Positions 1 to 64,000 of a stretch of 64,000 nt of DNA are shown in pieces. The stretch covers positions 62,001 to 126,000 of the forward strand of contig NZ_SSMQ01000009.1 in assembly GCF_005144585.1 (NCBI RefSeq), in the 5' to 3' direction. This DNA is from Polyangium fumosum. Its GTDB lineage: Bacteria; Myxococcota_A; Polyangia; Polyangiales; Polyangiaceae. The stretch's first letter is position 1; every line of letters begins with the position of its first letter. The notes below the pieces were generated by a model. The model saw nothing but the letters and a program-made list of their open reading frames with translations. It ran no database searches and was not told where the DNA came from. The translations under genes and the position numbers were made by a program.

Positions 1-199
1 CGATCGCTTGGTGATCGAGCGTCGCGAGGATGCTCGTCTCCCGCGCGAAACGCGCTGCGTCATCCGGCGTCGCGCCGCGGAGGATCTTGACCGCGACGGC
101 CTTGCCCGTGACGCGATCGAGCGCGCGGAAGAGGCTCACTGACGCGCCGTGGGCGTCTCCGAGCAGCTCGTATCTCGCGCGTATCTCTCGATCCGCCAT
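1..199 (-). CDS. Ser/Thr protein kinase, N-terminus only (runs off left edge)
   Basis: The reverse strand from an ATG at 199 reads through to the window edge without a stop, giving 66 residues. They follow the first lobe of a Hanks-type kinase: a start of the form MADREIRARYELLGD, a degenerate glycine-rich loop (GDAHGASVSLFRA), the ATP-lysine strand (AVAVKIL) and the alphaC helix beginning RFARETSILATLDH. The catalytic lobe lies outside the window, so activity cannot be judged. It is divergent from the cbs gene, with about 180 bp between the starts. Family membership is fairly clear for such a short fragment; substrate and role are unknown. Confidence 0.75.
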   Translation of the reverse strand, partial: MADREIRARYELLGDAHGASVSLFRALDRVTGKAVAVKILRGATPDDAARFARETSILATLDHQAI

Positions 200-382
200 G
201 GTGAGGGATGGGCCACCTCGCGCGCTTCGCGCCCCGCGACCACCCTTCGAGGGTAAGACGTTTTGCAGGCGATCGCGGCACTTTTTCCGGTCCGTCCGCA
301 CGCGCACACCGACCCTCCGGCGCGCGCGGGTGTGCCCGACAAAGCTTGTGTCGGTTCTCGTGGCCTACTAGAAACGTCCCCC

Positions 383-1768
383 ATGATGCGAGGCGCCCTG
401 AGTGACATCACGAAGGCCGTCGGTCGGACTCCCGTCGTCAAGCTGAACAAGGTGACCGAGGGGATCGCGAGCGACATCTACGTCAAGTGCGAGTACCTGA
501 ACCCCGGCGGCAGCCACAAGGACAGGGTCGCGATCAACATGATCCGGGACGCCGAGGCGGCCGGTCTCAAGCCGGGCGGCACGATCGTCGAGGCGACGAG
601 CGGCAACACCGGCGCGGCGCTCGCGATGAACGCGGCCGTCAAAGGCTACAAGTGCGTCTTCGTGATGCCCGACAAGATGTCGCAGGAGAAGGTCGACACC
701 CTGCGCGCGTTCGGGGCGAAGGTCGTCGTTTGTCCCACGGCCGTCGAGCCCGATGATCCGCGCAGCTACTACCAGGTCGCCAAGCGCATCGCGGAGGAGA
801 CGCCGAACTGCTTCTACGCGAACCAGTACCACAACCCCTCGAACCCGGGCGCGCACTACCTCTCGACGGGCCCCGAGATCTGGGAGCAGGTCGGCGAGGA
901 CCTCGACGTGTTCGTCGCGGGCATGGGCACGGGCGGGACGATCAGCGGCACAGGCAAGTACCTCCGCGAGAAGAAGGCCTCGATCAAGCTCGTCGGCGTC
1001 GATCCCGTGGGCTCGCTTTATTACGACTTCGTAAAGACGGGCCGCATCACGAAGCCCTTCAGCTACAAGGTCGAGGGCATCGGCGAGGACTTCTTCCCGA
1101 GCACGATGAACCTGGAGATCCTCGACGAGGTCATCCGCGTCGACGACAAGGAGTGCTTCCTGATGACGCGTGATCTCGTGCGTCTGGAGGGCCTGTTCGT
1201 CGGCGGATCCGGGGGCGCGGCCGTCGCGGGCGCGATCAAGTACGCGCGGCAGAGCGGGCGGAAGGAGAACATCCTGATCCTGCTACCCGACGCGGCCTCG
1301 AAGTACCTCGGCAAGATCTTCAACGACAACTGGATGCGCTCGAACGGCTTCCTCGAAGAAGAGAAGAGCCTCGGCACGGTGCGTGATCTGCTCGCGGGCA
1401 AACCCCTCGGCGAGGTCGTCTCCGCGCGGCCGCAGGACCGGGTCGGCGAGGTCATCAGCAAGCTGAAGACCCACGGGATCAGCCAGATCCCCATCGTCGA
1501 CGAGGGCAAGCTCTGCGGCCTCGTGCACGAGGTCGACCTGCTCCGTCACCTCGTCGGCGGCAAGGGCAGCCTCGACTCGCACATCAAGGAGCTCATCGAG
1601 AGCGAGTACGCGACGGTCACCGTCGACACGAAGGTCGAGCTCTTGAAGGGCGTGCTGAACGACGCGCGCGTCGCCATCGTCACCGATGGCACGAAGGTCG
1701 TCGGCATCATCTCGAAGATCGATCTGATCGACTACCTGGCGAAGCGCGCGGCCGAGCCCGCGGTCTGA
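383..1768 (+). CDS. cbs: cystathionine beta-synthase (PLP domain plus CBS pair)
   Basis: A 461-residue cytosolic PLP enzyme that condenses serine and homocysteine to cystathionine, the first step of transsulfuration. The N-terminal two thirds is a fold-type II beta-family domain: GGSHKDR carries the PLP lysine, SGNTGAALA is the substrate loop and GTGGTISGTG is the phosphate-binding glycine loop. The last ~120 residues form a CBS-domain (Bateman) pair, as in the human-type enzyme; O-acetylserine sulfhydrylases lack this, which favours CBS over CysK/CysM. The open frame continues upstream to 263, but similarity starts only after the ATG pair at 383/386, so 383 is preferred. No clear Shine-Dalgarno is visible. 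A strong hairpin follows the stop. Confidence 0.9.
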   Translation: MMRGALSDITKAVGRTPVVKLNKVTEGIASDIYVKCEYLNPGGSHKDRVAINMIRDAEAAGLKPGGTIVEATSGNTGAALAMNAAVKGYKCVFVMPDKMSQEKVDTLRAFGAKVVVCPTAVEPDDPRSYYQVAKRIAEETPNCFYANQYHNPSNPGAHYLSTGPEIWEQVGEDLDVFVAGMGTGGTISGTGKYLREKKASIKLVGVDPVGSLYYDFVKTGRITKPFSYKVEGIGEDFFPSTMNLEILDEVIRVDDKECFLMTRDLVRLEGLFVGGSGGAAVAGAIKYARQSGRKENILILLPDAASKYLGKIFNDNWMRSNGFLEEEKSLGTVRDLLAGKPLGEVVSARPQDRVGEVISKLKTHGISQIPIVDEGKLCGLVHEVDLLRHLVGGKGSLDSHIKELIESEYATVTVDTKVELLKGVLNDARVAIVTDGTKVVGIISKIDLIDYLAKRAAEPAV

Positions 1769-1784
1769 GCCTCACCTACCCCAG

Positions 1785-1815
1785 CCCTCCCTCTCCACGC
1801 GCCGGAGAGGGAGGG
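1785..1815. terminator. bidirectional terminator-like palindrome between cbs and GST gene
   Basis: CCCTCCCTCTCC (1785-1796) pairs perfectly with GGAGAGGGAGGG (1804-1815) around a 7-nt loop, giving a 12-bp stem between two convergent genes. There is no T-tract, so it may act as a bidirectional or Rho-assisted terminator or simply be a dispersed palindrome; a similar hairpin sits at 38911-38934, again between convergent genes. Confidence 0.6.
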
Positions 1816-1831
1816 AGCACGGGACATCCTC

Positions 1832-2539
1832 TCAGCGGCCGCGCACCGTGGCGGCCGATTGTCCGAACAGAAGCTTTTTCGCCTCGTCGTCCATCGTCTG
1901 GCTCGGGTTCTGCACGAGCTCGCGGCCGACGTCGCGGCCGCGGTTGACCGCCGGGCGGGCCTCGATCGCGTCGAACCAGCGCTTCAAGTGCGGGAAATCG
2001 TCGAGGTTTTGCCCCTGCGCCTTCCACGGCACGACCCACGGCCAGGCGGCCATGTCCGCGATCGAATAGTCGCCCGCGAGGTAGTCACGATCCGAAAGGC
2101 GTTTGTCCATGACGCCGTAGAGGCGGTTCACCTCCCGGGTATATCGATCGATCGCGTACTCGATCTTCTCGGGCGCATACATGCGGAAATGGTGAGCCTG
2201 GCCGGCCATGGGGCCGAGCCCGCCCATTTGCCAGAAGAGCCATTGCAATGTCTCGGCCCGGCCGCGCGCGTCCTTCGGCAGGAAGCGGCCGGTCTTCTCG
2301 GCGAGGTAGACCAGAATGGCGCCCGATTCGAAGACGCTGATCGGCGCGCCGCCGCCCTCGGGGTCGTGATCGACGATGGCGGGCATGCGGTTGTTCGGGC
2401 TGATCGCCAGGAACTCGGGCTTGAACTGGTCGCCGCGGCCGATGTTCACCGGGACGACCCGGTATGGGAGCCCCACCTCTTCGAGCAGGATCGTGACTTT
2501 GCGGCCGTTCGGCGTGGGCCAAAAATGAAGATCGATCAT
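1832..2539 (-). CDS. yfcG: glutathione S-transferase, YfcG/YghU-type
   Basis: A 235-residue cytosolic thioredoxin-fold/GST protein, the length normal for the Nu-class disulfide reductases typified by E. coli YfcG. Matching features include the N-terminus MIDLHFWPTPNGRKVT, the cis-Pro segment ISPNNRMPAIVD, FESGAILVYLAEKTG (glutathione gamma-Glu contact) and LQWLFWQMGGLGPM, followed by the all-alpha domain with YSIADMAAWPW. These enzymes bind GSH/GSSG and reduce disulfides instead of using a catalytic Tyr/Ser as classical GSTs do. It is transcribed towards cbs. The next minus-strand gene ends 83 bp upstream of its start, so it could share a transcript, but the products look unrelated. Confidence 0.88.
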   Translation of the reverse strand: MIDLHFWPTPNGRKVTILLEEVGLPYRVVPVNIGRGDQFKPEFLAISPNNRMPAIVDHDPEGGGAPISVFESGAILVYLAEKTGRFLPKDARGRAETLQWLFWQMGGLGPMAGQAHHFRMYAPEKIEYAIDRYTREVNRLYGVMDKRLSDRDYLAGDYSIADMAAWPWVVPWKAQGQNLDDFPHLKRWFDAIEARPAVNRGRDVGRELVQNPSQTMDDEAKKLLFGQSAATVRGR

Positions 2540-2622
2540 CGTGCCTCCTCGGGCGCCGCGGGCCGGCGCGAGGACATCTTACCCCCGCCGAGGGACGATG
2601 CACGGAGCCGGGCGTCCGGAGC

Positions 2623-3486
2623 TCAAAACTCACCCATGAATCCGAGCGCCGGATAGACGATGAAGCTATTGTGGTCGAGGTCGCGCACGGGCTTGGCGAG
2701 CACCTCCAAGGTGCCGCTCGAGATGAGCTGCACCAGCGTGAGCTCGAAACCGAAAAATACGTGCTTGTAGCCGACGGCCACGCCGCCCTGTCCGCCCACG
2801 TAAAACGCATTTCCGCCGAACGACGCGAGCTCCGTGCGGCCCGCGATCGCCTTCGAGACGACCTCCGGGATCGCGAGCTTCAGCGACGTGCCGAAATGCG
2901 TGTACATGAACCGCGGCCCGCCCCAGAGCCGATACCAGCTCCCGTGCGTGCCGAATGCGATCGGAATGTCGACCTGATACCGCGAAAAATCCTCGAGTTC
3001 GATGATCTGGAGCGTGTCTCCGAGCGGTAGAGGCAAGACGTAATAGCCGAGCCCGAGCCCGACCGTGGCGTCGACGCCGTGCCGCTCCTTGTTCAAGAAT
3101 TGATACCGGCCGCCCAGGCGAATGGAGCTCGTGGCGAAGCGGAGCGAGATTTCGAGGTTGTCGACGGCCGTATAACCGACGCCGATGTGCGGCGTCACGG
3201 AAGGCGGGTTCAGGAAGAGGCCGCCGGCCGCAGCGTAAATCTGATCGACCTCCGCCTGGGTGAGCTCGCGATCGTCGGCGGCATCGACGAGCACCGTGGC
3301 GACGTCGATGACGTCCGAAATCGGGCCTGTCGGCACCGAGACGTCCATCCCGATCTCGGCCTGCACGTGGCCTTTGGGCGCCACGTGCGCCGGCTGCATG
3401 CTGGAGAGCGCAGGCGCGCAGCCGGCAGCGAGAAAGGAGGCGAGAAGCGCACAAAAAGGCGTCGAGGTCGAGCGGAGGACAAGCAC
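2623..3486 (-). CDS. outer-membrane beta-barrel-like lipoprotein, function unknown
   Basis: A 287-residue exported protein. The N-terminus has a basic/hydrophobic leader ending in a lipobox (SFLAAGC, Cys23), so signal peptidase II processing is likely. The body is rich in alternating hydrophobic and Gly/Tyr strands (for example GLGLGYYVLPLPLG and GGQGGVAVGYKHVFF) and ends in a terminal Phe after FMGEF, the Bam-recognition signature of outer-membrane barrels. A lipobox together with a barrel-like C-terminus is somewhat unusual and could mean a small lipid-anchored barrel. Its family was not recognised. It may be cotranscribed with the small gene immediately upstream (3517-3915). Confidence 0.7.
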   Translation of the reverse strand: MLVLRSTSTPFCALLASFLAAGCAPALSSMQPAHVAPKGHVQAEIGMDVSVPTGPISDVIDVATVLVDAADDRELTQAEVDQIYAAAGGLFLNPPSVTPHIGVGYTAVDNLEISLRFATSSIRLGGRYQFLNKERHGVDATVGLGLGYYVLPLPLGDTLQIIELEDFSRYQVDIPIAFGTHGSWYRLWGGPRFMYTHFGTSLKLAIPEVVSKAIAGRTELASFGGNAFYVGGQGGVAVGYKHVFFGFELTLVQLISSGTLEVLAKPVRDLDHNSFIVYPALGFMGEF

Positions 3487-3516
3487 GACCCCGAAGGTAT
3501 CAGGAAGGCAGCGAAA

Positions 3517-3915
3517 TCAGGAAGACGCGACGACCGGCGGGCTCGCCCCGAAGAGCGGCGCGAAGATTCGCGAGAGCGCGGCGCTCGCGTCCTCGAGCGA
3601 CGGAGGCATCTTGCCCACCGCCGAGAGCCGAAGGATGCGGCCATGGACCGGGACGTCGAACGAGACCATCCCCTCGCCGCGCGTGATCTCCTCGATCACG
3701 TCATCGAAATGGGGCTCACCCGTCACGACGCCAAGCGCCGCGAGCCAGTCGTGGTCGTACCCGGCCCCGGCCCCGGCCACGAGGAGCCCCTCGTCGCTCG
3801 CGAGCGCCAGGGCCTTGATCCGGTTCCGCTCGATCACGGCTTCGAGATACAGGCTGGCCGCCTCCTGGATCATCTCGCTCCGTTTCCTGCGTCGTTCCTT
3901 CGTCATGTAGGACAA
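3517..3915 (-). CDS. small cytosolic protein, possibly Roadblock/LC7-like
   Basis: A 132-residue protein without signal peptide or membrane segment. After a basic N-terminus (MTKERRRKRSEM) comes a helix and then the strand-turn-strand ALALASDEGLLVAGAGAG, reminiscent of Roadblock/LC7 proteins that partner small Ras-like GTPases (MglB-like) in myxobacteria; the resemblance is weak and the second half (MVSFDVPVHGRILRLSAVG) fits the same fold only loosely. It lies 30 bp upstream of the envelope lipoprotein gene and is divergent from the large kinase. ATG at 3915 is used; a second ATG three codons later is equally possible. Function is inferred from fold resemblance only. Confidence 0.55.
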   Translation of the reverse strand: MSYMTKERRRKRSEMIQEAASLYLEAVIERNRIKALALASDEGLLVAGAGAGYDHDWLAALGVVTGEPHFDDVIEEITRGEGMVSFDVPVHGRILRLSAVGKMPPSLEDASAALSRIFAPLFGASPPVVASS

Positions 3916-4280
3916 CCTCCCGTCGCGTACGACACGACACTACCTTGGAGGCCTCGCCGCGGCCAAAAATGGAGCGATCGATCCAGAGGCGAACGATCCG
4001 AGGGCGTCATCCGAAAAACCAGAGGGGACCTCTTCCGCGCGAGGTGGCAAGGGTCGTGACCAGGCGCGAAGAATTTGCCGACGTTCCGTAAGGCGAGCAC
4101 GTGCGGAGGGGCGAACGATCCGCATGTAGGAGGCTGGTAAGCCGCAAAGAGGAAGAATACGATGCTCGGGATGTCCTTCCCCGTCCCAGCCGCGCGCGCC
4201 TCGAGGCATGCCTGCCAAGCGCACGTGTACGGGAACGAAGATGCCCGGCCAGCCGCCCGGTGTGGTGTGCGTCGCTGACT
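3916..4280. other. divergent intergenic region (365 bp) with a 13-bp direct repeat
   Basis: No convincing gene is present between the divergent small protein and the kinase. GGCGAACGATCCG occurs twice in the same orientation, at 3988-4000 and 4110-4122, and could be a pair of operator sites. The remainder is ordinary GC-rich spacer and should hold both promoters. Confidence 0.4.
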
Positions 4281-7200
4281 ATGCTGCCGGAGAAGATCCC
4301 CGAGCTCATCGCATCTCGATATCGCGTCGTTCACCCCATTGGCGAGGGGAACATGGGGACGGTGTACCTCGTCGAGCACGTGTACACCGGCGAAGAGCTG
4401 GCGATGAAGGTGCTGCAAGCGCACGTCGGCACCAATGCGAAGCTCGTCAAGCGCTTCAAGCGCGAGGCCTGGCTGCCCGCCCGGATCCGCAGCGATCACG
4501 TGGTGCGCGTGATCGACGCCGACGTCGCCGCCGAGCTCGGCAACGCGCCGTTCCTTGTGATGGAGCTGCTCCGCGGCTCGGATCTCGAAGCCTACGTGCA
4601 GCGGATGCAAAAGGTGCCCGCCGCCGAGGTCGTGGGCATCTACTGGCAGGTCGCGGACGCGCTGAGCAAGGCGCACGCGCTCGGGATCGTCCATCGCGAT
4701 CTCAAGCCCGAGAACATCTTCCTGCACGAGCACTACGACGGCCGCGTGATCGTGAAGGTGCTCGATTTCGGCATCTCGAAGATGGCCGGCGACGACGGCA
4801 ACATCGAAGAGGCGCGCCTGACCCGCACGGGCGCGGTGCTCGGGACGCCGCTCTACATGCCGCCCGAGCAAGCCACCGGCGACACGCCGCGTGTGGGGCC
4901 CCCGGCGGACATGTGGGCGCTCGGGCTGATCGCGTTCCGGCTGCTCACGGGGCAGGTCTACTGGAAGGCCCACACGATGGCCGAGCTGCTCGTCGAGATC
5001 CTCACGCGGCCGATGGAGGCGCCGTCGGTCCGCGACGAGAGCCTGCCGACGTCGTTCGATGCGTGGTTCTTGCGCTCGTGTGATCGGGATCCGAAGAAGC
5101 GGTTCCCGACCGTGTGGGATCAGGTCAAGGCGCTGGCGGAGAGCCTCGGGATTGGGCCGCCGGAGAAGACTGAAGCGCAGCGGACGATGCTCACGGGCCA
5201 GGCGCCGAAGGTCGAAGGGGATCCGATCCGGATGACCGAGCACGCCGAGACGTTGCGCCCGCAGGCCCTGCCGAAGACGCCGAGCAACCCGCCGCCGGCA
5301 ACGATGCCCTCGGGCGCGCTCGCGCGGTCGGAGCGGGAGCGGACGCACACGCGCCCCTCGTCACGCTCGCGGCACAACATGAAGAAGGTCGCCGAGGCCG
5401 AGGCGAAGGCCGAAGCCGAGGCGAAGGCGCAGCCGACTGCCGCGGCGAAGGGCTCGGAGCCGATGCAGGTGGGCATCGGGACGGTGCTGCGCGCGGGCAC
5501 CGACACGCTGATGCCCGAGGGCGAGCGCCGGCAGCTCACGATCGTCTCGTACGAGCTTTTGCCCTCGACGGAGAACGCCTCGAAGCTCGATCCGCAGAAG
5601 CTGCGCGAGTCGATGAAGGAGTACGAGGACGCGTTCGCGCAGGTAATGAAGGGCTACAAGGGCCAGCCCGCGCAGCCGCTCGGCGAGGGACAGATCGCGT
5701 ACTTCGGCTACCCGATCGCGCGCGAGGACGATGCGCGCAGGGCCGTGAGCGCAGCGCTCGAGCTCGTGGAGACGGCGCAGAAGCTGAACAGCCGCCACGA
5801 CAAACCGCTGCTCGACGTGCGGGTCGGTGTGCACACGGGCCTCGTGCTGACGTGGGAGATCGTCGACGACGCGGCGACGAGCAAGCCGGCCGCGATCGCG
5901 GGCGCGACGCCGACGATGGCCTGGCGCCTGGCGAACCTCGGGCGGCGCAACACGGTGCTCATCAGCGGAACGACGTACCGGCTCGTGCGCAACTACTACC
6001 AGTGCGCGAGCCTCGGCCTGCGCACGCTGAAGGGGTACGCGCAGCCGGTCGAGACGTACCAGGTGAGCGACGAGAGCGGCGCGAAGAGTCGCATCGAAGG
6101 CATGACGACGGGCCGGCTCACGCCCATGGTCGGCCGCGATCTGGAGCTCGGCCTGATGCTCGATCGCTGGGCCCGCGTGGAAGAGGGCTCAGGGCAGTTG
6201 CTCCTGATCTCGGGCGAGGCGGGCATCGGCAAGTCGCGCCTGACGCGCGTGTTCCGCGACAGACTCGAAGCGTCGCCCCACACCTGGGTCGAGACACGTT
6301 GCCTGCAAGATCAGCGCGACCGCTCGCTCTTCCCGATCGCGGGCCTCGTGAACCAGCTCTTCGTGCTGGTCCCGCGTGACAGCCCCGAGGAGAAGATCAG
6401 CAAGATCGAGCGAGCGCTCACGCACTACGGCTATCCGCTGCCGGAGGTGATGCCGATCTTCGGCGCGCTGCTCGGCCTGCCGGTCTGGCATCGCTACCCG
6501 CCGACGGCGATGAGCACGGAGGATCAACGCACGAAGCTGCAAGAGGTGCTCTTCAGCGCGATCGACTCGCTCGCGCGGCGCCGTCCGCTCGTGATCATGT
6601 TCGCGGATCTGCACTGGGCCGATCCCGCGACGCTCGCGATCCTCGGCGACATCGTGCACGACCTGCCGACCGTGAGCGTGATGCTGCTCGGAACAGCGCG
6701 CCCCGGGTTCGTCCCGCCGTGGCCCGCGCGCTCGCACGTCAGCACCGTCACGCTGAGCCGCCTCACGCCGAAGCGCGTGAAGATGATGGTCGAGGAGATC
6801 ACGAAGGGGAAAGAGCTGCCCTCGGAGGTCTTCGATCAGCTTGTCGAAAAGACGGACGGCGTGCCGCTCTTCGTCGAGGAAGTGACGAAGATGCTGCTCG
6901 AATCGGGGCTGCTCGAAGAGCGCGGCGGTCGCTTCGAACTCACGGGTCCGCTGCCCGCGTTCGCGATCCCCGCGACGCTGCGCGACTCGCTCATGGCGCG
7001 CCTCGACCGGCTCGGCTCGGCCAAACGCGTGGCGCAGCTCGGCGCGATCCTCGGCCGCGAGTTCACCTACGACCTCATCGAGGCCGTCTCGCCGATCGAT
7101 CCGGCGACGCTCCAGCGCGAGCTCGATCGGCTCGTCGAAGCGGACGTGCTCTACCAGCGCGGCCGCATCCCGCGCGCGACGTACACGTTCAAGTACGTGC

Positions 7201-7508
7201 TCGTGCAGGACACGGCGTACGAGTCGTTGCTCCACAACACGCGCCAGGCCTACCACCGCAAGATCGCGCAGGTGCTCCTGCAGCGCTCGATGGCGGCCTC
7301 GCAGCTCGGCGACGCGAAGGGAAACCGTGATCCGAGCGCGAGCGGCAACCAGCCGTCGCAAGCGGGGAGCGGCGAGAAAAAGGTTCCCTCGGACGACCCT
7401 CGGCCGCCTCAAAAAGACGTGAAGGAAGTGCTACGCGGGCTCATGAAGGACAAACCCGAGGAGAGCCCGCTCGGCAACGTGAAGGACCTGAAGAAGCGTC
7501 CCTTTTAG
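4281..7508 (+). CDS. Ser/Thr kinase - class III cyclase-like domain - AAA ATPase fusion
   Basis: A 1075-residue cytosolic signalling protein. The kinase domain (~12-290) has GEGNMGTVY, the AMKVL lysine, HRDLKPEN (138-145), DFGISK and GTPLYMPPEQ, so it should be active. A charged linker with Glu-Ala repeats follows (~370-390). Residues ~416-596 match a class III nucleotide cyclase homology domain (RRQLTIVSYELLPST, LGEGQIAYFGYP, VGVHTG), but both metal-binding aspartates are Glu (E425, E469). The C-terminal part is an AAA/STAND ATPase (VGRDLE; Walker A GEAGIGKS 645-652; Walker B-like FADLHWAD). The upstream frame is open to 4101, but kinase similarity fixes the start at ATG 4281. A reductase gene follows after 6 bp. 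Substrates are unknown. Confidence 0.85.
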   Translation: MLPEKIPELIASRYRVVHPIGEGNMGTVYLVEHVYTGEELAMKVLQAHVGTNAKLVKRFKREAWLPARIRSDHVVRVIDADVAAELGNAPFLVMELLRGSDLEAYVQRMQKVPAAEVVGIYWQVADALSKAHALGIVHRDLKPENIFLHEHYDGRVIVKVLDFGISKMAGDDGNIEEARLTRTGAVLGTPLYMPPEQATGDTPRVGPPADMWALGLIAFRLLTGQVYWKAHTMAELLVEILTRPMEAPSVRDESLPTSFDAWFLRSCDRDPKKRFPTVWDQVKALAESLGIGPPEKTEAQRTMLTGQAPKVEGDPIRMTEHAETLRPQALPKTPSNPPPATMPSGALARSERERTHTRPSSRSRHNMKKVAEAEAKAEAEAKAQPTAAAKGSEPMQVGIGTVLRAGTDTLMPEGERRQLTIVSYELLPSTENASKLDPQKLRESMKEYEDAFAQVMKGYKGQPAQPLGEGQIAYFGYPIAREDDARRAVSAALELVETAQKLNSRHDKPLLDVRVGVHTGLVLTWEIVDDAATSKPAAIAGATPTMAWRLANLGRRNTVLISGTTYRLVRNYYQCASLGLRTLKGYAQPVETYQVSDESGAKSRIEGMTTGRLTPMVGRDLELGLMLDRWARVEEGSGQLLLISGEAGIGKSRLTRVFRDRLEASPHTWVETRCLQDQRDRSLFPIAGLVNQLFVLVPRDSPEEKISKIERALTHYGYPLPEVMPIFGALLGLPVWHRYPPTAMSTEDQRTKLQEVLFSAIDSLARRRPLVIMFADLHWADPATLAILGDIVHDLPTVSVMLLGTARPGFVPPWPARSHVSTVTLSRLTPKRVKMMVEEITKGKELPSEVFDQLVEKTDGVPLFVEEVTKMLLESGLLEERGGRFELTGPLPAFAIPATLRDSLMARLDRLGSAKRVAQLGAILGREFTYDLIEAVSPIDPATLQRELDRLVEADVLYQRGRIPRATYTFKYVLVQDTAYESLLHNTRQAYHRKIAQVLLQRSMAASQLGDAKGNRDPSASGNQPSQAGSGEKKVPSDDPRPPQKDVKEVLRGLMKDKPEESPLGNVKDLKKRPF

Positions 7509-7514
7509 CGAGAC

Positions 7515-8504
7515 ATGAAGGCAATTCGAGTCGATGCGTTCGGGCCCCCGGCCGAGGCGGTCCGTTTCCTCGAGGTGCCCGAGCCGGAATCGCCGCGCGA
7601 GGGCGAGATCACGGTCTCGGTCGAGGCGACGCCGATCAACCCGTCGGACCTCTTGATCCTGTCAGGCATCTACGGCGCGCTGCCGCGGCTGCCCACCGTG
7701 CCCGGGAAAGAAGGCGTGGGCCGCGTGATCGACGTGGGCCCTGGCGTGCGCGGGATCGAGCGCGGCATGCGCGTGCTCTTGCCGATCGGCGCGGGTGCGT
7801 GGCGCGAGCGGGTGAAGGTCCTCGCCGAGGACGTGATCCCCGCGCCGGAAGGCGTGCCGGCCGCGCAGCTCGCGATGGCGACGTTGAACCCGCTCGCTGC
7901 GCATTTCCTGCTGACGGCGCTCGTGAACCTCGGGCCCGGCGACTTCCTCGTGCAGAACGCGGCGAGCTCCGCGATCGGCCGATGGATCGTCACGCTCGCG
8001 AAGGAGCGCGGCATCAAGACGGTGAACGTGGTGCGGCGCGCGTCGCAGGTGAATGCGCTGCGCGAGCTCGGCGCGAACGTGGTGCTCGTCGACGGCGCAG
8101 AGCTCGGCAAGCGCATCACGGCAGCGACGCGCGGCGCGTCGATCAAGCTCGGGCTCGACGCGGTCGCGGGCGGCGCGACGACACGCATCGCGGGTTGTCT
8201 CGGCCGCGGCGGCACGGTCGTGAGTTACGGGATGCTGAGCGGACAGCCGGGGCACATCGCGACGAACGACCTCGTGTTCCGCGACATCCACCTGCGTGGC
8301 TTCTGGCTCGCCTCGCACCTCGCGACGATCCCGAAGGAGGAGCTGCGCGAGCTGTGGAAGCGGCTCGCGGGCCTCGTCGCGAGCAGCGCCGTCGCCGTGC
8401 CGGTGGAGGCGACGTACACGCTCGATCGGATCAAGGAAGCCGTGACGCACGCCGAGCGCGAAGGCCGCAGCGGCAAGATCGTCCTCGTCCCGCAGGGCGG
8501 CTGA
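7515..8504 (+). CDS. MDR-family oxidoreductase, trans-2-enoyl-CoA reductase (MECR)-like
   Basis: A 329-residue zinc-independent medium-chain dehydrogenase/reductase. It starts MKAIRVDAFGPPAEAV, carries the INPSDLLILSGIYG segment, then PGKEGVGRVIDVGPGV, and a nucleotide-binding half beginning GDFLVQNAASSAIGRWIV and KTVNVVRR, which is the pattern of the MECR/Etr1 branch that reduces 2-enoyl thioesters with NADPH. Quinone reductase (QOR) is the main alternative. Its ATG lies 6 bp after the stop of the kinase-cyclase-ATPase gene, so the two are probably cotranscribed; that link has no obvious biochemical explanation. It converges directly on pgeF, with the two stop codons abutting. Confidence 0.8.
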   Translation: MKAIRVDAFGPPAEAVRFLEVPEPESPREGEITVSVEATPINPSDLLILSGIYGALPRLPTVPGKEGVGRVIDVGPGVRGIERGMRVLLPIGAGAWRERVKVLAEDVIPAPEGVPAAQLAMATLNPLAAHFLLTALVNLGPGDFLVQNAASSAIGRWIVTLAKERGIKTVNVVRRASQVNALRELGANVVLVDGAELGKRITAATRGASIKLGLDAVAGGATTRIAGCLGRGGTVVSYGMLSGQPGHIATNDLVFRDIHLRGFWLASHLATIPKEELRELWKRLAGLVASSAVAVPVEATYTLDRIKEAVTHAEREGRSGKIVLVPQGG

Positions 8505-9398
8505 TCAGGCGCGCGCGACGATCGCGGAGAGGAGCCGTCCGCTCTTCGCAGCGTCGCGTCGATACGAGAACCAGCGCTCGGCGTCGCACACGGTGCAGCC
8601 GCGGACATCGTCGATGCGCGCGGGCTCGACGCCCGCGGCCGTGAGCTGCGCGCGGACGATGCGGCGAAGATCGACGTGCACGCGCGCACGGCTGCGATCG
8701 ACGACGTCGTCACCTGCGTCCGACGCGCCGAGGAGCGAGGCCGCGACGTCGTCGCCGACTTCGAAGCAACAGGACTCGATGTGCGGGCCGATCGCCGCGA
8801 CGATGCTCGGCGAAGGCGCGAGGGTGCGAAGGACGGCGACGCCTGCAGCGGTCGCGTTCGCCACGGTGCCGCGCCAGCCGCTGTGCACGGCGACGACGGC
8901 GCCGCTCTTTCGATCGGCGAGCAAGACGGGCACGCAGTCGGCCGAACGCACGCCGCACGCGACGCCGTGCGTGCGCGAGGCGGTGATGTCGCCGTGGCGC
9001 TTCACGACCTCATCGCGGTCTTCGGTGCCGTCGAGGATGTGCGCGTCGGTCCCGTGAACCTGGCTGAGGATGTAGAGGCGCGGCAGGGGCACACCCAGGG
9101 CCGCGGCGCAACGACGAATGTTCTCCTGCACGGCGGCCGGGTCGTCCCCGGTGGCGGCAGCGGCCACGTTGAGGGAGTCCCACGGGGGAAGGCTGACCCC
9201 GCCCGAGCGCGTGAAGAACGCGTGGCGGAAGCCCTCGGCGTCGAGAAGTGCCGAGAAAACAGGGCTCGGCGCGCCCGCCAGGGGGGGCCCGGAGGGGGGG
9301 GCGTCGAGGGGGCTGCCGAGGGCTTCGACTGGGGGGTTACCGGAATCCCGGGTTGGCGTGGGGCGTTGGGACGCCTGCTCTCCATTCGGGCTTTTCAC
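8505..9398 (-). CDS. pgeF: PgeF/YfiH-family laccase-domain protein
   Basis: Up to 297 residues of the multicopper-fold YfiH family, described as a purine nucleoside phosphorylase/adenosine deaminase and as the peptidoglycan-editing factor PgeF. Metal and active-site signatures are intact: SQVHGTD, SADCVPVLL, AVHSGWRGT and IGPHIESCCFEVG. The family begins near FRHAFFTRSGGVS, so the first ~50 residues (Pro/Gly-rich, containing C7 and C8 runs on the coding strand at 9281-9301) are probably an over-extended start or a poorly conserved leader. The gene converges on the reductase with no spacer and is divergent from the next kinase, 76 bp away. Confidence 0.85.
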   Translation of the reverse strand: MKSPNGEQASQRPTPTRDSGNPPVEALGSPLDAPPSGPPLAGAPSPVFSALLDAEGFRHAFFTRSGGVSLPPWDSLNVAAAATGDDPAAVQENIRRCAAALGVPLPRLYILSQVHGTDAHILDGTEDRDEVVKRHGDITASRTHGVACGVRSADCVPVLLADRKSGAVVAVHSGWRGTVANATAAGVAVLRTLAPSPSIVAAIGPHIESCCFEVGDDVAASLLGASDAGDDVVDRSRARVHVDLRRIVRAQLTAAGVEPARIDDVRGCTVCDAERWFSYRRDAAKSGRLLSAIVARA

Positions 9399-9474
9399 GG
9401 ATCTTCCTCGCCGGACGTGAGGCTGTCATGGACGAGCGAGGCCGGCGAGGTGATATTTTCCCGCTGAAGCTCCG

Positions 9475-10842
9475 ATGCGCCCGCAAGACCCGAACATCGG
9501 CCGAGACATTCTGGGCGGTCAGTTCCAGATCCTGCAGAAGATCGGCTCGGGCGGGATGGGATCCGTCTACAAGGCCGCGCAACCGGCGATGAACCGGATG
9601 GTGGCCGTGAAGATCCTCCATCCGAAGCTCGCGAACCGCAAAGACCTCGTCTCGAGGTTCCGCCGCGAGGCGCGCGCGATGAGCCACCTGACGCACCCGA
9701 ACACGGTGAAGGTGTTGCTCTACGGCGAGCTCGAGGACGGCTCGCTCTACATCGTGATGGAGTACCTGGAGGGGAAAAACCTCAACCAGATCGTCCGCAA
9801 AGAAGGGCCGATGGGCCTCGACCGCGCGATCCCGGTGCTCATCCAGGTCTGCGGCGCGCTGCAAGAGGCGCACTCGCAAGGGATCGTCCATCGCGACCTG
9901 AAGCCCGAGAACATCTTTTTGTCCACCAACGGAGGTCTGCGCGACTTCCCGAAGGTGCTCGACTTCGGCCTCGCGAAGGTCACCGAGCGCGAGCTGCGTC
10001 CAGGCTCCGTGATGCTCACGCAAGAGGGCATGGTCTTCGGGACGCCGGAGTTCATGTCGCCCGAGCAAGCCCAGGGCAAACCGCTCGACGCGCGCAGCGA
10101 CATCTACTCGCTCGCGGTGATCCTCTACGAGATGCTCACCGGCAAGCTGCCGTTCGACGCGCGCACGCCGATGGAGTTCATCCAGCACCACGTGACGAAG
10201 CCGCCGCTCGCGCTGGAGACGCGCGTGCCGGGAAAGACCTTCCCGCAAGGGCTCGGCGCGGTGATCGCGAAGGCGCTCGAGAAACGGCCGGAGGATCGAT
10301 ACACGACGGCCGCGGACTTCGCCGACGCGCTGAAGCCGTACGCGCCGGGCGGAGGCAAGGGTTTCTCCGGGCTCTTCCCCGCGAGCAGCATGGAGGTGCT
10401 CGAGAAGGCGTCGCGCTCGCACGCCGAGCTCGCGCACGTGCCGGAGCAGAAGCCGGAGTCGCAGCGGCAGCCCCCGCCCGCGCCCGCGCCCACCCCCGCG
10501 TCGTCGCGGCAGGGAGGAGGCGCATCCGCGCCGGCGGCGATGGATGGCGCGCCCTCGAACCGCAAGCCGAACGGCGCGAATCCGATGACGAGCACGGGCA
10601 ACCCGCTCTCGTCGCCAAGGCCGATGCCATCCCCCCACGCGGTCCGGCCGCCGACGAAGTCCGGGACCAATGAGGGTCCGTCGTCGCTGCGCATCGCGCC
10701 GCCGGTGTCGAGGCCGGCGCCAGCACCTGCGCCCGTCGTCGTGAAGGGCAGCCCATCGACGCTGACGCTCGTCGGCGTGGCGGTGGGCTTCTTGATCGTC
10801 GGCGTGCTCCTCGCGGTCATCGTCCTCAAGCTGCTCCGCTAG
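9475..10842 (+). CDS. Ser/Thr protein kinase with C-terminal membrane anchor
   Basis: 455 residues. The N-terminal kinase domain (~17-285) is complete: GSGGMGSVY, AVKIL (K46), HRDLKPEN (D141), DFGLAK, GTPEFMSPEQ. A Pro/Ala-rich linker of ~120 residues (PPPAPAPTPASS and similar) leads to one transmembrane helix at the very C-terminus (VGVAVGFLIVGVLLAVIVL) with only KLLR after it. No PASTA or other sensor domain follows, so the kinase is tail-anchored on the cytoplasmic face. It ends 42 bp before the class A penicillin-binding protein gene on the same strand, so a link to cell-wall synthesis is possible but not shown. Confidence 0.88.
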   Translation: MRPQDPNIGRDILGGQFQILQKIGSGGMGSVYKAAQPAMNRMVAVKILHPKLANRKDLVSRFRREARAMSHLTHPNTVKVLLYGELEDGSLYIVMEYLEGKNLNQIVRKEGPMGLDRAIPVLIQVCGALQEAHSQGIVHRDLKPENIFLSTNGGLRDFPKVLDFGLAKVTERELRPGSVMLTQEGMVFGTPEFMSPEQAQGKPLDARSDIYSLAVILYEMLTGKLPFDARTPMEFIQHHVTKPPLALETRVPGKTFPQGLGAVIAKALEKRPEDRYTTAADFADALKPYAPGGGKGFSGLFPASSMEVLEKASRSHAELAHVPEQKPESQRQPPPAPAPTPASSRQGGGASAPAAMDGAPSNRKPNGANPMTSTGNPLSSPRPMPSPHAVRPPTKSGTNEGPSSLRIAPPVSRPAPAPAPVVVKGSPSTLTLVGVAVGFLIVGVLLAVIVLKLLR

Positions 10843-10884
10843 CGGACGATCTGAAGCGCGCTCGGCGTTTCCGAGACACCCACC

Positions 10885-13518
10885 ATGCCGGCCGATCGCC
10901 CCTCCGAAGAGCAGAACGGTAGCGACGCTCGGAAGAGCGCGCCCTCCACGCCGAACGAGGTGAAGAGCGCGCCTTCCACGCCGAACGAGACGAAGGACAC
11001 GAGCGACGACGAGCGCGAGAAGCGGCGCGCCGCGCGGAGGCGCAAGCGCACGATCCAACGATGGGTGCGGCGCGCGGGGATCACGATCGTGCTGCTCGCG
11101 GCAGCGGCGATGCTCGGCGTGGCGTTGACGATCCGGCACTACGAAGCGGACCTGCCGTCGACGGAGGAGCTGAAGAGCTACCGCCCGCCGCAGGTGACGC
11201 GCGTGATGGCGCGGGACGGTCAGCTCGTGCTCGGGGAGCTCTTCGTCGAGCGGCGCACGATCGTCGACGTCGAGGCGATGCCGGATCGCGTGCGCTACGC
11301 GGTGCTCGCCGCAGAGGACGCGTCGTTCTACGAGCACAAGGGCCTCGACTATCCGGGGATGCTGCGCGCGCTCTACAAGAACCTGCGCGGCGCGAGCGCG
11401 CGGCAGGGCGCGAGCACGATCACGCAGCAGGTCGTGAAGAACGTGCTGCTCACGTCGGAGCGCACGTTCGACCGGAAGATGAAGGAGGTCATCCTCGCGC
11501 GGCGCATCGAGCAGGAGCTCACGAAGAACGAGATCCTCGGGCTCTACCTGAACCACATCTACTTCGGGCACGGGCGCTACGGGATCGAGGAGGCCTGCCG
11601 GTACTACTTCGGCAAGTCGATCCGCGACGCGACGCTCGCGCAAGCCGCGCTGCTCGCAGGAATCGTGAAGGGGCCGAGCATCTACTCGCCGCGCGTGAGC
11701 CTGGAGCGCGCGAAGAAGCGGCGCGAGTACGTGCTCGGGCAGATGCTCGCGAAGGGCTTCGCGTCGGCGGAAGAGGTGGAGCGCGCGCGCGCGGAGGAGG
11801 TGAACCTCGCGCCCGCGCAGGAGGAGATGCGCGAGCTCGCGCCCGAGGTCGTCGAGGAGGCGAAGCGCACGTTGCGCGCGCTCGTCGGTCCGGATGCGGA
11901 TCGCGGCGGCTACACGATCACGACGACGATCGATCCGACGATGCAGTCAAAGGCGCGCGGCGCCGTGCGCACGAGCCTCGACGGGTACTTGAAGCGGCAC
12001 AACATGCTCGCGCCGCTCGCGCCGGGGAAGCGCGAGCCGCCCGCGTTCGAGGGCGCGCCGAAGCCGAGCGGTCATCGCGTGTACGCGGGCGTCGTGACGG
12101 GGCACGACGACACGAAGGGGCTTTTGTTCGTGCGCATCGGCGCGCTCGCGGGCGCGGTCGATCTGCGCGGCAAGAGCCGGTACAACCCGAAGGATCTCTT
12201 GCCGAGTCAGTTCGCGAAGGTCGGCAAGGTGGTGCGCGTGAGCCTCGTGGATCCGAAGGAGGCCGCCGCGTCGGCCGCGGATCCGCGCCAAGGCGCGCCC
12301 GAGCCAGGGACGGAGGAGCCGGCGCTGGAGCCGGCGCCGAAGGAAAAGGCGCAGCCGGCGGGGCTACGGCTGGAGCTCGGGCCGCAGTCGGCGCTCGTGG
12401 CGATCGACGTCGCGTCGCGCGAGATCGTGGCGCTCGTCGGAGGGTACGAGGGCGTGCGCGGCGGGCTCGATCGGACGCTTTCGAGGAGGCAGCCGGGCTC
12501 GACGTTTAAGGCGTTCGTCTACGCGTACGGGATCCACACGCGCAAGTTCACGCCGGCCACGCTGCTGGAGACGAACCCCGCGGCGCTGAAGGGCTACCAG
12601 CCGAACAACTACGACGAGAGCGAAGGGAAGACGCCGGCACGTTTGCGCGAGGCGCTCGCGCACAGCGTCAACGTCGCGGCCGTGTGGTCGATCCAGGAGC
12701 TCGGCGCTGCGCACGTGATGGCGTTCGCGCAGGACCTCGGGATCGAGTCGAAGCTCGGCGCGGATCTGTCGCTCGCGCTCGGCGCCTACGAGGTGACGCC
12801 GCGCGAGATGGCCGCGGCGTACGCGGCGTTCGCAGCCGGTGGCGAGTACAAGAAGCCGCGGCTCATCACGCGGATCACCGGGCCGAACGGGGTGGACATC
12901 CCGCTCGGATCGGAGCCGGAGCCGAAGCGCATGCTCACCGAGGACGAGGCGTTCCTGGTGAACAGCCTGCTCCGGACCGTGGTGGAGCGAGGCACGGCGA
13001 CACGCGCGAAGGCGCTCGATCGGTGGGTCGCAGGCAAGACCGGGACGAGCAACCAGTCGAAGGACGCGTGGTTCGTCGGCTACTCGATGGACATCGCGTG
13101 CGCGGTGTGGACGGGCTTCGACGATGCCGCGCCGCTCGGCGCGGGCGAGACGGGCGCGGTCGCGTCGTTGCCTGCATTCGTGGACTTCATGCGCGAGGCG
13201 CACGCGGGCAAACCGAAGCGCGCGCCGACGGAGCCCGCGGGCCTCGAGCACAAGCGGATCGATCCGGAGACGGGCCTGCTCGCGTACGAGGGGCAGGAGA
13301 ACGCGATCGACGAGGTGTTCCTGAGGGACACCGCACCCGACGCGGGCGTCGACGCCGCGCCGGACGGGGAGGCGGACGCGGAGACGGACGAGGCAGGCGC
13401 CACGGACGAGGGCGCGGAGGCGGGCGCGGAGGAGCCGCTCCCGGTCATCCCGGTGCCGACGCTGAAGCACGAGGGGCCGCCCGGCGAGGGCGAAGGGGAT
13501 CACGCCAAGGAGCCTTGA
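10885..13518 (+). CDS. class A penicillin-binding protein (PBP1A-type)
   Basis: An 877-residue bifunctional peptidoglycan synthase. The cytoplasmic N-terminus contains a duplicated KSAPSTPNE unit; the membrane anchor is at ~64-83. The GT51 glycosyltransferase follows, with AAEDASFYEHKG (catalytic Glu144), STITQQVVKNVLL and LNHIYFGHGRYG. The transpeptidase domain has STFK (Ser539 nucleophile), SVN (594-596) and KTGTS (718-722). Both activities therefore look intact. The C-terminus is a long acidic Asp/Glu/Ala tail. A ~100-residue insert between the two domains (~370-480) carries charged and Pro-rich sequence. It is downstream of a tail-anchored kinase and converges on the YciO-like gene. Confidence 0.9.
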   Translation: MPADRPSEEQNGSDARKSAPSTPNEVKSAPSTPNETKDTSDDEREKRRAARRRKRTIQRWVRRAGITIVLLAAAAMLGVALTIRHYEADLPSTEELKSYRPPQVTRVMARDGQLVLGELFVERRTIVDVEAMPDRVRYAVLAAEDASFYEHKGLDYPGMLRALYKNLRGASARQGASTITQQVVKNVLLTSERTFDRKMKEVILARRIEQELTKNEILGLYLNHIYFGHGRYGIEEACRYYFGKSIRDATLAQAALLAGIVKGPSIYSPRVSLERAKKRREYVLGQMLAKGFASAEEVERARAEEVNLAPAQEEMRELAPEVVEEAKRTLRALVGPDADRGGYTITTTIDPTMQSKARGAVRTSLDGYLKRHNMLAPLAPGKREPPAFEGAPKPSGHRVYAGVVTGHDDTKGLLFVRIGALAGAVDLRGKSRYNPKDLLPSQFAKVGKVVRVSLVDPKEAAASAADPRQGAPEPGTEEPALEPAPKEKAQPAGLRLELGPQSALVAIDVASREIVALVGGYEGVRGGLDRTLSRRQPGSTFKAFVYAYGIHTRKFTPATLLETNPAALKGYQPNNYDESEGKTPARLREALAHSVNVAAVWSIQELGAAHVMAFAQDLGIESKLGADLSLALGAYEVTPREMAAAYAAFAAGGEYKKPRLITRITGPNGVDIPLGSEPEPKRMLTEDEAFLVNSLLRTVVERGTATRAKALDRWVAGKTGTSNQSKDAWFVGYSMDIACAVWTGFDDAAPLGAGETGAVASLPAFVDFMREAHAGKPKRAPTEPAGLEHKRIDPETGLLAYEGQENAIDEVFLRDTAPDAGVDAAPDGEADAETDEAGATDEGAEAGAEEPLPVIPVPTLKHEGPPGEGEGDHAKEP
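10932..10990 (+). repeat. 30-bp direct tandem repeat (two units) in the PBP gene
   Basis: Two nearly identical 30-bp units encode KSAPSTPNE twice in the cytoplasmic N-terminus of the penicillin-binding protein. The units differ at one base in the core, so the duplication is recent or under homogenisation, and it keeps the frame. Confidence 0.7.
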
Positions 13519-13539
13519 GGCTCCGGCGTTCGTTCGAGC

Positions 13540-14151
13540 TCAAACGAGTTCGTCGATGGGGCCTGCGCCCTCGCGCAGGATGCGCACGTCGCCTTCGCTG
13601 AGGTCGACGATGGTCGTGGGCAGGTTGCCGCCGGCACCGGCGTCGAGGACGAGCTCGAGGGCGGGGAAGCGTTCCTTGATCTCCCAGGGATCAACCATGG
13701 GATCCTCGCCGGGCGGCGCGGCGGTGGTGCTGATGATCGGGCGCCCGAGTTCACGCACGATCGCGAGCGTGACGGGGTTCGAAGGCACGCGGATGCCCAC
13801 GGTCTTCTTGTTCATCTGCACGATCTTCGGCACTTCGCGCGTCGCTTGGAGCACAAAGCAATACGGACCGGGCAGGAAGCGCTTGAGCACGCGGTAAGCG
13901 GCGTTCTCGACGACCGCGTACCGCGCGATGTCCCCGAGATCCGGGCAGATGAAGGCGAGGTTCTTGTCTCGCTGCATCCCCTTGATCTGGTAGAGCGTCT
14001 CGATCGCCTGCTTGTTGAAGAGGTCGCAGCCGAGCCCGTAGACGGTGTCCGTCGGGTAGCCGATGACGCCGCCCTTCTCCAGGATCTCGACGGCGCGCCG
14101 GATCTTGCGGGGCTCGGGGTGCTCGGGGTTGATGGGAAGGAGGATGCCCAC
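13540..14151 (-). CDS. yciO: Sua5/YciO/YrdC-family protein (YciO branch)
   Basis: About 203 residues from a GTG at 14151. The fold is that of L-threonylcarbamoyladenylate synthase: GGVIGYPTDTVYGLGCD, then KGMQRDKNLAFIC, LPGPYCFVLQATREVP, GIRVPSNP and PTTIVDLSEG. Several stretches (GPYCFVLQ, STTAAPPGE in place of the TsaC SANxSG) are closer to YciO than to TsaC, so whether it makes threonylcarbamoyl-AMP for t6A tRNA is uncertain. The reading frame continues upstream to 14211, but that stretch lies over a dispersed palindromic repeat and has no family similarity; the GTG directly before GILLPINPEHP is preferred. It follows atpG in the same direction. Confidence 0.82.
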   Translation of the reverse strand: MGILLPINPEHPEPRKIRRAVEILEKGGVIGYPTDTVYGLGCDLFNKQAIETLYQIKGMQRDKNLAFICPDLGDIARYAVVENAAYRVLKRFLPGPYCFVLQATREVPKIVQMNKKTVGIRVPSNPVTLAIVRELGRPIISTTAAPPGEDPMVDPWEIKERFPALELVLDAGAGGNLPTTIVDLSEGDVRILREGAGPIDELV

Positions 14152-14183
14152 GGTTACGGCTCGTGAAGGAAGGCCTGCGGCAG

Positions 14184-14225
14184 TGGGGCGCGGCTCGGCT
14201 CGTCCGAGCAACGCGCCCCCGGGCG
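14184..14225. repeat. REP-like palindrome, copy 1
   Basis: Between atpG and the YciO-like gene. The inverse complement reads GGGGGC, a short spacer, GCTCGG-ACGAG-CCGAGC, then a GCCCC arm: the same architecture as the copies at 41683 and 46642. The inner stem is a perfect 6-bp GCTCGG/CCGAGC hairpin and the outer arms are G- and C-runs. It could fold in mRNA between the two cistrons. Confidence 0.6.
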
Positions 14226-14235
14226 TGACGAGGAC

Positions 14236-15171
14236 CTAGTCCTTCAGCGCCTCGCTGCCACCGATGATCTCCATGAGCTCCTTGGTGATCGCAGCCTGAC
14301 GCGCGCGGTTGTACTGGAGCGTCAGGCGCTCGACCATTTCCTTCGCGTTCTTCGTGGCCGCATCCATCGCCGTGAGCTTCGCGCCGAACTCGCTCGCCAT
14401 CGACTCGTAGAGCGCGCGGAGGAGCGAGATGTCGACGTACATCGGCGCGAGTACGTCGAGCAGCGCCTCGCGGTTCGGCTCGAAGATGAACTCGGTCGCC
14501 GACGTCGCCTCGGCCTGCTCCCCTTCGGCGAGCGGACGAACGGGCAAGAGCCGCTCGACCACGACCTGCTGCGTGACCGCGCTCTTGAACTCGTTGTAGA
14601 TGACGTAAATGCTGTCGATCTCGCCCTTGAGGAAGGGATCGAGGATCTCCTTGCCCACGCGCTGCGCCGTTTCGAGGGCGAGCTTCTCCCATACGCCCGG
14701 GAGGTAGCCGAGGTTCGGGGCGTTGCGACGGCTCATGTAGTCCCGGCCTTTGCGGCCGATGACCTTCATGATCACCTCCTGCCCCTGCTCGACGCGGCTC
14801 TTCCACTCGCGCTCGGCGCGCTTATTGATGTTCGTGTTGAACGCGCCGCAGAGGCCACGATCACTCGTGAGGATCAGGAGCATCACGCGGCGCTCGGGGC
14901 GCTCGACGAGCAGCGGGTGGAGCGGGCGATCGAGGACGACGTCGGCCTCCGCCGGGACGCCTTGCCCGCCGTCCGGCGCGCTCGCCGCCCGCGCCGACGC
15001 CGTGATCGCCGCGAGGACCTCCTGCGTCTTGATGGCGTAGGGGCGCAGCTCCGTGATGCGCTGCTGGGCGCGGTTGAGCCGCGCGCCAGCAACCATCTTC
15101 ATCGCGCGCGTGATCTTCTGCGTCGAGCGGACGCTGGTGATGCGCTTGCGGATCGCTTTGAGCGAAGGCAC
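14236..15171 (-). CDS. atpG: ATP synthase F1 subunit gamma
   Basis: The central rotor shaft of F1, 311 residues. The N-terminal helix MPSLKAIRKRITSV and TQKITRAMKMVAGARL, the core TSDRGLCGAFNTN, and the C-terminal helix (MDAATKNAKEMVERL, YNRARQAAITKELMEI, GGSEALKD) are all present and canonical. It is ~20 residues longer than most gammas because of an Ala/Gly/Pro-rich segment at ~60-85 just before the Rossmann-like domain. It starts 3 bp after atpA ends, so it is part of the same operon. In most bacteria atpD (beta) and atpC (epsilon) follow; here a YciO-like gene does. Confidence 0.95.
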   Translation of the reverse strand: MPSLKAIRKRITSVRSTQKITRAMKMVAGARLNRAQQRITELRPYAIKTQEVLAAITASARAASAPDGGQGVPAEADVVLDRPLHPLLVERPERRVMLLILTSDRGLCGAFNTNINKRAEREWKSRVEQGQEVIMKVIGRKGRDYMSRRNAPNLGYLPGVWEKLALETAQRVGKEILDPFLKGEIDSIYVIYNEFKSAVTQQVVVERLLPVRPLAEGEQAEATSATEFIFEPNREALLDVLAPMYVDISLLRALYESMASEFGAKLTAMDAATKNAKEMVERLTLQYNRARQAAITKELMEIIGGSEALKD

Positions 15172-15174
15172 GGC

Positions 15175-17031
<1,857 letters not shown>

Positions 17032-17038
17032 CTACCGA

Positions 17039-17581
17039 CTAGGTGCGGAGCAGCGACTCGCGGAAGCTCTCGAGGCGGGCCTTGACGCTCCCGTCGATCA
17101 CCTGGTCGCCGATGCGGGTGACGATGCCTGCGATGAGCGAGGGATCCTGCACGTGCGTGATGACGACCTTGCGGCCGGTCGATTTCTCGAGCTCGGCGCG
17201 GAGCTTCGCAAGGTAGCTCTCGCTGAGCGGACCGGCGCTCGTGACCGTCGCGCGGAGCGTGCCCGCGTCCTCGTCCACGAGCTTCTCGAGCTGACGGACC
17301 ATGTCCGGCAGCGCAGAGAGGCGCCTGCGCTTGGCGAGCAGGCGCAACGTCGAGAGCGCCGTCTCCGAGAGGCTCATGCGCTGGCCGACCTCCTTGAGGA
17401 GCGCCTCGCGTTGATCCTCCGCGATGAGCGGGCTCTGAAGGACCATCCGCAGCTCGTCCGACTTCTCGAAGCTCGCCGAGAAATCCGCGAGATCCCGCGC
17501 GACCACGGGCAGATTCTTGAGCTCCTTGCCGAGCTCGAAGACGGCACGCGCATACCGCCTGGCGATCGTCTCGCTGCTCAT
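17039..17581 (-). CDS. atpH: ATP synthase F1 subunit delta
   Basis: A 180-residue stator connector between F1 and the b-subunits. N-terminal helical domain begins [17 protein letters not shown]; the C-terminal part contains [19 protein letters not shown] and [17 protein letters not shown], the classical OSCP/delta signature. The length is normal. Its ATG overlaps the stop of atpF by 4 bp (ATGA), indicating translational coupling. The gap to atpA is 79 bp. Confidence 0.95.
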
Positions 17582-18540
17582 CGCGCACCTCCCGCAGGCC
17601 CGCTCGAAGCGAGCGCCTCACGCACCGAGGTCAGGTAGTCCTCACTCATCCGATCGAGGTCGGCCTGCGCCGTGCGGCTGCGGATGATCTCCTCGGCCGC
17701 CGTCGTCGCGCCCTGCACCGCGTCACGCATGAGCTCGATCCGCGCCGTCCGGAGCTCCTGCTCGATGCGGAACTCGGCGTCGCGACGCATGCGCGTCCGG
17801 CGCTCCTCGGCCTCGGCGAGGATGTGCTTCTTCTCGAGCTCGGCCTGCGCCGCGTACTCGGCCTTGAGCGCCGTGAGCGTCTCGGCCATCTGCTCGAACT
17901 TGCCCTCGTACTCGTCGAGCCGCTTCTGCGCCTCGTTCTTCAAGCGCGACGCGTTGTCGATCTCCGACATGATCGACTGCTTGCGCTTCACGAGCGCATC
18001 GCCGATCGGCTTCTTGCCGAAGCGGTAGAGGATGAACCCGAGCACGCCGATGTTCAGGATCGCCGCGAGGAAGGGCGGAGGCTCGTTCTTCGGATCGCAG
18101 GGATCCGCGTGGTTCTCGTACCGCCAGAGGAGCTTGTTCACGAAGCCCGGCTGGACGGCCTTCTCGTTGTTCACGGAGATCATGCCGTGCCACCAGTTGA
18201 TCTGGTCGAAGTGCGGCACGTCGTGCGGGCCATGGCCGGGGCAATGCCCGCCGTGCCCACCCGCCTCGGCGTGCGCCGGCTCGGGTGCGCGCTGCGGCTG
18301 CTGCCTCTGCATGCCCGGGGGGAACCCAGGACGCCCCGGCATTCCCTGCCCCGGCATCCCTTGCCCGGGCATCGGCCGGCCCATCTGCCCCGGCGCCGGC
18401 CGCGCCTGGCCCGGCGGGACGTCGAGCGGCGGATGTCCCGCCGGCAGCCCCTGGTTCGGGTTCGTCTGCGCGAACGCCGACGCGCCCGCGAGCCCCACCG
18501 CGAGCGGGAAGGCGACCTTCGCAAGCCTTCGCGACATCAT
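17578..18540 (-). CDS. atpF: ATP synthase F0 subunit b with signal peptide and long periplasmic domain
   Basis: 320 residues, twice the usual length. Residues 1-24 look like a cleavable signal peptide (hydrophobic core [15 protein letters not shown]). Residues ~25-150 form a predicted periplasmic region: a Pro/Gly/Met/Gln repeat (PGQGM units), a His/Gly cluster ([13 protein letters not shown]) and a more ordinary segment with Cys148. The single membrane helix is at ~155-173 ([20 protein letters not shown]), and the rest is the standard b-subunit helix ending near the delta-binding C-terminus. Deltaproteobacterial b-subunits are known to carry a leader and a short His-rich stretch; the ~125-residue repeat-rich domain is much longer. 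It overlaps the b' gene at its 5' end by 4 bp. Confidence 0.9.
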
Positions 18541-19010
18541 CGACCGACCTCCCGACCGAGGACCCGAGACGCGATCTCGGCGGCGAGCGCCGGCTGCGCG
18601 TCCTTCAGCTCCTTCCTCATCTGCTCGACCTCCGCGGCGATCCGCGCCTTGCCCGTTTCGAGGATGCGCGCCGCCTCGTCACGCGCCTCGCCCATGATCT
18701 TCGTCTCGAGCTCTTTGGCCTCGCGGCGCAGCTTCTCGCGCTCGAGATTCGCCTCGCGCCGGACCTTCTCGAGCTCCGCTTCGTACTTCGTGAGCAGCTC
18801 GCCGGCCTTGGCGTCCATCTTGCGCGCGTCGTCCTTGGCGCCTTCGGTGCGCTTCTCACGCTCCTCGAAGACACGCAGCAGCGGATCGAAGAGCAAGGGC
18901 CGCAGCACGACGACGAACGTCGTGAAGAGGATGAACTGGGCGATGAACGTCGGGTCGAAATCGACGTTGATCGCCGAGGCGAAGAGCTTGGCTGAGGCGA
19001 GGTGGTTCAC
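18537..19010 (-). CDS. ATP synthase F0 subunit b' (second b-type stator subunit)
   Basis: 157 residues from a GTG at 19010. Membrane helix near residues 18-35 ([20 protein letters not shown]) followed by a long charged helix ([15 protein letters not shown]..., [18 protein letters not shown]) and a C-terminus of [12 protein letters not shown], matching b/b' subunits. A pair of unlike b-type subunits is normal in photosynthetic bacteria and several deltaproteobacteria. The frame is open further upstream to 19169, but that part lacks similarity and would put residues before the membrane helix, so GTG 19010 is chosen. It is the first cistron of the operon in this window; atpB and atpE (a and c) are not upstream. 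Confidence 0.85.
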
Positions 19011-19375
19011 GGGATCCGGCGGTCTCCGGAGGGCCTCGATGTCTCGATCGGCTCGAGAGGCGGGGAGGCCACGGGTCATGGCCCTCGGTTGATCCCGAGG
19101 AGACAGCCTCCGAACGTCACGGGCCGCGCGAGAGGCAAAAAGACACCCTCTCGATGGGCGCGGGGGCAACTAGCACGTGGCGAAGGGAACGGGAAGGCCC
19201 CTTTTGTTCGCCGGAGGCAGGCCCACCAGCGCGCGGCAAAAAGGGGGCAATGGACCCGGGTTCGCGCCCGCCCTTTCCCGAAAAAAGTGCGTCGTGTGCG
19301 AGGTCGGCCCTGACGGAACGCCCCGCGAATGCAGGGGCTCGCGCGGACGAACCCGCTCAGCCGCCCGCTCCGTCG
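19011..19375. other. intergenic region (365 bp) upstream of the ATP synthase genes
   Basis: Leader region of the b'-b-delta-alpha-gamma operon and 3' region of the toxin-like gene. CCCCTTTTG (19198-19206) and CAAAAAGGGG (19237-19246) form an imperfect inverted repeat with a ~30-nt loop that could end transcription of the VapC-like gene. No gene was recognised; short open frames here have no plausible start context. Confidence 0.4.
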
Positions 19376-19768
19376 TCAGAGCGTCCAGTCCTCGACGCGC
19401 AGGTGCGGATAGATGCGGAACGCAGCGGGCCTGCGCGTCACGAGCGTGAAGTCGTGCGTGACGGCGATGGCCGCGATCATGACGTCGTCGGTGTCGACGT
19501 CGGGCGCCACGGTCGTGCGAAGCTTGGCGAAGGACTGCGCCGCGAGCGTGTCGAAGGGCGCCACCTTCACCGCGGCGACGAGGCGGATGACGTCCTGCAT
19601 GAGCTTCGGGTGCCGCGTGCGGCGCGCGGCGATCAGGATCTGGCTGACCGTGATCGACGTCGTCCAGCGCTCCGACGTAGGCACGCCGGAGAGGCGCTTG
19701 ACGAGCAGGCGCGAAGGGACCGTGCGGAGGACCTCGGCCAGCGTGGCCGTATCGAAGAGGTAACCCAC
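19376..19768 (-). CDS. PIN-domain (VapC-like) protein with degraded active site
   Basis: A 130-residue PIN fold protein: YLFDTATLAEVLR (Asp6), a strand ITVSQILIAA, then DTDDVMIAAIAVTHDFTLVTRR. VapC toxins are Mg-dependent RNases using three or four acidic residues. The first Asp and the Asp94/Asp95 pair are present, but the usual Glu in the second motif (as in T-x-x-E-L) is Gln43, and the final TRNxxDF motif reads TRRPAAF, losing the last polar/acidic positions. It sits 5 bp after a Phd-like gene, so it is the toxin half of a type II pair, probably weakened or inactive. Confidence 0.8.
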   Translation of the reverse strand: MGYLFDTATLAEVLRTVPSRLLVKRLSGVPTSERWTTSITVSQILIAARRTRHPKLMQDVIRLVAAVKVAPFDTLAAQSFAKLRTTVAPDVDTDDVMIAAIAVTHDFTLVTRRPAAFRIYPHLRVEDWTL

Positions 19769-19773
19769 GTGCG

Positions 19774-20055
19774 CTAGCCCCGATGCCAGAGCCCGGTCTG
19801 CGAGATGTCGACGAGGAGCGAGTCGACGAACTCGTCATGGCGGCACGTGCCGCACAAGGAGAGCAGCGGGTCGACGCCGTCGACCGCAGGATCGGGCGGA
19901 TCGATCTTGTCGAGGTCACTCATCGGGACGATGGCCGCGATCGGATGCCCCTCGCGCGTGACGAGCGTGCGCGCGCGGACGCGTTCGGCCGCATCGACGG
20001 CGTCGAGGCAGTGACCCGGCAGGTCGGCGATGGGGATCCCGTACTTCTGCACCAC
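19774..20055 (-). CDS. Phd/YefM-like antitoxin (VapB role)
   Basis: About 93 residues from the GTG at 20055, or 105 if the GTG at 20091 is used; an AGG ten bases upstream favours 20055. The N-terminal half (YGIPIADLPGHCLDAV... RTLVTREGHPIAAIVPMSDL) has the Phd-fold pattern of a helix followed by two strands with a basic residue pair and AAIVP, as in DNA-binding antitoxins. The C-terminal half (DEFVDSLLVDISQTGLW) would bind the PIN partner. It is directly upstream of the PIN gene, the usual antitoxin-toxin order. Such proteins autorepress their promoter; no clear operator was identified. Confidence 0.7.
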   Translation of the reverse strand: MVQKYGIPIADLPGHCLDAVDAAERVRARTLVTREGHPIAAIVPMSDLDKIDPPDPAVDGVDPLLSLCGTCRHDEFVDSLLVDISQTGLWHRG

Positions 20056-20100
20056 GGCATGATACCTACCGGATCGAGCGTCCGGAGTCACGAGCGCGCA

Positions 20101-21438
20101 TCAGCGGAAGAGCTCGGCGAGCAAGCGCGAGAGCTCACCTAGGCCCGCTTCGATCGCAGTCTCGGGGCTCGTCGGCTCCCGCGGAAGGACGGCATGCTCC
20201 TCACGCAAGGCGAGCGCAGCGCGCGGGTTCTGGAACCAGTCCTCGTCGAAGCGCTCGAGGAGCGCGCGGCGATCCGACAAGGCGAGGAGCGCACCCGCGA
20301 GGCGCGTCGGATCCTGCGGTTCGAACGCGGGGAGGACGAACGCGAGCCCACCGGGGATCGAAGCGCCGAGGGCACGATCGGTGAGCTCTTCGAAGCGCTC
20401 ACGCCGGGCGCGGTGCGGCAGGGTGACGGTGCCACGAAGGAGGACACGGGCCGCGTCGAGGCGGAGCGAGAGGAGGAGCGCGCGGGCGACGTCTTGTGCT
20501 TGCACGCGCGCACGCGAGCGGCCGAGGCCGAGCGAGCGCACGCCGAACGTGGGGTCGGTAGGCAAGGCGCCGAAGAGCGCGGCCCTGCGCGCGCGACGGA
20601 GATCAAACGGCGGACGCGCGAGGACGAAGGGCGCCGCGCGCGGGACGTCGGCCTCGGCGAAGGCTTCGCCGAAGCGAGCGAGCGCGCGCACGAAGGAGGA
20701 CGCGCCGAGCAGGCGCGGGAGCGTGAACGGCGGGATCGAGAGTCCGTCGAGGAGGCCCGTCTTGCCGAAGAGCTCCTTGAACCAGCGCGGCGAGAGGCGC
20801 GCAGGCCAGCCCTCGCCCGCGTCACGCGCGAGCATCACGGCGAGCGCATCGTCCCAGCGCGGCGCGCGCTTCGGCAGGAGCTCGGCCGTCACGTCGAGCA
20901 GGCGTTCGGCGATCCGCGCGAGCGAGGCCGCGGGCTTCACGGGGATCTCGAGGGCATCGACGTCCTCGATCCCGAGGCGGCGGAACGCCTCGGCGCGGCG
21001 CTCCTCGTGGACGAGCGCGGCGTCGGAGAGATCGCCCGCGCCACGCGCGAGCGCGTCGGCGAGCACGTGGCGCCGCGCGGGCACGGTCTCGTCGAGCAGA
21101 CGTGCGAGCGTGACGCGCGGGCTCACGCGCTCGGGCGCGGGGCCTTCGATCTCGATCGTGGGCGCGTGCCACGCCTCGGCGAGGCGCACGCGCTCGGCCC
21201 AGGTGACGCGCGTGATCGTGAGCGCTGCGACGTGCGCCTGCGCGGCGGCGAGGATCGGATCCTTCGCGCCCCGCTCGCCGAGCTCGATCCACATCGAGCG
21301 TGTGCTCACCGCGCGGAAGGCTTCGAGCACATTGCCACGCGCGGCGGGTCCCTCGACGCGGAAGGCGCGATCCTTCTGGCGGAGCTCGTCCGTGGCGCGT
21401 GCGATCAGACGATCGATCTCGTGCGGAGGTAGATCCAT
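20101..21438 (-). CDS. conserved-looking protein of unknown function
   Basis: A 445-residue soluble protein, not recognised. It starts MDLPPHEIDRLIARAT at the ATG at 21438; the open frame extends 81 codons further upstream, but that part overlaps miaE and is Arg-rich shadow sequence. The protein is rich in Ala, Arg, Leu and Glu with a mixed alpha pattern, has no signal peptide or transmembrane helix, and shows Trp/Phe-containing segments such as SPRWFKELFGKTGLL and DEDWFQNPRAAL. It lies 5 bp downstream of miaE and ahead of the VapBC-like pair, so it may be cotranscribed with miaE. No function is proposed. Confidence 0.7.
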   Translation of the reverse strand: MDLPPHEIDRLIARATDELRQKDRAFRVEGPAARGNVLEAFRAVSTRSMWIELGERGAKDPILAAAQAHVAALTITRVTWAERVRLAEAWHAPTIEIEGPAPERVSPRVTLARLLDETVPARRHVLADALARGAGDLSDAALVHEERRAEAFRRLGIEDVDALEIPVKPAASLARIAERLLDVTAELLPKRAPRWDDALAVMLARDAGEGWPARLSPRWFKELFGKTGLLDGLSIPPFTLPRLLGASSFVRALARFGEAFAEADVPRAAPFVLARPPFDLRRARRAALFGALPTDPTFGVRSLGLGRSRARVQAQDVARALLLSLRLDAARVLLRGTVTLPHRARRERFEELTDRALGASIPGGLAFVLPAFEPQDPTRLAGALLALSDRRALLERFDEDWFQNPRAALALREEHAVLPREPTSPETAIEAGLGELSRLLAELFR

Positions 21439-21443
21439 GTGCG

Positions 21444-22046
21444 TCACCCGTGCACGGTGGGCTCTTTGCCGAGCACCTCGACGAGCTTCCCCTCGGCCCG
21501 CGCGATCTCTTCGAGGCGCGCGCGCACGGCGGCGGGATCCGCCTTCACGCTCGTCGCGAGGTCGACGAACGTTCGGTAGTGCCGCGCCTCGCAAGCGAAG
21601 AGCTCCTCGTAGAACGCGAGCAGCTCGGGCTCGTCGCCGCGCGCCCGCAAGGCCTCGCAGAGGAGGCGAAACCGCTCGCACGATCGCGCCTCGATCACGG
21701 CGCCGACGAGCAGCCGATCGACGAGCGGATCCTCCGGCGCGCCTTTGCGACCGACGCCGATCGCCTTGCGCAGCTCGGCCGCGTAGACGTCAACCTCGGG
21801 CTTGCCGAGCGTGAGACCTCGGCGGGTGAGCTCGTCGAGCACGCCTCGGAAATGACGCAGCTCCTCTTCGGCGAGCTCGACGAGCGCGCGCGCCACCTCC
21901 GTCCGCTCGGGCCAGCGCGCCGCCAGCGACAGCGCGTTCGACGCCGCCTTCATCTCGCAGTGCGCGTGATCCCGGAGCAGGGTGGCGAGGTCCGCGAGGG
22001 CCAAGGTCGCCCAGGCGGGATCGGTCGGTCGGGTCAGGCAGAGCAC
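21444..22046 (-). CDS. miaE: tRNA-(ms2io6A37) hydroxylase
   Basis: About 200 residues from GTG 22046 (the frame is open to an ATG at 22082, but family similarity starts at LCLTRPTDPAW). A ferritin-like diiron monooxygenase that hydroxylates the isopentenyl group of ms2i6A37 in tRNA. Ligand motifs are visible: DHAHCEMKAAS, EEELRHFRGVL, EARSCERF and EARHYRTF, giving the two E-x-x-H pairs expected. It acts after MiaA and MiaB, which are not in this window. The unknown gene at 20101-21438 follows closely. Confidence 0.88.
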   Translation of the reverse strand: MLCLTRPTDPAWATLALADLATLLRDHAHCEMKAASNALSLAARWPERTEVARALVELAEEELRHFRGVLDELTRRGLTLGKPEVDVYAAELRKAIGVGRKGAPEDPLVDRLLVGAVIEARSCERFRLLCEALRARGDEPELLAFYEELFACEARHYRTFVDLATSVKADPAAVRARLEEIARAEGKLVEVLGKEPTVHG

Positions 22047-22136
22047 GAGGCCCGAACTATGGCACGACGACTCCGGGCGCAAGACGCGGCAAGCGTCCTT
22101 CCGTCCGGGATGCGCCCGCGCGTCGGGGCGCTTCGG

Positions 22137-23192
22137 TCACTTCTCCCCTTCGCCGCTCGCCGCTTCGCTCGCCGTCCCTTCGCCGCTCACCCGGTTGCGC
22201 GTCAGGCCGCTCGACTCGAGGTGATACGTCAGGCCGATGGCGATCATCGTGCTGTTGATCGTGGTCGAGAGCGTCCGGCGGACGGAGACCTCGGCGGCGA
22301 TCTCCTGGCCGATGTAGCCGAAGCCGCCGGAGATCTGATGGACGCCCGCGCCTTGATCGAAGCGGTAGCCGAGGCGGATCGGGTAATGGTCGGCCGCGAG
22401 GTACTCGCCGCCTGCCATGACGCGCGCCGTCGCCTTGTTCCATGAATCGAGATCGGCGACGCCGTCGACCTCGAGCGTGAGGCTCTCCGATCCGTAGCCG
22501 AGCGCGGCGCCGATCGTGGTGGGCAGGAGGCCGTGGCCTGGGTGCGTGAGGTTCTGCCCGACGACGCCGAGGTGAACCGACTGCGTGATCTTGATGGTGA
22601 CCCCCGCGTCGAAGGTCAGCGTGTCGACCGACGGCATGCGCTTGCCTGCCGCGTCGACGAGCCCGCCTGACACGGGGCTGTAACGTGCCGTCGCGGCGTC
22701 ATCGAGCGGACCGAAGCCGTCCTGGATCATGCGCAGGTAGCGACCGCCGATCCCGAGGAAGACACGATCGCCGACGGGGTACGCAGCGGCCGCGCGCGCG
22801 TCGATGAAGCCGCGATCGGCGCCGTCGGGATCGATGATGCCGCCCATGAACGCGAGGCCGCCAGAGATGCGGGTCGACGACGTGATCGAGTCGACGATGG
22901 CACCGCCGCCGATGGCGCGTGTCACCTCGGGCGTGAACTGCCCGATCGCCTCGATGTGGTAGAGGCGCGTGAGCGCCATGTTCGCGGGGTTCGAGAAGAT
23001 CGCCGTCGTGCCGTTGCCGACGGCGCGTGTCGCGCCGGCCATGGCGAGGCTCCGCGCCGTCTCGTTCTCCCCGTAGGAGTAGGCGAGCTGCGGGGCGAGG
23101 GCGATTTCCTGCGCGTGCACGATCGAAGCCGACGATCCGACCACCAGCGCGGACAAGACCGCGGTGGTGCCTGCTCTGCTCACCGGACGCAT
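22137..23192 (-). CDS. outer-membrane beta-barrel protein (PorV/FadL-like)
   Basis: 351 residues with a signal peptide ending near SIVHAQ. The mature part begins EIALAPQLAYSYGENETARSLAMAGATRAVGNGTTAIFSNPANMA, the N-terminal plug motif (gene-order of A-x-x-G-x-x-x-A and NPAN) of PorV/FadL-type barrels, followed by alternating beta strands. Such proteins transport hydrophobic compounds or serve as shuttle proteins of secretion systems; no specific role can be assigned. The C-terminal ~20 residues after the last strand are Gly/Glu-rich and disordered. Its start is about 800 bp from dnaA, across the origin region. Confidence 0.78.
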   Translation of the reverse strand: MRPVSRAGTTAVLSALVVGSSASIVHAQEIALAPQLAYSYGENETARSLAMAGATRAVGNGTTAIFSNPANMALTRLYHIEAIGQFTPEVTRAIGGGAIVDSITSSTRISGGLAFMGGIIDPDGADRGFIDARAAAAYPVGDRVFLGIGGRYLRMIQDGFGPLDDAATARYSPVSGGLVDAAGKRMPSVDTLTFDAGVTIKITQSVHLGVVGQNLTHPGHGLLPTTIGAALGYGSESLTLEVDGVADLDSWNKATARVMAGGEYLAADHYPIRLGYRFDQGAGVHQISGGFGYIGQEIAAEVSVRRTLSTTINSTMIAIGLTYHLESSGLTRNRVSGEGTASEAASGEGEK

Positions 23193-23501
23193 GAGGGGGC
23201 CTTAGCCACATGTCGAGGTCCAGGGCAACTTCTCGGACCCGCCGCGAAGAGGCGGCGGAACCGGTCGTGGCCGTTGCGGGCAAACGTCGGAAATCATGGA
23301 CAATCTTCCCTCTTGACGGACGGACGCGTCTGCCAATGCCCGCCACTCGCGGGCGTCCGAGGACGCGCTTCCTCCGGACGCTATGGTTTCGGCCCTCCCC
23401 GCAACGTGACGCCCGGCAGAGCGCGAACGGCGCTACGCGTCGAAACGTCGAACTCGGAAAAACTGCCGTAAAATCCGGTGGTTGGGGCATTTGTTTTCGT
23501 T

Positions 23502-23525
23502 GGGGATGGACGCCCGCCCATCCCC
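23502..23525. promoter_or_regulatory. perfect 8-bp inverted repeat in the origin region
   Basis: GGGGATGG (23502-23509) and CCATCCCC (23518-23525) are exact complements around an 8-nt spacer. Possible protein site or hairpin; no family was recognised. Confidence 0.35.
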
Positions 23526-23829
23526 GGTGCTACCTCCGGTTCGTCTTCGCCGCGGCCCCTGTGGGGGGCCCGTCGGGTCTCGGATTTTTCCTGACGATCG
23601 TGAAGGAAACCTCCCAAGGGCTTACGCAGGGGAGGCTTGATCCTGTATTGTCGTTTTCGCGTTCCGTGATGAACCATTGCGCGAAGCTCGAACAGCCCCC
23701 CTGGAAATGGGCGGGTCACCCCCGCGGGTCGACCCCCATCCCCGAGCCGGGCGAGCCCCGAGGTGTCGCCGGGCCGCCGGCTCCTGATCGTGCCCTTCGC
23801 GCCCACAGCATGCGTCCCCCTCGGCATTC

Positions 23830-23849
23830 TGTGGATATCTTGTGGACAA
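23830..23849. promoter_or_regulatory. paired DnaA-box-like sites
   Basis: TGTGGATAT and TGTGGACAA lie two bases apart in the same orientation, each one mismatch from the DnaA consensus complement TGTGNATAA. A further site, TGTGGAAAA, is at 23926-23934. Confidence 0.5.
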
Positions 23850-23940
23850 CGCGGGGGATTCGTCACGGGCTTCGAACTTCCCGTATTGATTCCGCACGAT
23901 AGCGAGACGAATCGCTGATGCGGGTTGTGGAAAACTTGGG

Positions 23941-23963
23941 GGCGATCCTGCACGAGGATCGCC
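23941..23963. promoter_or_regulatory. hairpin just upstream of the dnaA start
   Basis: GGCGATCC and GGATCGCC form a perfect 8-bp stem with a 7-nt loop, ending 34 bases before the dnaA ATG. It could be a leader-mRNA hairpin or an autoregulatory site. Confidence 0.4.
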
Positions 23964-23997
23964 ACGGCACTGTATTCGCAGCGATTTCTGGGCTGGA

Positions 23998-25452
23998 ATG
24001 ACCACTTCGAGAGACGAATCGCGAGCGATTTTCGAACGGGCGATCGAGCATACGCGCGGGCTTTCCCCTGCGACGTTCGATCAGTGGTTCGGCGGCGTGC
24101 AGTTTGACGACCTCACGGACGGGGTCCTCTCGCTCCGGGTGCAGAACGAGTTTGTTCTCGAGTGGGTCAAGACCAATTTCCTGCCCACGATCACGGACAA
24201 GATCCGTGAGATCACCGGCTGGAGCGTCCAGGTCGCGTGGACCATCGACCAGCACCTCGAGGCTCCCATCGCGAACGTCCCTCAGATGCCGCCCGTGCGC
24301 CCCCGCTCCCTCGTCGTGCGCAGCTCGACGAACCCGCCGGCCGCGCCCGCATCCCCGAGCGCGCCCGTCGCCGCCGAGCCACGCGCCCCGGCGCCCGCGC
24401 CTGCGCCGCTGCGCAGGCCCGCCCTGCCCGATGATCTGAACCCGAAGCACACCTTCGCGACGTTCGTCGTCGGCCCCTCGAACCAGCTCGCCCACGCCGC
24501 CGCGATCGCGGCCGCGGGCGGCGGCGGCCGGCGGTACAACCCGCTCTTCATCTGCGGCGGCACTGGCCTCGGCAAGACGCACCTCGTCCACGCGATCGCC
24601 CACCGCGTCCTCGGTGAGCGCCCGGGCGCCCGCATCATCTACGTCTCCGCCGAGCGCTTCACGAACGACTTCATCACGGCGATCCAGCACCATCGGATGG
24701 ACGACTTCCGCGCGAAGTACCGCGTCCATTGCGACCTGCTCCTCGTCGACGACATCCAGTTCCTCGCCGGCCGCGAGCAGACGCAGGAAGAGTTCTTCCA
24801 CACGTTCAACGCGCTCCACGGCCTCGATCGGCAGATCGTCGTGACGAGCGACAAGTACCCGCAGAACCTCGAGCGCATGGAGGAGCGGCTCGTCTCGCGC
24901 TTCTCGTGGGGCCTCGTCGCTGACATCCAGGCACCCGAGCTCGAGACGCGCGTGGCGATCGTGCGCAACAAGGCCGCGCTCGAGGGCATCGTCCTGCCCG
25001 ACGACGTCGCGCTCTACCTCGCCCAGGTGATCCGCTCGAACGTGCGCGAGCTCGAAGGCACGCTGATCCGCCTCGCCGCCAAGTCCTCGCTCACGGGCCG
25101 CCCCGTGGATCTCGCCTTCGCCCGCGCCGAGATCACGGCCGCCACGCCCCGCGCGCAGATCATGAGCGTCGAGGACATCCAGCGCGCGGTCTGCCACCAT
25201 TTCCACCTCCGCTCGATCGATTTGACCTCCAAAGATCGCCACAAGAGCATCGCCTTCGCGCGGCACGTGGCGATGTACCTGTGCAAGCAGCGGCTCAAGG
25301 TCTCGTTCCCCGAGATCGGTCGTGCGTTCGGCAACCGCGACCACACGACCGTCATGAGCGCCGTCCGGAAGATCGAGGCCCAGCGCGATACCGACCCGCA
25401 GGTCCGCGCCCACCTCGAAGCCCTGGAGCGCAAGCTCGCCGGCGATTCCTGA
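23998..25452 (+). CDS. dnaA: chromosomal replication initiator DnaA
   Basis: 484 residues. Domain I (1-85, including TFDQWFGGVQF and NEFVLEWVKTNFLP) is followed by a Pro/Ala-rich domain II (~90-140). The AAA+ domain III begins KHTFATFVVGPSNQLAHAA with Walker A GGTGLGKT (187-194), Walker B LLLVDDIQFL and sensor regions around MEERLVSRFSWGL. Domain IV carries the DNA-binding helix-turn-helix with FGNRDHTTVMSA. DnaA loads the replicative helicase at oriC and regulates its own promoter. The ATG at 23998 has no clear Shine-Dalgarno. Its upstream flank contains DnaA-box-like sites, consistent with autoregulation. Confidence 0.97.
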   Translation: MTTSRDESRAIFERAIEHTRGLSPATFDQWFGGVQFDDLTDGVLSLRVQNEFVLEWVKTNFLPTITDKIREITGWSVQVAWTIDQHLEAPIANVPQMPPVRPRSLVVRSSTNPPAAPASPSAPVAAEPRAPAPAPAPLRRPALPDDLNPKHTFATFVVGPSNQLAHAAAIAAAGGGGRRYNPLFICGGTGLGKTHLVHAIAHRVLGERPGARIIYVSAERFTNDFITAIQHHRMDDFRAKYRVHCDLLLVDDIQFLAGREQTQEEFFHTFNALHGLDRQIVVTSDKYPQNLERMEERLVSRFSWGLVADIQAPELETRVAIVRNKAALEGIVLPDDVALYLAQVIRSNVRELEGTLIRLAAKSSLTGRPVDLAFARAEITAATPRAQIMSVEDIQRAVCHHFHLRSIDLTSKDRHKSIAFARHVAMYLCKQRLKVSFPEIGRAFGNRDHTTVMSAVRKIEAQRDTDPQVRAHLEALERKLAGDS

Positions 25453-25505
25453 GCGTCCGGCGGGACGCCCCATCCCCGAACGCCCTCCGCGCGTAGACTG
25501 GGGCC

Positions 25506-27119
25506 ATGCGCTGGATCCCGTCCCTCGCGCTGCTCGTCGCCACGAGCGCCTGCGCGTCCCCTCCCCCCGCGCCCGCCACGACGCCCGCTCCGAAGATCGC
25601 GTTGCCTGTCCTCGACGCGGCTCCGAAGGAGACGAGCGCGCCCAAGGAGAGCTTGCTCCTGCCGCCGGGCGATCGGCCTTCGATCCCGGAATGGAACGGC
25701 GCGACGGCGTGGCTGAACGTGGATCGGCCGCTGCGCCGCGACGCGCTGCGTGGTCACGTGGTGGTGGTCGATTTCTGGACGAGCTGCTGCATCAACTGCC
25801 TGCAAACGCTCCCCACGCTGGCCGCGATCGAGCGGCGTTTCGCGAAGGATCCCGTGCTCGTCGTGGGCGTGCATTCGCCCAAGTTCGACGAAGAGAAGAA
25901 CGCGGCACGCCTGCGCGACACGCTGCGTGATCTGGAGATCGTCCACCCCGTCGCCGTCGACGCGGACATGACGATCTGGGACGCGTGGGGCGTACGCGCG
26001 TGGCCCACGGTCGCGCTGATCGACGCGGAAGGAAGGCTCGCGTGGGTGGGCTCGGGCGAGCCGGATCCAGCCGACCTCAGCGGCGCGGTCGAAGAGGCGC
26101 TCGCCGAAGGGCGGGCCACGAACGTGCTCGCGAAGGGGCCGCTCGAAGGGCTGCGGCCCGATCGCGGTCCGGCCGGCGTGTTGCGATATCCGGGCAAGGT
26201 GCTCGCGCTGCAGAACGGCGGCCTCGCCATCGCCGACACGGGCCATCACCGCATCGTGCTGACGAACGCCGCGGGCGTGGTGGAGGCCGTGTTCGGATCG
26301 GGCGAGGCGGGCGCGAAGGACGGCGCCGCGGAGCGCGCGACGTTCCAGCGTCCGCAGGGGATGACGGAGGTCGGCGCCGATCTCTATGTCGCCGATACGG
26401 GCAACCACCTGATCCGCAAGATCGATCGCACCACGCGGCAGGTCATCACGGTCGCCGGCACGGGCGAGCTCGGCGCCGAGCCGCTCGGCTTGCAGGAGCA
26501 CACCGGGCGGACGGCCCCGCTGCGCTCGCCCTGGGATCTGTTGCACCACAAAGGATCGATCTACGTCGCGCTCGCCGGCTCGCATCAGATCGCGGTCTTC
26601 GATCCGAAGATGGGCACAGTGCGCCTCTACGCGGGCAGCGGGCGGGAGGCGCGTGAGGACGGGCCGGCCCAGGCCGCCGCGTTCGCCCAGCCGAGTGCGC
26701 TCGCCACCGACGACAAGAGCCTCTTCGTGCTCGACAGCGAGACCTCGAGCGTCCGCGCGATCGACTTCGCGACGGCCACCGTGCGCACCGTGATCGGCGT
26801 CGACCTCTTCGTGTTCGGCGACGTCGACGGCGAGGCCGCAAAGGCGCGGTTGCAGCACCCGATCGGCATGACGTACGGGCAAGGCGCGTTGTGGGTCGCC
26901 GATTCGTACAATGGAAAGGTCAAGCGCGTGGACCCGGCGAAGGGCACGACACGCACCGTGCTCACGGGCCTCGCGGAGCCGGCCGGGATCACGGTCGCGG
27001 GCAAAGACCTCGTCGTGGTCGACACGAACAAGAGCCGCATCGTGCGGCGCGCGATCACTGCCAGCGGTGAGGCCGCGCCCGTCGCCTTCGCCGGCCTCAC
27101 GCCTCCCAAGGCGCCGTGA
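25506..27119 (+). CDS. NHLRC2-like lipoprotein: thioredoxin domain plus NHL repeats
   Basis: 537 residues. Leader with lipobox VATSAC (Cys16), so it is probably an exported, lipid-anchored protein. Residues ~70-210 form a TlpA/thioredoxin-like domain with FWTSCCINCLQTLP; the CxxC is Cys95-Cys98, preceded by an extra Cys94. The rest is a six-bladed NHL propeller with repeats such as GGLAIADTGHHRIV, LYVADTGNHLIRKID and LWVADSYNGKVKRVD. This architecture is that of animal NHLRC2 and its bacterial relatives. A redox role in the periplasm is plausible. It lies 53 bp after dnaA and converges on a kinase gene 18 bp away. Confidence 0.85.
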   Translation: MRWIPSLALLVATSACASPPPAPATTPAPKIALPVLDAAPKETSAPKESLLLPPGDRPSIPEWNGATAWLNVDRPLRRDALRGHVVVVDFWTSCCINCLQTLPTLAAIERRFAKDPVLVVGVHSPKFDEEKNAARLRDTLRDLEIVHPVAVDADMTIWDAWGVRAWPTVALIDAEGRLAWVGSGEPDPADLSGAVEEALAEGRATNVLAKGPLEGLRPDRGPAGVLRYPGKVLALQNGGLAIADTGHHRIVLTNAAGVVEAVFGSGEAGAKDGAAERATFQRPQGMTEVGADLYVADTGNHLIRKIDRTTRQVITVAGTGELGAEPLGLQEHTGRTAPLRSPWDLLHHKGSIYVALAGSHQIAVFDPKMGTVRLYAGSGREAREDGPAQAAAFAQPSALATDDKSLFVLDSETSSVRAIDFATATVRTVIGVDLFVFGDVDGEAAKARLQHPIGMTYGQGALWVADSYNGKVKRVDPAKGTTRTVLTGLAEPAGITVAGKDLVVVDTNKSRIVRRAITASGEAAPVAFAGLTPPKAP

Positions 27120-27137
27120 ACGTCAGAACCGATCGAG

Positions 27138-30100
27138 CTAGCCGAGCTTCGCGAGCGCCTCACGCGCGTCGTCGGCGATGAAGCCGTTGCCGTAGGCATC
27201 GGCCATCCGGAGCACGAGTTCAAGCTCTCGCCTCGCTTCGTCCCGCGCGCCGTGCTCGGCGAGCAGCGAGGCCAGAAGCGAGCGGCCTTCGAGCGCATCG
27301 GCGTGGTAGCCGCGCGCCTCGGCGTACTTCACGAGCTCGCGGATCCGCCCCTCGGCGCCCGGCTTGCCGCTCTGCCCGTCGAGGTACGCGAGGTGGACGC
27401 GGTTGAGCGATGCGATGCGCTCGTAGCCCGCCTCCTCGGCGATCTGCAGCGACTCGGTGAGCGTGGCGTAGGCGCGCGGAAAGTCGCCGAGGCGCCGCGT
27501 CGTATCGCCGAGGTTGTGCAAAGACGCGGCCATCTCGGCGCGCAGCCCCGCAGCACGAGCGAGCTCGACCGCGCGCGCCGAGGCCTCCGACGCAGCGCGA
27601 AAATCGCGCATGAACGCGTACACGAGCACGCGCTCCTTCTCGCGCTCGCTCGCGAGCGTGGGGTCGCCGCTCGGGCTCTTCGCCTCGGCGCGATCGATCG
27701 CGAGCAGCGCCGCCGCAGCGACGCCGGTCGCGGCGCGCACGTGGGCGATGGCGAGGAGCGTGCGCGGATCCTCGGCCGGCCCCATGGCTTCGAGCCGATC
27801 GGCGGCGCGCGCCGCGCGGGCGAAATCACCACTGCGCGCACCGAGATCGATCTCGGCGACGAGCGCACAACGCTGGAGCTCTTCGTTCTGCGCGGCGAGC
27901 TTGAACGCGAGGTCGATCTCGACGTACGCCCGATCGAAGCGGTTCACGGCGCCGAGCGCACGCGCGACGTCGACCCGGGCGGCGACGCGTTGTTCGAGCG
28001 TGCCCGCCGCATCGATCCGACGCAGCGCCCGCGCGGAAAGATCCTCCAGCGAGGGCGCCGCGCGCACGGGCAGGACCGCGGCGCAGAGCTCGCGCAGCCA
28101 GCTCGTGATCTCGGTCGCGGGGCGCCGGTCGAGATCGGCGAGGTCGATCGCGCGGAGCAGCAGGCGGATGCTGGGTTCGAGCTGGCAGAGGCGTATGCGG
28201 TGCGAGGCCGCGCGTGCGTAAAACGTGGCGGCGCGATCCCGATCGCCCGCGTGGTAGAGGTGCGTCCCGACGCGCTCGCCGTGCGCCTCGGCGACCTCGT
28301 CACCGAAGACGGCGCGGTACGCCTCGGCCGCCTTGCCGTGCAGATCCCGCCGCGCCTCGTGCGGGATCGTGTCGAGGACGATCTCGCCGTGCATCGGCGA
28401 CGGGAAGCTCACCTCCGCGGGGCCCGCCGAACGCAAAAAGCCTCGCGCGACGAGCTCGCCGATGCCTCGATCGACAACGGAAAAACTCTCGCCGAGCAGC
28501 GCCGCGAGCACCTGCGTGTGCACCGGATCGCCGAGGATCGCCGCGGCGTTCAGCGCCCCGCGCTCCCGCTGCGGCAGGCGGCTCACGCGCGCCTCCATGA
28601 GCGCGCGCAGCGCTCGCGGCACCGCGCGCGCGCCGTCGAGCCGCAGGCGGACGCGGCCGTCCTCGACCTCCACGGCGCGCGCGTCCACGAGCTCCTTCAA
28701 CAGCTCCTCGATGAAGAGCGGGTGCCCCGCGGCGCGCTCGCGACAGAACGCGGCGAGCTCGCGGGGCGCCGCGCGCACGCCGATCCGCTCTGCCACGAGG
28801 CGCTCGCTCTCCTCACCGCCGAGCGGGCCGAGCGCGACCACATGGTGACGCGCGAGCGGCAAGAGCACGCTCGGCGGCGCCGTGCGCGTCGCGAGAAGGA
28901 ACACTGCGCGGATGGCCGACGCCGCGCCTTCATTGCGGCTCGCCACGCTCGCGATCACCTCTGCGGTCGCCGCATCCATCGCCTGCGCGTCGTCCCACGC
29001 GAAGCAGTGGATCCGATCCTCGCAGAGCTTGTGCACCATGCGCGTGAACGCCGCGCGCAGCGTCGTCCCCATCCCGCCGACGTGACGCGAAGGCCGATCG
29101 CCGAGCCGCGCGCCGAGCTGACGCAGCACCGCCGACGACTCCTCCTCTTGCAGGCCGAGCGCGCGGAGCCGCGGCAAGGTCGCGAGGATCGCCTGCTCGC
29201 CGTCGCCCTCCTGCACGCCGCAGAGCACCTGCAGCATCGCCTGCAGCCCGCTCCACGGCAGCTCGGCGCCGCTCGGCGGGCAGCTCGCCGCGTAAAACCC
29301 GACCGACCAGTTGCCGCGCCCGAGCCGCCGCTCGATCTCGGCGCAGAGCCGCGTCTTGCCGATGCCCTTCTCGCCGAGGACCGTGATCACCTGCGCGCGC
29401 TTGCGCGTCGCGGCCGCGAGGATCTCGCCGATGCGTCGCAGCTCCTCCTGCCTCCCGACGAACTTGCCGCTCGTGCCGATCGGCGGGCGCGCCGAGGTGA
29501 TCACACGCCCGCCCTCCGGCACCGAGCTTGCTCCGTCCGGAAGCTCGTCGAAGCCAAACGCCCCGCGCACGATCCGCGCCGCCGGGTGTGACGCCGCGAC
29601 CTGCTCCGCGACCGCGCGCGCGAGCCCCTGCGCCTGCGCGACCAGCGTCCCGAGCCGCGCGTCGACGATCGGCATTCCGCGCGCATCCACGAGCACGCGC
29701 CCCACGTGAACACCCGCCGACGCGCCTCGACCTTTTTGCGCACGAAGGATCACCAGCGCGGCACGCACGGCCGCCTCCGTGTCGCGCCCGTCCGCGTCTT
29801 CGAGCCCGAAGAGCGCCACGACCTGCGAGGGCTCCTGCTCCAGGATCACCCCGCCGTACCGCGTGATCACCTCGCGCGCGCCCTCCACGTCGAACGGCAG
29901 CGCCGGGATGCGGCACGTCCCCGCGACCACGAGCACCGTCCCCTCGCGCCGCTCACCCACGGGCTCCAGAAAATTCGCCGTCGCGACGTTCTCCACCGCG
30001 ACCTTCAACGACGCCGACGTCGTCGGCACCTCGACCGGCGTCCGCTCGTGCTCCGTGCCTTGCGGGTCCCCGAGCACCGAGCCTGCCTCGATCTCGGGCG

Positions 30101-31055
30101 TCTTCCTCGCGTCGTCGTGGAACGACGCGACGAGCTCCGCGAGATCGTTTGAACCAAAACGATCACCCGTCGCGTAAAAGTACCCGAGGAGCTGCTCGTG
30201 CAGCCGACCCGCGTCGGCCACGCGCTCCTCGGGCCGCCGCGTGAGCAGGCGTCGTACGATCGCCGCGAGCTCTCGGGGAACGTCGGACCGAGCGAGCTCG
30301 AGCGGCGGCGCCTCGGCCGCGCGCACGCGCCGGAGCGTCTCGGCGTCGCCCGCGCCGGCGAACGGGTTCGTCCCGGCGACGAGCTCGTAGAGCACCGTGC
30401 CGAGCGAGAACAGATCACTCCTGCCGTCGAGCGGCTGCGCGAGTGACTGCTCCGGGCTCATGTACGAGAGTTTCCCGCGAACACGCAGCACGGATTCGCC
30501 CGCGTGCTCGTCCTCGCGCATGAAGCCCTTCGCCTTCGCGATGCCGAAGTCCGTGACCTTCACCTCGCCTTCCCAGGACACGAGGATGTTCTGCGGCGAG
30601 ACGTCGCGGTGCACGATGCCGAGCGGCTTGCCTTGCTCGTCGCGCCGCCGGTGCGCGTGATCGAGCGCCTTCGCCACCTCGGCCGCGACGAACACGGCCA
30701 TGCCGAACGGCAGCCGCGTCTTCGTCCGACGAAACCGCGCGAGCAGCGTCGCGAGGTCGAGCCCCGCGACGTACTCCATCGCGATGTAGTAGCCCGGCGG
30801 CTCGCCCTCCTGCTCGACGAAGCCGAGGTCGAAGACCTGCACGATGTTCGCGTGCGAGAGGCGCACCGAGAGCTTCGCTTCGTGCACGAACATCTCGAGC
30901 AGCTCGGGCTCGCGCGCGAGCTCCGGCAGGATGCGCTTCAGCGCGAGCGTCTTCTCGAAGCCCAAGGCGCCGAAGCTCTTCGCCTTCCAGACTTCGGCCA
31001 TCCCCCCGGCGCCGAGCCGTTCGAGGAGCACATAACGCCCGAACTGTCTCTCCAA
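27138..31055 (-). CDS. Ser/Thr kinase - vestigial cyclase-like domain - AAA ATPase - TPR fusion
   Basis: 1305 residues, cytosolic. Kinase domain (~7-290): GAGGMAEVWKA, HRDVSPQN (149-156, the variant common in myxobacterial kinases), DFGIAK and SYMSPEQ. Residues ~372-505 weakly resemble a class III cyclase domain (EEP-type spacing, AAVRAALVIL, SAGVHVGRVLVD) but lack its catalytic motifs. A STAND/AAA ATPase follows (FVGRQEEL 532-539; Walker A GEKGIGKT 561-568; HCFAWDDAQAMD). The C-terminal ~350 residues are TPR-like helices (SLHNLGDTTRRLGDFPRAYATL). It starts 87 bp after dnaK ends, so it may be transcribed with the grpE-dnaK genes, which would link it to proteostasis; this is inference. Confidence 0.85.
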   Translation of the reverse strand: MERQFGRYVLLERLGAGGMAEVWKAKSFGALGFEKTLALKRILPELAREPELLEMFVHEAKLSVRLSHANIVQVFDLGFVEQEGEPPGYYIAMEYVAGLDLATLLARFRRTKTRLPFGMAVFVAAEVAKALDHAHRRRDEQGKPLGIVHRDVSPQNILVSWEGEVKVTDFGIAKAKGFMREDEHAGESVLRVRGKLSYMSPEQSLAQPLDGRSDLFSLGTVLYELVAGTNPFAGAGDAETLRRVRAAEAPPLELARSDVPRELAAIVRRLLTRRPEERVADAGRLHEQLLGYFYATGDRFGSNDLAELVASFHDDARKTPEIEAGSVLGDPQGTEHERTPVEVPTTSASLKVAVENVATANFLEPVGERREGTVLVVAGTCRIPALPFDVEGAREVITRYGGVILEQEPSQVVALFGLEDADGRDTEAAVRAALVILRAQKGRGASAGVHVGRVLVDARGMPIVDARLGTLVAQAQGLARAVAEQVAASHPAARIVRGAFGFDELPDGASSVPEGGRVITSARPPIGTSGKFVGRQEELRRIGEILAAATRKRAQVITVLGEKGIGKTRLCAEIERRLGRGNWSVGFYAASCPPSGAELPWSGLQAMLQVLCGVQEGDGEQAILATLPRLRALGLQEEESSAVLRQLGARLGDRPSRHVGGMGTTLRAAFTRMVHKLCEDRIHCFAWDDAQAMDAATAEVIASVASRNEGAASAIRAVFLLATRTAPPSVLLPLARHHVVALGPLGGEESERLVAERIGVRAAPRELAAFCRERAAGHPLFIEELLKELVDARAVEVEDGRVRLRLDGARAVPRALRALMEARVSRLPQRERGALNAAAILGDPVHTQVLAALLGESFSVVDRGIGELVARGFLRSAGPAEVSFPSPMHGEIVLDTIPHEARRDLHGKAAEAYRAVFGDEVAEAHGERVGTHLYHAGDRDRAATFYARAASHRIRLCQLEPSIRLLLRAIDLADLDRRPATEITSWLRELCAAVLPVRAAPSLEDLSARALRRIDAAGTLEQRVAARVDVARALGAVNRFDRAYVEIDLAFKLAAQNEELQRCALVAEIDLGARSGDFARAARAADRLEAMGPAEDPRTLLAIAHVRAATGVAAAALLAIDRAEAKSPSGDPTLASEREKERVLVYAFMRDFRAASEASARAVELARAAGLRAEMAASLHNLGDTTRRLGDFPRAYATLTESLQIAEEAGYERIASLNRVHLAYLDGQSGKPGAEGRIRELVKYAEARGYHADALEGRSLLASLLAEHGARDEARRELELVLRMADAYGNGFIADDAREALAKLG

Positions 31056-31142
31056 GTTCGCCCCCCGAGCATGCCCGCGGCGGGAACGAATCCTACCACC
31101 TCGCTCGTGTCCGGGGACCCCAAACCAAGCCGAAATCCGCGC

Positions 31143-32990
31143 TCACGCGGTGCCGGCGCTGCCGCCGTAGATCGCCTCGGAGAGGAGGTAGGCGGCGGCT
31201 TCGAGCCTGCCGTACGCGCCCCGCAGATCGCTGCTCGACGCATCCTCGTCGAGCAGCTTGCGCAGGATCACGCAGCCCTCGCGCACGCCGGAGAGCGTGG
31301 CCTCGTCGACGAGCTCGGCGTACGCCTCGAGGGCCTGCTCGGTCGTGTAGAGCAGCGTCTCGGACTGGTTCTTGAGCTCGGCCCGATCACGCCGCTTCGT
31401 ATCTTCCTCGCGGAATTTTTCGGCCTCGCCGATGAGCCGCTCGACCTCCGACGGCGCGAGCCCACTCGTCGGCGTGACGCGCACCTTCTGCGCGCGCTTC
31501 GTGCCGAGATCCGTGGCCTCGACGTGGACGATCCCATCCTCGTCGATGTGGAAGACGACCTGGATCTTCGGCACGCCGCGCGGCGCGGGTGGGATGCCCG
31601 AGAGCTCGAAGCGCGCGAGGCTCTGGTTGTCGGCGGCCATCTCGCGCTCGCCCTGCAAGACGTGGATGGGCACGAATGTCTGCCGATCGAGGCTCGTCGT
31701 GAAGATCTCGCCGCGCGCGGTGGGGATCGTGGTGTTGCGCGGGATGAGCCGGGTCATGATGCCGCCGCCCGTCTCCACGCCGAGCGAGAGCGGCGTGACG
31801 TCGAGCAGGAGGATCTCGTCCGCCTGCCCCGAAAGCGCGGCCGCCTGGAGCGCCGCGCCCACGGCCACGACCTCGTCCGGGTTCACGCCCTTGCACGGAT
31901 CCTTGCCGAAGAGCTCCTTCACGGCCGCCTGCACCGCCGGCATCCGCGTCATGCCCCCGACGAGCACCACGGTCTGGATCCCGCTCGGCGCGATCTGCGC
32001 GTCCCGCAAGACGTCGCGTGAGACCTCGATCGTGCGCTCCACGAGGTCCTGCGTGAGCATCTCGAGCTCGTTGCGCTGCATCGATCGTTCGAGGTGCAGC
32101 GGCGCGCCGTCCGGCCCGACCGCGATGAAGGGCAGGTTGAGCTGCGTCTCGAGCGAGGAGCTGAGCTCGTGCTTGGCCTTCTCGGCGGCCTCCTTCAAGC
32201 GCTGCATCGCCATCCGGTCCGTGCGCAGATCCACGCCGAATTCGAGCTGGAACTCGCCGACGAGCATGTCCATCAGCCGCCCGTCGAAGTCCTCGCCGCC
32301 GAGGTGCGTGTCGCCGCCCGTCGCCTTCACGTTGAAGACGCCGCCGCTGATTTCGAGGACCGAGATGTCGAACGTGCCGCCGCCGAGGTCGTAGACCGCG
32401 ATCGTCTCGGCGCCCGTGGCCTTCTTGTCGAGCCCGTACGCGAGCGCCGCCGCCGTGGGCTCGTTGATGATGCGGCGCACTTCGAGGCCCGCGATCTTGC
32501 CCGCGTCTTTCGTCGCCTGCCGCTGCGCGTCGTCGAAGTACGCGGGGACCGTGATCACCGCCTCGGTGACCGGCTCGCCGAGGAAGCGCTCGGCGGTCTC
32601 CTTCATCTGCGCGAGGATCATCGCGCTGACCTCGGGCGGCGAGTGCGCCTTGCCGCGCAGATCGACCCACGCGTCGCCGTTCGGCGCGCGCACGATCGGG
32701 TACGGCACGAGCGAGATGGCTCGCTCGACGTCGGGCGTGTCGAGCTTGCGCCCCATCAGGCGTTTGACCGCGTAGACCGTGCTCTGCGGGTTCGTCACGG
32801 CTTGCCTTCGGGCCACCTGCCCGACGAGCCGTTCGCCGCTCGCGACGATCGCGACGACCGAGGGCGTCGTCCGCGCCCCCTCGGCGTTGGGGATCACCTT
32901 GACGTCGTTCGCCGACGAAGCCGACGCCACGTCGACAACGGCCACGCATGAGTTGGTGGTCCCGAGGTCGATGCCGACGATCCTTCCCAT
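31143..32990 (-). CDS. dnaK: Hsp70 chaperone DnaK
   Basis: 615 residues. The nucleotide-binding domain begins GRIVGIDLGTTNSCVAVVD, with the ATP phosphate loop VYDLGGGTFDISVL, VPAYFDDAQRQATKDAG and RIINEPTAAALAYGLD. The substrate domain includes DVTPLSLGVETGGGIMTRLIPRNTTIP. The C-terminal lid is shorter than in E. coli DnaK and lacks the EEVD-like end (it ends YGGSAGTA), so this could be a second, specialised Hsp70; its neighbour grpE argues for the DnaK role. It is 84 bp downstream of grpE. No dnaJ is present nearby. Confidence 0.93.
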   Translation of the reverse strand: MGRIVGIDLGTTNSCVAVVDVASASSANDVKVIPNAEGARTTPSVVAIVASGERLVGQVARRQAVTNPQSTVYAVKRLMGRKLDTPDVERAISLVPYPIVRAPNGDAWVDLRGKAHSPPEVSAMILAQMKETAERFLGEPVTEAVITVPAYFDDAQRQATKDAGKIAGLEVRRIINEPTAAALAYGLDKKATGAETIAVYDLGGGTFDISVLEISGGVFNVKATGGDTHLGGEDFDGRLMDMLVGEFQLEFGVDLRTDRMAMQRLKEAAEKAKHELSSSLETQLNLPFIAVGPDGAPLHLERSMQRNELEMLTQDLVERTIEVSRDVLRDAQIAPSGIQTVVLVGGMTRMPAVQAAVKELFGKDPCKGVNPDEVVAVGAALQAAALSGQADEILLLDVTPLSLGVETGGGIMTRLIPRNTTIPTARGEIFTTSLDRQTFVPIHVLQGEREMAADNQSLARFELSGIPPAPRGVPKIQVVFHIDEDGIVHVEATDLGTKRAQKVRVTPTSGLAPSEVERLIGEAEKFREEDTKRRDRAELKNQSETLLYTTEQALEAYAELVDEATLSGVREGCVILRKLLDEDASSSDLRGAYGRLEAAAYLLSEAIYGGSAGTA

Positions 32991-33074
32991 GGCGAGGGCG
33001 AGGATATCAAAGACGCGGCGAACGATGGTCCTCGGTGGACCGAGGACCGGGTTTTGCGTGGCGTTCGAGGGAAA

Positions 33075-33680
33075 TCAGCTCGCCGCGGTCGCGCCGCCGC
33101 CGGGCGGGCCCTTCGAAACGACGACCATCGCCGGACGGACGAGGTAGTCCCCCATGCGATAGCCGGGCTGCACCTCGTACAGGACCACGCCGGCCGGATG
33201 CTCGGGCGATTCGAGGTGCTGGATGGCCTCGTGTTGCGCGGGATCGAAGGGCTGGCCGACCGCGACGACGCGATGGATCCCCATCTTCTCCAGCGTGTCG
33301 ACGAACTGCTTCAGCACCATCCGCAGGCCCTCGGCCACGGCTTTCCCGTCGGCGGAGCCCTCGGCGTGCACGAGCGCGCGCTCGAAATTGTCGAAGACGG
33401 GCAGGAGCTCCTTCACCGTGGTCTCCCGGCCACGCCGCTGGGCGTCGTCGACCTCACGCCGCGAGCGCTTGCGGAAGTTGTCGAAATCGGCCGCGGTGCG
33501 CAGGAGCTGATCACGCGTCCGTGCGGCCTCGGCCAGGGCGTCCGCGAGGCGCTGCTCCACCGTGGGCGTCGGAGGAGCCGAGGGCTCCGCCGCGGCCGAC
33601 GGCTGCTCGCCGTTCGTCGCTTCGCCGTTTTGACCGTTCGGATCCTGGGCAGACTTCGTCGTGGACTCGGCTTCGGACAT
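33075..33680 (-). CDS. grpE: nucleotide exchange factor GrpE
   Basis: 201 residues: a disordered acidic/Ala-Pro N-terminus, a long coiled-coil dimerisation helix ([29 protein letters not shown]), then the beta domain with [28 protein letters not shown], the classical GrpE signature. It releases ADP from DnaK. It is the first gene of the grpE-dnaK pair, divergent from argD with 130 bp between starts. I found no CIRCE element in that spacer, although hrcA is in the window. Confidence 0.94.
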
Positions 33681-33810
33681 GGGTGCGGGCCACTATAACC
33701 TCCAAAGATCGACTGGCAACGGGCGCCCCCCACCTGGCGACCCGAGCGAGCCACGCCGCGAGGGCGCGTGGCATTTGCCCCGGCGGGGCGACCGGCGTAG
33801 ATCGCCTCGC

Positions 33811-35064
33811 ATGACCCTCGCCCCCGCCTACGGAGCCGAGAGCCCCATCGCCGAGCTGCTCGAACCCGAAGACCTCCTTCCCCTCGCCGAGCGCAGGCTC
33901 GTGGGCAATTACCGCCAGGCCCCGTTCGTCCTCGATCGAGGCAAGGGCTCCGAGGTCTGGGACACCGAGGGGCGCCGTTACCTCGACTTCTGCGCCGGCG
34001 TCGCGGTCTGCTCGCTCGGCCACGCGCACCCGCGCCTCGTCGCCGCGATCGCCGAGCAGGCCGCGCGGCTGATGCACGTCTCGAACTACTTCTACAACGC
34101 CGAGAACGCGCGCCTCGCCGACGAGCTTTGCAAGAGGAGCGGCATGGACCGCGCCTTCTTCTGCAACTCGGGCGCCGAGGCGAACGAGGCGATGCTCAAG
34201 CTCGCGCGTCGTTGGTTCTTCACGAAAGGCGAGCCCGATCGCTACCGCATCATCGCCTTCGACAACGCCTTCCACGGCCGCACGATGGGCGCCGTCGCGC
34301 TCACCGGGACGCCGAAATACCGCGAAGGGTTCGGCCCGCCGCTCACCGGCGTGACGCACGTGCCCTACGGGGATCTCGACGCCGTGAAGGCCGCCATGGG
34401 CCCGGACGTCGCGGCGCTCTTCGTCGAGCCCGTGCAGGGCGAAGGCGGCGTGATCCCGCCCCCGAAAGGCTTCCTCCCCGGCCTGCGCAGCCTCTGCGAC
34501 GAGCACGGCGCGCTGCTCTGCCTCGACGAAGTGCAGACCGGCGTCGGCCGCACGGGCGCCTTCCTCGGCGCGCAACACGACGGCGTCGAGGGCGACGCGG
34601 TCGCGCTCGCCAAGGGCCTCGGCGGCGGGTTCCCAATCGGCGCGCTCCTCATCAAAGAGCGCCTGAACGGCGTGCTTTCACCGGGCACGCACGGCTCGAC
34701 GTTCGGCGGAAACCCGCTCGCGTCGCGGGCCGCGCGCACCGTGCTCGCCGTCCTCGACGAGGAGAAGCTCATCGAAGGCGCCGTCACGAAGGGCCAGCGC
34801 CTCGCCGAGGGCCTCGCGGCGCTCGTGAAGGAGCACCCCACGCTCTGCGTCGGACAACGCGGCCGCGGCCTCTTGCAAGGCCTCACGCTCGCGCAAGGCG
34901 TCGACACGCGCGCCGTCCTCGGCCGCGCCCGCGCCCAGGGCCTGCTCCTCACGGTCGCCGGCGCGAGCACGCTCCGCTATACGCCTCCGCTCGTCGTGCG
35001 CGAGGCCGAGATCGACGAAGCCCTCACCATCACGAGCCGTGCGCTCCTGGAGATGAAGCCGTGA
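33811..35064 (+). CDS. argD: acetylornithine aminotransferase
   Basis: 417 residues, PLP class III aminotransferase that converts N-acetylglutamate semialdehyde to N-acetylornithine in arginine synthesis. Signatures: GSEVWDTEGRRYLDFCAGVAV, FFCNSGAEANEAMLKLAR, AFHGRTMGAVALTG, EPVQGEGGVIP, LLCLDEVQTGVGRTG and AKGLGGGFPIGALL with the PLP lysine. The ATG at 33811 was chosen because the ~50-codon upstream extension is low-complexity shadow sequence overlapping the divergent grpE promoter. Its stop overlaps the start of argF, so the two are one operon. Confidence 0.93.
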   Translation: MTLAPAYGAESPIAELLEPEDLLPLAERRLVGNYRQAPFVLDRGKGSEVWDTEGRRYLDFCAGVAVCSLGHAHPRLVAAIAEQAARLMHVSNYFYNAENARLADELCKRSGMDRAFFCNSGAEANEAMLKLARRWFFTKGEPDRYRIIAFDNAFHGRTMGAVALTGTPKYREGFGPPLTGVTHVPYGDLDAVKAAMGPDVAALFVEPVQGEGGVIPPPKGFLPGLRSLCDEHGALLCLDEVQTGVGRTGAFLGAQHDGVEGDAVALAKGLGGGFPIGALLIKERLNGVLSPGTHGSTFGGNPLASRAARTVLAVLDEEKLIEGAVTKGQRLAEGLAALVKEHPTLCVGQRGRGLLQGLTLAQGVDTRAVLGRARAQGLLLTVAGASTLRYTPPLVVREAEIDEALTITSRALLEMKP

Positions 35065-36023
35065 AGCGTGATCTGTTGCGACTTGCAGACCTCGGGGACG
35101 GCGGCATCGTCGACATCCTGGATCGCTCGGCCTTTTATGCCCGCGTGCGAGGCAAGGCCGACCACCCGCGGCCGCTCGCCGGCCACGCCATCGCTCTCCT
35201 CTTCGACAAGCCCTCGACCCGCACGCGGCTCTCGCTCGAAGTCGCGACCGTCGAGCTCGGCGGCCACCCGATCATCGTCACGCCCGACTCCACCCAGATG
35301 AGCCGCGGCGAGCCCACCGAGGACACCGCGCGCGTGCTCGGTCGTATGGTCTCTGCCGTCACGTACCGCACGAACACCACGGCGCGCTTCGAGGCCATGG
35401 CCCGCGCTTGCCGCGCGCCCGTGCTGAACGCGCTCACCGACGACGCGCACCCGATGCAGGTCCTCGCCGATCTGCACACGACGCGCGAAGCACGCGGTCG
35501 GCTCGACGGCCTGCGCATCTGCTGGGTCGGCGACGCGAGCAACGTGGCCCGCTCGTGGATCGAGGCCGCGGGCTTGCTCAAGCTCGACATGACGCTCGCC
35601 ACGCCGCCCGCCTTCGCTCCGCCCTTGCCCGAGGTCGACGAGGCGCGCGCCCGCGGCGCTCGCATCACCGTCACGACCGACGCGCGCGAGGCCGCGAAGG
35701 ATGCCGACGTCCTGCTCACGGACGTGTGGGTCAGCATGGGGCAGGAGGCCGAGCGCGACTACCGCATCAGCGCGCTTTCGCCGTATCGGATCACGCAGGA
35801 GCTCGTCTCGCTCGCCTCGCGCGAGGTCGTGGTGCTGCACTGCCTGCCCGCGCATCGCGGCGAGGAGATCGACGCCGACGTGCTCGAAGGCCCGCGGAGC
35901 TTCGTGTGGGACGCCGTCGAGTCGCGGCTGCACACGAGCAAGGCGCTGCTCGAATGGGCCGCGCTCGGGCCCGGCTTCGGCCCGCCGCCGTTCGCTGTCG
36001 GCCGCGGCGGCGCGGCAGGCTGA
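35061..36023 (+). CDS. argF: ornithine carbamoyltransferase
   Basis: 320 residues, starting at a GTG that overlaps the argD stop (GTGA), a translational-coupling arrangement. The enzyme joins carbamoyl phosphate and ornithine to citrulline. Carbamoyl phosphate loop FDKPSTRTR, DDAHPMQ, WVGDASNVARSW and HCLPAHRGEEI are intact. The ornithine loop region reads DVWVSMGQEAE. The open frame extends far upstream within argD, but similarity begins only at this GTG. It is followed 9 bp later by the P-type ATPase homologue. Confidence 0.93.
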   Translation: MKRDLLRLADLGDGGIVDILDRSAFYARVRGKADHPRPLAGHAIALLFDKPSTRTRLSLEVATVELGGHPIIVTPDSTQMSRGEPTEDTARVLGRMVSAVTYRTNTTARFEAMARACRAPVLNALTDDAHPMQVLADLHTTREARGRLDGLRICWVGDASNVARSWIEAAGLLKLDMTLATPPAFAPPLPEVDEARARGARITVTTDAREAAKDADVLLTDVWVSMGQEAERDYRISALSPYRITQELVSLASREVVVLHCLPAHRGEEIDADVLEGPRSFVWDAVESRLHTSKALLEWAALGPGFGPPPFAVGRGGAAG

Positions 36024-36032
36024 GGCTCGGCG

Positions 36033-38381
36033 TTGCGAGCACTCGGACCCGTTGCCGATCCCGTGCCGTGCTCGGGGTGCGGCAAGCTGCTCGATCCGCT
36101 GCGCGCCGGTCACGTCGCGATCTTCGACAGCAAGTTTCACTTCTTCTGCGATCGTCACGCCTGCCGCGCGTGTTTCCTCGGTGAGCCCCCCGGCGAAGCC
36201 GAGACCACGCGCCCCGCGCGGGTCCCGCTCTCCCTCTTCGCGCCCCGCCGATCCGGCGCCGAGCCCGAGCCCTCGCGCAGCAGCCTCGACGCGCCCATCG
36301 TCCCTTTTCACGCACCCGCGTCGCGCGACGCTGCGCTCCCCGAGCCGCCCGCTCCCTTCGACGATCGGACCCTCGTCGAGCCCATCGCGCACGCCATCCT
36401 CACCGAGGAGCCGTCCCGCCTCGATGTGCCCGAGCCGCGCGACATCGGCGCGCTCCTGCTCGTCATCGCCACGATCGCCGGCACGCTCGCCGTCGCGCTC
36501 GGCCTCGCCGGCGATGCGGCCCTCGTCATCGGCGCCCGCATCGTGCTCGCGTCCGTCGGCGCCGGCATGCTCGTCGGACGCGCAGCCACGACCCCACGCG
36601 AGCCCTCCGATCCGCACCCCGCGCCGATCCTCGCGCCCTCGATCCTCTCGCTCGTCCTTGCCATCGGCGCCGCGCTCCGCGCTGTTCCTTCGCTCGGCGC
36701 CGAGGCGGCTTCGCTTGCGGGCATCATCGTCACCGCGACGGCCGTCGGCGCCTGGCTGCTCGAAGGCGCGCGGCACGCCTCTCTCGCCGAACGTGCCTTC
36801 GTCGCGCAGTCGCTCGCCGTCCCTGGCAGGCGCGCGCCCGACGACGGCTCGCCCGGCGAGATCGCGAAGAACAAAGTCTTCGACCTCTGCCCCGGCGAGC
36901 AGGTCCTCGTCGAGCCGGGCGAGGTCGTCCCCGTCGATCTCGTCGTCGTCTCGGGTGAGGTCTTCGTCCTGCCCTGGCTCGGCGCGACCACGCCCGTGCG
37001 CAGGCGCGCGGGCGAGCCTGTCGTCGCGGGCGCGAAGGTCGTGCGCGGCCGGCTCCGCGGCACCTGCACGTTCGCCGGCAACGACCGCGCGTTCGCGCGT
37101 GTCCTCATCGATCCACGCCGCCGCGCCGACGCCCTCGCGCCCATCGCGCGCGCCTCGCGTGCGCTCGCCGAACGCTGGTCGCTCGCCGCGCTCGTGACCG
37201 GCGCGCTCTCGGCCTTCATCGCCGGCGGCCGTACCTATGTCGAGATCGCGATGACCGCGGTCGCGTCCCACGCCGCGCTCGCGACCACGCTCATCGCGGG
37301 CGTCGCCGGCGTGCACGTCGCGCGCGGCATCTTGCACGCGCAGCGCCGCGGCATCGCCTACAAGAGCGAAGGCGCGTGGGACCGCGCGGCGCGCGTCAAC
37401 GTCGCCGTCTTCTGCGCGCGCGGCACGCTCCTCCTCGGCGAACCCGAGCTCGCGGAGCTCGAAGCCCCGGGCGGCAAACTCGAACCGCTCGACGTCCTCT
37501 CGCTCGCGGCCGGCGCCGAGCGCGGCGAAGAGCACCCGATCGCCACGGCGATCGTGCGTGCTGCCGTGACCCGATCGGTGCGCCCCGACGGCGTGCGCAA
37601 CGCGCATCATGTCCCCGGCCTCGGCGTCACGGCCGTCACGAGCTCGGGCGAAGACCTCTGCGTCGGAAGCCGCGCGCTCCTCCTCGCGAACCGCATCTCC
37701 ATCGCCGCGGCCGAGCAACGCATCGCCGAACTCGAAGCCCTCGGCCGCACGGTCGTCCTCGTCGCGGTCGGCGCGCGCCTCGTCGGCATCCTCGGCTTGC
37801 AGGACGGCCTGCGCCCCGGCGCGCGTGCCGCGGTGCAGCACCTGCTCGACGCGCAGATCGAACCCGTGATCATGTCGGGTGACGCGCGGGAGACGTGCGA
37901 GGCCATCGGCCACTCGCTCGACGTCGACCACATCCGCCCCGAGGTCTTGCCGAACGAACGTGGGGCCGAGGTTCGCAGGCTCATCGACGCGGGCATGTCC
38001 GTCGCGGTCCTCGGTCATCCGGGCGTCGACGAGGGGGCGCTTGGCGCGGCGGACGTCGCGGTCGCGCTCGGCGCGGCTGGCTCCTCGCCGGGTGATCTTT
38101 CCGTCGCGCTGGCCTCGGACGACGTACGCGACGCGGCGCTCGCGCTCGCCATCGCGCACCGCGCGCGCCTCGAAGCACGCGTGGGGCTCGCGATTGCCGT
38201 CCTACCTGCGCTTGTCGGGGCGATCGCGGTGGCGTTCGGCGTGCTTCCGCCGGCCTACGCGCCGCTTGCCTCCCTGCTCGGAGGGGCGATGGCGGTTTTG
38301 CACGTGCGAGCGCTCGATCGCGTGCGAGAGTCTGGACCGACGCGAGGACACACGTGGGAAAACGGCCCAAGCGACCCTTGA
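36033..38381 (+). CDS. P1B-type ATPase homologue lacking catalytic motifs (pseudoenzyme)
   Basis: 782 residues, TTG start at 36033 (a later GTG is possible). An N-terminal Cys cluster (Cys13, 16, 39, 44, 47; CSGCGKLLD and HFFCDRHACRACF) resembles a zinc-binding TRASH-like module. Several membrane segments follow (~138-180, 203-245, 385-430), then a HAD-like cytoplasmic region with the N-domain HP motif (EEHPIATAIV, ~499-508). The phosphorylation motif DKTGT is replaced by CARGT (Cys461), the TM metal motif CPC by SHAA (412-415), and the hinge GDGVNDAPAL by GHPGVDEGAL (661-670). The protein therefore cannot be a standard pump. It overlaps the Fur-family gene by 28 bp. Role unknown; a metal sensor or regulator is possible. 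Confidence 0.8.
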   Translation: MRALGPVADPVPCSGCGKLLDPLRAGHVAIFDSKFHFFCDRHACRACFLGEPPGEAETTRPARVPLSLFAPRRSGAEPEPSRSSLDAPIVPFHAPASRDAALPEPPAPFDDRTLVEPIAHAILTEEPSRLDVPEPRDIGALLLVIATIAGTLAVALGLAGDAALVIGARIVLASVGAGMLVGRAATTPREPSDPHPAPILAPSILSLVLAIGAALRAVPSLGAEAASLAGIIVTATAVGAWLLEGARHASLAERAFVAQSLAVPGRRAPDDGSPGEIAKNKVFDLCPGEQVLVEPGEVVPVDLVVVSGEVFVLPWLGATTPVRRRAGEPVVAGAKVVRGRLRGTCTFAGNDRAFARVLIDPRRRADALAPIARASRALAERWSLAALVTGALSAFIAGGRTYVEIAMTAVASHAALATTLIAGVAGVHVARGILHAQRRGIAYKSEGAWDRAARVNVAVFCARGTLLLGEPELAELEAPGGKLEPLDVLSLAAGAERGEEHPIATAIVRAAVTRSVRPDGVRNAHHVPGLGVTAVTSSGEDLCVGSRALLLANRISIAAAEQRIAELEALGRTVVLVAVGARLVGILGLQDGLRPGARAAVQHLLDAQIEPVIMSGDARETCEAIGHSLDVDHIRPEVLPNERGAEVRRLIDAGMSVAVLGHPGVDEGALGAADVAVALGAAGSSPGDLSVALASDDVRDAALALAIAHRARLEARVGLAIAVLPALVGAIAVAFGVLPPAYAPLASLLGGAMAVLHVRALDRVRESGPTRGHTWENGPSDP

Positions 38382-38902
38382 CGCACGGAAACCTGGACGG
38401 GATAAATGACGCCATGGTCGCGAGCGTGAGGGAGGAAGCCGTGACCCTGGACCGGGCCGCCGTGGATCGCTTGCGGGCTCGACTCCAGGCGTACATGGCC
38501 AAAAAGGGCCTGCGCTCGACGGCGCAGCGGCGGCTCATCGTCGACACGTTCTTCGAGGGTGCGTCGCACATGACCATCGAAGACCTGCTCACCGAAGTCC
38601 GCGTGCACGACAAAGGCATCGGCTACGCGACCGTCTATCGCACGCTCAAGCTCCTCGCCGAGTGCGGCGTGGCCTCCGAGCGGCGCTTCGGCGACGGCCT
38701 GAGCCGCTACGAGCTCGCCGACGACGCGAAGGCGCACCACGACCACCTGATCTGCATCTCGTGCGGCACGATCGTCGAGTTCGAGGAGCCGCGCATCGAG
38801 ACGCTCCAGGACGAGGTCGCGCGTCGGTACGGCTTCCAGGTCACCTCGCACAAGCACGAGATGTACGGCACCTGCGCCGACTGTCAGAAGAAGGTGTCTT
38901 GA
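38354..38902 (+). CDS. Fur-family metalloregulator
   Basis: 182 residues from a GTG at 38354 that has GAGG six bases upstream; the ATG at 38414 gives a shorter N-terminus. Winged-helix domain includes LRSTAQRRLIVDTFF and IGYATVYRTLKLLAECGV (recognition helix). The C-terminal domain has HHDHLICISCG and two CxxC pairs (CISC 134-137; CADC 174-177), the structural zinc site of Fur/Zur/PerR proteins. The metal sensed cannot be told from sequence alone. Its start lies inside the 3' end of the P-type ATPase homologue, so the two are coupled. A hairpin follows the stop. Confidence 0.9.
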   Translation: MGKRPKRPLTHGNLDGINDAMVASVREEAVTLDRAAVDRLRARLQAYMAKKGLRSTAQRRLIVDTFFEGASHMTIEDLLTEVRVHDKGIGYATVYRTLKLLAECGVASERRFGDGLSRYELADDAKAHHDHLICISCGTIVEFEEPRIETLQDEVARRYGFQVTSHKHEMYGTCADCQKKVS

Positions 38903-38910
38903 GGCGCGAG

Positions 38911-38934
38911 CCCCTCTCCTCTGCGGGAGAGGGG
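38911..38934. terminator. terminator-like palindrome after the Fur-family gene
   Basis: CCCCTCTCC (38911-38919) pairs with GGAGAGGGG (38926-38934) around a 6-nt loop, between two convergent genes. It resembles the hairpin at 1785-1815 and, like it, has no T-tract. Confidence 0.55.
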
Positions 38935-38959
38935 CCCTCGACGAGAACGCGGCGGGGTT

Positions 38960-40036
38960 TTACTCGCCGACCTGCGCGACGTAGCTGACGCGCGCGATCG
39001 GATCGTAGAGCGGGTTCAGCACCTGCACCGGCGGCGCCACGAGGCCTGCGTACTGCGTGTTGTCGAGCACGACGTAGTAGAGCCCCGGCGCGAGGTTGAA
39101 CTTCCGTGTCTGCGCCGGCCCTGGCGCGAGCGGCGCGCCGCCGAGCACCGGCCCCGGCGCGACCCCGAGCGGCTGCCCCGTCTGGTAGCCCTCGCGCCAC
39201 GGATCCCCGACCATCTTGCTGACGATCATCACGTCGAGCGTCGGCCCTTGCACGCTCATCGTCAGGTAGAGCGCTTGCCCCGAGCCGACCTCGAAGGGGC
39301 CGAGGAAGTCGCGCGCGTTGCCGTGGACGTCGACGGTCTCGTTCGCGAACGTGAAGCGCTCGTCGTCTTGCACCTTGAACGGCTTGATCGGCTTGTTCGG
39401 CGGCGTGAGGATCCCGAGCGCGAACTCGTTGCCGCGGTCCTCGTTCGCCACGACGGTGAAGCCGCGCGTGAGCTCGCCCGTCATCACCTGGTTGCCGAAG
39501 AAGTTCGTCAGCGTGCCGAAGGGTGGGATGTTCGAGGCGATGTTGAACGCCGCGTTCTCGATGTACCCGACGCGGAAGTCCGGCCCCGAGATGATGCGGT
39601 TCAGCCGCCCCCACACGTAGATGTCTTCGTCGGCGATGGCGAAGTCCGGCCGCAGCTCGATCGTCGTCGACGCCGAGAACCCGACGCGCTTGGCTGGGTT
39701 CATGTAGCCGTAGCCCGTCCCCGAGAAGCTCACCGCCACGGTCTGACGCGCGTCATCGACGGTGTAGTTGCACGTCATCGGGAAGAAGCGGCCGATCGCG
39801 GGCGAAGCCGAGTCGGTCTTCAACGACACGCCGAGCTTGAGCATCTCCGGGCAGATCCGACTCGCCCCGAAGTTCGAGAAGAGCCACCAGCGGAGCTGCG
39901 GGTTCGCGTTCACCACGGTGCCGGCGCAAGGGCAGCCGGCCACGGCGAAGGAGAGCGCGAGCACGAGCAGGACCAAGAACGCGCCCGCCGGTCGGGCGGA
40001 CGACTTGCGACGGGATCGCAGCACGCGGATTACCAT
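38960..40036 (-). CDS. exported lipoprotein of unknown function
   Basis: 358 residues from ATG 40036. The leader has a basic N-terminus (RVLRSRRKSSARPAG), a hydrophobic core (FLVLLVLALSFAV) and lipobox AVAGC (Cys35). The open frame upstream is non-coding. The mature part contains aromatic-rich strands (LRWWLFSNFGASRICPEMLK, DEDIYVWGRLNRI) and ends in a Pro/Val-rich region with a YYVVLDN motif. The family was not recognised; it looks like a periplasmic beta-rich protein. It is convergent with the Fur-family gene and divergent from hrcA, with 288 bp between starts. Confidence 0.7.
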   Translation of the reverse strand: MVIRVLRSRRKSSARPAGAFLVLLVLALSFAVAGCPCAGTVVNANPQLRWWLFSNFGASRICPEMLKLGVSLKTDSASPAIGRFFPMTCNYTVDDARQTVAVSFSGTGYGYMNPAKRVGFSASTTIELRPDFAIADEDIYVWGRLNRIISGPDFRVGYIENAAFNIASNIPPFGTLTNFFGNQVMTGELTRGFTVVANEDRGNEFALGILTPPNKPIKPFKVQDDERFTFANETVDVHGNARDFLGPFEVGSGQALYLTMSVQGPTLDVMIVSKMVGDPWREGYQTGQPLGVAPGPVLGGAPLAPGPAQTRKFNLAPGLYYVVLDNTQYAGLVAPPVQVLNPLYDPIARVSYVAQVGE

Positions 40037-40324
40037 AGCGACAGAGCGGGCGAGCGTGTCCTGGAACCTGCAGGAAGCCGGGATCCAGGGCGCGCTCCGT
40101 TGAAGGTGGAGGAAGGCGAGAGAAGACGTTTCTTGGACGATCCGGAAGGCACCCTCCCTAAAAACAGGGCACGAATCCGGCACTTCGGAGTCATCTGGAG
40201 AATTTGCCCGGGATTCGTCGGTCGGATTTGACGCCCCCATCCAACAGGCCTACAAAAAGCGAAGCAAGCTAGCACAGGGGAGGAAAACGACGGCCCCGGG
40301 TGACTCGTAGGGACGGATGCGATC

Positions 40325-41374
40325 ATGAGTGACCTGACGAACCGCTCTCGCAAAATCCTGCTCGCCGTCGTCACCGAGTTCATCTCGACAGGCGCGGCGG
40401 TGGGAAGTCGCACGCTCGCGCGTAAGTATGGCCTCGATCTGTCGGCAGCCTCCGTTCGTAACGTGCTCGCCGATCTCGAAGAGGCCGGGTACCTGAAGCA
40501 GCCGCATACCTCCGCCGGCCGTGTCCCCACGGATCGCGCGCTGCGCCTCTTCATCGACACGCTCGTCCAGGCGCGCGCCTACAGCCCCGAGGAGCAGGCC
40601 AAGCTCGGCAAACGTTTCGCCGAGATCTATGCGGTCGCGACAGACCCGATGCGCGAGGCCGGGCGGTACCTGTCCGAGCTCTCCGGCACGGCCGCGGTCA
40701 TCGCCTCGCCTCGCACCGAGCTCCGCGCGCTCTCGCAGCTCCGCTTCATCCCCACGCGCCCCGGCCAGCTCCTCGCCGTGCTCGTCTTCTCCGACGGCAC
40801 CGTCGAGAACCGCTTCATCCAGATCGAAGAGGTCCCCGCCGAGCCGGAGCTCACGCGCATCCACAACCTGCTCGCCGACGTCATCGAAGGCCGCTCGCTC
40901 GGCGAAGCGCGCGACCTCTTCGCGCGCCGCCTCGCCGACGAACGCATCGCGCTCGACGCCCTGCGTCGTCGCGCCTTCGAACTCGGCAGCCGCGCCACCG
41001 CTGACGTGAACCGCCGCAGCGGCGACGTCGTCATCGAGGGCCAAGGCAAGCTCATCGACTTGCCCGAGTACACCGACGCATCGCGTCTCAAGAAGCTCTT
41101 GCGCACGCTCACCGAACGCGAGGATCTGCTGACGCTCCTCGACAAGGTGATCGCCGCGGGCGCGGTGACGGTGTTCGTCGGCAGCGAGGCCGGCGAGCTC
41201 GGCGAAGGGGATCTCAGCCTCGTCGTCGCGCCGTACACCGAGCATGGGCGCGTCGCCGGCACGGTCGGCGTGCTCGGCCCGACGCGCATGGACTACGCGA
41301 AGGTCATGCCGCTCGTGGATGCGACGGCCACCGCGATGAGCGAAGCGCTCGGCGGAAGGCGCGGCTCATCCTGA
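40325..41374 (+). CDS. hrcA: heat-inducible transcription repressor HrcA
   Basis: 349 residues. N-terminal winged helix: NRSRKILLAVVTEFISTGAAVGSRTLARKYGLDLSAASVRNVLADLEEAGYL, which binds CIRCE operators (TTAGCACTC-N9-GAGTGCTAA) in other bacteria; the rest has the HrcA core with a GAF-like region and HTSAGRVPTD. HrcA represses dnaK/groE genes until GroEL releases it. Its likely targets grpE-dnaK lie 6.6 kb away, but I could not see a convincing CIRCE in either leader. The 3' end overlaps the RluA-type gene by 9 bp, convergent. Confidence 0.94.
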   Translation: MSDLTNRSRKILLAVVTEFISTGAAVGSRTLARKYGLDLSAASVRNVLADLEEAGYLKQPHTSAGRVPTDRALRLFIDTLVQARAYSPEEQAKLGKRFAEIYAVATDPMREAGRYLSELSGTAAVIASPRTELRALSQLRFIPTRPGQLLAVLVFSDGTVENRFIQIEEVPAEPELTRIHNLLADVIEGRSLGEARDLFARRLADERIALDALRRRAFELGSRATADVNRRSGDVVIEGQGKLIDLPEYTDASRLKKLLRTLTEREDLLTLLDKVIAAGAVTVFVGSEAGELGEGDLSLVVAPYTEHGRVAGTVGVLGPTRMDYAKVMPLVDATATAMSEALGGRRGSS

Positions 41375-42463
41375 CGCGCGCAGCCGCTCGAGCACGCTCT
41401 GAAAATCTTCGGGTGCGGGTTCTTCAAAAAAGACCTCGTCGCCCGTCTGCGGGTGGATGAAGCCGAGCTCCGTCGCGTGCAGCATGAGCCGCGGTGCGTC
41501 GATGCGCGTGCCCGCAAAACCACGCACGTACACGTTCTCCCCGACGATCGGATGTCCCGCCTCGGAGAGGTGGATCCGGATCTGATGCGTCCGTCCCGTC
41601 TCCAGCCGGCATGCGACCAGCGTCGCGCCGCGCAGCCGTTCGAGCGGCTCGACGTGCGTCACGGCGAGCTGCCCGATTTGACGCTCGGGGGCTTCGCTCG
41701 GACGAGCCGAGCTGCGCCCCCGAACCCCCGCGCCGCGGCGCTCGCCTTCTTCGAGGGATCCTCGCAGCCCATCGCCGCGATCCGCGATGAGCCTTGATCG
41801 AAACGTCCGCTTCCCGATCTCGCCGTGCACGATCGCCAGGTAGACGCGACGCACCGAGTGCTCGCGGAACTGCTGCGAGAGGTGCTTCTTCGCCGCGAGC
41901 GTCCGCGTGAAGACGAGCAGCCCGCTCGTCGCCTTGTCGAGCCTGTGCACCACGCCGAGCGGCGCGCGTCCGCGGATCTTGTCGCGCCGCGCGAGCAGAT
42001 CACGCACGAGCGCGTCGAGCGTCTTTTCGCGCTCCGCGGGCGACTCGTCGCCGAACGGGATCGTCGAGATCCCCGCGGGCTTTCGCACCACGACGAGGGC
42101 CGGATCCATGTGCACCACGAGCTCCTCGCCGATCTCCGCGAGGCGCGCGACCTTCGGCGAAGGCGCGCGCGGGTGCCGCGTGATCTCCGCGCCGGCCCGC
42201 GTCTTTCGCGTCGGATCGAGGATCTGTGTCCCGTCGATCGCGATCTTGCCGGTCTCGATGAGCCTTCGTGCGTCGGACCAGGACACCGCGGCGAGCGTCC
42301 GGACGACGCCGTCGAGCGGACGACCGCCGAGGTCGGGCGGGACGACCCAGGTCGCGTCGGGCGAACCGAGCGTGCTCGCGGGCTGACCGGCGGGCGGCGG
42401 CGTACGAGGGGAACCACGCGGGGCGGCGCGGGGGCGGGAACGAGGCGGGAGACGTGGGGACAT
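41366..42463 (-). CDS. RluA-family pseudouridine synthase with S4 domain and a translated repeat insert
   Basis: 365 residues from ATG 42463. An S4-like domain (PLDGVVRTLAAVSWSDARRLIETGKIAIDG) is followed by the RluA catalytic domain: VVRKPAGISTIP, HRLDKATSGLLVFTR with the catalytic Asp, and LETGRTHQIRIHLS. It isomerises specific uridines in rRNA or tRNA; the substrate is not predictable. Between the catalytic part and the C-terminal strands is an insertion encoding GAGVRGRSSARPSEAP, which is precisely the translation of a dispersed palindromic repeat at 41683-41735. Upstream frame to 42661 is not similar to the family. It converges on hrcA. Confidence 0.88.
   Translation of the reverse strand: MSPRLPPRSRPRAAPRGSPRTPPPAGQPASTLGSPDATWVVPPDLGGRPLDGVVRTLAAVSWSDARRLIETGKIAIDGTQILDPTRKTRAGAEITRHPRAPSPKVARLAEIGEELVVHMDPALVVVRKPAGISTIPFGDESPAEREKTLDALVRDLLARRDKIRGRAPLGVVHRLDKATSGLLVFTRTLAAKKHLSQQFREHSVRRVYLAIVHGEIGKRTFRSRLIADRGDGLRGSLEEGERRGAGVRGRSSARPSEAPERQIGQLAVTHVEPLERLRGATLVACRLETGRTHQIRIHLSEAGHPIVGENVYVRGFAGTRIDAPRLMLHATELGFIHPQTGDEVFFEEPAPEDFQSVLERLRASG
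41683..41735. repeat. REP-like palindrome, copy 2, inside the pseudouridine synthase gene
   Basis: GCTCGGGGGCTTCGCTCGG, then ACGAG, then CCGAGC-TGCG-CCCCC-GAACCCC. It matches the copy at 46642 with about two mismatches and two single-base indels. In this copy the repeat is read in frame on the minus strand as GAGVRGRSSARPSEAPE. Confidence 0.7.
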
Positions 42464-42733
42464 GCAGGAAATCAGCGGGGATGCGGACCAACCGTGCGCG
42501 CACGATGACGTACCGTGCATGAATATGCCGCTCGATTTTTCCTCGCGGGCCTCGACTGCGCTATGCTCGGCCCGCTCTTCGGAGCAACGCTCGATCGTGG
42601 GTGCCCGACATCGAACGCCGCATGGGCGCCCGCGGCGGAAAATCATCCGGCTTGTTGACACGCTGCGCGCGCGAGACCGAAGATAGCGCGAAAGACAGCC
42701 CTAGCGGCGCTTTACCCCAGAGGAGACCGTTCC

Positions 42734-43519
42734 GTGGCCAGCACCATCCTCGCCGTCGACGACAGCGTGACCATGCGCAAGGTCCTCGAGATCACGTTTG
42801 CGGGTCCCGAGTTTCGCTGCGTCGCGGTCAATGGGCACGACGCGGCCCTGGAGAAGCTCAAAACCGAAAAACCTGCCCTCGTGATCGCGGACGTCACGCT
42901 CGAGGGCAAGAGCGGTTACGACCTCTGCAAGGCGATCAAGCAGGCTTCGCCCGCGACCCAGGTCCTCATCCTGTCGTCCAAGCAAAACCCCTACGATCAG
43001 GCCAAGGGCTCGTCGGCCCAGGCCGACGACCACATCGACAAGCCGTACGACAGCACGGCGATGATCGACAAGGTCAAGAAGATGCTGGCGTCGCCCGCGA
43101 AGCCGGCCGAGGCCCCGAAGGCCGCCGCGCCGATCGCCGCGCCGACCCCGGTCCCCGCGGCCCCCGCCAAACCTGCCGCGACCGTGCCCGCCGCAGCGGC
43201 CGCCGCGCCGCCCCAGCGCGCGAAGACGATGCTCTACAACCCGGGCGGCGTGAACGCCGGCCTCCCGGGCGCGCCCGCCGCCGCCACGAAGCCCGAGCCC
43301 GCGCTCGCGAAGACGGACGTCTCGGCCAAACCCGCCGTCGCCGCCGCCGTGAACGGCGGTCAGCTCAGCGCGCGCCTCGAAGAGATGGGCCTGACGCCCG
43401 TGCAGATCGAAGGCGTGCTCGCGCTCTCGCGCGAGGTCGTCGAGCGTGTCGTGTGGGAGGTCGTCCCCGTCCTCGCCGAGACGCTCATCAAGGAAGAGAT
43501 CGCGCGACTGACGAAGTAG
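42734..43519 (+). CDS. response regulator with Ala/Pro linker and C-terminal helical domain
   Basis: 261 residues from a GTG at 42734 with AGAGGAGA upstream. Receiver domain 1-120: acidic pair Asp9/Asp10, phosphoacceptor Asp53 (VIADVTLEGKSG), Ser81 and Lys103 (IDKPYDS). A linker of ~80 residues of Ala, Pro and Lys follows. The C-terminal ~50 residues contain EEMGLTPVQIEGVLALSREVVERVVWEVVPVLAETLIKEEIARL, an amphipathic helical module also seen at the end of other deltaproteobacterial single-domain regulators; it probably mediates localisation or partner binding in place of DNA. No kinase partner is adjacent. Divergent from the RluA-type gene. Confidence 0.85.
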   Translation: MASTILAVDDSVTMRKVLEITFAGPEFRCVAVNGHDAALEKLKTEKPALVIADVTLEGKSGYDLCKAIKQASPATQVLILSSKQNPYDQAKGSSAQADDHIDKPYDSTAMIDKVKKMLASPAKPAEAPKAAAPIAAPTPVPAAPAKPAATVPAAAAAAPPQRAKTMLYNPGGVNAGLPGAPAAATKPEPALAKTDVSAKPAVAAAVNGGQLSARLEEMGLTPVQIEGVLALSREVVERVVWEVVPVLAETLIKEEIARLTK

Positions 43520-43713
43520 GCCCCGTGCGCGAGCACGAACCACGGCCGACGTCAATCCTCCCGTAGTCTTTCCCTCCTGCCGTTCCACGGACGGCGGGGG
43601 GCGTGCCTTGGGTGACTCCTGGTTACGAGGGAGGCTCGTGGTGCGGCCTCCGTCCATCGTGTGTTTCCAGCGTTGCTTGCTTCCATGACGGGGCGACTTT
43701 TACCATCCCCGGC

Positions 43714-44448
43714 ATGAGCAACGCCGAACACCTCAGCCGTCAAACCCTCGAAGAAACCCCAGCCCGCGTCCTCGCCTTCCTTCGTGGCGTGGGCACGTCC
43801 GCGGTCATCCGCACGGCCCTCGCCGGGCGGGGGTATTCGTCCGAGGAGCACGCCCAGGGCTGGGAGCTCCTACATCGTGTCTCGGGGTATCGGGATCCGA
43901 GGGCCACGCCGACGGACGCGACGGACGCACAGAAGGCCATCGTCGAGCTCGATGCGTGGGACGAGCCAAACTTTCGCGTGAGCCGCGCCGCGCTGGAACG
44001 GCTGCACCCGGAGCAGGCGGCGTTCGTCTTCGAGGGCCTCTCCGCCCAGGTCGGCGCGGGCGCGGTCCTCTCGGTATGCACCTTCCTCGATCGGCTCGAC
44101 GCCCTGGAGAGCGCGCCCGAGCGCATCACGACGCGCGATGCCGACCATGCGGCGCTGACGACGCTGGTGAAGCGAGGCATCACGAGCGCCGAGCGAATGC
44201 GCGTCCGAAAGCTCGTGCAAATGGCGCAAGCCATCGGCGCGCCGGCCGAAGCGGAGATCGATTCGACGGCCGACGCGCGGCGGGCGGACCTCGTGGCATT
44301 ACGTGCCTGGTTCGACGATTGGTCGGAGACGGCGCGGACGGTGATCACGCGGCGGGACCATTTGATTCGGCTGGGGCTCGCAAAGCGAAAGAAGGCGGCG
44401 AAGCGGGCGGAGGGCGGCGAGGAAGGGAAGGGCGGGACGGAGGGATAA
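43714..44448 (+). CDS. soluble protein of unknown function
   Basis: 244 residues, from the ATG at 43714 (the frame extends 37 codons further upstream without support). No signal peptide or membrane helix. It is helical and charged, with segments such as PARVLAFLRGVGTSAVIRTALAGRGYSSEEHAQGWELLHRVSGY and LRAWFDDWSETARTVITRRDHLIRLGLAKRKKAAKRAEGGEEG; the C-terminus is a Lys/Glu/Gly tail. It resembles proteins of unknown function seen often in large myxobacterial genomes, but the family was not recognised. It precedes the neprosin-type gene by 71 bp on the same strand. Confidence 0.7.
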   Translation: MSNAEHLSRQTLEETPARVLAFLRGVGTSAVIRTALAGRGYSSEEHAQGWELLHRVSGYRDPRATPTDATDAQKAIVELDAWDEPNFRVSRAALERLHPEQAAFVFEGLSAQVGAGAVLSVCTFLDRLDALESAPERITTRDADHAALTTLVKRGITSAERMRVRKLVQMAQAIGAPAEAEIDSTADARRADLVALRAWFDDWSETARTVITRRDHLIRLGLAKRKKAAKRAEGGEEGKGGTEG

Positions 44449-44519
44449 CGTTTTCCGTCGAGGCTCGCCGTGGAAGAACCGGATGCTGTGGCAGCCCCCG
44501 CCACGAGGAGGATGGATCC

Positions 44520-45890
44520 ATGAAATCGAATGCAAGGTATGCTCTTGTTGGGGTCTTTGCTCTCCTCGGCGCGGGCTGCCTGATTGCCGACGACGAAGAG
44601 GTCTGCGTCCTCGGCGAAAGCAACGGCGAACCTGCTTTGATCGTGGAGGCGTCACCCGCGCCCCTCGATCCGGCAGACCGGATCGTCTCGCAGGAGGTGC
44701 GCGAATACCTCGAATCACGGCGCCAGCAGCGGGGGATCGTCGCGACGACGGTCACGAAGTGGGGCCACGTCTACGACTGGATCGACATCAACTCGCAGGT
44801 GCCGGGCGGGGACATCGGAACGCCGCCGCCGATTGATGCACCGAACGACGCGAGCGGAGGAGACTGCAACCCGATCGCGGTCCGCAGCGAGCTGGAGGAG
44901 GATCCGGAAGCGATGGGACCGCCCGGGACCGTGCCGGTCCTCTGGGTCGATCCAGATCTGATCCATGCGCCGGGGACGGTGGCGGACTTCTTATCGCGGT
45001 ACGGACGCGCGGGGGAGTTGCCTTCCTATTTGGAGGACGCGCCTCCCCCGTCGGTGGACGGACACGGACACTTTCATGCGCGGGCCAATTTGAGGAAGGA
45101 TCCGGCCGGAGCGGGGTACTACGGGGGCGAGGGGTACTTCAACGTCTGGACGCCGTTTGCAATCGTCCCCAACGAGCAGTCGACGGCCCAAGTTGCTATC
45201 GGTCGGCTGTACCATAAGACCTTACCCCATGAGACTGTCGAAGCCGGGTGGCACGTCCTCGGAAGTATCAACGGCGATTACACCACGCGTTTCTTCGTCT
45301 TCTACACCACCACTGGTTACGCGACGGCGGGTGATTTCAAAGGAGGTTACAACATGAACCAGGCGGGGTGGGTCCAGGTCTCGCGCACGATGACTCCGGG
45401 CGTGATGCTCACGCCCACGAGCGTCCTCGGGGGGGAGCAGGTGGACATGTACCTCCGCGTCGAGTTGCACCAGGGGAGATGGTGGGTCCGGGTGAACGAC
45501 GAGTTTGTCGGGTACTATCCGGCGTCGATATACGCGCAGGACGGGCTCGGCACGGAAGCGTCGGACATTCATTTCTTCGGCGAGACGAACGACGACCCGA
45601 CGACCCCAGAGATGACCCACAGTGACATGGGAAGCGGGAAGTTCCCCACGATCGGGACCTGGAGAAGGAACGCAGCCTACATACGCAATCTCCAGTATCA
45701 GTGGCATCCCAACGGAGACAGGACGAAATTCTTCACGGCGGATGATCAAGTCAAGGCGACGAGGTCGGAATGTTATGATGTGCTCGCCAATTTTGGTTTC
45801 GATGCCAACGATCCTTGGGACAGCCAGATCTATTTCGGTGGACCTGGATACAACCCCGCTTGCCAATGCCCCACTCCCAAGTGCCCATGA
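44520..45890 (+). CDS. neprosin-domain lipoprotein (glutamic peptidase family G3-like)
   Basis: 456 residues. The leader carries a lipobox LLGAGC (Cys20), so it is lipid-anchored at the cell surface or in the periplasm. The C-terminal ~280 residues match the neprosin domain of plant prolyl endopeptidases: GEGYFNVWTPFAIVPNEQSTAQVAIG, VEAGWHVLGSINGDYTTRFFVFYTTTGY, SVLGGEQVDMYLRVE, WWVRVNDEFVGYYPASIY and FFGETND. Candidate catalytic glutamates are Glu241 (VEAGW) and Glu355 (FFGET). Neprosin cleaves after proline at acid pH; the bacterial substrate is unknown. The N-terminal ~200 residues could be a propeptide. Its stop overlaps the next gene's start (ATGA). Confidence 0.85.
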   Translation: MKSNARYALVGVFALLGAGCLIADDEEVCVLGESNGEPALIVEASPAPLDPADRIVSQEVREYLESRRQQRGIVATTVTKWGHVYDWIDINSQVPGGDIGTPPPIDAPNDASGGDCNPIAVRSELEEDPEAMGPPGTVPVLWVDPDLIHAPGTVADFLSRYGRAGELPSYLEDAPPPSVDGHGHFHARANLRKDPAGAGYYGGEGYFNVWTPFAIVPNEQSTAQVAIGRLYHKTLPHETVEAGWHVLGSINGDYTTRFFVFYTTTGYATAGDFKGGYNMNQAGWVQVSRTMTPGVMLTPTSVLGGEQVDMYLRVELHQGRWWVRVNDEFVGYYPASIYAQDGLGTEASDIHFFGETNDDPTTPEMTHSDMGSGKFPTIGTWRRNAAYIRNLQYQWHPNGDRTKFFTADDQVKATRSECYDVLANFGFDANDPWDSQIYFGGPGYNPACQCPTPKCP

Positions 45891-46381
45891 ACGAGACACA
45901 GCGCAATCTGGCACGTCGGGCAGCGGTCATCTTCGCGTTGTTCGTGATCGTGTACGCCCTCGTGGGCGCAGCATTCCGATGGCATCGCAGCCACGAGCGA
46001 AGGAAGCAGGAAGCCGCGGAGGCAAAGGCGCACGAGGAGGAATACAACAAATTCATGCAGGCGTGGGGGAAAGGCCGCCGCAGAGCATTTTTGATTTGCG
46101 ACGACGATGATCCCGAATGCCCTCCCGACACGCTCTGCGATCGGAGGCAGTGCGTGCCTATCGGGGCTGCGTCGTCCTCTCCGCACATGCAGCCATGCGA
46201 CAACAACGACGCGTGCGTCGAGAAGGATGGCACGCATCTCGTCTGTTTCCGCGGACGCTGCCGGCACTGCCTGAAGGACGAAGAATGTGGTCCGGGCCTT
46301 TCCTGCAAACCCAGCAGCGGTTTGTGTGTGCCCTCGGCCCCAACAGACGCCCCCCTCCCCCCGCCCAGCGCCTCTCCCTGA
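45887..46381 (+). CDS. membrane-anchored Cys-rich protein coupled to the neprosin gene
   Basis: 164 residues starting at ATG 45887 inside the neprosin stop (ATGA). A single transmembrane helix at ~12-30 (AAVIFALFVIVYALVGAAF) has a basic cytoplasmic start and a charged outer helix. The extracytoplasmic region holds 12 cysteines in three four-Cys groups (CDDDDPECPPDTLCDRRQC; CDNNDACVEKDGTHLVCFRGRC; CLKDEECGPGLSCKPSSGLC), each of the C-x5-C-x5-C-type pattern expected for disulfide-knotted repeats with acidic loops. This resembles eukaryotic-like Cys-rich repeats common in myxobacterial lipoproteins. Its tight coupling suggests that it acts with the peptidase, for example as an anchor, inhibitor or foldase partner. 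Confidence 0.78.
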   Translation: MNETQRNLARRAAVIFALFVIVYALVGAAFRWHRSHERRKQEAAEAKAHEEEYNKFMQAWGKGRRRAFLICDDDDPECPPDTLCDRRQCVPIGAASSSPHMQPCDNNDACVEKDGTHLVCFRGRCRHCLKDEECGPGLSCKPSSGLCVPSAPTDAPLPPPSASP

Positions 46382-46724
46382 ACCGCTCCGCCCCCTCCAC
46401 CCTTGTCGACGCGCCCCCATCCCCGTCGAACCCGCCTCCCGCCTTGTCACCCCTCCCCCACCGCGTGCCGCCTCACCAACCTGCCCACGCCCTCGTCACA
46501 CGGGACGAAATTCCTGCCTCGACACGCGCTCCTTGACATCCGACGAGCCTCCCTGTCCGGCGCCGGCGCCCTCGCCCCGCCGCCGACAAGCTCCGCACTC
46601 GTCTGACAAGCCTCCACCGGCCCCCGACAAGCCGTTGCAGCGCTCGGGGCTGCGCTCGGACAAGCCGAGCTGCGCCCCGAACCCCTTCCCCTCGTGCCGC
46701 GGTGTGGCAATGTGCCTGCCCCCG
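46382..46724. other. intergenic region (343 bp) with degenerate and REP-like repeats
   Basis: A C-rich spacer upstream of valS with several degenerate GACAAGCC and CCGACGAGCC units (about 46520-46660) ending in a full REP-like palindrome at 46642-46690. An open frame runs through it in phase with valS but shows only Pro-rich low complexity, so no gene is called. Confidence 0.6.
46642..46690. repeat. REP-like palindrome, copy 3
   Basis: GCTCGGGG-CTGC-GCTCGG-ACAAG-CCGAGC-TGCG-CCCC-GAACCCC. Same architecture as copies at 14184-14225 and 41683-41735; the inner stem GCTCGG/CCGAGC is perfect. Located 35 bp upstream of the valS start. Confidence 0.7.
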
Positions 46725-49526
46725 ATGAGCACTGCCGAACTCGCAAAAGCTTACGAGCCGAAGGACGTCGAACCCCGCTGGTACGCCTACTGGGTCGAGC
46801 ACGACGTCTTCGCCGCCAACCCCGATCCGGCGGATACGCGACCCGTGTACGTCCTGCCCATGCCGCCCCCGAACGTCACGGGGTCGCTCCACATGGGGCA
46901 CGCGCTCTTCGTCACGCTCGAGGACGTCCTCACCCGCTGGCATCGCATGCGCGGGTTCAACACGCTCTGGCAGCCCGGCATCGATCACGCGGGCATCGCC
47001 ACGCAGACCGTCGTCGAGCGTCAGCTCCGCCGCGAGGGCAAGAGCCGCCACGACCTCGGCCGCGCGGCGTTCATCGAGCGCGTCTGGCAGTGGAAGGCCG
47101 AGAGCGGCGGCCGCATCGCGCTCCAGCAGCGCGAGCTCGGCGCGAGCCCCGACTGGCCGCGCAGCAAGTTCACGATGGACGCCGACATGTCGCGCGCCGT
47201 GCGCGAAGCGTTCGTTCGCCTCTACGAGCAAGAGCTCATCTACCGCGGCACGCGCCTCGTGCACTGGGACTGCGAAGCGCAGACCGTGCTCTCGAACCTC
47301 GAGGTCGAGAACGAGGACGCGAACGGCGAGCTCTTCAAGTTCGCTTATCCCGTGGCCGGAGAGGAAGGCGAGATCGTCGTGGCCACGACGCGCCCCGAGA
47401 CGATGCTCGGCGACACGGCCGTCGCGGTGCACCCCGACGATCCTCGGTACAAGCACCTCCACGGCAAGCGCCTGCAGCACCCGTTCCTCGATCGGCAGGT
47501 CCCGATCATCACCGACGCGATCCTCGTCGATCCGAAGTTCGGCACGGGCGCCGTGAAGGTCACGCCCGCGCACGACTTCAACGATCACGAGACGGGCAAG
47601 CGCCACGGGCTCGAGATGATCTCGATCATGAACAAGGACGGCACGCTCAACGCAGAGGCGGGGCCGTTCGCGGGCATGGAGCGCTTCGCCGCGCGCAAGG
47701 CGGTGAAGAAGGCGCTCGAAGACAAGGGACTCACGCGAGGGACCGAGCAACACAAGCTCGTCCTCCCGCGCAGCGAGCGGAACGGCTCGATCGTCGAGCC
47801 GATGATCTCCACGCAGTGGTTCGTGAAGATGAAGCCGCTCGCGGGCCCGGCGCTCGCCGCCGTTCGTCACGGGCACGTGAAGATCATCCCCGAGGACTGG
47901 ACGAAGACCTACGAGCACTGGATGACGAACATCCTCGACTGGTGCATCTCGCGCCAGCTCTGGTGGGGCCATCGGATCCCGGCGTTCTACTGCGACACTT
48001 GTGGCCACCTGATGGTCACGCGCGAGGATCCCGCTGCGTGTGAGAAGTGCGGCAGCGACAAACTCCGCCAGGACGAGGACGTGCTCGACACGTGGTTCTC
48101 GAGCGGCCTCTGGCCCTTCGCGACGCTCGGCTGGCCGAACGAAACGGACATGCTCCGCAAGTTCTACCCCGCGAGTGATCTCGAGACCGGCTACGACATC
48201 CTGTTCTTCTGGGTCGCCCGCATGATGATGATGGGCATCCACTTCATGGGCGCGCCGCCGTTCAAGCGCATCCTCCTGCACGGGATGGTCGTCGACGAGA
48301 CCGGCGACAAGATGGCCAAGGTGAAGGGCAACGTGATCGACCCGCTCGACCTCGTGCACGGCGCGACGTTCGAGTCGGTCGTCGAGAAGACGCTGCCCGG
48401 CGCGCCGCGCGAGGAGGCGCTGAAGAAGTTCAAGAAGGCGTACCCCTCGGCCGCGCAGATGGGCACGGGGTTCTCCGCGTACGGCGCCGACGCGCTCCGC
48501 TTCACGCTGAGCACGTACGCCCCGCAGGCGCGGCGCATCCCGCTCTCGCCGAAGAAGATCGAGGGCAACCGGCACTTCTGCAACAAGATCTGGAACGCGG
48601 TGCGGTACTCGCTGCCGTACCTCGAAGGCGCGCGTGTCGGGCGCGAGCCGCCGAAGGCCACGACGCTGACGAACCGCTGGATCCTCTCGCGGCTCGGCGC
48701 GGCGCTCGAGACCACGAAGCGCGGGCTCGACGAGTTCCGCTTGGATGAGGCTGCGCTCGCGCTCTATCACTTCTTCTGGGGCGAGCTCTGCGACTGGTAC
48801 CTGGAGCTCACGAAGCCCGTGCTGAACCCGAGCGCGGGCGCGGTTCCGGGGCCGGAGCAGGATGAGACGAAGGACGTGCTCGCGTACGTGATCGAGGCGT
48901 CGATCCGCGCGCTGCACCCGTTCATCCCGTACATCACGGAGGAGCTGTGGCAGCGTCTGCCGCGGCCTTCGGGCGCGCCGAAGTCGATCGCGCTCGCCGC
49001 GTATCCGGAGTCGGGCACGGCCCCGCGCGATGAGGAGGCCGAGCGCGAGATGGGCGTCGTGATGGCCGTGATCTCGGCCGCGCGAACGATCCGCAGCGAG
49101 CACGAGGTGCACCCGGGCGCCGAGGTGCCGCTCTTGCTCCGCGCGGAAGGGGAAGCGACGTTGTCGCTGCTGCGGGCCGAGGCGCGCGCGATCAAGACGC
49201 TCGTGAAGACCGCGGCGGAGCCGGGGATCGAGGCACGCGGCGGGGCGCGGCCGAAGGGCGCGGTGATGAGCGTGGCGGCGGGCGTCGACGTGCTCGTCGA
49301 CCTGCGCGGCCTCGTCGAGGGCGCGAAGGAAGCCGCGCGGATCGAGCGCGAGATCAAGAAGACGGAGAAGGACGTCGCCGCGCTGGAGAAGAAGCTCTCG
49401 CTTCCGAGCTTCGCGGAGAAGGCGCCGCCCGAGGTCGTGGCGGAGTCGCGGAGTCAGCTCGACGAGCTGACGAAGAAGCGCGTGGCGCTGGAGGAAGCGA
49501 AGAGTTTGGCGGCGGAGCTCGGATGA
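46725..49526 (+). CDS. valS: valyl-tRNA synthetase
   Basis: 933 residues, class I aminoacyl-tRNA synthetase. HMGH is the HIGH-type motif (PNVTGSLHMGHALFVTLEDV); the editing domain contains TTRPETMLGDTAVAVHPDDPRY; the catalytic core has WCISRQLWWGHRIPA and a zinc-type knuckle CDTCGH...CEKCGS. The second signature, canonically KMSKS, reads KMAKV (48309-48323). The C-terminal coiled coil (LKKTEKDVAALEKKLSLPSF) is present. ATG 46725 is preferred over the ATG at 46710 because family similarity begins at STAELAKAYEPKDVEPRWYAYW; the upstream open frame is repeat-rich spacer. The Uma2 gene follows at once. Confidence 0.95.
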   Translation: MSTAELAKAYEPKDVEPRWYAYWVEHDVFAANPDPADTRPVYVLPMPPPNVTGSLHMGHALFVTLEDVLTRWHRMRGFNTLWQPGIDHAGIATQTVVERQLRREGKSRHDLGRAAFIERVWQWKAESGGRIALQQRELGASPDWPRSKFTMDADMSRAVREAFVRLYEQELIYRGTRLVHWDCEAQTVLSNLEVENEDANGELFKFAYPVAGEEGEIVVATTRPETMLGDTAVAVHPDDPRYKHLHGKRLQHPFLDRQVPIITDAILVDPKFGTGAVKVTPAHDFNDHETGKRHGLEMISIMNKDGTLNAEAGPFAGMERFAARKAVKKALEDKGLTRGTEQHKLVLPRSERNGSIVEPMISTQWFVKMKPLAGPALAAVRHGHVKIIPEDWTKTYEHWMTNILDWCISRQLWWGHRIPAFYCDTCGHLMVTREDPAACEKCGSDKLRQDEDVLDTWFSSGLWPFATLGWPNETDMLRKFYPASDLETGYDILFFWVARMMMMGIHFMGAPPFKRILLHGMVVDETGDKMAKVKGNVIDPLDLVHGATFESVVEKTLPGAPREEALKKFKKAYPSAAQMGTGFSAYGADALRFTLSTYAPQARRIPLSPKKIEGNRHFCNKIWNAVRYSLPYLEGARVGREPPKATTLTNRWILSRLGAALETTKRGLDEFRLDEAALALYHFFWGELCDWYLELTKPVLNPSAGAVPGPEQDETKDVLAYVIEASIRALHPFIPYITEELWQRLPRPSGAPKSIALAAYPESGTAPRDEEAEREMGVVMAVISAARTIRSEHEVHPGAEVPLLLRAEGEATLSLLRAEARAIKTLVKTAAEPGIEARGGARPKGAVMSVAAGVDVLVDLRGLVEGAKEAARIEREIKKTEKDVAALEKKLSLPSFAEKAPPEVVAESRSQLDELTKKRVALEEAKSLAAELG

Positions 49527-49558
49527 AAGAGGTAAGGTTTGTCTCCGGAGGTCCTGGG

Positions 49559-50131
49559 ATGAACGAACCGGCGCACAAGCTGAAGTACACGTTCGCGGAG
49601 TACGTGGCGTACGACGAGGCGAGCGAGATCAAGCACGAGTACGTGGACGGCGAGATATTCGCGATGGCGGGGAGTACGGCCCGGCATTCGCTGCTCACGA
49701 CGGGGATGAGCAGCGCGCTCAGCCAAGCACTCCGCGATCGCGGATGCCGCGTCTTCAGCCCGGATATGCGCATCCGCGTGCAGGAGACCGGCCTCGCGAC
49801 CTACCCCGACGTAAGCGTCGTCTGCGGCAAACTCGAGTTCGACCCCGAGAGCTCGACCACGCTCACGAACCCCCTTCTGATCGCCGAAGTCCTCTCGCCG
49901 AGCACCGAGAAGTACGACCGGCGGCAGAAGTTCAACCACTACCGGCGCATCCCCACGCTCCGCGAGTACCTGCTCGTCTCGCAGGACGAGCGGCACATCG
50001 CGCACTACACGCGCAACGAGGACGACACCTGGACGCTGCGCGACGTGCGGCTCTCGCAGCCCCTCGCGCTCCGAACGCTCGGAGTCACGCTCTCGCTCGA
50101 CGACATCTACCGCGGCGTCTTCGACGACTGA
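49559..50131 (+). CDS. Uma2-family (DUF820) endonuclease-like protein
   Basis: 190 residues from ATG 49559, which has a clear GGAGG seven bases upstream; an in-frame ATG at 49523 overlaps the valS stop (ATGA) but lacks comparable support. Uma2 proteins share the PD-(D/E)XK nuclease fold. Visible features: IKHEYVDGEIFAMAG, DMRIRVQETGLATYPDVSVVCGKLEF and LLIAEVLSPSTEKYDRRQKFNHYRRIPTLREYLLVSQDERHIAHY; the D-x-n and E-V-L-S-P-S-T signature is intact. These proteins are abundant in cyanobacteria and myxobacteria and their function is not established. It converges on the gene at 50136. Confidence 0.85.
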   Translation: MNEPAHKLKYTFAEYVAYDEASEIKHEYVDGEIFAMAGSTARHSLLTTGMSSALSQALRDRGCRVFSPDMRIRVQETGLATYPDVSVVCGKLEFDPESSTTLTNPLLIAEVLSPSTEKYDRRQKFNHYRRIPTLREYLLVSQDERHIAHYTRNEDDTWTLRDVRLSQPLALRTLGVTLSLDDIYRGVFDD

Positions 50132-50135
50132 GGCT

Positions 50136-51080
50136 TCACGCCCCCCACCAGAGCATCTCGTGCACCTGCATCTGCCCCTGGATGCTCACGATCACCCGTA
50201 GTTTGTCCCCGTCCGTCTCCACCACGTGCGCCGGGAACGCGTCTGCCGGGTAGAACGCGCTCTTCACGAACCCCTTCGCGTCGAGCCAGAACAGGTGCAC
50301 ACCCTCGGGCGTCGGCCCGTGCAGGAGCAGCATCCGCCCGCCGCCGAGCCACACGAAATCCAGCCACTTGAAGCCGAGCTCCGTGAAGCGCTCCGCCGAC
50401 GGGAAATCCTCGCCCACGTCGCGCAGCTCCGGCAGGTGCGCGCGCAGGTGCTTGTAGAGCAGGTCGTACCGCACCTTCGCGAGCCTCGGCATGCGCCGAT
50501 CCGGAGGCGCGATCACGGGCAACGCCTCCGCGTCGAACGTCGGCACCTCCACGTGCGTTCGGTACCGATCGACGAGCCGCGGGAGATCGATCTCATCGTC
50601 GGAGAGCGCCTTCAGCCACCACCCGAAGATCGAGAGATCCCCCGTGCCCGCGCGTGACGTGAGCCGCACGAGCGACTCCCACAGCGGCCGCCGCACCTGC
50701 CACACGCCCCCGTGGTTCTTCACGACGCACGCGCCCACATACAGCGCTCCGTGCGTCACGAACTGCACGAGGAACGGTGGTTCTCCTTTTGCCTGGGGCT
50801 CGAGCCAGGCATCCCGCTTCTCGCGCGAGAGCTTCGCGCCGAGCCGATGCACCGACGCGTCCGAGTAGTCGAGCACGAGGTCCGGCGCGCCGAGGGCCTT
50901 CGGCGCGAGGTGCGCGAAGGTCTCGGCGATCGCCTCGATTTGCCCGACGATCGTCGCGTTCCCGGCTGGGTTTGCGTCCTCGGTTCGGGCCTTGGTCAGG
51001 TCGAACCGGACGTCCTTCGGGTAGTACGGCTGGAAAAACCTCGCGAAGAGGAGCTCGGCGGTGCGTTTTTCGGCGCTCAT
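50136..51080 (-). CDS. protein of unknown function
   Basis: 314 residues, no signal peptide. The N-terminus (RTAELLFARFFQPYYPKDVRFDLTKART) and middle (GGVWQVRRPLWESLVRL, TGDLSIFGWWLKALSDDEI, LAKVRYDLLYKHLRAHLPEL) contain many aromatic residues. Strands such as FLWLDAKGFVKSAFYPADAF and VHEMLWWGA give a mixed fold. Family not recognised; it may be peculiar to myxobacteria. It lies 33 bp after the rpoN stop on the same strand, so it may be cotranscribed downstream of sigma-54; this is weak evidence for function. Confidence 0.65.
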   Translation of the reverse strand: MSAEKRTAELLFARFFQPYYPKDVRFDLTKARTEDANPAGNATIVGQIEAIAETFAHLAPKALGAPDLVLDYSDASVHRLGAKLSREKRDAWLEPQAKGEPPFLVQFVTHGALYVGACVVKNHGGVWQVRRPLWESLVRLTSRAGTGDLSIFGWWLKALSDDEIDLPRLVDRYRTHVEVPTFDAEALPVIAPPDRRMPRLAKVRYDLLYKHLRAHLPELRDVGEDFPSAERFTELGFKWLDFVWLGGGRMLLLHGPTPEGVHLFWLDAKGFVKSAFYPADAFPAHVVETDGDKLRVIVSIQGQMQVHEMLWWGA

Positions 51081-51112
51081 GGAGGAGGGCGAGGAGGGCG
51101 AGGAGGGCGCGC

Positions 51113-52648
51113 TCAGAACATCTTCTTGCGCTTCGAGGACGACAGAATCCCGAGCATCTCCCGGTACTTCGCGACGGTCCTCCGCGCGATGCGGATGCCG
51201 TCCTGATCCTCGAGGATCTTCACGATCGCCTGATCACTCAGCGGGTTCGACTTGTCCTCCGCCGCGATGATCTTCTTGATCGCCTGCTTCACGCTCTCCG
51301 AGGCGATGTCCTCGTCCGCGACGCGGTGGATCGACGAGTTGAAGAAGTACTTCAGCTCGAAGAGCCCCTGCGGCGTGTGCACGTACTTGTTCGACGTCAC
51401 GCGCGAGATCGTCGACTCGTGCATCCCCACGCTCTCGGCCACGTCGCGAAGGATCATCGGCTTCAGGTAGGCCACGCCTCGTTCGAGGAAGTCCTTTTGC
51501 TTCTCGACGATGCACTCGGTCACCTTGATGATCGTCCGCCGCCGCTGCTCGATGGCGCGGATCAGCCACTGCGCGGACCGGAGCTTCTCGCTGATGAACT
51601 CCTTCGCCTTCGGGTCCTTCAGCATCCGCTGCGCGAGGCCCTCGTTGATGAAGAGCCGCTGCAAACCCTTGTCGTTGTCCGTCACGACCCACAGGTCGCC
51701 GTCCTTGATGACGTAGACGTCGGGCGTGATGGCGATCGTCTTGTCGTCCACCTCGGCGAAGTTTCGCGCCGGGACGCTCTCGAGCTTCTGGATCTCCTGG
51801 ACCGCCTCGTAGACCTCTTCGAGCGGAATCTTCAGCGCCTTGGCGATCGCCGGAAAGTTGCGCCGTTCGACGTTGTGGAGGTGATCCTTGATGATGGCCA
51901 TCTCGACGGCGTCGTAGCCGAGCACCTCTGCTTGGATGCGCAGGCATTCCGAGAGGTCCCGCGCCGCGACGCCCACCGGGTCGAAGCGCTGGAGCATGGC
52001 GAGCACCTCCGGCGCGTCCTCCGGGTTGAGGTCCGCCTCGTTGGCGAGGTCGTCGAGCGTCAGGTCGGGCCGCTTCGTCCCGTCCGGGTTCTCCCCGCCC
52101 GACATGTCGAGGTAGCCGCGGTCGTCGAGGTTGCCGATGATGAGCTCGGCGAAACGACACTCGTTCTCCACGAAGTCGCTCATCTGGAGCTGGAAGAGCA
52201 GGTGCTCCTGCAGGCTCAGGTTCCGGGTCAGGTTCTGCTCGATCGGCGGCAGCTCCTCGAACCCCCCGCGCTGCGAGGGCATCGCCTGCTGGAGCTGCCG
52301 GTTCTCGAGGAACTGCTCCCAGTCGACCTCCTTGACGCGTTTCTCCGTGTCACGCATCGCGAGGTCGGTGTCGGAGTGCTCCGAGCCTGGCCTCTCGAGG
52401 TTGTTCGGGTTCCCCCGACCGTCGAGCTCCGGCGCCTCCCGGTTCGTCGTCCCCGACGTGTCCCTCGACTTCGAGGTCACCGAGTCACCCGAGTCGTCGG
52501 CGAGCAACGGGTTGCCGTCGAGCTCCTTGCGGATTTCCTCTACCAGCTCAAGGCGCGACAGCTGTAGCAGCCGGATCGCCTGCACCAGCTGTGGTGTCAT
52601 CACCAACTGCTGGGACAGCTTGAACTGGAGCTTCATCTCCATGCCCAT
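51113..52648 (-). CDS. rpoN: RNA polymerase sigma-54 factor
   Basis: 511 residues. Region I, KLSQQLVMTPQLVQAIRLLQLSRLELVEEI, contacts activators; an acidic, poorly conserved region II follows (~60-130); the core-binding region and helix-turn-helix (HESTISRVTSNKYVHTPQGLFELKYFF) are present; the RpoN box ARRTVAKYRE lies near the C-terminus (~490). Length is typical. Sigma-54 needs enhancer-binding ATPases to open -24/-12 promoters and controls development and many stress genes in myxobacteria. It is divergent from the Crp/Fnr-type gene, about 350 bp away. Confidence 0.96.
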   Translation of the reverse strand: MGMEMKLQFKLSQQLVMTPQLVQAIRLLQLSRLELVEEIRKELDGNPLLADDSGDSVTSKSRDTSGTTNREAPELDGRGNPNNLERPGSEHSDTDLAMRDTEKRVKEVDWEQFLENRQLQQAMPSQRGGFEELPPIEQNLTRNLSLQEHLLFQLQMSDFVENECRFAELIIGNLDDRGYLDMSGGENPDGTKRPDLTLDDLANEADLNPEDAPEVLAMLQRFDPVGVAARDLSECLRIQAEVLGYDAVEMAIIKDHLHNVERRNFPAIAKALKIPLEEVYEAVQEIQKLESVPARNFAEVDDKTIAITPDVYVIKDGDLWVVTDNDKGLQRLFINEGLAQRMLKDPKAKEFISEKLRSAQWLIRAIEQRRRTIIKVTECIVEKQKDFLERGVAYLKPMILRDVAESVGMHESTISRVTSNKYVHTPQGLFELKYFFNSSIHRVADEDIASESVKQAIKKIIAAEDKSNPLSDQAIVKILEDQDGIRIARRTVAKYREMLGILSSSKRKKMF

Positions 52649-52999
52649 CGAGAGCTCCTACCTGGTCGAACACCCTGAGGTCCCACGCCGCCGACAGCGT
52701 CGGGAGCGAGGTTCGGGCCGACAACGTGCCCGGTACCGCATCCCACCCTAGCACCGAAACCGGTCTCGGCCCGAGTCTTGCTTTGACTCGTCGACAACTC
52801 CTGGTTCAAAAATTGCGCATCCCCAGGACCACGACAAGCCTTGTCATACGGTGTTCTGAAGCACAATTGCTGGAGAAGCTCCCTCACGACTCGGGAAAAT
52901 CCTGATGGAACGCTCAGTCAGGGATGGACGTGAGGGCCGACCCATGGTGTTGTACGAGCAGCCCAGCTCACGCGCTGTGCTGTCGGACAGGGGGGTACC
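52649..52999. other. intergenic region (351 bp) between rpoN and the Crp/Fnr-type gene
   Basis: Divergent promoter region. No gene was recognised. A TTGACT at about 52783 and an AT-rich stretch near 52805-52815 could be part of a promoter, but spacing is not convincing. Confidence 0.35.
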
Positions 53000-53725
53000 A
53001 TGGGTTTGCAGGAAGGCGAGGCACAAACCACGACAACCAGACCGAACACCCGCGCCCTCGAAATTCTCGAGCGCTCCGGCCTCCGCGGCCTGCCTGAGCC
53101 CACACGCCGCGCCTTGCTCGACGTGGGGAAGGTCGAGCGCCTCGCCCGCCGCCAGCGCCTCGCCCAGCAAGGCGAGCCCGCCCAAGCCCTGTTCCTCCTC
53201 GGCAAGGGCCGCGTGAAGCTCGAGCGCGCCGGCAGCGGACACGTCTTCCCGGTCGGTCATCGAGGTCCGGGCGACCTCGTCGGAGAGGCCGCGCTCACGG
53301 GCAACGTCGCTCCGGAGCACGCCATCGTCGCCGACGAGGCCGAAGCCCTCGTGATCCCGGCAGCTCTCGTGCGCCGGCTCACGACCACGGACACCACCTT
53401 GCAAGCCGCGGTGGCGCGGGCGCTGCTCGAAGGGCAACGCGCCGCGGAAGACCGGCTCGCCTCTCTCCTCTTGCGCAGCGTGCGCGCGCGGCTCGTCGAG
53501 CTCCTCCTCGACGGGCTCGACCGCTGGGGCGAACCCCACGTCCGCGGCATCACCCTCTCTGCGCCCTTCACCCACGCCGATCTCGCGAGCCTCATCGGCT
53601 CGACGCGCGAGACGGTCACGCTCGAGCTCGGCAAGTTGCGCCGTGCCAAGCTCATCGAGCTCGACAGGCGCCGGATCGTCATACTCGACCGCGGCGCGCT
53701 TGCGCGGTACGGCGAGACGCAGTGA
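53000..53725 (+). CDS. Crp/Fnr-family transcription regulator
   Basis: 241 residues. The cyclic-nucleotide-like beta barrel (VERLARRQRLAQQGEPAQALFLLGKGRVKLE, HRGPGDLVGEAALTG) is followed by a dimerisation helix and a winged helix-turn-helix (FTHADLASLIGSTRETVTLELGKLRRAKLIEL) with the R-E-T-V recognition pattern of this family. There is no Cys cluster, so an Fnr-type iron-sulfur sensor is unlikely; the ligand is unknown. Its 3' end overlaps the convergent response-regulator gene by 47 bp. Confidence 0.9.
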   Translation: MGLQEGEAQTTTTRPNTRALEILERSGLRGLPEPTRRALLDVGKVERLARRQRLAQQGEPAQALFLLGKGRVKLERAGSGHVFPVGHRGPGDLVGEAALTGNVAPEHAIVADEAEALVIPAALVRRLTTTDTTLQAAVARALLEGQRAAEDRLASLLLRSVRARLVELLLDGLDRWGEPHVRGITLSAPFTHADLASLIGSTRETVTLELGKLRRAKLIELDRRRIVILDRGALARYGETQ

Positions 53726-54128
53726 TGCGACGCACGAGCGGGAAGATGCCCGAGCGCGGAGCCGCCCGCCGCGACGAACGCGCGCCGAAGACCGCGTCGA
53801 GGAGCCGCTCGAACGGATAGGGCTTGACGATCACGTCCGTGAGGTCGGCGGACTCGTGCCGGGGCAAGGGCTGGCTCGTCGTGACGATCACCCGGTGCGG
53901 CACGTTTCCGTGCGAGCGCATCCGCTGGAGGATCTCCACGCATTTCGGCGAAGAGTTCGAGAGATCGATGACCGCGACGTCGTACGTCCGGTGCCCGAGC
54001 TCTGCGAGCGCCTCGTCGAGCGTCGCCGTCTTCGTCACCTTCGCGCCGCGATTCGTGAGCAAGAGCGCGGTGGCCTCACGCATCAGTTGTTCTTCATCCA
54101 AGAGCAGGATCGTCGGTACATTGAGCAT
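53679..54128 (-). CDS. single-domain response regulator
   Basis: 149 residues: one receiver domain with Asp11-Glu12 (ILLLDEEQLM), phosphoacceptor Asp55 (VAVIDLSNSSP), Thr83/Thr84 (IVTTSQP) and Lys102 (KPYPFERLLDAV), plus a ~30-residue basic tail (RRAAPRSGIFPLVRRITASRRTAQARRGRV) without a recognised output domain. The tail is encoded partly in the overlap with the Crp/Fnr-type gene. Such regulators usually act by protein-protein contact. No histidine kinase is adjacent. Confidence 0.8.
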   Translation of the reverse strand: MLNVPTILLLDEEQLMREATALLLTNRGAKVTKTATLDEALAELGHRTYDVAVIDLSNSSPKCVEILQRMRSHGNVPHRVIVTTSQPLPRHESADLTDVIVKPYPFERLLDAVFGARSSRRAAPRSGIFPLVRRITASRRTAQARRGRV

Positions 54129-54584
54129 GGCGCCGCGGCACCTTGCAGCGCGCGTGCCGTCACGGTTCGGCGTCGGCGAGTTGGTTTCTGAGCTTACCAG
54201 CGTTCGTCGACGCGCCCGAAGATCCCAGGTTCAAACAGCGCTCCCGCGGCTGCCTGGCCCCATTCCGTACGATTACGATCTGTGCCCGAAGGGGGCTTGC
54301 GTGAGGCTCCTTGCGCGCAAATCGGTGACCAAACACGGGGAATCGTCGTCCGAGGACATTGCAGCGTCGAAGTCGTGCGCGGATTCTTCCCATCAACGAG
54401 CGGTCTGGACGTGGAAACGCGGGAGGCCAGACAGAGCAACCAAGGGCGCCCAGCACGTTCTTCCTCGACTCCAAGATCAAACCTGATTTCAGGTACTTGC
54501 ACGTCCTCGACGTCATGGATCGAATCGTGCACCACGCGGGTCCGCCGGGTCGGTCCTCCCGGCCCAGGTTTCCTTGGAGGCACG
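54129..54584. other. intergenic region (456 bp) upstream of the lipoprotein gene
   Basis: No gene was recognised; open frames here have no family features. It contains the palindrome ACCTGATTTCAGGT (54481-54494) about 90 bp upstream of the lipoprotein start. Confidence 0.4.
54481..54494. promoter_or_regulatory. 14-bp palindrome, possible operator
   Basis: ACCTGA-TT-TCAGGT is a perfect 6-bp inverted repeat with a two-base centre, in an AT-richer patch upstream of the lipoprotein gene. No regulator could be matched. Confidence 0.3.
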
Positions 54585-55982
54585 ATGATGCATTCGCTTC
54601 GCGTCATGACGATTTCCACGCTTTCCCTTGCAATGGCCGCGCTCGTGGGCTGCGGCGACGACGAGCCGCCGAACGACGAGAACAAGAGCTGCTCCGTCCA
54701 GGCGCAGACGGGATGCGGGACCGGGCTCGTATGCGAGGAGGTCGAAGGAGGAGAGCCGACCTGCTTTTCGCCCGTGGCATTCAAAGGAAAGGTCGTGAAC
54801 GCCCTCGACGACAAACCCGTCCAGGGAGCACGAATCGTGGCCCGCGACGCAAATGACGCGGCCGTCTCGCCGGTCGCCATTTCGGCGGCAGACGGGACGT
54901 ACACGCTGCACGTTCCGGCCAAACGCAATGCGGAAGGCAAGCCCCTTCCCGCAAAGCTGACCCTGCGCGCGGACGCGTCGAGCTACCAGACGTTCCCGGT
55001 GGCCCCGCGCATCGCGCTGCCGATCGACGTGGACACGGCCACGGGCAGCCCGCCCGTGGTGCAAAACGCATCGACGGACATCGCGCTCGTGCCGCTGCAA
55101 AACGCGTCCGGGCTCGGGTCGATCGCAGGCCATGTGGTGGCCGACGAAGGCGTGAACCTGGTGCCCGCGGGGGCGCTCGTGGCCGCCGGCGGATCGACGG
55201 GCATCGTGGATTTCGACGGGAACTTCGTCGTGTTCAACGTGCCGGTGAGCATGAGCGTGGACGTGAAGGCCTACGCCGCGGGCCTGCAGATCAGCCCGAA
55301 GACGGTGGCCGTCGAGGCGGGCAAGGAGACGGGCAACGTCGAGCTGCACATCACGGGCGCGGCGACGGCGGACGTCTCGGGGAAGCTCTCGATCGTGAAC
55401 GGCAACGGATTCAGCGCGACGAGCGTGGTGCTCGCGCTGGAGGACACGTTCGTCGAGGATGTGGCCCGCGGCGAGGTGCCGAAGGGGCTGCGCGCGGGCG
55501 GCGTGACGGGTGACTTCCTGTTCAAGGGCGTGCCCGACGGGAAGTACGTCGTGCTCGCGGCCTTCGAGAACGACGGGCTCGTCCGGGATCCGGACACCTC
55601 CATCGGCGGGACGCAGATCGTCCACATCGAGGTCGCCGGCCAGAACATCGCGCTCGCGGAGAGCTTCAAGGTGACGGGCTCGCTCGCCACCGAGTCGCCC
55701 GGCAAGGACGGGATCGAAGAGGTCGCGGGCACGCCGACGTTCGTCTGGGCCGACGACTCGAGCGAGGACAGGTACGAGGTGCGCGTGTTCGACGCGTTCG
55801 GCGTGAAGGTCTGGGAAGACCTGGCGGTGCCGAGCGTGAGCGGCTCGAAGACGGTCAGCGTCGCGTACGGCGGCGAGGCGCTGATCCCGGGCATGATCTA
55901 CCAGTTCCGCGCGACGTCGATCAAAGACGAAACGCCGATCGCCCAGACCGAAGACCTGCGCGGCGTGTTCATCGCCCGCTGA
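54585..55982 (+). CDS. exported lipoprotein with carboxypeptidase-regulatory-like (beta-sandwich) domains
   Basis: 465 residues from ATG 54585 (54588 also possible; TTGGAGG is just upstream). Lipobox AALVGC (Cys23) and an acidic start to the mature protein. A short Cys-containing segment (CSVQAQTGCGTGLVCEE) is followed by repeated Ig-like beta-sandwich units, e.g. GKVVNALDDKPVQGARIVARD with AADGTYTLHVP, and GSIAGHVVADEG with GIVDFDGNFVVFNVP, the pattern of carboxypeptidase-regulatory-like repeats. The last ~90 residues (TPTFVWADDSSEDRYEVRVFDAFG) look fibronectin III-like. Probably a surface or periplasmic structural/adhesive protein. The upstream frame has no support. Confidence 0.8.
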   Translation: MMHSLRVMTISTLSLAMAALVGCGDDEPPNDENKSCSVQAQTGCGTGLVCEEVEGGEPTCFSPVAFKGKVVNALDDKPVQGARIVARDANDAAVSPVAISAADGTYTLHVPAKRNAEGKPLPAKLTLRADASSYQTFPVAPRIALPIDVDTATGSPPVVQNASTDIALVPLQNASGLGSIAGHVVADEGVNLVPAGALVAAGGSTGIVDFDGNFVVFNVPVSMSVDVKAYAAGLQISPKTVAVEAGKETGNVELHITGAATADVSGKLSIVNGNGFSATSVVLALEDTFVEDVARGEVPKGLRAGGVTGDFLFKGVPDGKYVVLAAFENDGLVRDPDTSIGGTQIVHIEVAGQNIALAESFKVTGSLATESPGKDGIEEVAGTPTFVWADDSSEDRYEVRVFDAFGVKVWEDLAVPSVSGSKTVSVAYGGEALIPGMIYQFRATSIKDETPIAQTEDLRGVFIAR

Positions 55983-56085
55983 CCCTTTTCCACGGCTCGG
56001 CGTGGCCCCCCCGAACCTGAAAATCCCGCCCTTCGCCGGAAGAATGCGCAGCTCCGCCACATGCTGCTAGAGTGCCGGTCCCCGA

Positions 56086-56170
56086 GCACGAGTGGCGGAA
56101 CTGGCATACGCACCGGGTTTAGGTTCCGGCGCCGCAAGGATTGAGGGTTCGACTCCCTCCTCGTGCACCA
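56086..56170 (+). tRNA. tRNA-Leu (anticodon UAG), CCA encoded
   Basis: Acceptor stem GCACGAG (56086-56092) pairs with CTCGTGC (56160-56166), followed by ACCA. The anticodon arm is CCGGG-TTTAGGT-TCCGG, giving anticodon TAG at 56120-56122 (reads CUN leucine codons, mainly CUA). The variable arm is long, as expected for class II tRNA-Leu, and the T-arm GGGTTCGACTCCC is canonical. A hairpin follows 31 bp downstream. Confidence 0.95.
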
Positions 56171-56484
56171 CCCAACGTGGGGGGCTCCGGTCGGCCCTGG
56201 AGCGATTTTTCGCGATGCGAAAGATCGCCGGGCCTTCCTCTGCCCCCCACCCTCCGCGCGCTCCCCTCCCCTTTGCTGCGCTCCGTTGCGGGAAGCGCCT
56301 CGAACCGGTACGTGTTCAGGTCCCATCTCGGGGGGCGTGTTCAGGCCCTCCCCTGCGGGAACCCATCCCGCGGGGGATTTGCGCCCGCTTGCCGTAAGGA
56401 CTACGTTCCGCAGGCTCCGCGCCACCCCCTACGCACCGCACGATCCGACCGGGACGACGAGCCCCGGAGCCAAGGCGAAAGACG
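56171..56484. other. intergenic region (314 bp) between tRNA-Leu and secA
   Basis: No gene was recognised. Contains the hairpin at 56202-56228; the rest is GC-rich spacer that should include the secA promoter. Confidence 0.4.
56202..56228 (+). terminator. hairpin downstream of tRNA-Leu
   Basis: GCGATTTTTCGC (56202-56213) and GCGAAAGATCGC (56217-56228) form a 12-bp stem with one G-U pair and a GAT loop. No T-tract follows, so it is a possible but unproven terminator or processing site for the tRNA transcript. Confidence 0.45.
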
Positions 56485-59519
<3,035 letters not shown>

Positions 59520-59523
<4 letters not shown>

Positions 59524-61586
59524 GCACTGCTGCATCACAAACACCGGTCCACCCGTCGATGGTGCTCGGGGCCTACCTCGAGCGCCTCGTCCGCGCGCGT
59601 CGCGTCGCCGTGCTCGGCGACGCGACCCTGGAGCTCGCCGAGAGGCTCGTCGAGCGCGGCGCGAGGCTCGTCCACGCCTACGATCCCGATGCAGCGCGCG
59701 CGGCCGAGGCCTTCGCGCGCACCGCGCAGGATCGCGACCGGCATGTGATGCACGCAGTGCTCGCCGGAGACCTCGGCGTGCGTGACGGGGCCTTCGACGT
59801 GGTCGTTCTGCCCGACCTGTCGATCTTCGCGGACCCGTCCGACGTGCTCCGCAGAGCACGGAAGCTCGTCGGCACGGCCGGCATCGCCGTGATCGCCTCG
59901 CCAAACCCGGATGCGTCCCGGCGCCTGCTCGCGCTCGCCGCGCCGCGCGGCAAGGACACGTCGCCGCCCGGGTACTACGCGCTCTACGACCTCGTCTCGC
60001 TCCAGTTCCCCGTCGTGCGCATGCTCGGACAAGCGCCGTTCGTCGGGTACACGGTGGCAGACTTCGCCGCCGGCCCGGATCTCGAGGTCAGCGTCGACAC
60101 GTCGCTGCTCAAGGCGACCGAGGAGCCCGAGCACTTCATCGCGATCGCCAGCGAGCGCAAGGTCTCCGTCGACGCGTTCGTGGTCGTGGAGCTCTCGCTC
60201 TCCGAGGTGCGCGACGCGATCGGGACGGCGGGCGCGAAGGCCGCAGACACGGGCCGCGTGAAGGAGCTCGAAGCCGCGCTCGCCGTGCACGACGAGCGCA
60301 AGCGCGCGGACGAAAAATCCGCCGAGGAGCGCGCGGCCGCCGCCGTGGCGACCGCGGCGCGCGTGGTCGAGCTCGAAGCGAAGCTCGAACGGCTGCGCGA
60401 CGTGGACACGCGCGCGGGCGACACACACGTGCGCGCCGAGCGGCTGACGCACCAGATCCGCGACCTCGACGAGGAGCTGCGTCGCCAGCGCGACCGCGCG
60501 ACCAAGCTCGCGAAGCAGCTCGACGACGAGAAGAAGTCCCGCACGAAGGCCGAAGTGGAGCTCGGGCTCGCCCGCGGCAGGCCGGAGATCCCGGGCGCGA
60601 AGGAGCGCATCGAGCAGCTCACGGCCGAGCTCTCCGCGACGCGCTCGCGGGCCCTGGAGCTCGAAGGCGAGCTCAGCGCGGCAGGCGTCGGCCTCGAGGA
60701 GCTCTCGAACGATCGAGCTGGGCTGCGCGCGCGTGTCGCCGAACTCGAGCTCCGGCTCGCCGCCCAGGAAGCAGCCGCGCGGGAGCCGGATCCCGGCCTG
60801 CTCTCGCGCGTCGCCCAGCTCGAAGCCGCGCTCGAACGGTCGGAGGCCACACGGCAATCCGCCGTGCGCCGCGCCGACGAGCTCGCCGAGACGCTCGCGG
60901 CCACGACGGCCGAGCGGCTTCACCTGGCCGAGAAGACGCAGACGCTCGAAAAGCAGACGGCCGCGCTCCTCGCCGAGCGCGCCGCGAGCGAGTCGCTCGC
61001 GCCGGAGATCGACGCGCTCGAAGCGCAGCTCCGGGCGCGGGGCCATCGCATCACCGTGCTCGAAGCAGAGCTGCGCGAGGGCCTGCGCGTGGGCAAGGAG
61101 CTCGTCGAGGAGCTCGAAACGCTCCGCGGCGCCGCCGTGGCCCCCGCAGGCGAAGCCGCTCCTCCGGCGGCCACGCCGCAGAATGGCGCGCCCGTCCCCC
61201 CGTCGACGCTCGTGGGTCATGCCTCGGCAAGGGAAGCGGCTCCCGCAGAGACCGCCGACGCAACGCCCGTCGACGACACCGAGACGATGAAGACGCAGCT
61301 CGACACGCTCGCCGCCCGCGCGGCCCGCTCCGAGGCCGATCTCAAGGCTGCGGAGTGGCGCATCGCGCAGCTCGAGCTTGCCCTCGCGTCCGCCGAGCGC
61401 GGCGAGGGAGAGCCCGCGGCCGTGGCGGTCGAGCTGGAGCAAGCCCTCCTCGCGGCCCACCAGGAGCTCGCGACGCTGCGCCGAGCGGTCGGCCCCGAGG
61501 GCGGGCACGTCGCGCCGGGCGTGGTCGAGCAGGCAGTCCTGCTCCACCAGATCTCGAATCTGACGATGGGGGACTCCGCTCCGTAA
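59520..61586 (+). CDS. methyltransferase-like coiled-coil protein, coupled to secA
   Basis: 688 residues starting at ATG 59520 inside the secA stop (ATGA). Residues ~25-130 resemble a SAM-dependent methyltransferase core (RRVAVLGDATLELAERLVERGARLVHAYDPDA, then FDVVVLPDLSIFADPSDVLRRARKLVGTAGIAVIASPNPD), but the glycine loop is degenerate (VLGDAT), so catalysis is doubtful. Residues ~230-580 are a near-continuous Ala/Glu/Leu/Arg coiled coil, with a Pro-rich break at ~560 and a second short coil. The gene overlaps secA and is followed 89 bp later by a lipoprotein gene, so a role with export or polarity is possible. No family recognised. Confidence 0.8.
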
Positions 61587-61606
61587 ACGGAGCAGCGCCC
61601 CCCACC
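61570..61606. repeat. hairpin with REP-like architecture at the coiled-coil gene's stop
   Basis: GCTCCG (61578-61583)-TAAA-CGGAGC (61588-61593) forms a perfect 6-bp stem containing the stop codon, flanked by G-run and C-run arms (GGGGGACTCC... AGCGCCCCCC). The layout matches the REP-like palindromes at 14184, 41683 and 46642, with changed stem bases, and may also serve as a terminator. Confidence 0.45.
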
Positions 61607-61675
61607 CTCGCCAACTCGACGGCGTCGTCCCCGGACGGCTCGCCCCCCCTGCTTGGCCGCGCTAACACGTCGGCC

Positions 61676-64000
61676 ATGCGTTCTCGCCTGATCGCCGCGA
61701 TCGCTCGCATCGCAACCGCCGCCACGCTCGTCGCGGCCCTCGGCGCCTGCGGATCGGCCGTCCCCAAGACGGCCGCTGATCCGATCGAGGCCATGCGCGC
61801 CGATGCGAGCGCCTCGCAGGACGGCGAGGTCCTCGGCCGGTGGCTCCTCGGCGAGCTGCTCGTCCCCGGCGGCGACGCGGCGCGGGTCCGCGAGGCGCGC
61901 GGCAAGCTCGACAAGGCCTCGAACAAGGGCCTCTACGCCTCGCTCGCGCGCGCCGTCGACGACGAGATCCACGGACGCTTCCGCGCGGCCGCCCTCGCCC
62001 ACCTCGACGCCGTGAACGCCGCTCGCACCACCGATCACCCCGACGCGCCGCTCGTCGGCTGGTACGCGGCGAGCCACCTGCTCCGCCTGCGCTCCAGCGT
62101 CCCCGGCATCTGGGACCTCGCGAAGGACACGGTCCTGCGCACGATCGATCAGCCGGGCCACATCGGCTGGCGCGCGCGCAGCGACCTCGCCGAGTGGTGG
62201 AGCGTCGAAGGCCTGCGCAAGGATGCCGAAGGCAAGGACAAGAGCCCGACGGAGATCGCGGCCGATCGCTTCGGCTGCGCCAAAAAAGCGCGCGTCGCCG
62301 GTCCTTTTGGCCACCTCGCCCCGAGTGATCACCGCATGCATTTCGAGGCCGAACGCGCCGGCCCCTGGCCTCGCCGCTTCCCGGCCGATCCGCGCCGCGC
62401 CGATCGCCCGCGTGTCCTCGCCACCGAGCGACGCGGCTGCCAGATCCGCAGCGCCGAGCCTGTCGCCGGCGGCGTCTTCTACGCCGAGACCTACCTCGAG
62501 TTGCCGGCCGAGCGTGAGCTCATCGTCGCCGTGCAGGGCGCGTTCTCGATCCGCATCGACGACGTCGAGGTCATCACGCGTGACCCGCGCGACTGGGGCA
62601 TCTGGCCTCGTTTCGGCGCGCGCGTCCGCCTCTCTGCGGGCCGCCACCGCATCCTCGCGCGGATCGGCAGCGCCGAGACCGGCATCCGCATCCTCGCGCC
62701 GAACGGCTTGCCCCTCGGCGCCGAGACCTCCGACGATCCTACGGCGCCGTACGTCCTCGAACCGCCGCTCGTCCTGCCCGATCCCAACGTCCTCGAACCG
62801 TTCCTCCTCGCGCTCGGCGTCCCCGCCGCGCCGCGCACCCCGCGCCCGGCGCCGCGCGACACGAACGATCCCGTCGCGCGTTACCTCGCCGCGTGGCTCT
62901 CGCACATCGAGGGGCAGGACGACCTCGCCTCCGTGCTGCTCGAACCGCTCGTGAAGGATCCCTCGCGCGCGACCGGACCTGCGCTCTCCACGCAAGCGCT
63001 CTTCATCGAGAAGGACCCGATCTTCCCGCAGAACGACGCGCGTGATCTCGTGAAGGACGTACGCGCGCGCGCCGTCGCCAAGGACCCGGACCTCTGGCTC
63101 TCGCTCTTCTGGCTCGCGCTCGACGAGGCCGACAAGGTCGGCGCGCCCGAGGCCGCGGCCAAGGTCGCGAGGCTCGCCGATCGTTTTCGCGAGGTCCCGG
63201 ACATCTTGAAGGGGCTCGGCCGCATGTACGCGCAGATCGGCTGGAGCGTCGAGCATGCGCGCACCGTCAAGGACACGGCCGCGCGCTTCTCCGAGGACAC
63301 CGAGGCCCTCTTCGCGCTCCTCCGCCTCCACGACGAGCGCGGCGACGTCGCCGAGGCCGACAAGATCGCCAAGCGCATCGAGGCCCTCGACCCCGACGCC
63401 GAGGTCGCCCTCCAGCGCGCGCTCGAACGACGCGACTGGGGCGGCGCGATCCGCGAACTCGATCGCATCGGAAAGACCCGCCGCGATCGCACGGACGTCG
63501 CCATCAAGATCGCCGATCTCCTCACCCGCGCCGGCGCGCAACGCGAGTCGATCGATGCCCTCGAACGCGCCGTCAAGACCGACCCCGAGAACGCCTCCGC
63601 GCGCCTCGCGCTCGCCGACGCGCGCCTCGCCCGCGGCGACAAAACGGCGCTCCGCAGCGCGCTCGTCGAGGCCATCCAGACCGGCGCGGATCCTTCGGCG
63701 CTGCGCGAGGCCATCGAGCTCGTCGAGGGCACGACCGAGCTCACGCCGTATCGCATCGAGGGCAAGAAGGTCATCGCGCAGTTCGAGGCGTCGGGCGTCA
63801 CCATGCCCGGCACCGCGGCGCGCGTCCTCGACTACGCCACGTTGTGGGTCCACGCCGATGGATCGGCGCGCATGCTGGAGCACGAGATCATCGGCATCCA
63901 GTCGCGCGAGGCCATCGAGGAGCTCGCCGAGCAGCGCGTGCCGCGTGGCCTCGTGCTCAAGCTCCGCACCGTCAAGAAAGACGGCCGTGTCCTCGAACCC
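61676..64000 (+). CDS. exported TPR lipoprotein with C-terminal DUF3857-like segment (partial)
   Basis: 775 codons from ATG 61676 with no stop before the right edge. The leader ends in lipobox ALGAC (Cys25). The mature part is alpha-helical: long stretches such as WLSHIEGQDDLASVLLEPLVKD, LWLSLFWLALDEADKVGAPEAA and NASARLALADARLARGDKTALRSAL look like TPR repeats, with a beta-rich region (~270-340) inserted. The last ~45 residues (VLDYATLWVHADGSARMLEHEIIGIQSREAIEELAEQRVP) match the start of a DUF3857 domain, usually followed by a transglutaminase-like domain; that part lies outside the window. Probably cotranscribed with the coiled-coil gene. Confidence 0.75.
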   Translation, partial: MRSRLIAAIARIATAATLVAALGACGSAVPKTAADPIEAMRADASASQDGEVLGRWLLGELLVPGGDAARVREARGKLDKASNKGLYASLARAVDDEIHGRFRAAALAHLDAVNAARTTDHPDAPLVGWYAASHLLRLRSSVPGIWDLAKDTVLRTIDQPGHIGWRARSDLAEWWSVEGLRKDAEGKDKSPTEIAADRFGCAKKARVAGPFGHLAPSDHRMHFEAERAGPWPRRFPADPRRADRPRVLATERRGCQIRSAEPVAGGVFYAETYLELPAERELIVAVQGAFSIRIDDVEVITRDPRDWGIWPRFGARVRLSAGRHRILARIGSAETGIRILAPNGLPLGAETSDDPTAPYVLEPPLVLPDPNVLEPFLLALGVPAAPRTPRPAPRDTNDPVARYLAAWLSHIEGQDDLASVLLEPLVKDPSRATGPALSTQALFIEKDPIFPQNDARDLVKDVRARAVAKDPDLWLSLFWLALDEADKVGAPEAAAKVARLADRFREVPDILKGLGRMYAQIGWSVEHARTVKDTAARFSEDTEALFALLRLHDERGDVAEADKIAKRIEALDPDAEVALQRALERRDWGGAIRELDRIGKTRRDRTDVAIKIADLLTRAGAQRESIDALERAVKTDPENASARLALADARLARGDKTALRSALVEAIQTGADPSALREAIELVEGTTELTPYRIEGKKVIAQFEASGVTMPGTAARVLDYATLWVHADGSARMLEHEIIGIQSREAIEELAEQRVPRGLVLKLRTVKKDGRVLEP

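Follow-up and report, generated by a model that had tools for sequence, protein, structure and literature searches.

The protein encoded behind argF in the 64,000-nucleotide stretch of Polyangium fumosum DNA analyzed here (the window, from a genome of 12.98 Mb) is a pseudo-P1B-ATPase of an old family that is conserved in the class of myxobacteria to which Polyangium belongs. Kinases and other enzyme groups have well-known pseudo-enzymes, but the phosphorylation that is lost in this family is the one from which the P-type ATPases take their name. That this is a conserved pseudo-ATPase, as suggested in the original prediction, is well supported by the absence of the catalytic aspartate from all 127 aligned homologues, by the grouping of the pseudo-ATPases in a single branch of the tree and by dN/dS values far below 1, and the pseudo-enzyme status is firm. 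The features of the gene and of its neighbors are listed in Table 1.

Table 1. Positions in the window of the pseudo-P1B-ATPase gene, its sequence motifs and the adjacent genes.
Feature	Position	Strand	Description	Basis
argD, acetylornithine aminotransferase	33811..35064	+	Upstream of the pseudo-ATPase gene	
argF, ornithine carbamoyltransferase	35061..36023	+	Ends 9 nt before the pseudo-ATPase gene	
GAGG	36022-36025	+	Overlaps the argF stop codon; 7 nt 5' of the pseudo-ATPase TTG	
Pseudo-P1B-ATPase gene	36033..38381	+	Intact, complete ORF; 782 aa; TTG start (inferred)	
TRASH-like domain	36066..36170	+	Residues 12-46; Cys13, Cys16, Cys39, Cys44 and D-P-L-R-A signature	
Actuator loop, TGE site	36978..36986	+	Residues 316-318; Ala at the Glu318 position	Alignment
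M4, site of the CPC metal motif	37281..37289	+	Residues 417-419, Ala-Thr-Thr	Alignment
Phosphorylation loop	37413..37427	+	Cys461-Thr465; CARGT replaces DKTGT	Alignment
N domain	37446..37769	+	Residues 472-579; zero amino-acid changes compared with three Polyangium species	
N-domain HP motif	37533..37538	+	His501-Pro502	Alignment
N-domain GxG loop	37617..37625	+	Gly529-Gly531	Alignment
N-domain G-x-R loop	37665..37673	+	Gly545 and Arg547; both invariant in 127/127 homologues	Alignment
Hinge	38013..38030	+	GHPGVD replaces GDGVND; His at the Asp662 position, Asp666 kept	Alignment
fur, Fur/PerR-family regulator	38414..38902	+	Downstream; probable ATG at 38414, earlier GTG at 38354	

The P1B-ATPase fold of the protein is confirmed by Pfam matches to E1-E2_ATPase (47 bits) and HAD hydrolase (49 bits) and by the match of residues 218-748 to the NCBIfam heavy-metal P-type model TIGR01525, which at 205.7 bits stays below the 346-bit cut-off of that model. 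A 1060-aa ORF on the minus strand (34977-38159), antisense to argF and to the pseudo-ATPase gene, is taken as a GC-rich shadow. The replacement of the phosphorylated aspartate by Cys461 is seen in both the ORF and the alignment; the alignment also bears out the predicted change of GDGVNDAPAL into GHPGVDEGAL, and the HP motif of the N domain (EEHPIATAIV) is present. The membrane CPC motif is absent, as had been claimed, but the assignment of SHAA to its place does not hold, because the alignment puts CPC on Ala417-Thr418-Thr419 and SHAA lies a few residues upstream, at 412-415. The loss of the TGE motif and the replacement of the P-domain lysine by Arg643 are further losses, beyond those noticed originally.

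These losses are shared by the homologues. The alignment contains 13 canonical pumps and 127 homologues drawn from as many genomes, of which 85 belong to the window's family and 42 to other families of the order; L077 and L153, for which no ORF was recovered at that step, are omitted from it, and seven repeat loci (L092-L098) have been dropped. Position 461 is Cys in 92 homologues, Ser in 15, Leu in 10, Ala in five, other residues in five and Asp in none, and L077, recovered later, likewise lacks the aspartate. Lys is found at position 462 in none of the 127. The first aspartate of GDG (position 662) is never Asp, being His in 54 and Arg in 50, and the last aspartate of the hinge, Asp666, is kept in 126. 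At position 643 there is Arg in 115 homologues and Lys in one, and at the position of Glu318, which is Glu in 13/13 canonical pumps, the four commonest residues are Ala (96), Ser (14), Gly (9) and Asp (3). All 13 canonical pumps have Asp, Lys, Asp and Lys at positions 461, 462, 662 and 643, respectively, which is a check of the alignment and not a frequency, since these proteins were classed as canonical after DKTGT had been seen. In the set of 63 named loci, which overlaps the aligned genomes and is not independent of them, Asp461 also occurs in none; the CPC positions examined in this set have Cys at 419 in no locus and at 417 in two. A 64th named locus, L242, an actinobacterial record with 31% identity, was dropped.

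The residues that replace the aspartate at position 461 (Cys, Ser, Leu, Ala, Val, Asn, Met and Phe) are so varied that they do not fit with a new nucleophile, and Cys461 in this role is rejected as a family rule, Cys being found in only 92/127. A new metal site formed by Cys461 and His662 is also rejected, because His662 occurs together with Ser461, and Arg662 with Cys461, so that there is no strict pair. This variation bears on the idea of a pump whose chemistry has changed without loss of ATP turnover, of the kind described for ERMA/TMEM94. According to the part of the source available (PMC13322241), this eukaryotic P-type ATPase has the P-type fold with altered DKTGT, TGES and GDGVND motifs (DKQGI and GSSANL being found) and transports Mg, so that transport can be supported by motifs other than DKTGT and TGES. 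However, in the same part of that source ERMA keeps the catalytic aspartate, and its D427N variant abolishes transport, whereas this aspartate is missing in 127/127 of the bacterial homologues. An altered but active pump is consequently very improbable here.

Among relatives from named organisms, the nearest are proteins of Polyangium species (96-97% identity). Some match at E <= 1e-3 is found in 95 of the 98 genomes of the window's family, the weak ones including canonical pumps, and the other three have no match to the protein at this threshold. In the order, 123/183 genomes match at E <= 1e-60. In the phylum sample of 377 genomes, 70 match at 1e-40, and the 11 matches listed from outside the order all had DKTGT when fetched. 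No match at E <= 1e-40 was found in plasmid records. In a tree of 102 rows, calculated with a quick method without a mixture model and having some long branches, the 84 pseudo-ATPases form one branch (stem, 0.68) with an SH-aLRT support of 100, from which we infer that the motif losses are older than the order. When a profile of the N-terminal finger was used as the query, very divergent members were identified in family f17 of the class, outside the order (L243 and L244), and also inside the order, namely in f10, f11 and the genus g58 (L258, L247, L259, L246 and L248); this finger profile also matched two real pumps weakly (L256 and L260). All seven divergent members are without DKTGT and keep the G-x-R of the N domain. 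L243 and L244 are extremely degenerate pseudo-P1B proteins of 681-682 aa with a TRASH-like finger, in which LARRS replaces DKTGT. Their occurrence outside the order extends the age of the family.

Sequencing error is excluded as the cause of the motif loss, in agreement with the original prediction, since the complete genomes of Sorangium cellulosum So ce26, So0157-2 and So ceGT47 carry CARGT and the complete genome of Minicystis rosea carries AARGT. It could also be thought that the gene is a decaying pseudogene, as the motifs are lost and at least three interrupted copies exist: G043 (G043:C283:12250-14350, two frames), L021, which is the same as L185 (same contig) and whose frame opens only from residue 287, and L241, whose frame stops early. 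These copies are from metagenome-assembled or highly fragmented genomes, in which the interruption may be decay or assembly error. Other short copies sit at contig ends, and at most loci there is a long single open frame. Against decay stand these long open frames, the single branch of the tree and dN/dS values of 0.075-0.22 in two genera, by which decay is refuted for Polyangium and Sorangium; as a general explanation it is hardly credible.

These values were obtained from pairwise comparisons by the Nei-Gojobori method. Compared with three Polyangium species, dN/dS of the pseudo-ATPase gene is 0.075, 0.097 and 0.083, which is lower than for seven of eight neighboring genes in the same species (ArgD, 0.12-0.19; ArgF, 0.16-0.30; DnaK, 0.11-0.18; GrpE, 0.17-0.31; Fur, 0.13-0.20; the lipoprotein, 0.17-0.24; Rlu, 0.14-0.20), only HrcA (0.036-0.072) being lower. 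For residues 441-470 and 471-590, dN is 0 in all three comparisons, and in the last membrane part dN/dS is likewise very low (0.03-0.09). Three Sorangium pairs give 0.22, 0.20 and 0.21 for the whole gene. In these pairs the membrane parts have values of 0.033-0.077 (residues 138-261), 0.20-0.36 (370-438) and 0.10-0.27 (698-767), the N domain 0.050-0.137, the second part of the P domain 0.067-0.158, residues 441-470 0.16-0.48, the A domain 0.34-0.43 and the linker 0.41-0.63, so that the membrane part 138-261 is as low as or below the N domain. The comparison of the window's gene with Sorangium gives a dN/dS of 0.35, a value for which dS was probably estimated too low, the codons being so rich in GC. 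The pairwise dN/dS values show purifying selection in which the N domain is not singled out.

The model of the protein was calculated with AlphaFold from 38 sequences (pLDDT 85.2, pTM 0.76); a model from the single sequence reached a pLDDT of only 37 and has been left unused. After the finger (residues 11-49) and a low-confidence linker (54-128), helices are predicted at 138-159, 163-186, 196-215, 219-261, 370-396, 402-416/419-438, 698-734 and 742-767. In this model the architecture of a pump is kept, with eight membrane-length helices, a broken M4 helix and the A, N and P domains. The best full-length structural match is the E1 structure of LpCopA (7r0g), with a Z score of 24.4, 618 aligned residues, an rmsd of 7.0 and a TM score, by query length, of 0.54. 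For the P and N domains, nucleotide-bound AfCopA (3a1c, 3a1d and 3a1e) is matched with Z scores of 23.6-23.8 and an rmsd of 3.4-3.5 over 264-266 residues.

By column entropy, which because of the unequal depth of the sets is compared only as a ranking inside each set, the N and P domains are conserved as in pumps and the membrane helices are not; conservation has been shifted from the latter to the former. In the 13 pumps, the mean entropy is lowest in M1-M6 (0.92-1.39 bits) and in the P domain, and it is high (1.70) in the N domain. In the pseudo-ATPases, the values for M1-M6 are 1.86-2.37 bits in the window's family and 1.66-2.35 in the other families, those for the N domain 1.58 and 1.67, and those for the second part of the P domain 1.17 and 1.44 bits, respectively; in the other families M5 (1.66) equals the N domain (1.67). 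Both groups of pseudo-ATPases retain Arg699, Asp700 and Arg712, where M5 begins, and in the column comparison no other polar residue is conserved in both. These data can be compared with what would be seen for an ATP-independent channel or carrier that uses the membrane domain of the old pump for a metal or another solute. The eight-helix plan with the broken M4 helix in the model, the charged residues at the start of M5 and the purifying selection on the membrane parts within genera would agree with such a function. Nevertheless, the membrane helices vary across the order, which is the opposite of real pumps, and neither the CPC motif nor the M5/M6 residues that pumps conserve are kept, with no polar residue common to both groups beyond the start of M5, which makes a channel or carrier rather improbable.

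The nucleotide pocket of the N domain is, judged from the aligned residues, largely retained. Among the 127 homologues, E496 is kept in 100, H501 in 83, P502 in 113, G529 in 122, G531 in 124 and both G545 and R547 in 127; the HP, GxG and G-x-R motifs are all present in the window's protein. The equivalent residues in the numbering of ATP7B are E1064, H1069, G1099, G1101, G1149 and R1151. The position of His501, which is an ATP contact in pumps, has lost its histidine in 44/127. R547 is Arg in 5/13 pumps, and R522 (124/127) and E568 (126/127), near-fixed in the pseudo-ATPases, are mixed in the 13 pumps. It may be that the glycines of the N domain are kept for folding alone.

The cysteine-rich N-terminus noted originally is confirmed as a TRASH-like Cys4 domain; metal sensing, also proposed originally, is suggested only by this domain, whose Pfam matches are weak. 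Among 30 of these fingers, TRASH_HVO_1752_C is matched by 17 (best 8.3e-5) and zf-FCS by eight (best 6.5e-4), and the window's own finger has no match to the TRASH, YHS or zf-FCS families of Pfam. The pattern CxxC-x(n)-C-x(3-4)-C is found in all 30 rows of the finger alignment, which were chosen from 34 extracted domains, one of which is without the last Cys, and the Arg and Ala of the DPLRA signature are invariant across the 30 rows. In the 63 named loci, Cys13 is found in 48, Cys16 in 49, Cys39 in 50 and Cys44 in 50, the rest being gaps (6-13) or other residues (2-7). The four-Cys order (CxxC...C...C) of this short N-terminal domain is that of the TRASH, zf-FCS and YHS fingers, from which it differs by its own DPLRA signature and by its partial, weak Pfam matches. 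A TRASH-like DPxRA finger (DTVRA in L253) is also present in ORFs of the same class outside the order (L249, L250, L251, L253 and L255), which have no match to the pseudo-ATPase profile; four of them (L249, L250, L251 and L255) have a membrane segment and apparent HEAT repeats. The finger seems to be a module shared by two kinds of protein.

The gene order in the window is argD, argF, pseudo-ATPase and fur. Depending on the start of fur, this gene overlaps the pseudo-ATPase gene by 28 bp (GTG) or follows it after a gap of 32 nt (ATG 38414). Neighbors were counted from queries with named genes, because GC-rich shadow ORFs pollute the lists of ORF clusters. Upstream sequence of 1.6 kb or more is available for 56 named loci; argD lies on the same strand within 2.6 kb upstream in 53 of them and argF in 18, and in 55 of the 59 named loci with a finger match one of these genes is upstream. 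In these 55 loci the distance from the argD or argF stop to the first Cys codon of the TRASH-like domain is 18-252 nt (median 47) and is within 150 nt in 52. From this short spacing, argD/argF and the pseudo-ATPase gene are probably co-transcribed. Among the loci from other families of the order, 38 have enough sequence downstream; 22 of these have argH after the pseudo-ATPase gene and 20 have lysA. Both f5 loci have fur, and in two f12 loci (L130 and L138) argH and lysA are upstream on the opposite strand. None of the queried neighbor genes was found at the f3 loci, at the other four of the six f12 loci or at L147. The company of arginine genes thus occurs in two arrangements, but not everywhere, and the arginine link may be only historical. 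Fur is ruled out as an obligate partner, as only 24 of the 56 named loci whose downstream sequence is long enough have fur after the pseudo-ATPase gene on the same strand. Between fur and hrcA, the window also encodes a probable lipoprotein of 426 aa (38960-40240, minus strand), which has a counterpart in Sorangium and no NCBIfam match at 1e-10.

The retained nucleotide pocket and the link with arginine genes, both absent from the original prediction, bear on the mechanism. We consider the chances about even that the protein is a membrane regulator or scaffold without pumping activity, which would bind metal and nucleotide and would be made together with the arginine enzymes; a former pump has probably been turned into a sensor or scaffold. 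According to the chemistry of P-type ATPases, without the phosphorylated aspartate no aspartyl-phosphate would be formed, and hence there would be no pumping by the usual cycle. The cytosolic head would still bind ATP or another nucleotide without turnover, the TRASH domain would bind a metal, and metal and nucleotide together would set the conformation of the membrane-bound protein. Its position behind argD/argF, and before argH elsewhere, suggests that it would be made together with the arginine enzymes. The partner, which is the weakest step of this mechanism, may be an arginine enzyme or, where present, the adjacent Fur-type regulator. A more specific proposal, to be taken as tentative, is that the P-type fold has once been made into a membrane receptor, in the ancestor of the order or earlier. 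In this receptor the TRASH domain would read a metal, the N domain would read a nucleotide or small ligand via the nearly invariant Arg522, Arg547 and Glu568, and the state of the head would be passed on to arginine metabolism or a neighboring regulator. It is also conceivable, if unlikely, that the protein is a membrane scaffold or anchor for ArgD, ArgF or ArgH, in which any binding of nucleotide or metal is structural only. The tight linkage with argD/argF in the window's family and the downstream argH and lysA in the other families would agree with such an anchor, yet an adjoining arginine gene on the same strand is missing at the f3 loci and at most f12 loci, and linkage alone indicates co-expression at most.

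Compared with known systems, the regulator or scaffold proposed here has the same fold, eight-helix plan and A, P and N domains as the P1B pumps (CopA, ATP7B and ZntA; TIGR01525, PF00122), the closest solved structures being LpCopA in the E1 state, the P and N domains of AfCopA, and ATP7B. Unlike these pumps, it is without DKTGT, TGE, GDGxND, the P-domain Lys and CPC, its membrane helices are variable across the order and its TIGR01525 score is below the cut-off. In the apicomplexan guanylate cyclase PfGC-beta, the available part of the source (PMC6592433) describes a cyclase-fused P4-ATPase domain that has lost most signatures; that protein is eukaryotic, of the P4 type and fused, whereas the pseudo-ATPase is bacterial, of the P1B type and stand-alone, with a TRASH-like domain. 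No report of a stand-alone bacterial pseudo-P1B family was found in searches of an open-access library, and the family is regarded here as a pseudo-enzyme branch of the P1B ATPases outside the working pumps. The P-type ATPase families have reportedly been classified by Saier and colleagues (Chan et al. 2010). A name based on the fold, such as 'heavy metal translocating P-type ATPase', would mislead for this protein. With its fold kept under selection and the chemistry gone, this bacterial family is a natural experiment, in which the role of the N and P domains as ligand-binding modules is separated from their role in an engine.

The same genome has ten other E1-E2_ATPase matches above the cut-off; of those that were read, most have DKTGT, TGE and GDGxND. 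Outside the window, a second degenerate P-type ATPase, read by eye, is encoded in this genome (L091, G000:C22:203500-212500); it keeps DKTGT, has SDGQED for GDGxND and ASPAA at the CPC site, and is without TGE. A further, CcoI/FixI-like ATPase (L090, G000:C7:6000-15000) has NGES in place of the usual TGES.
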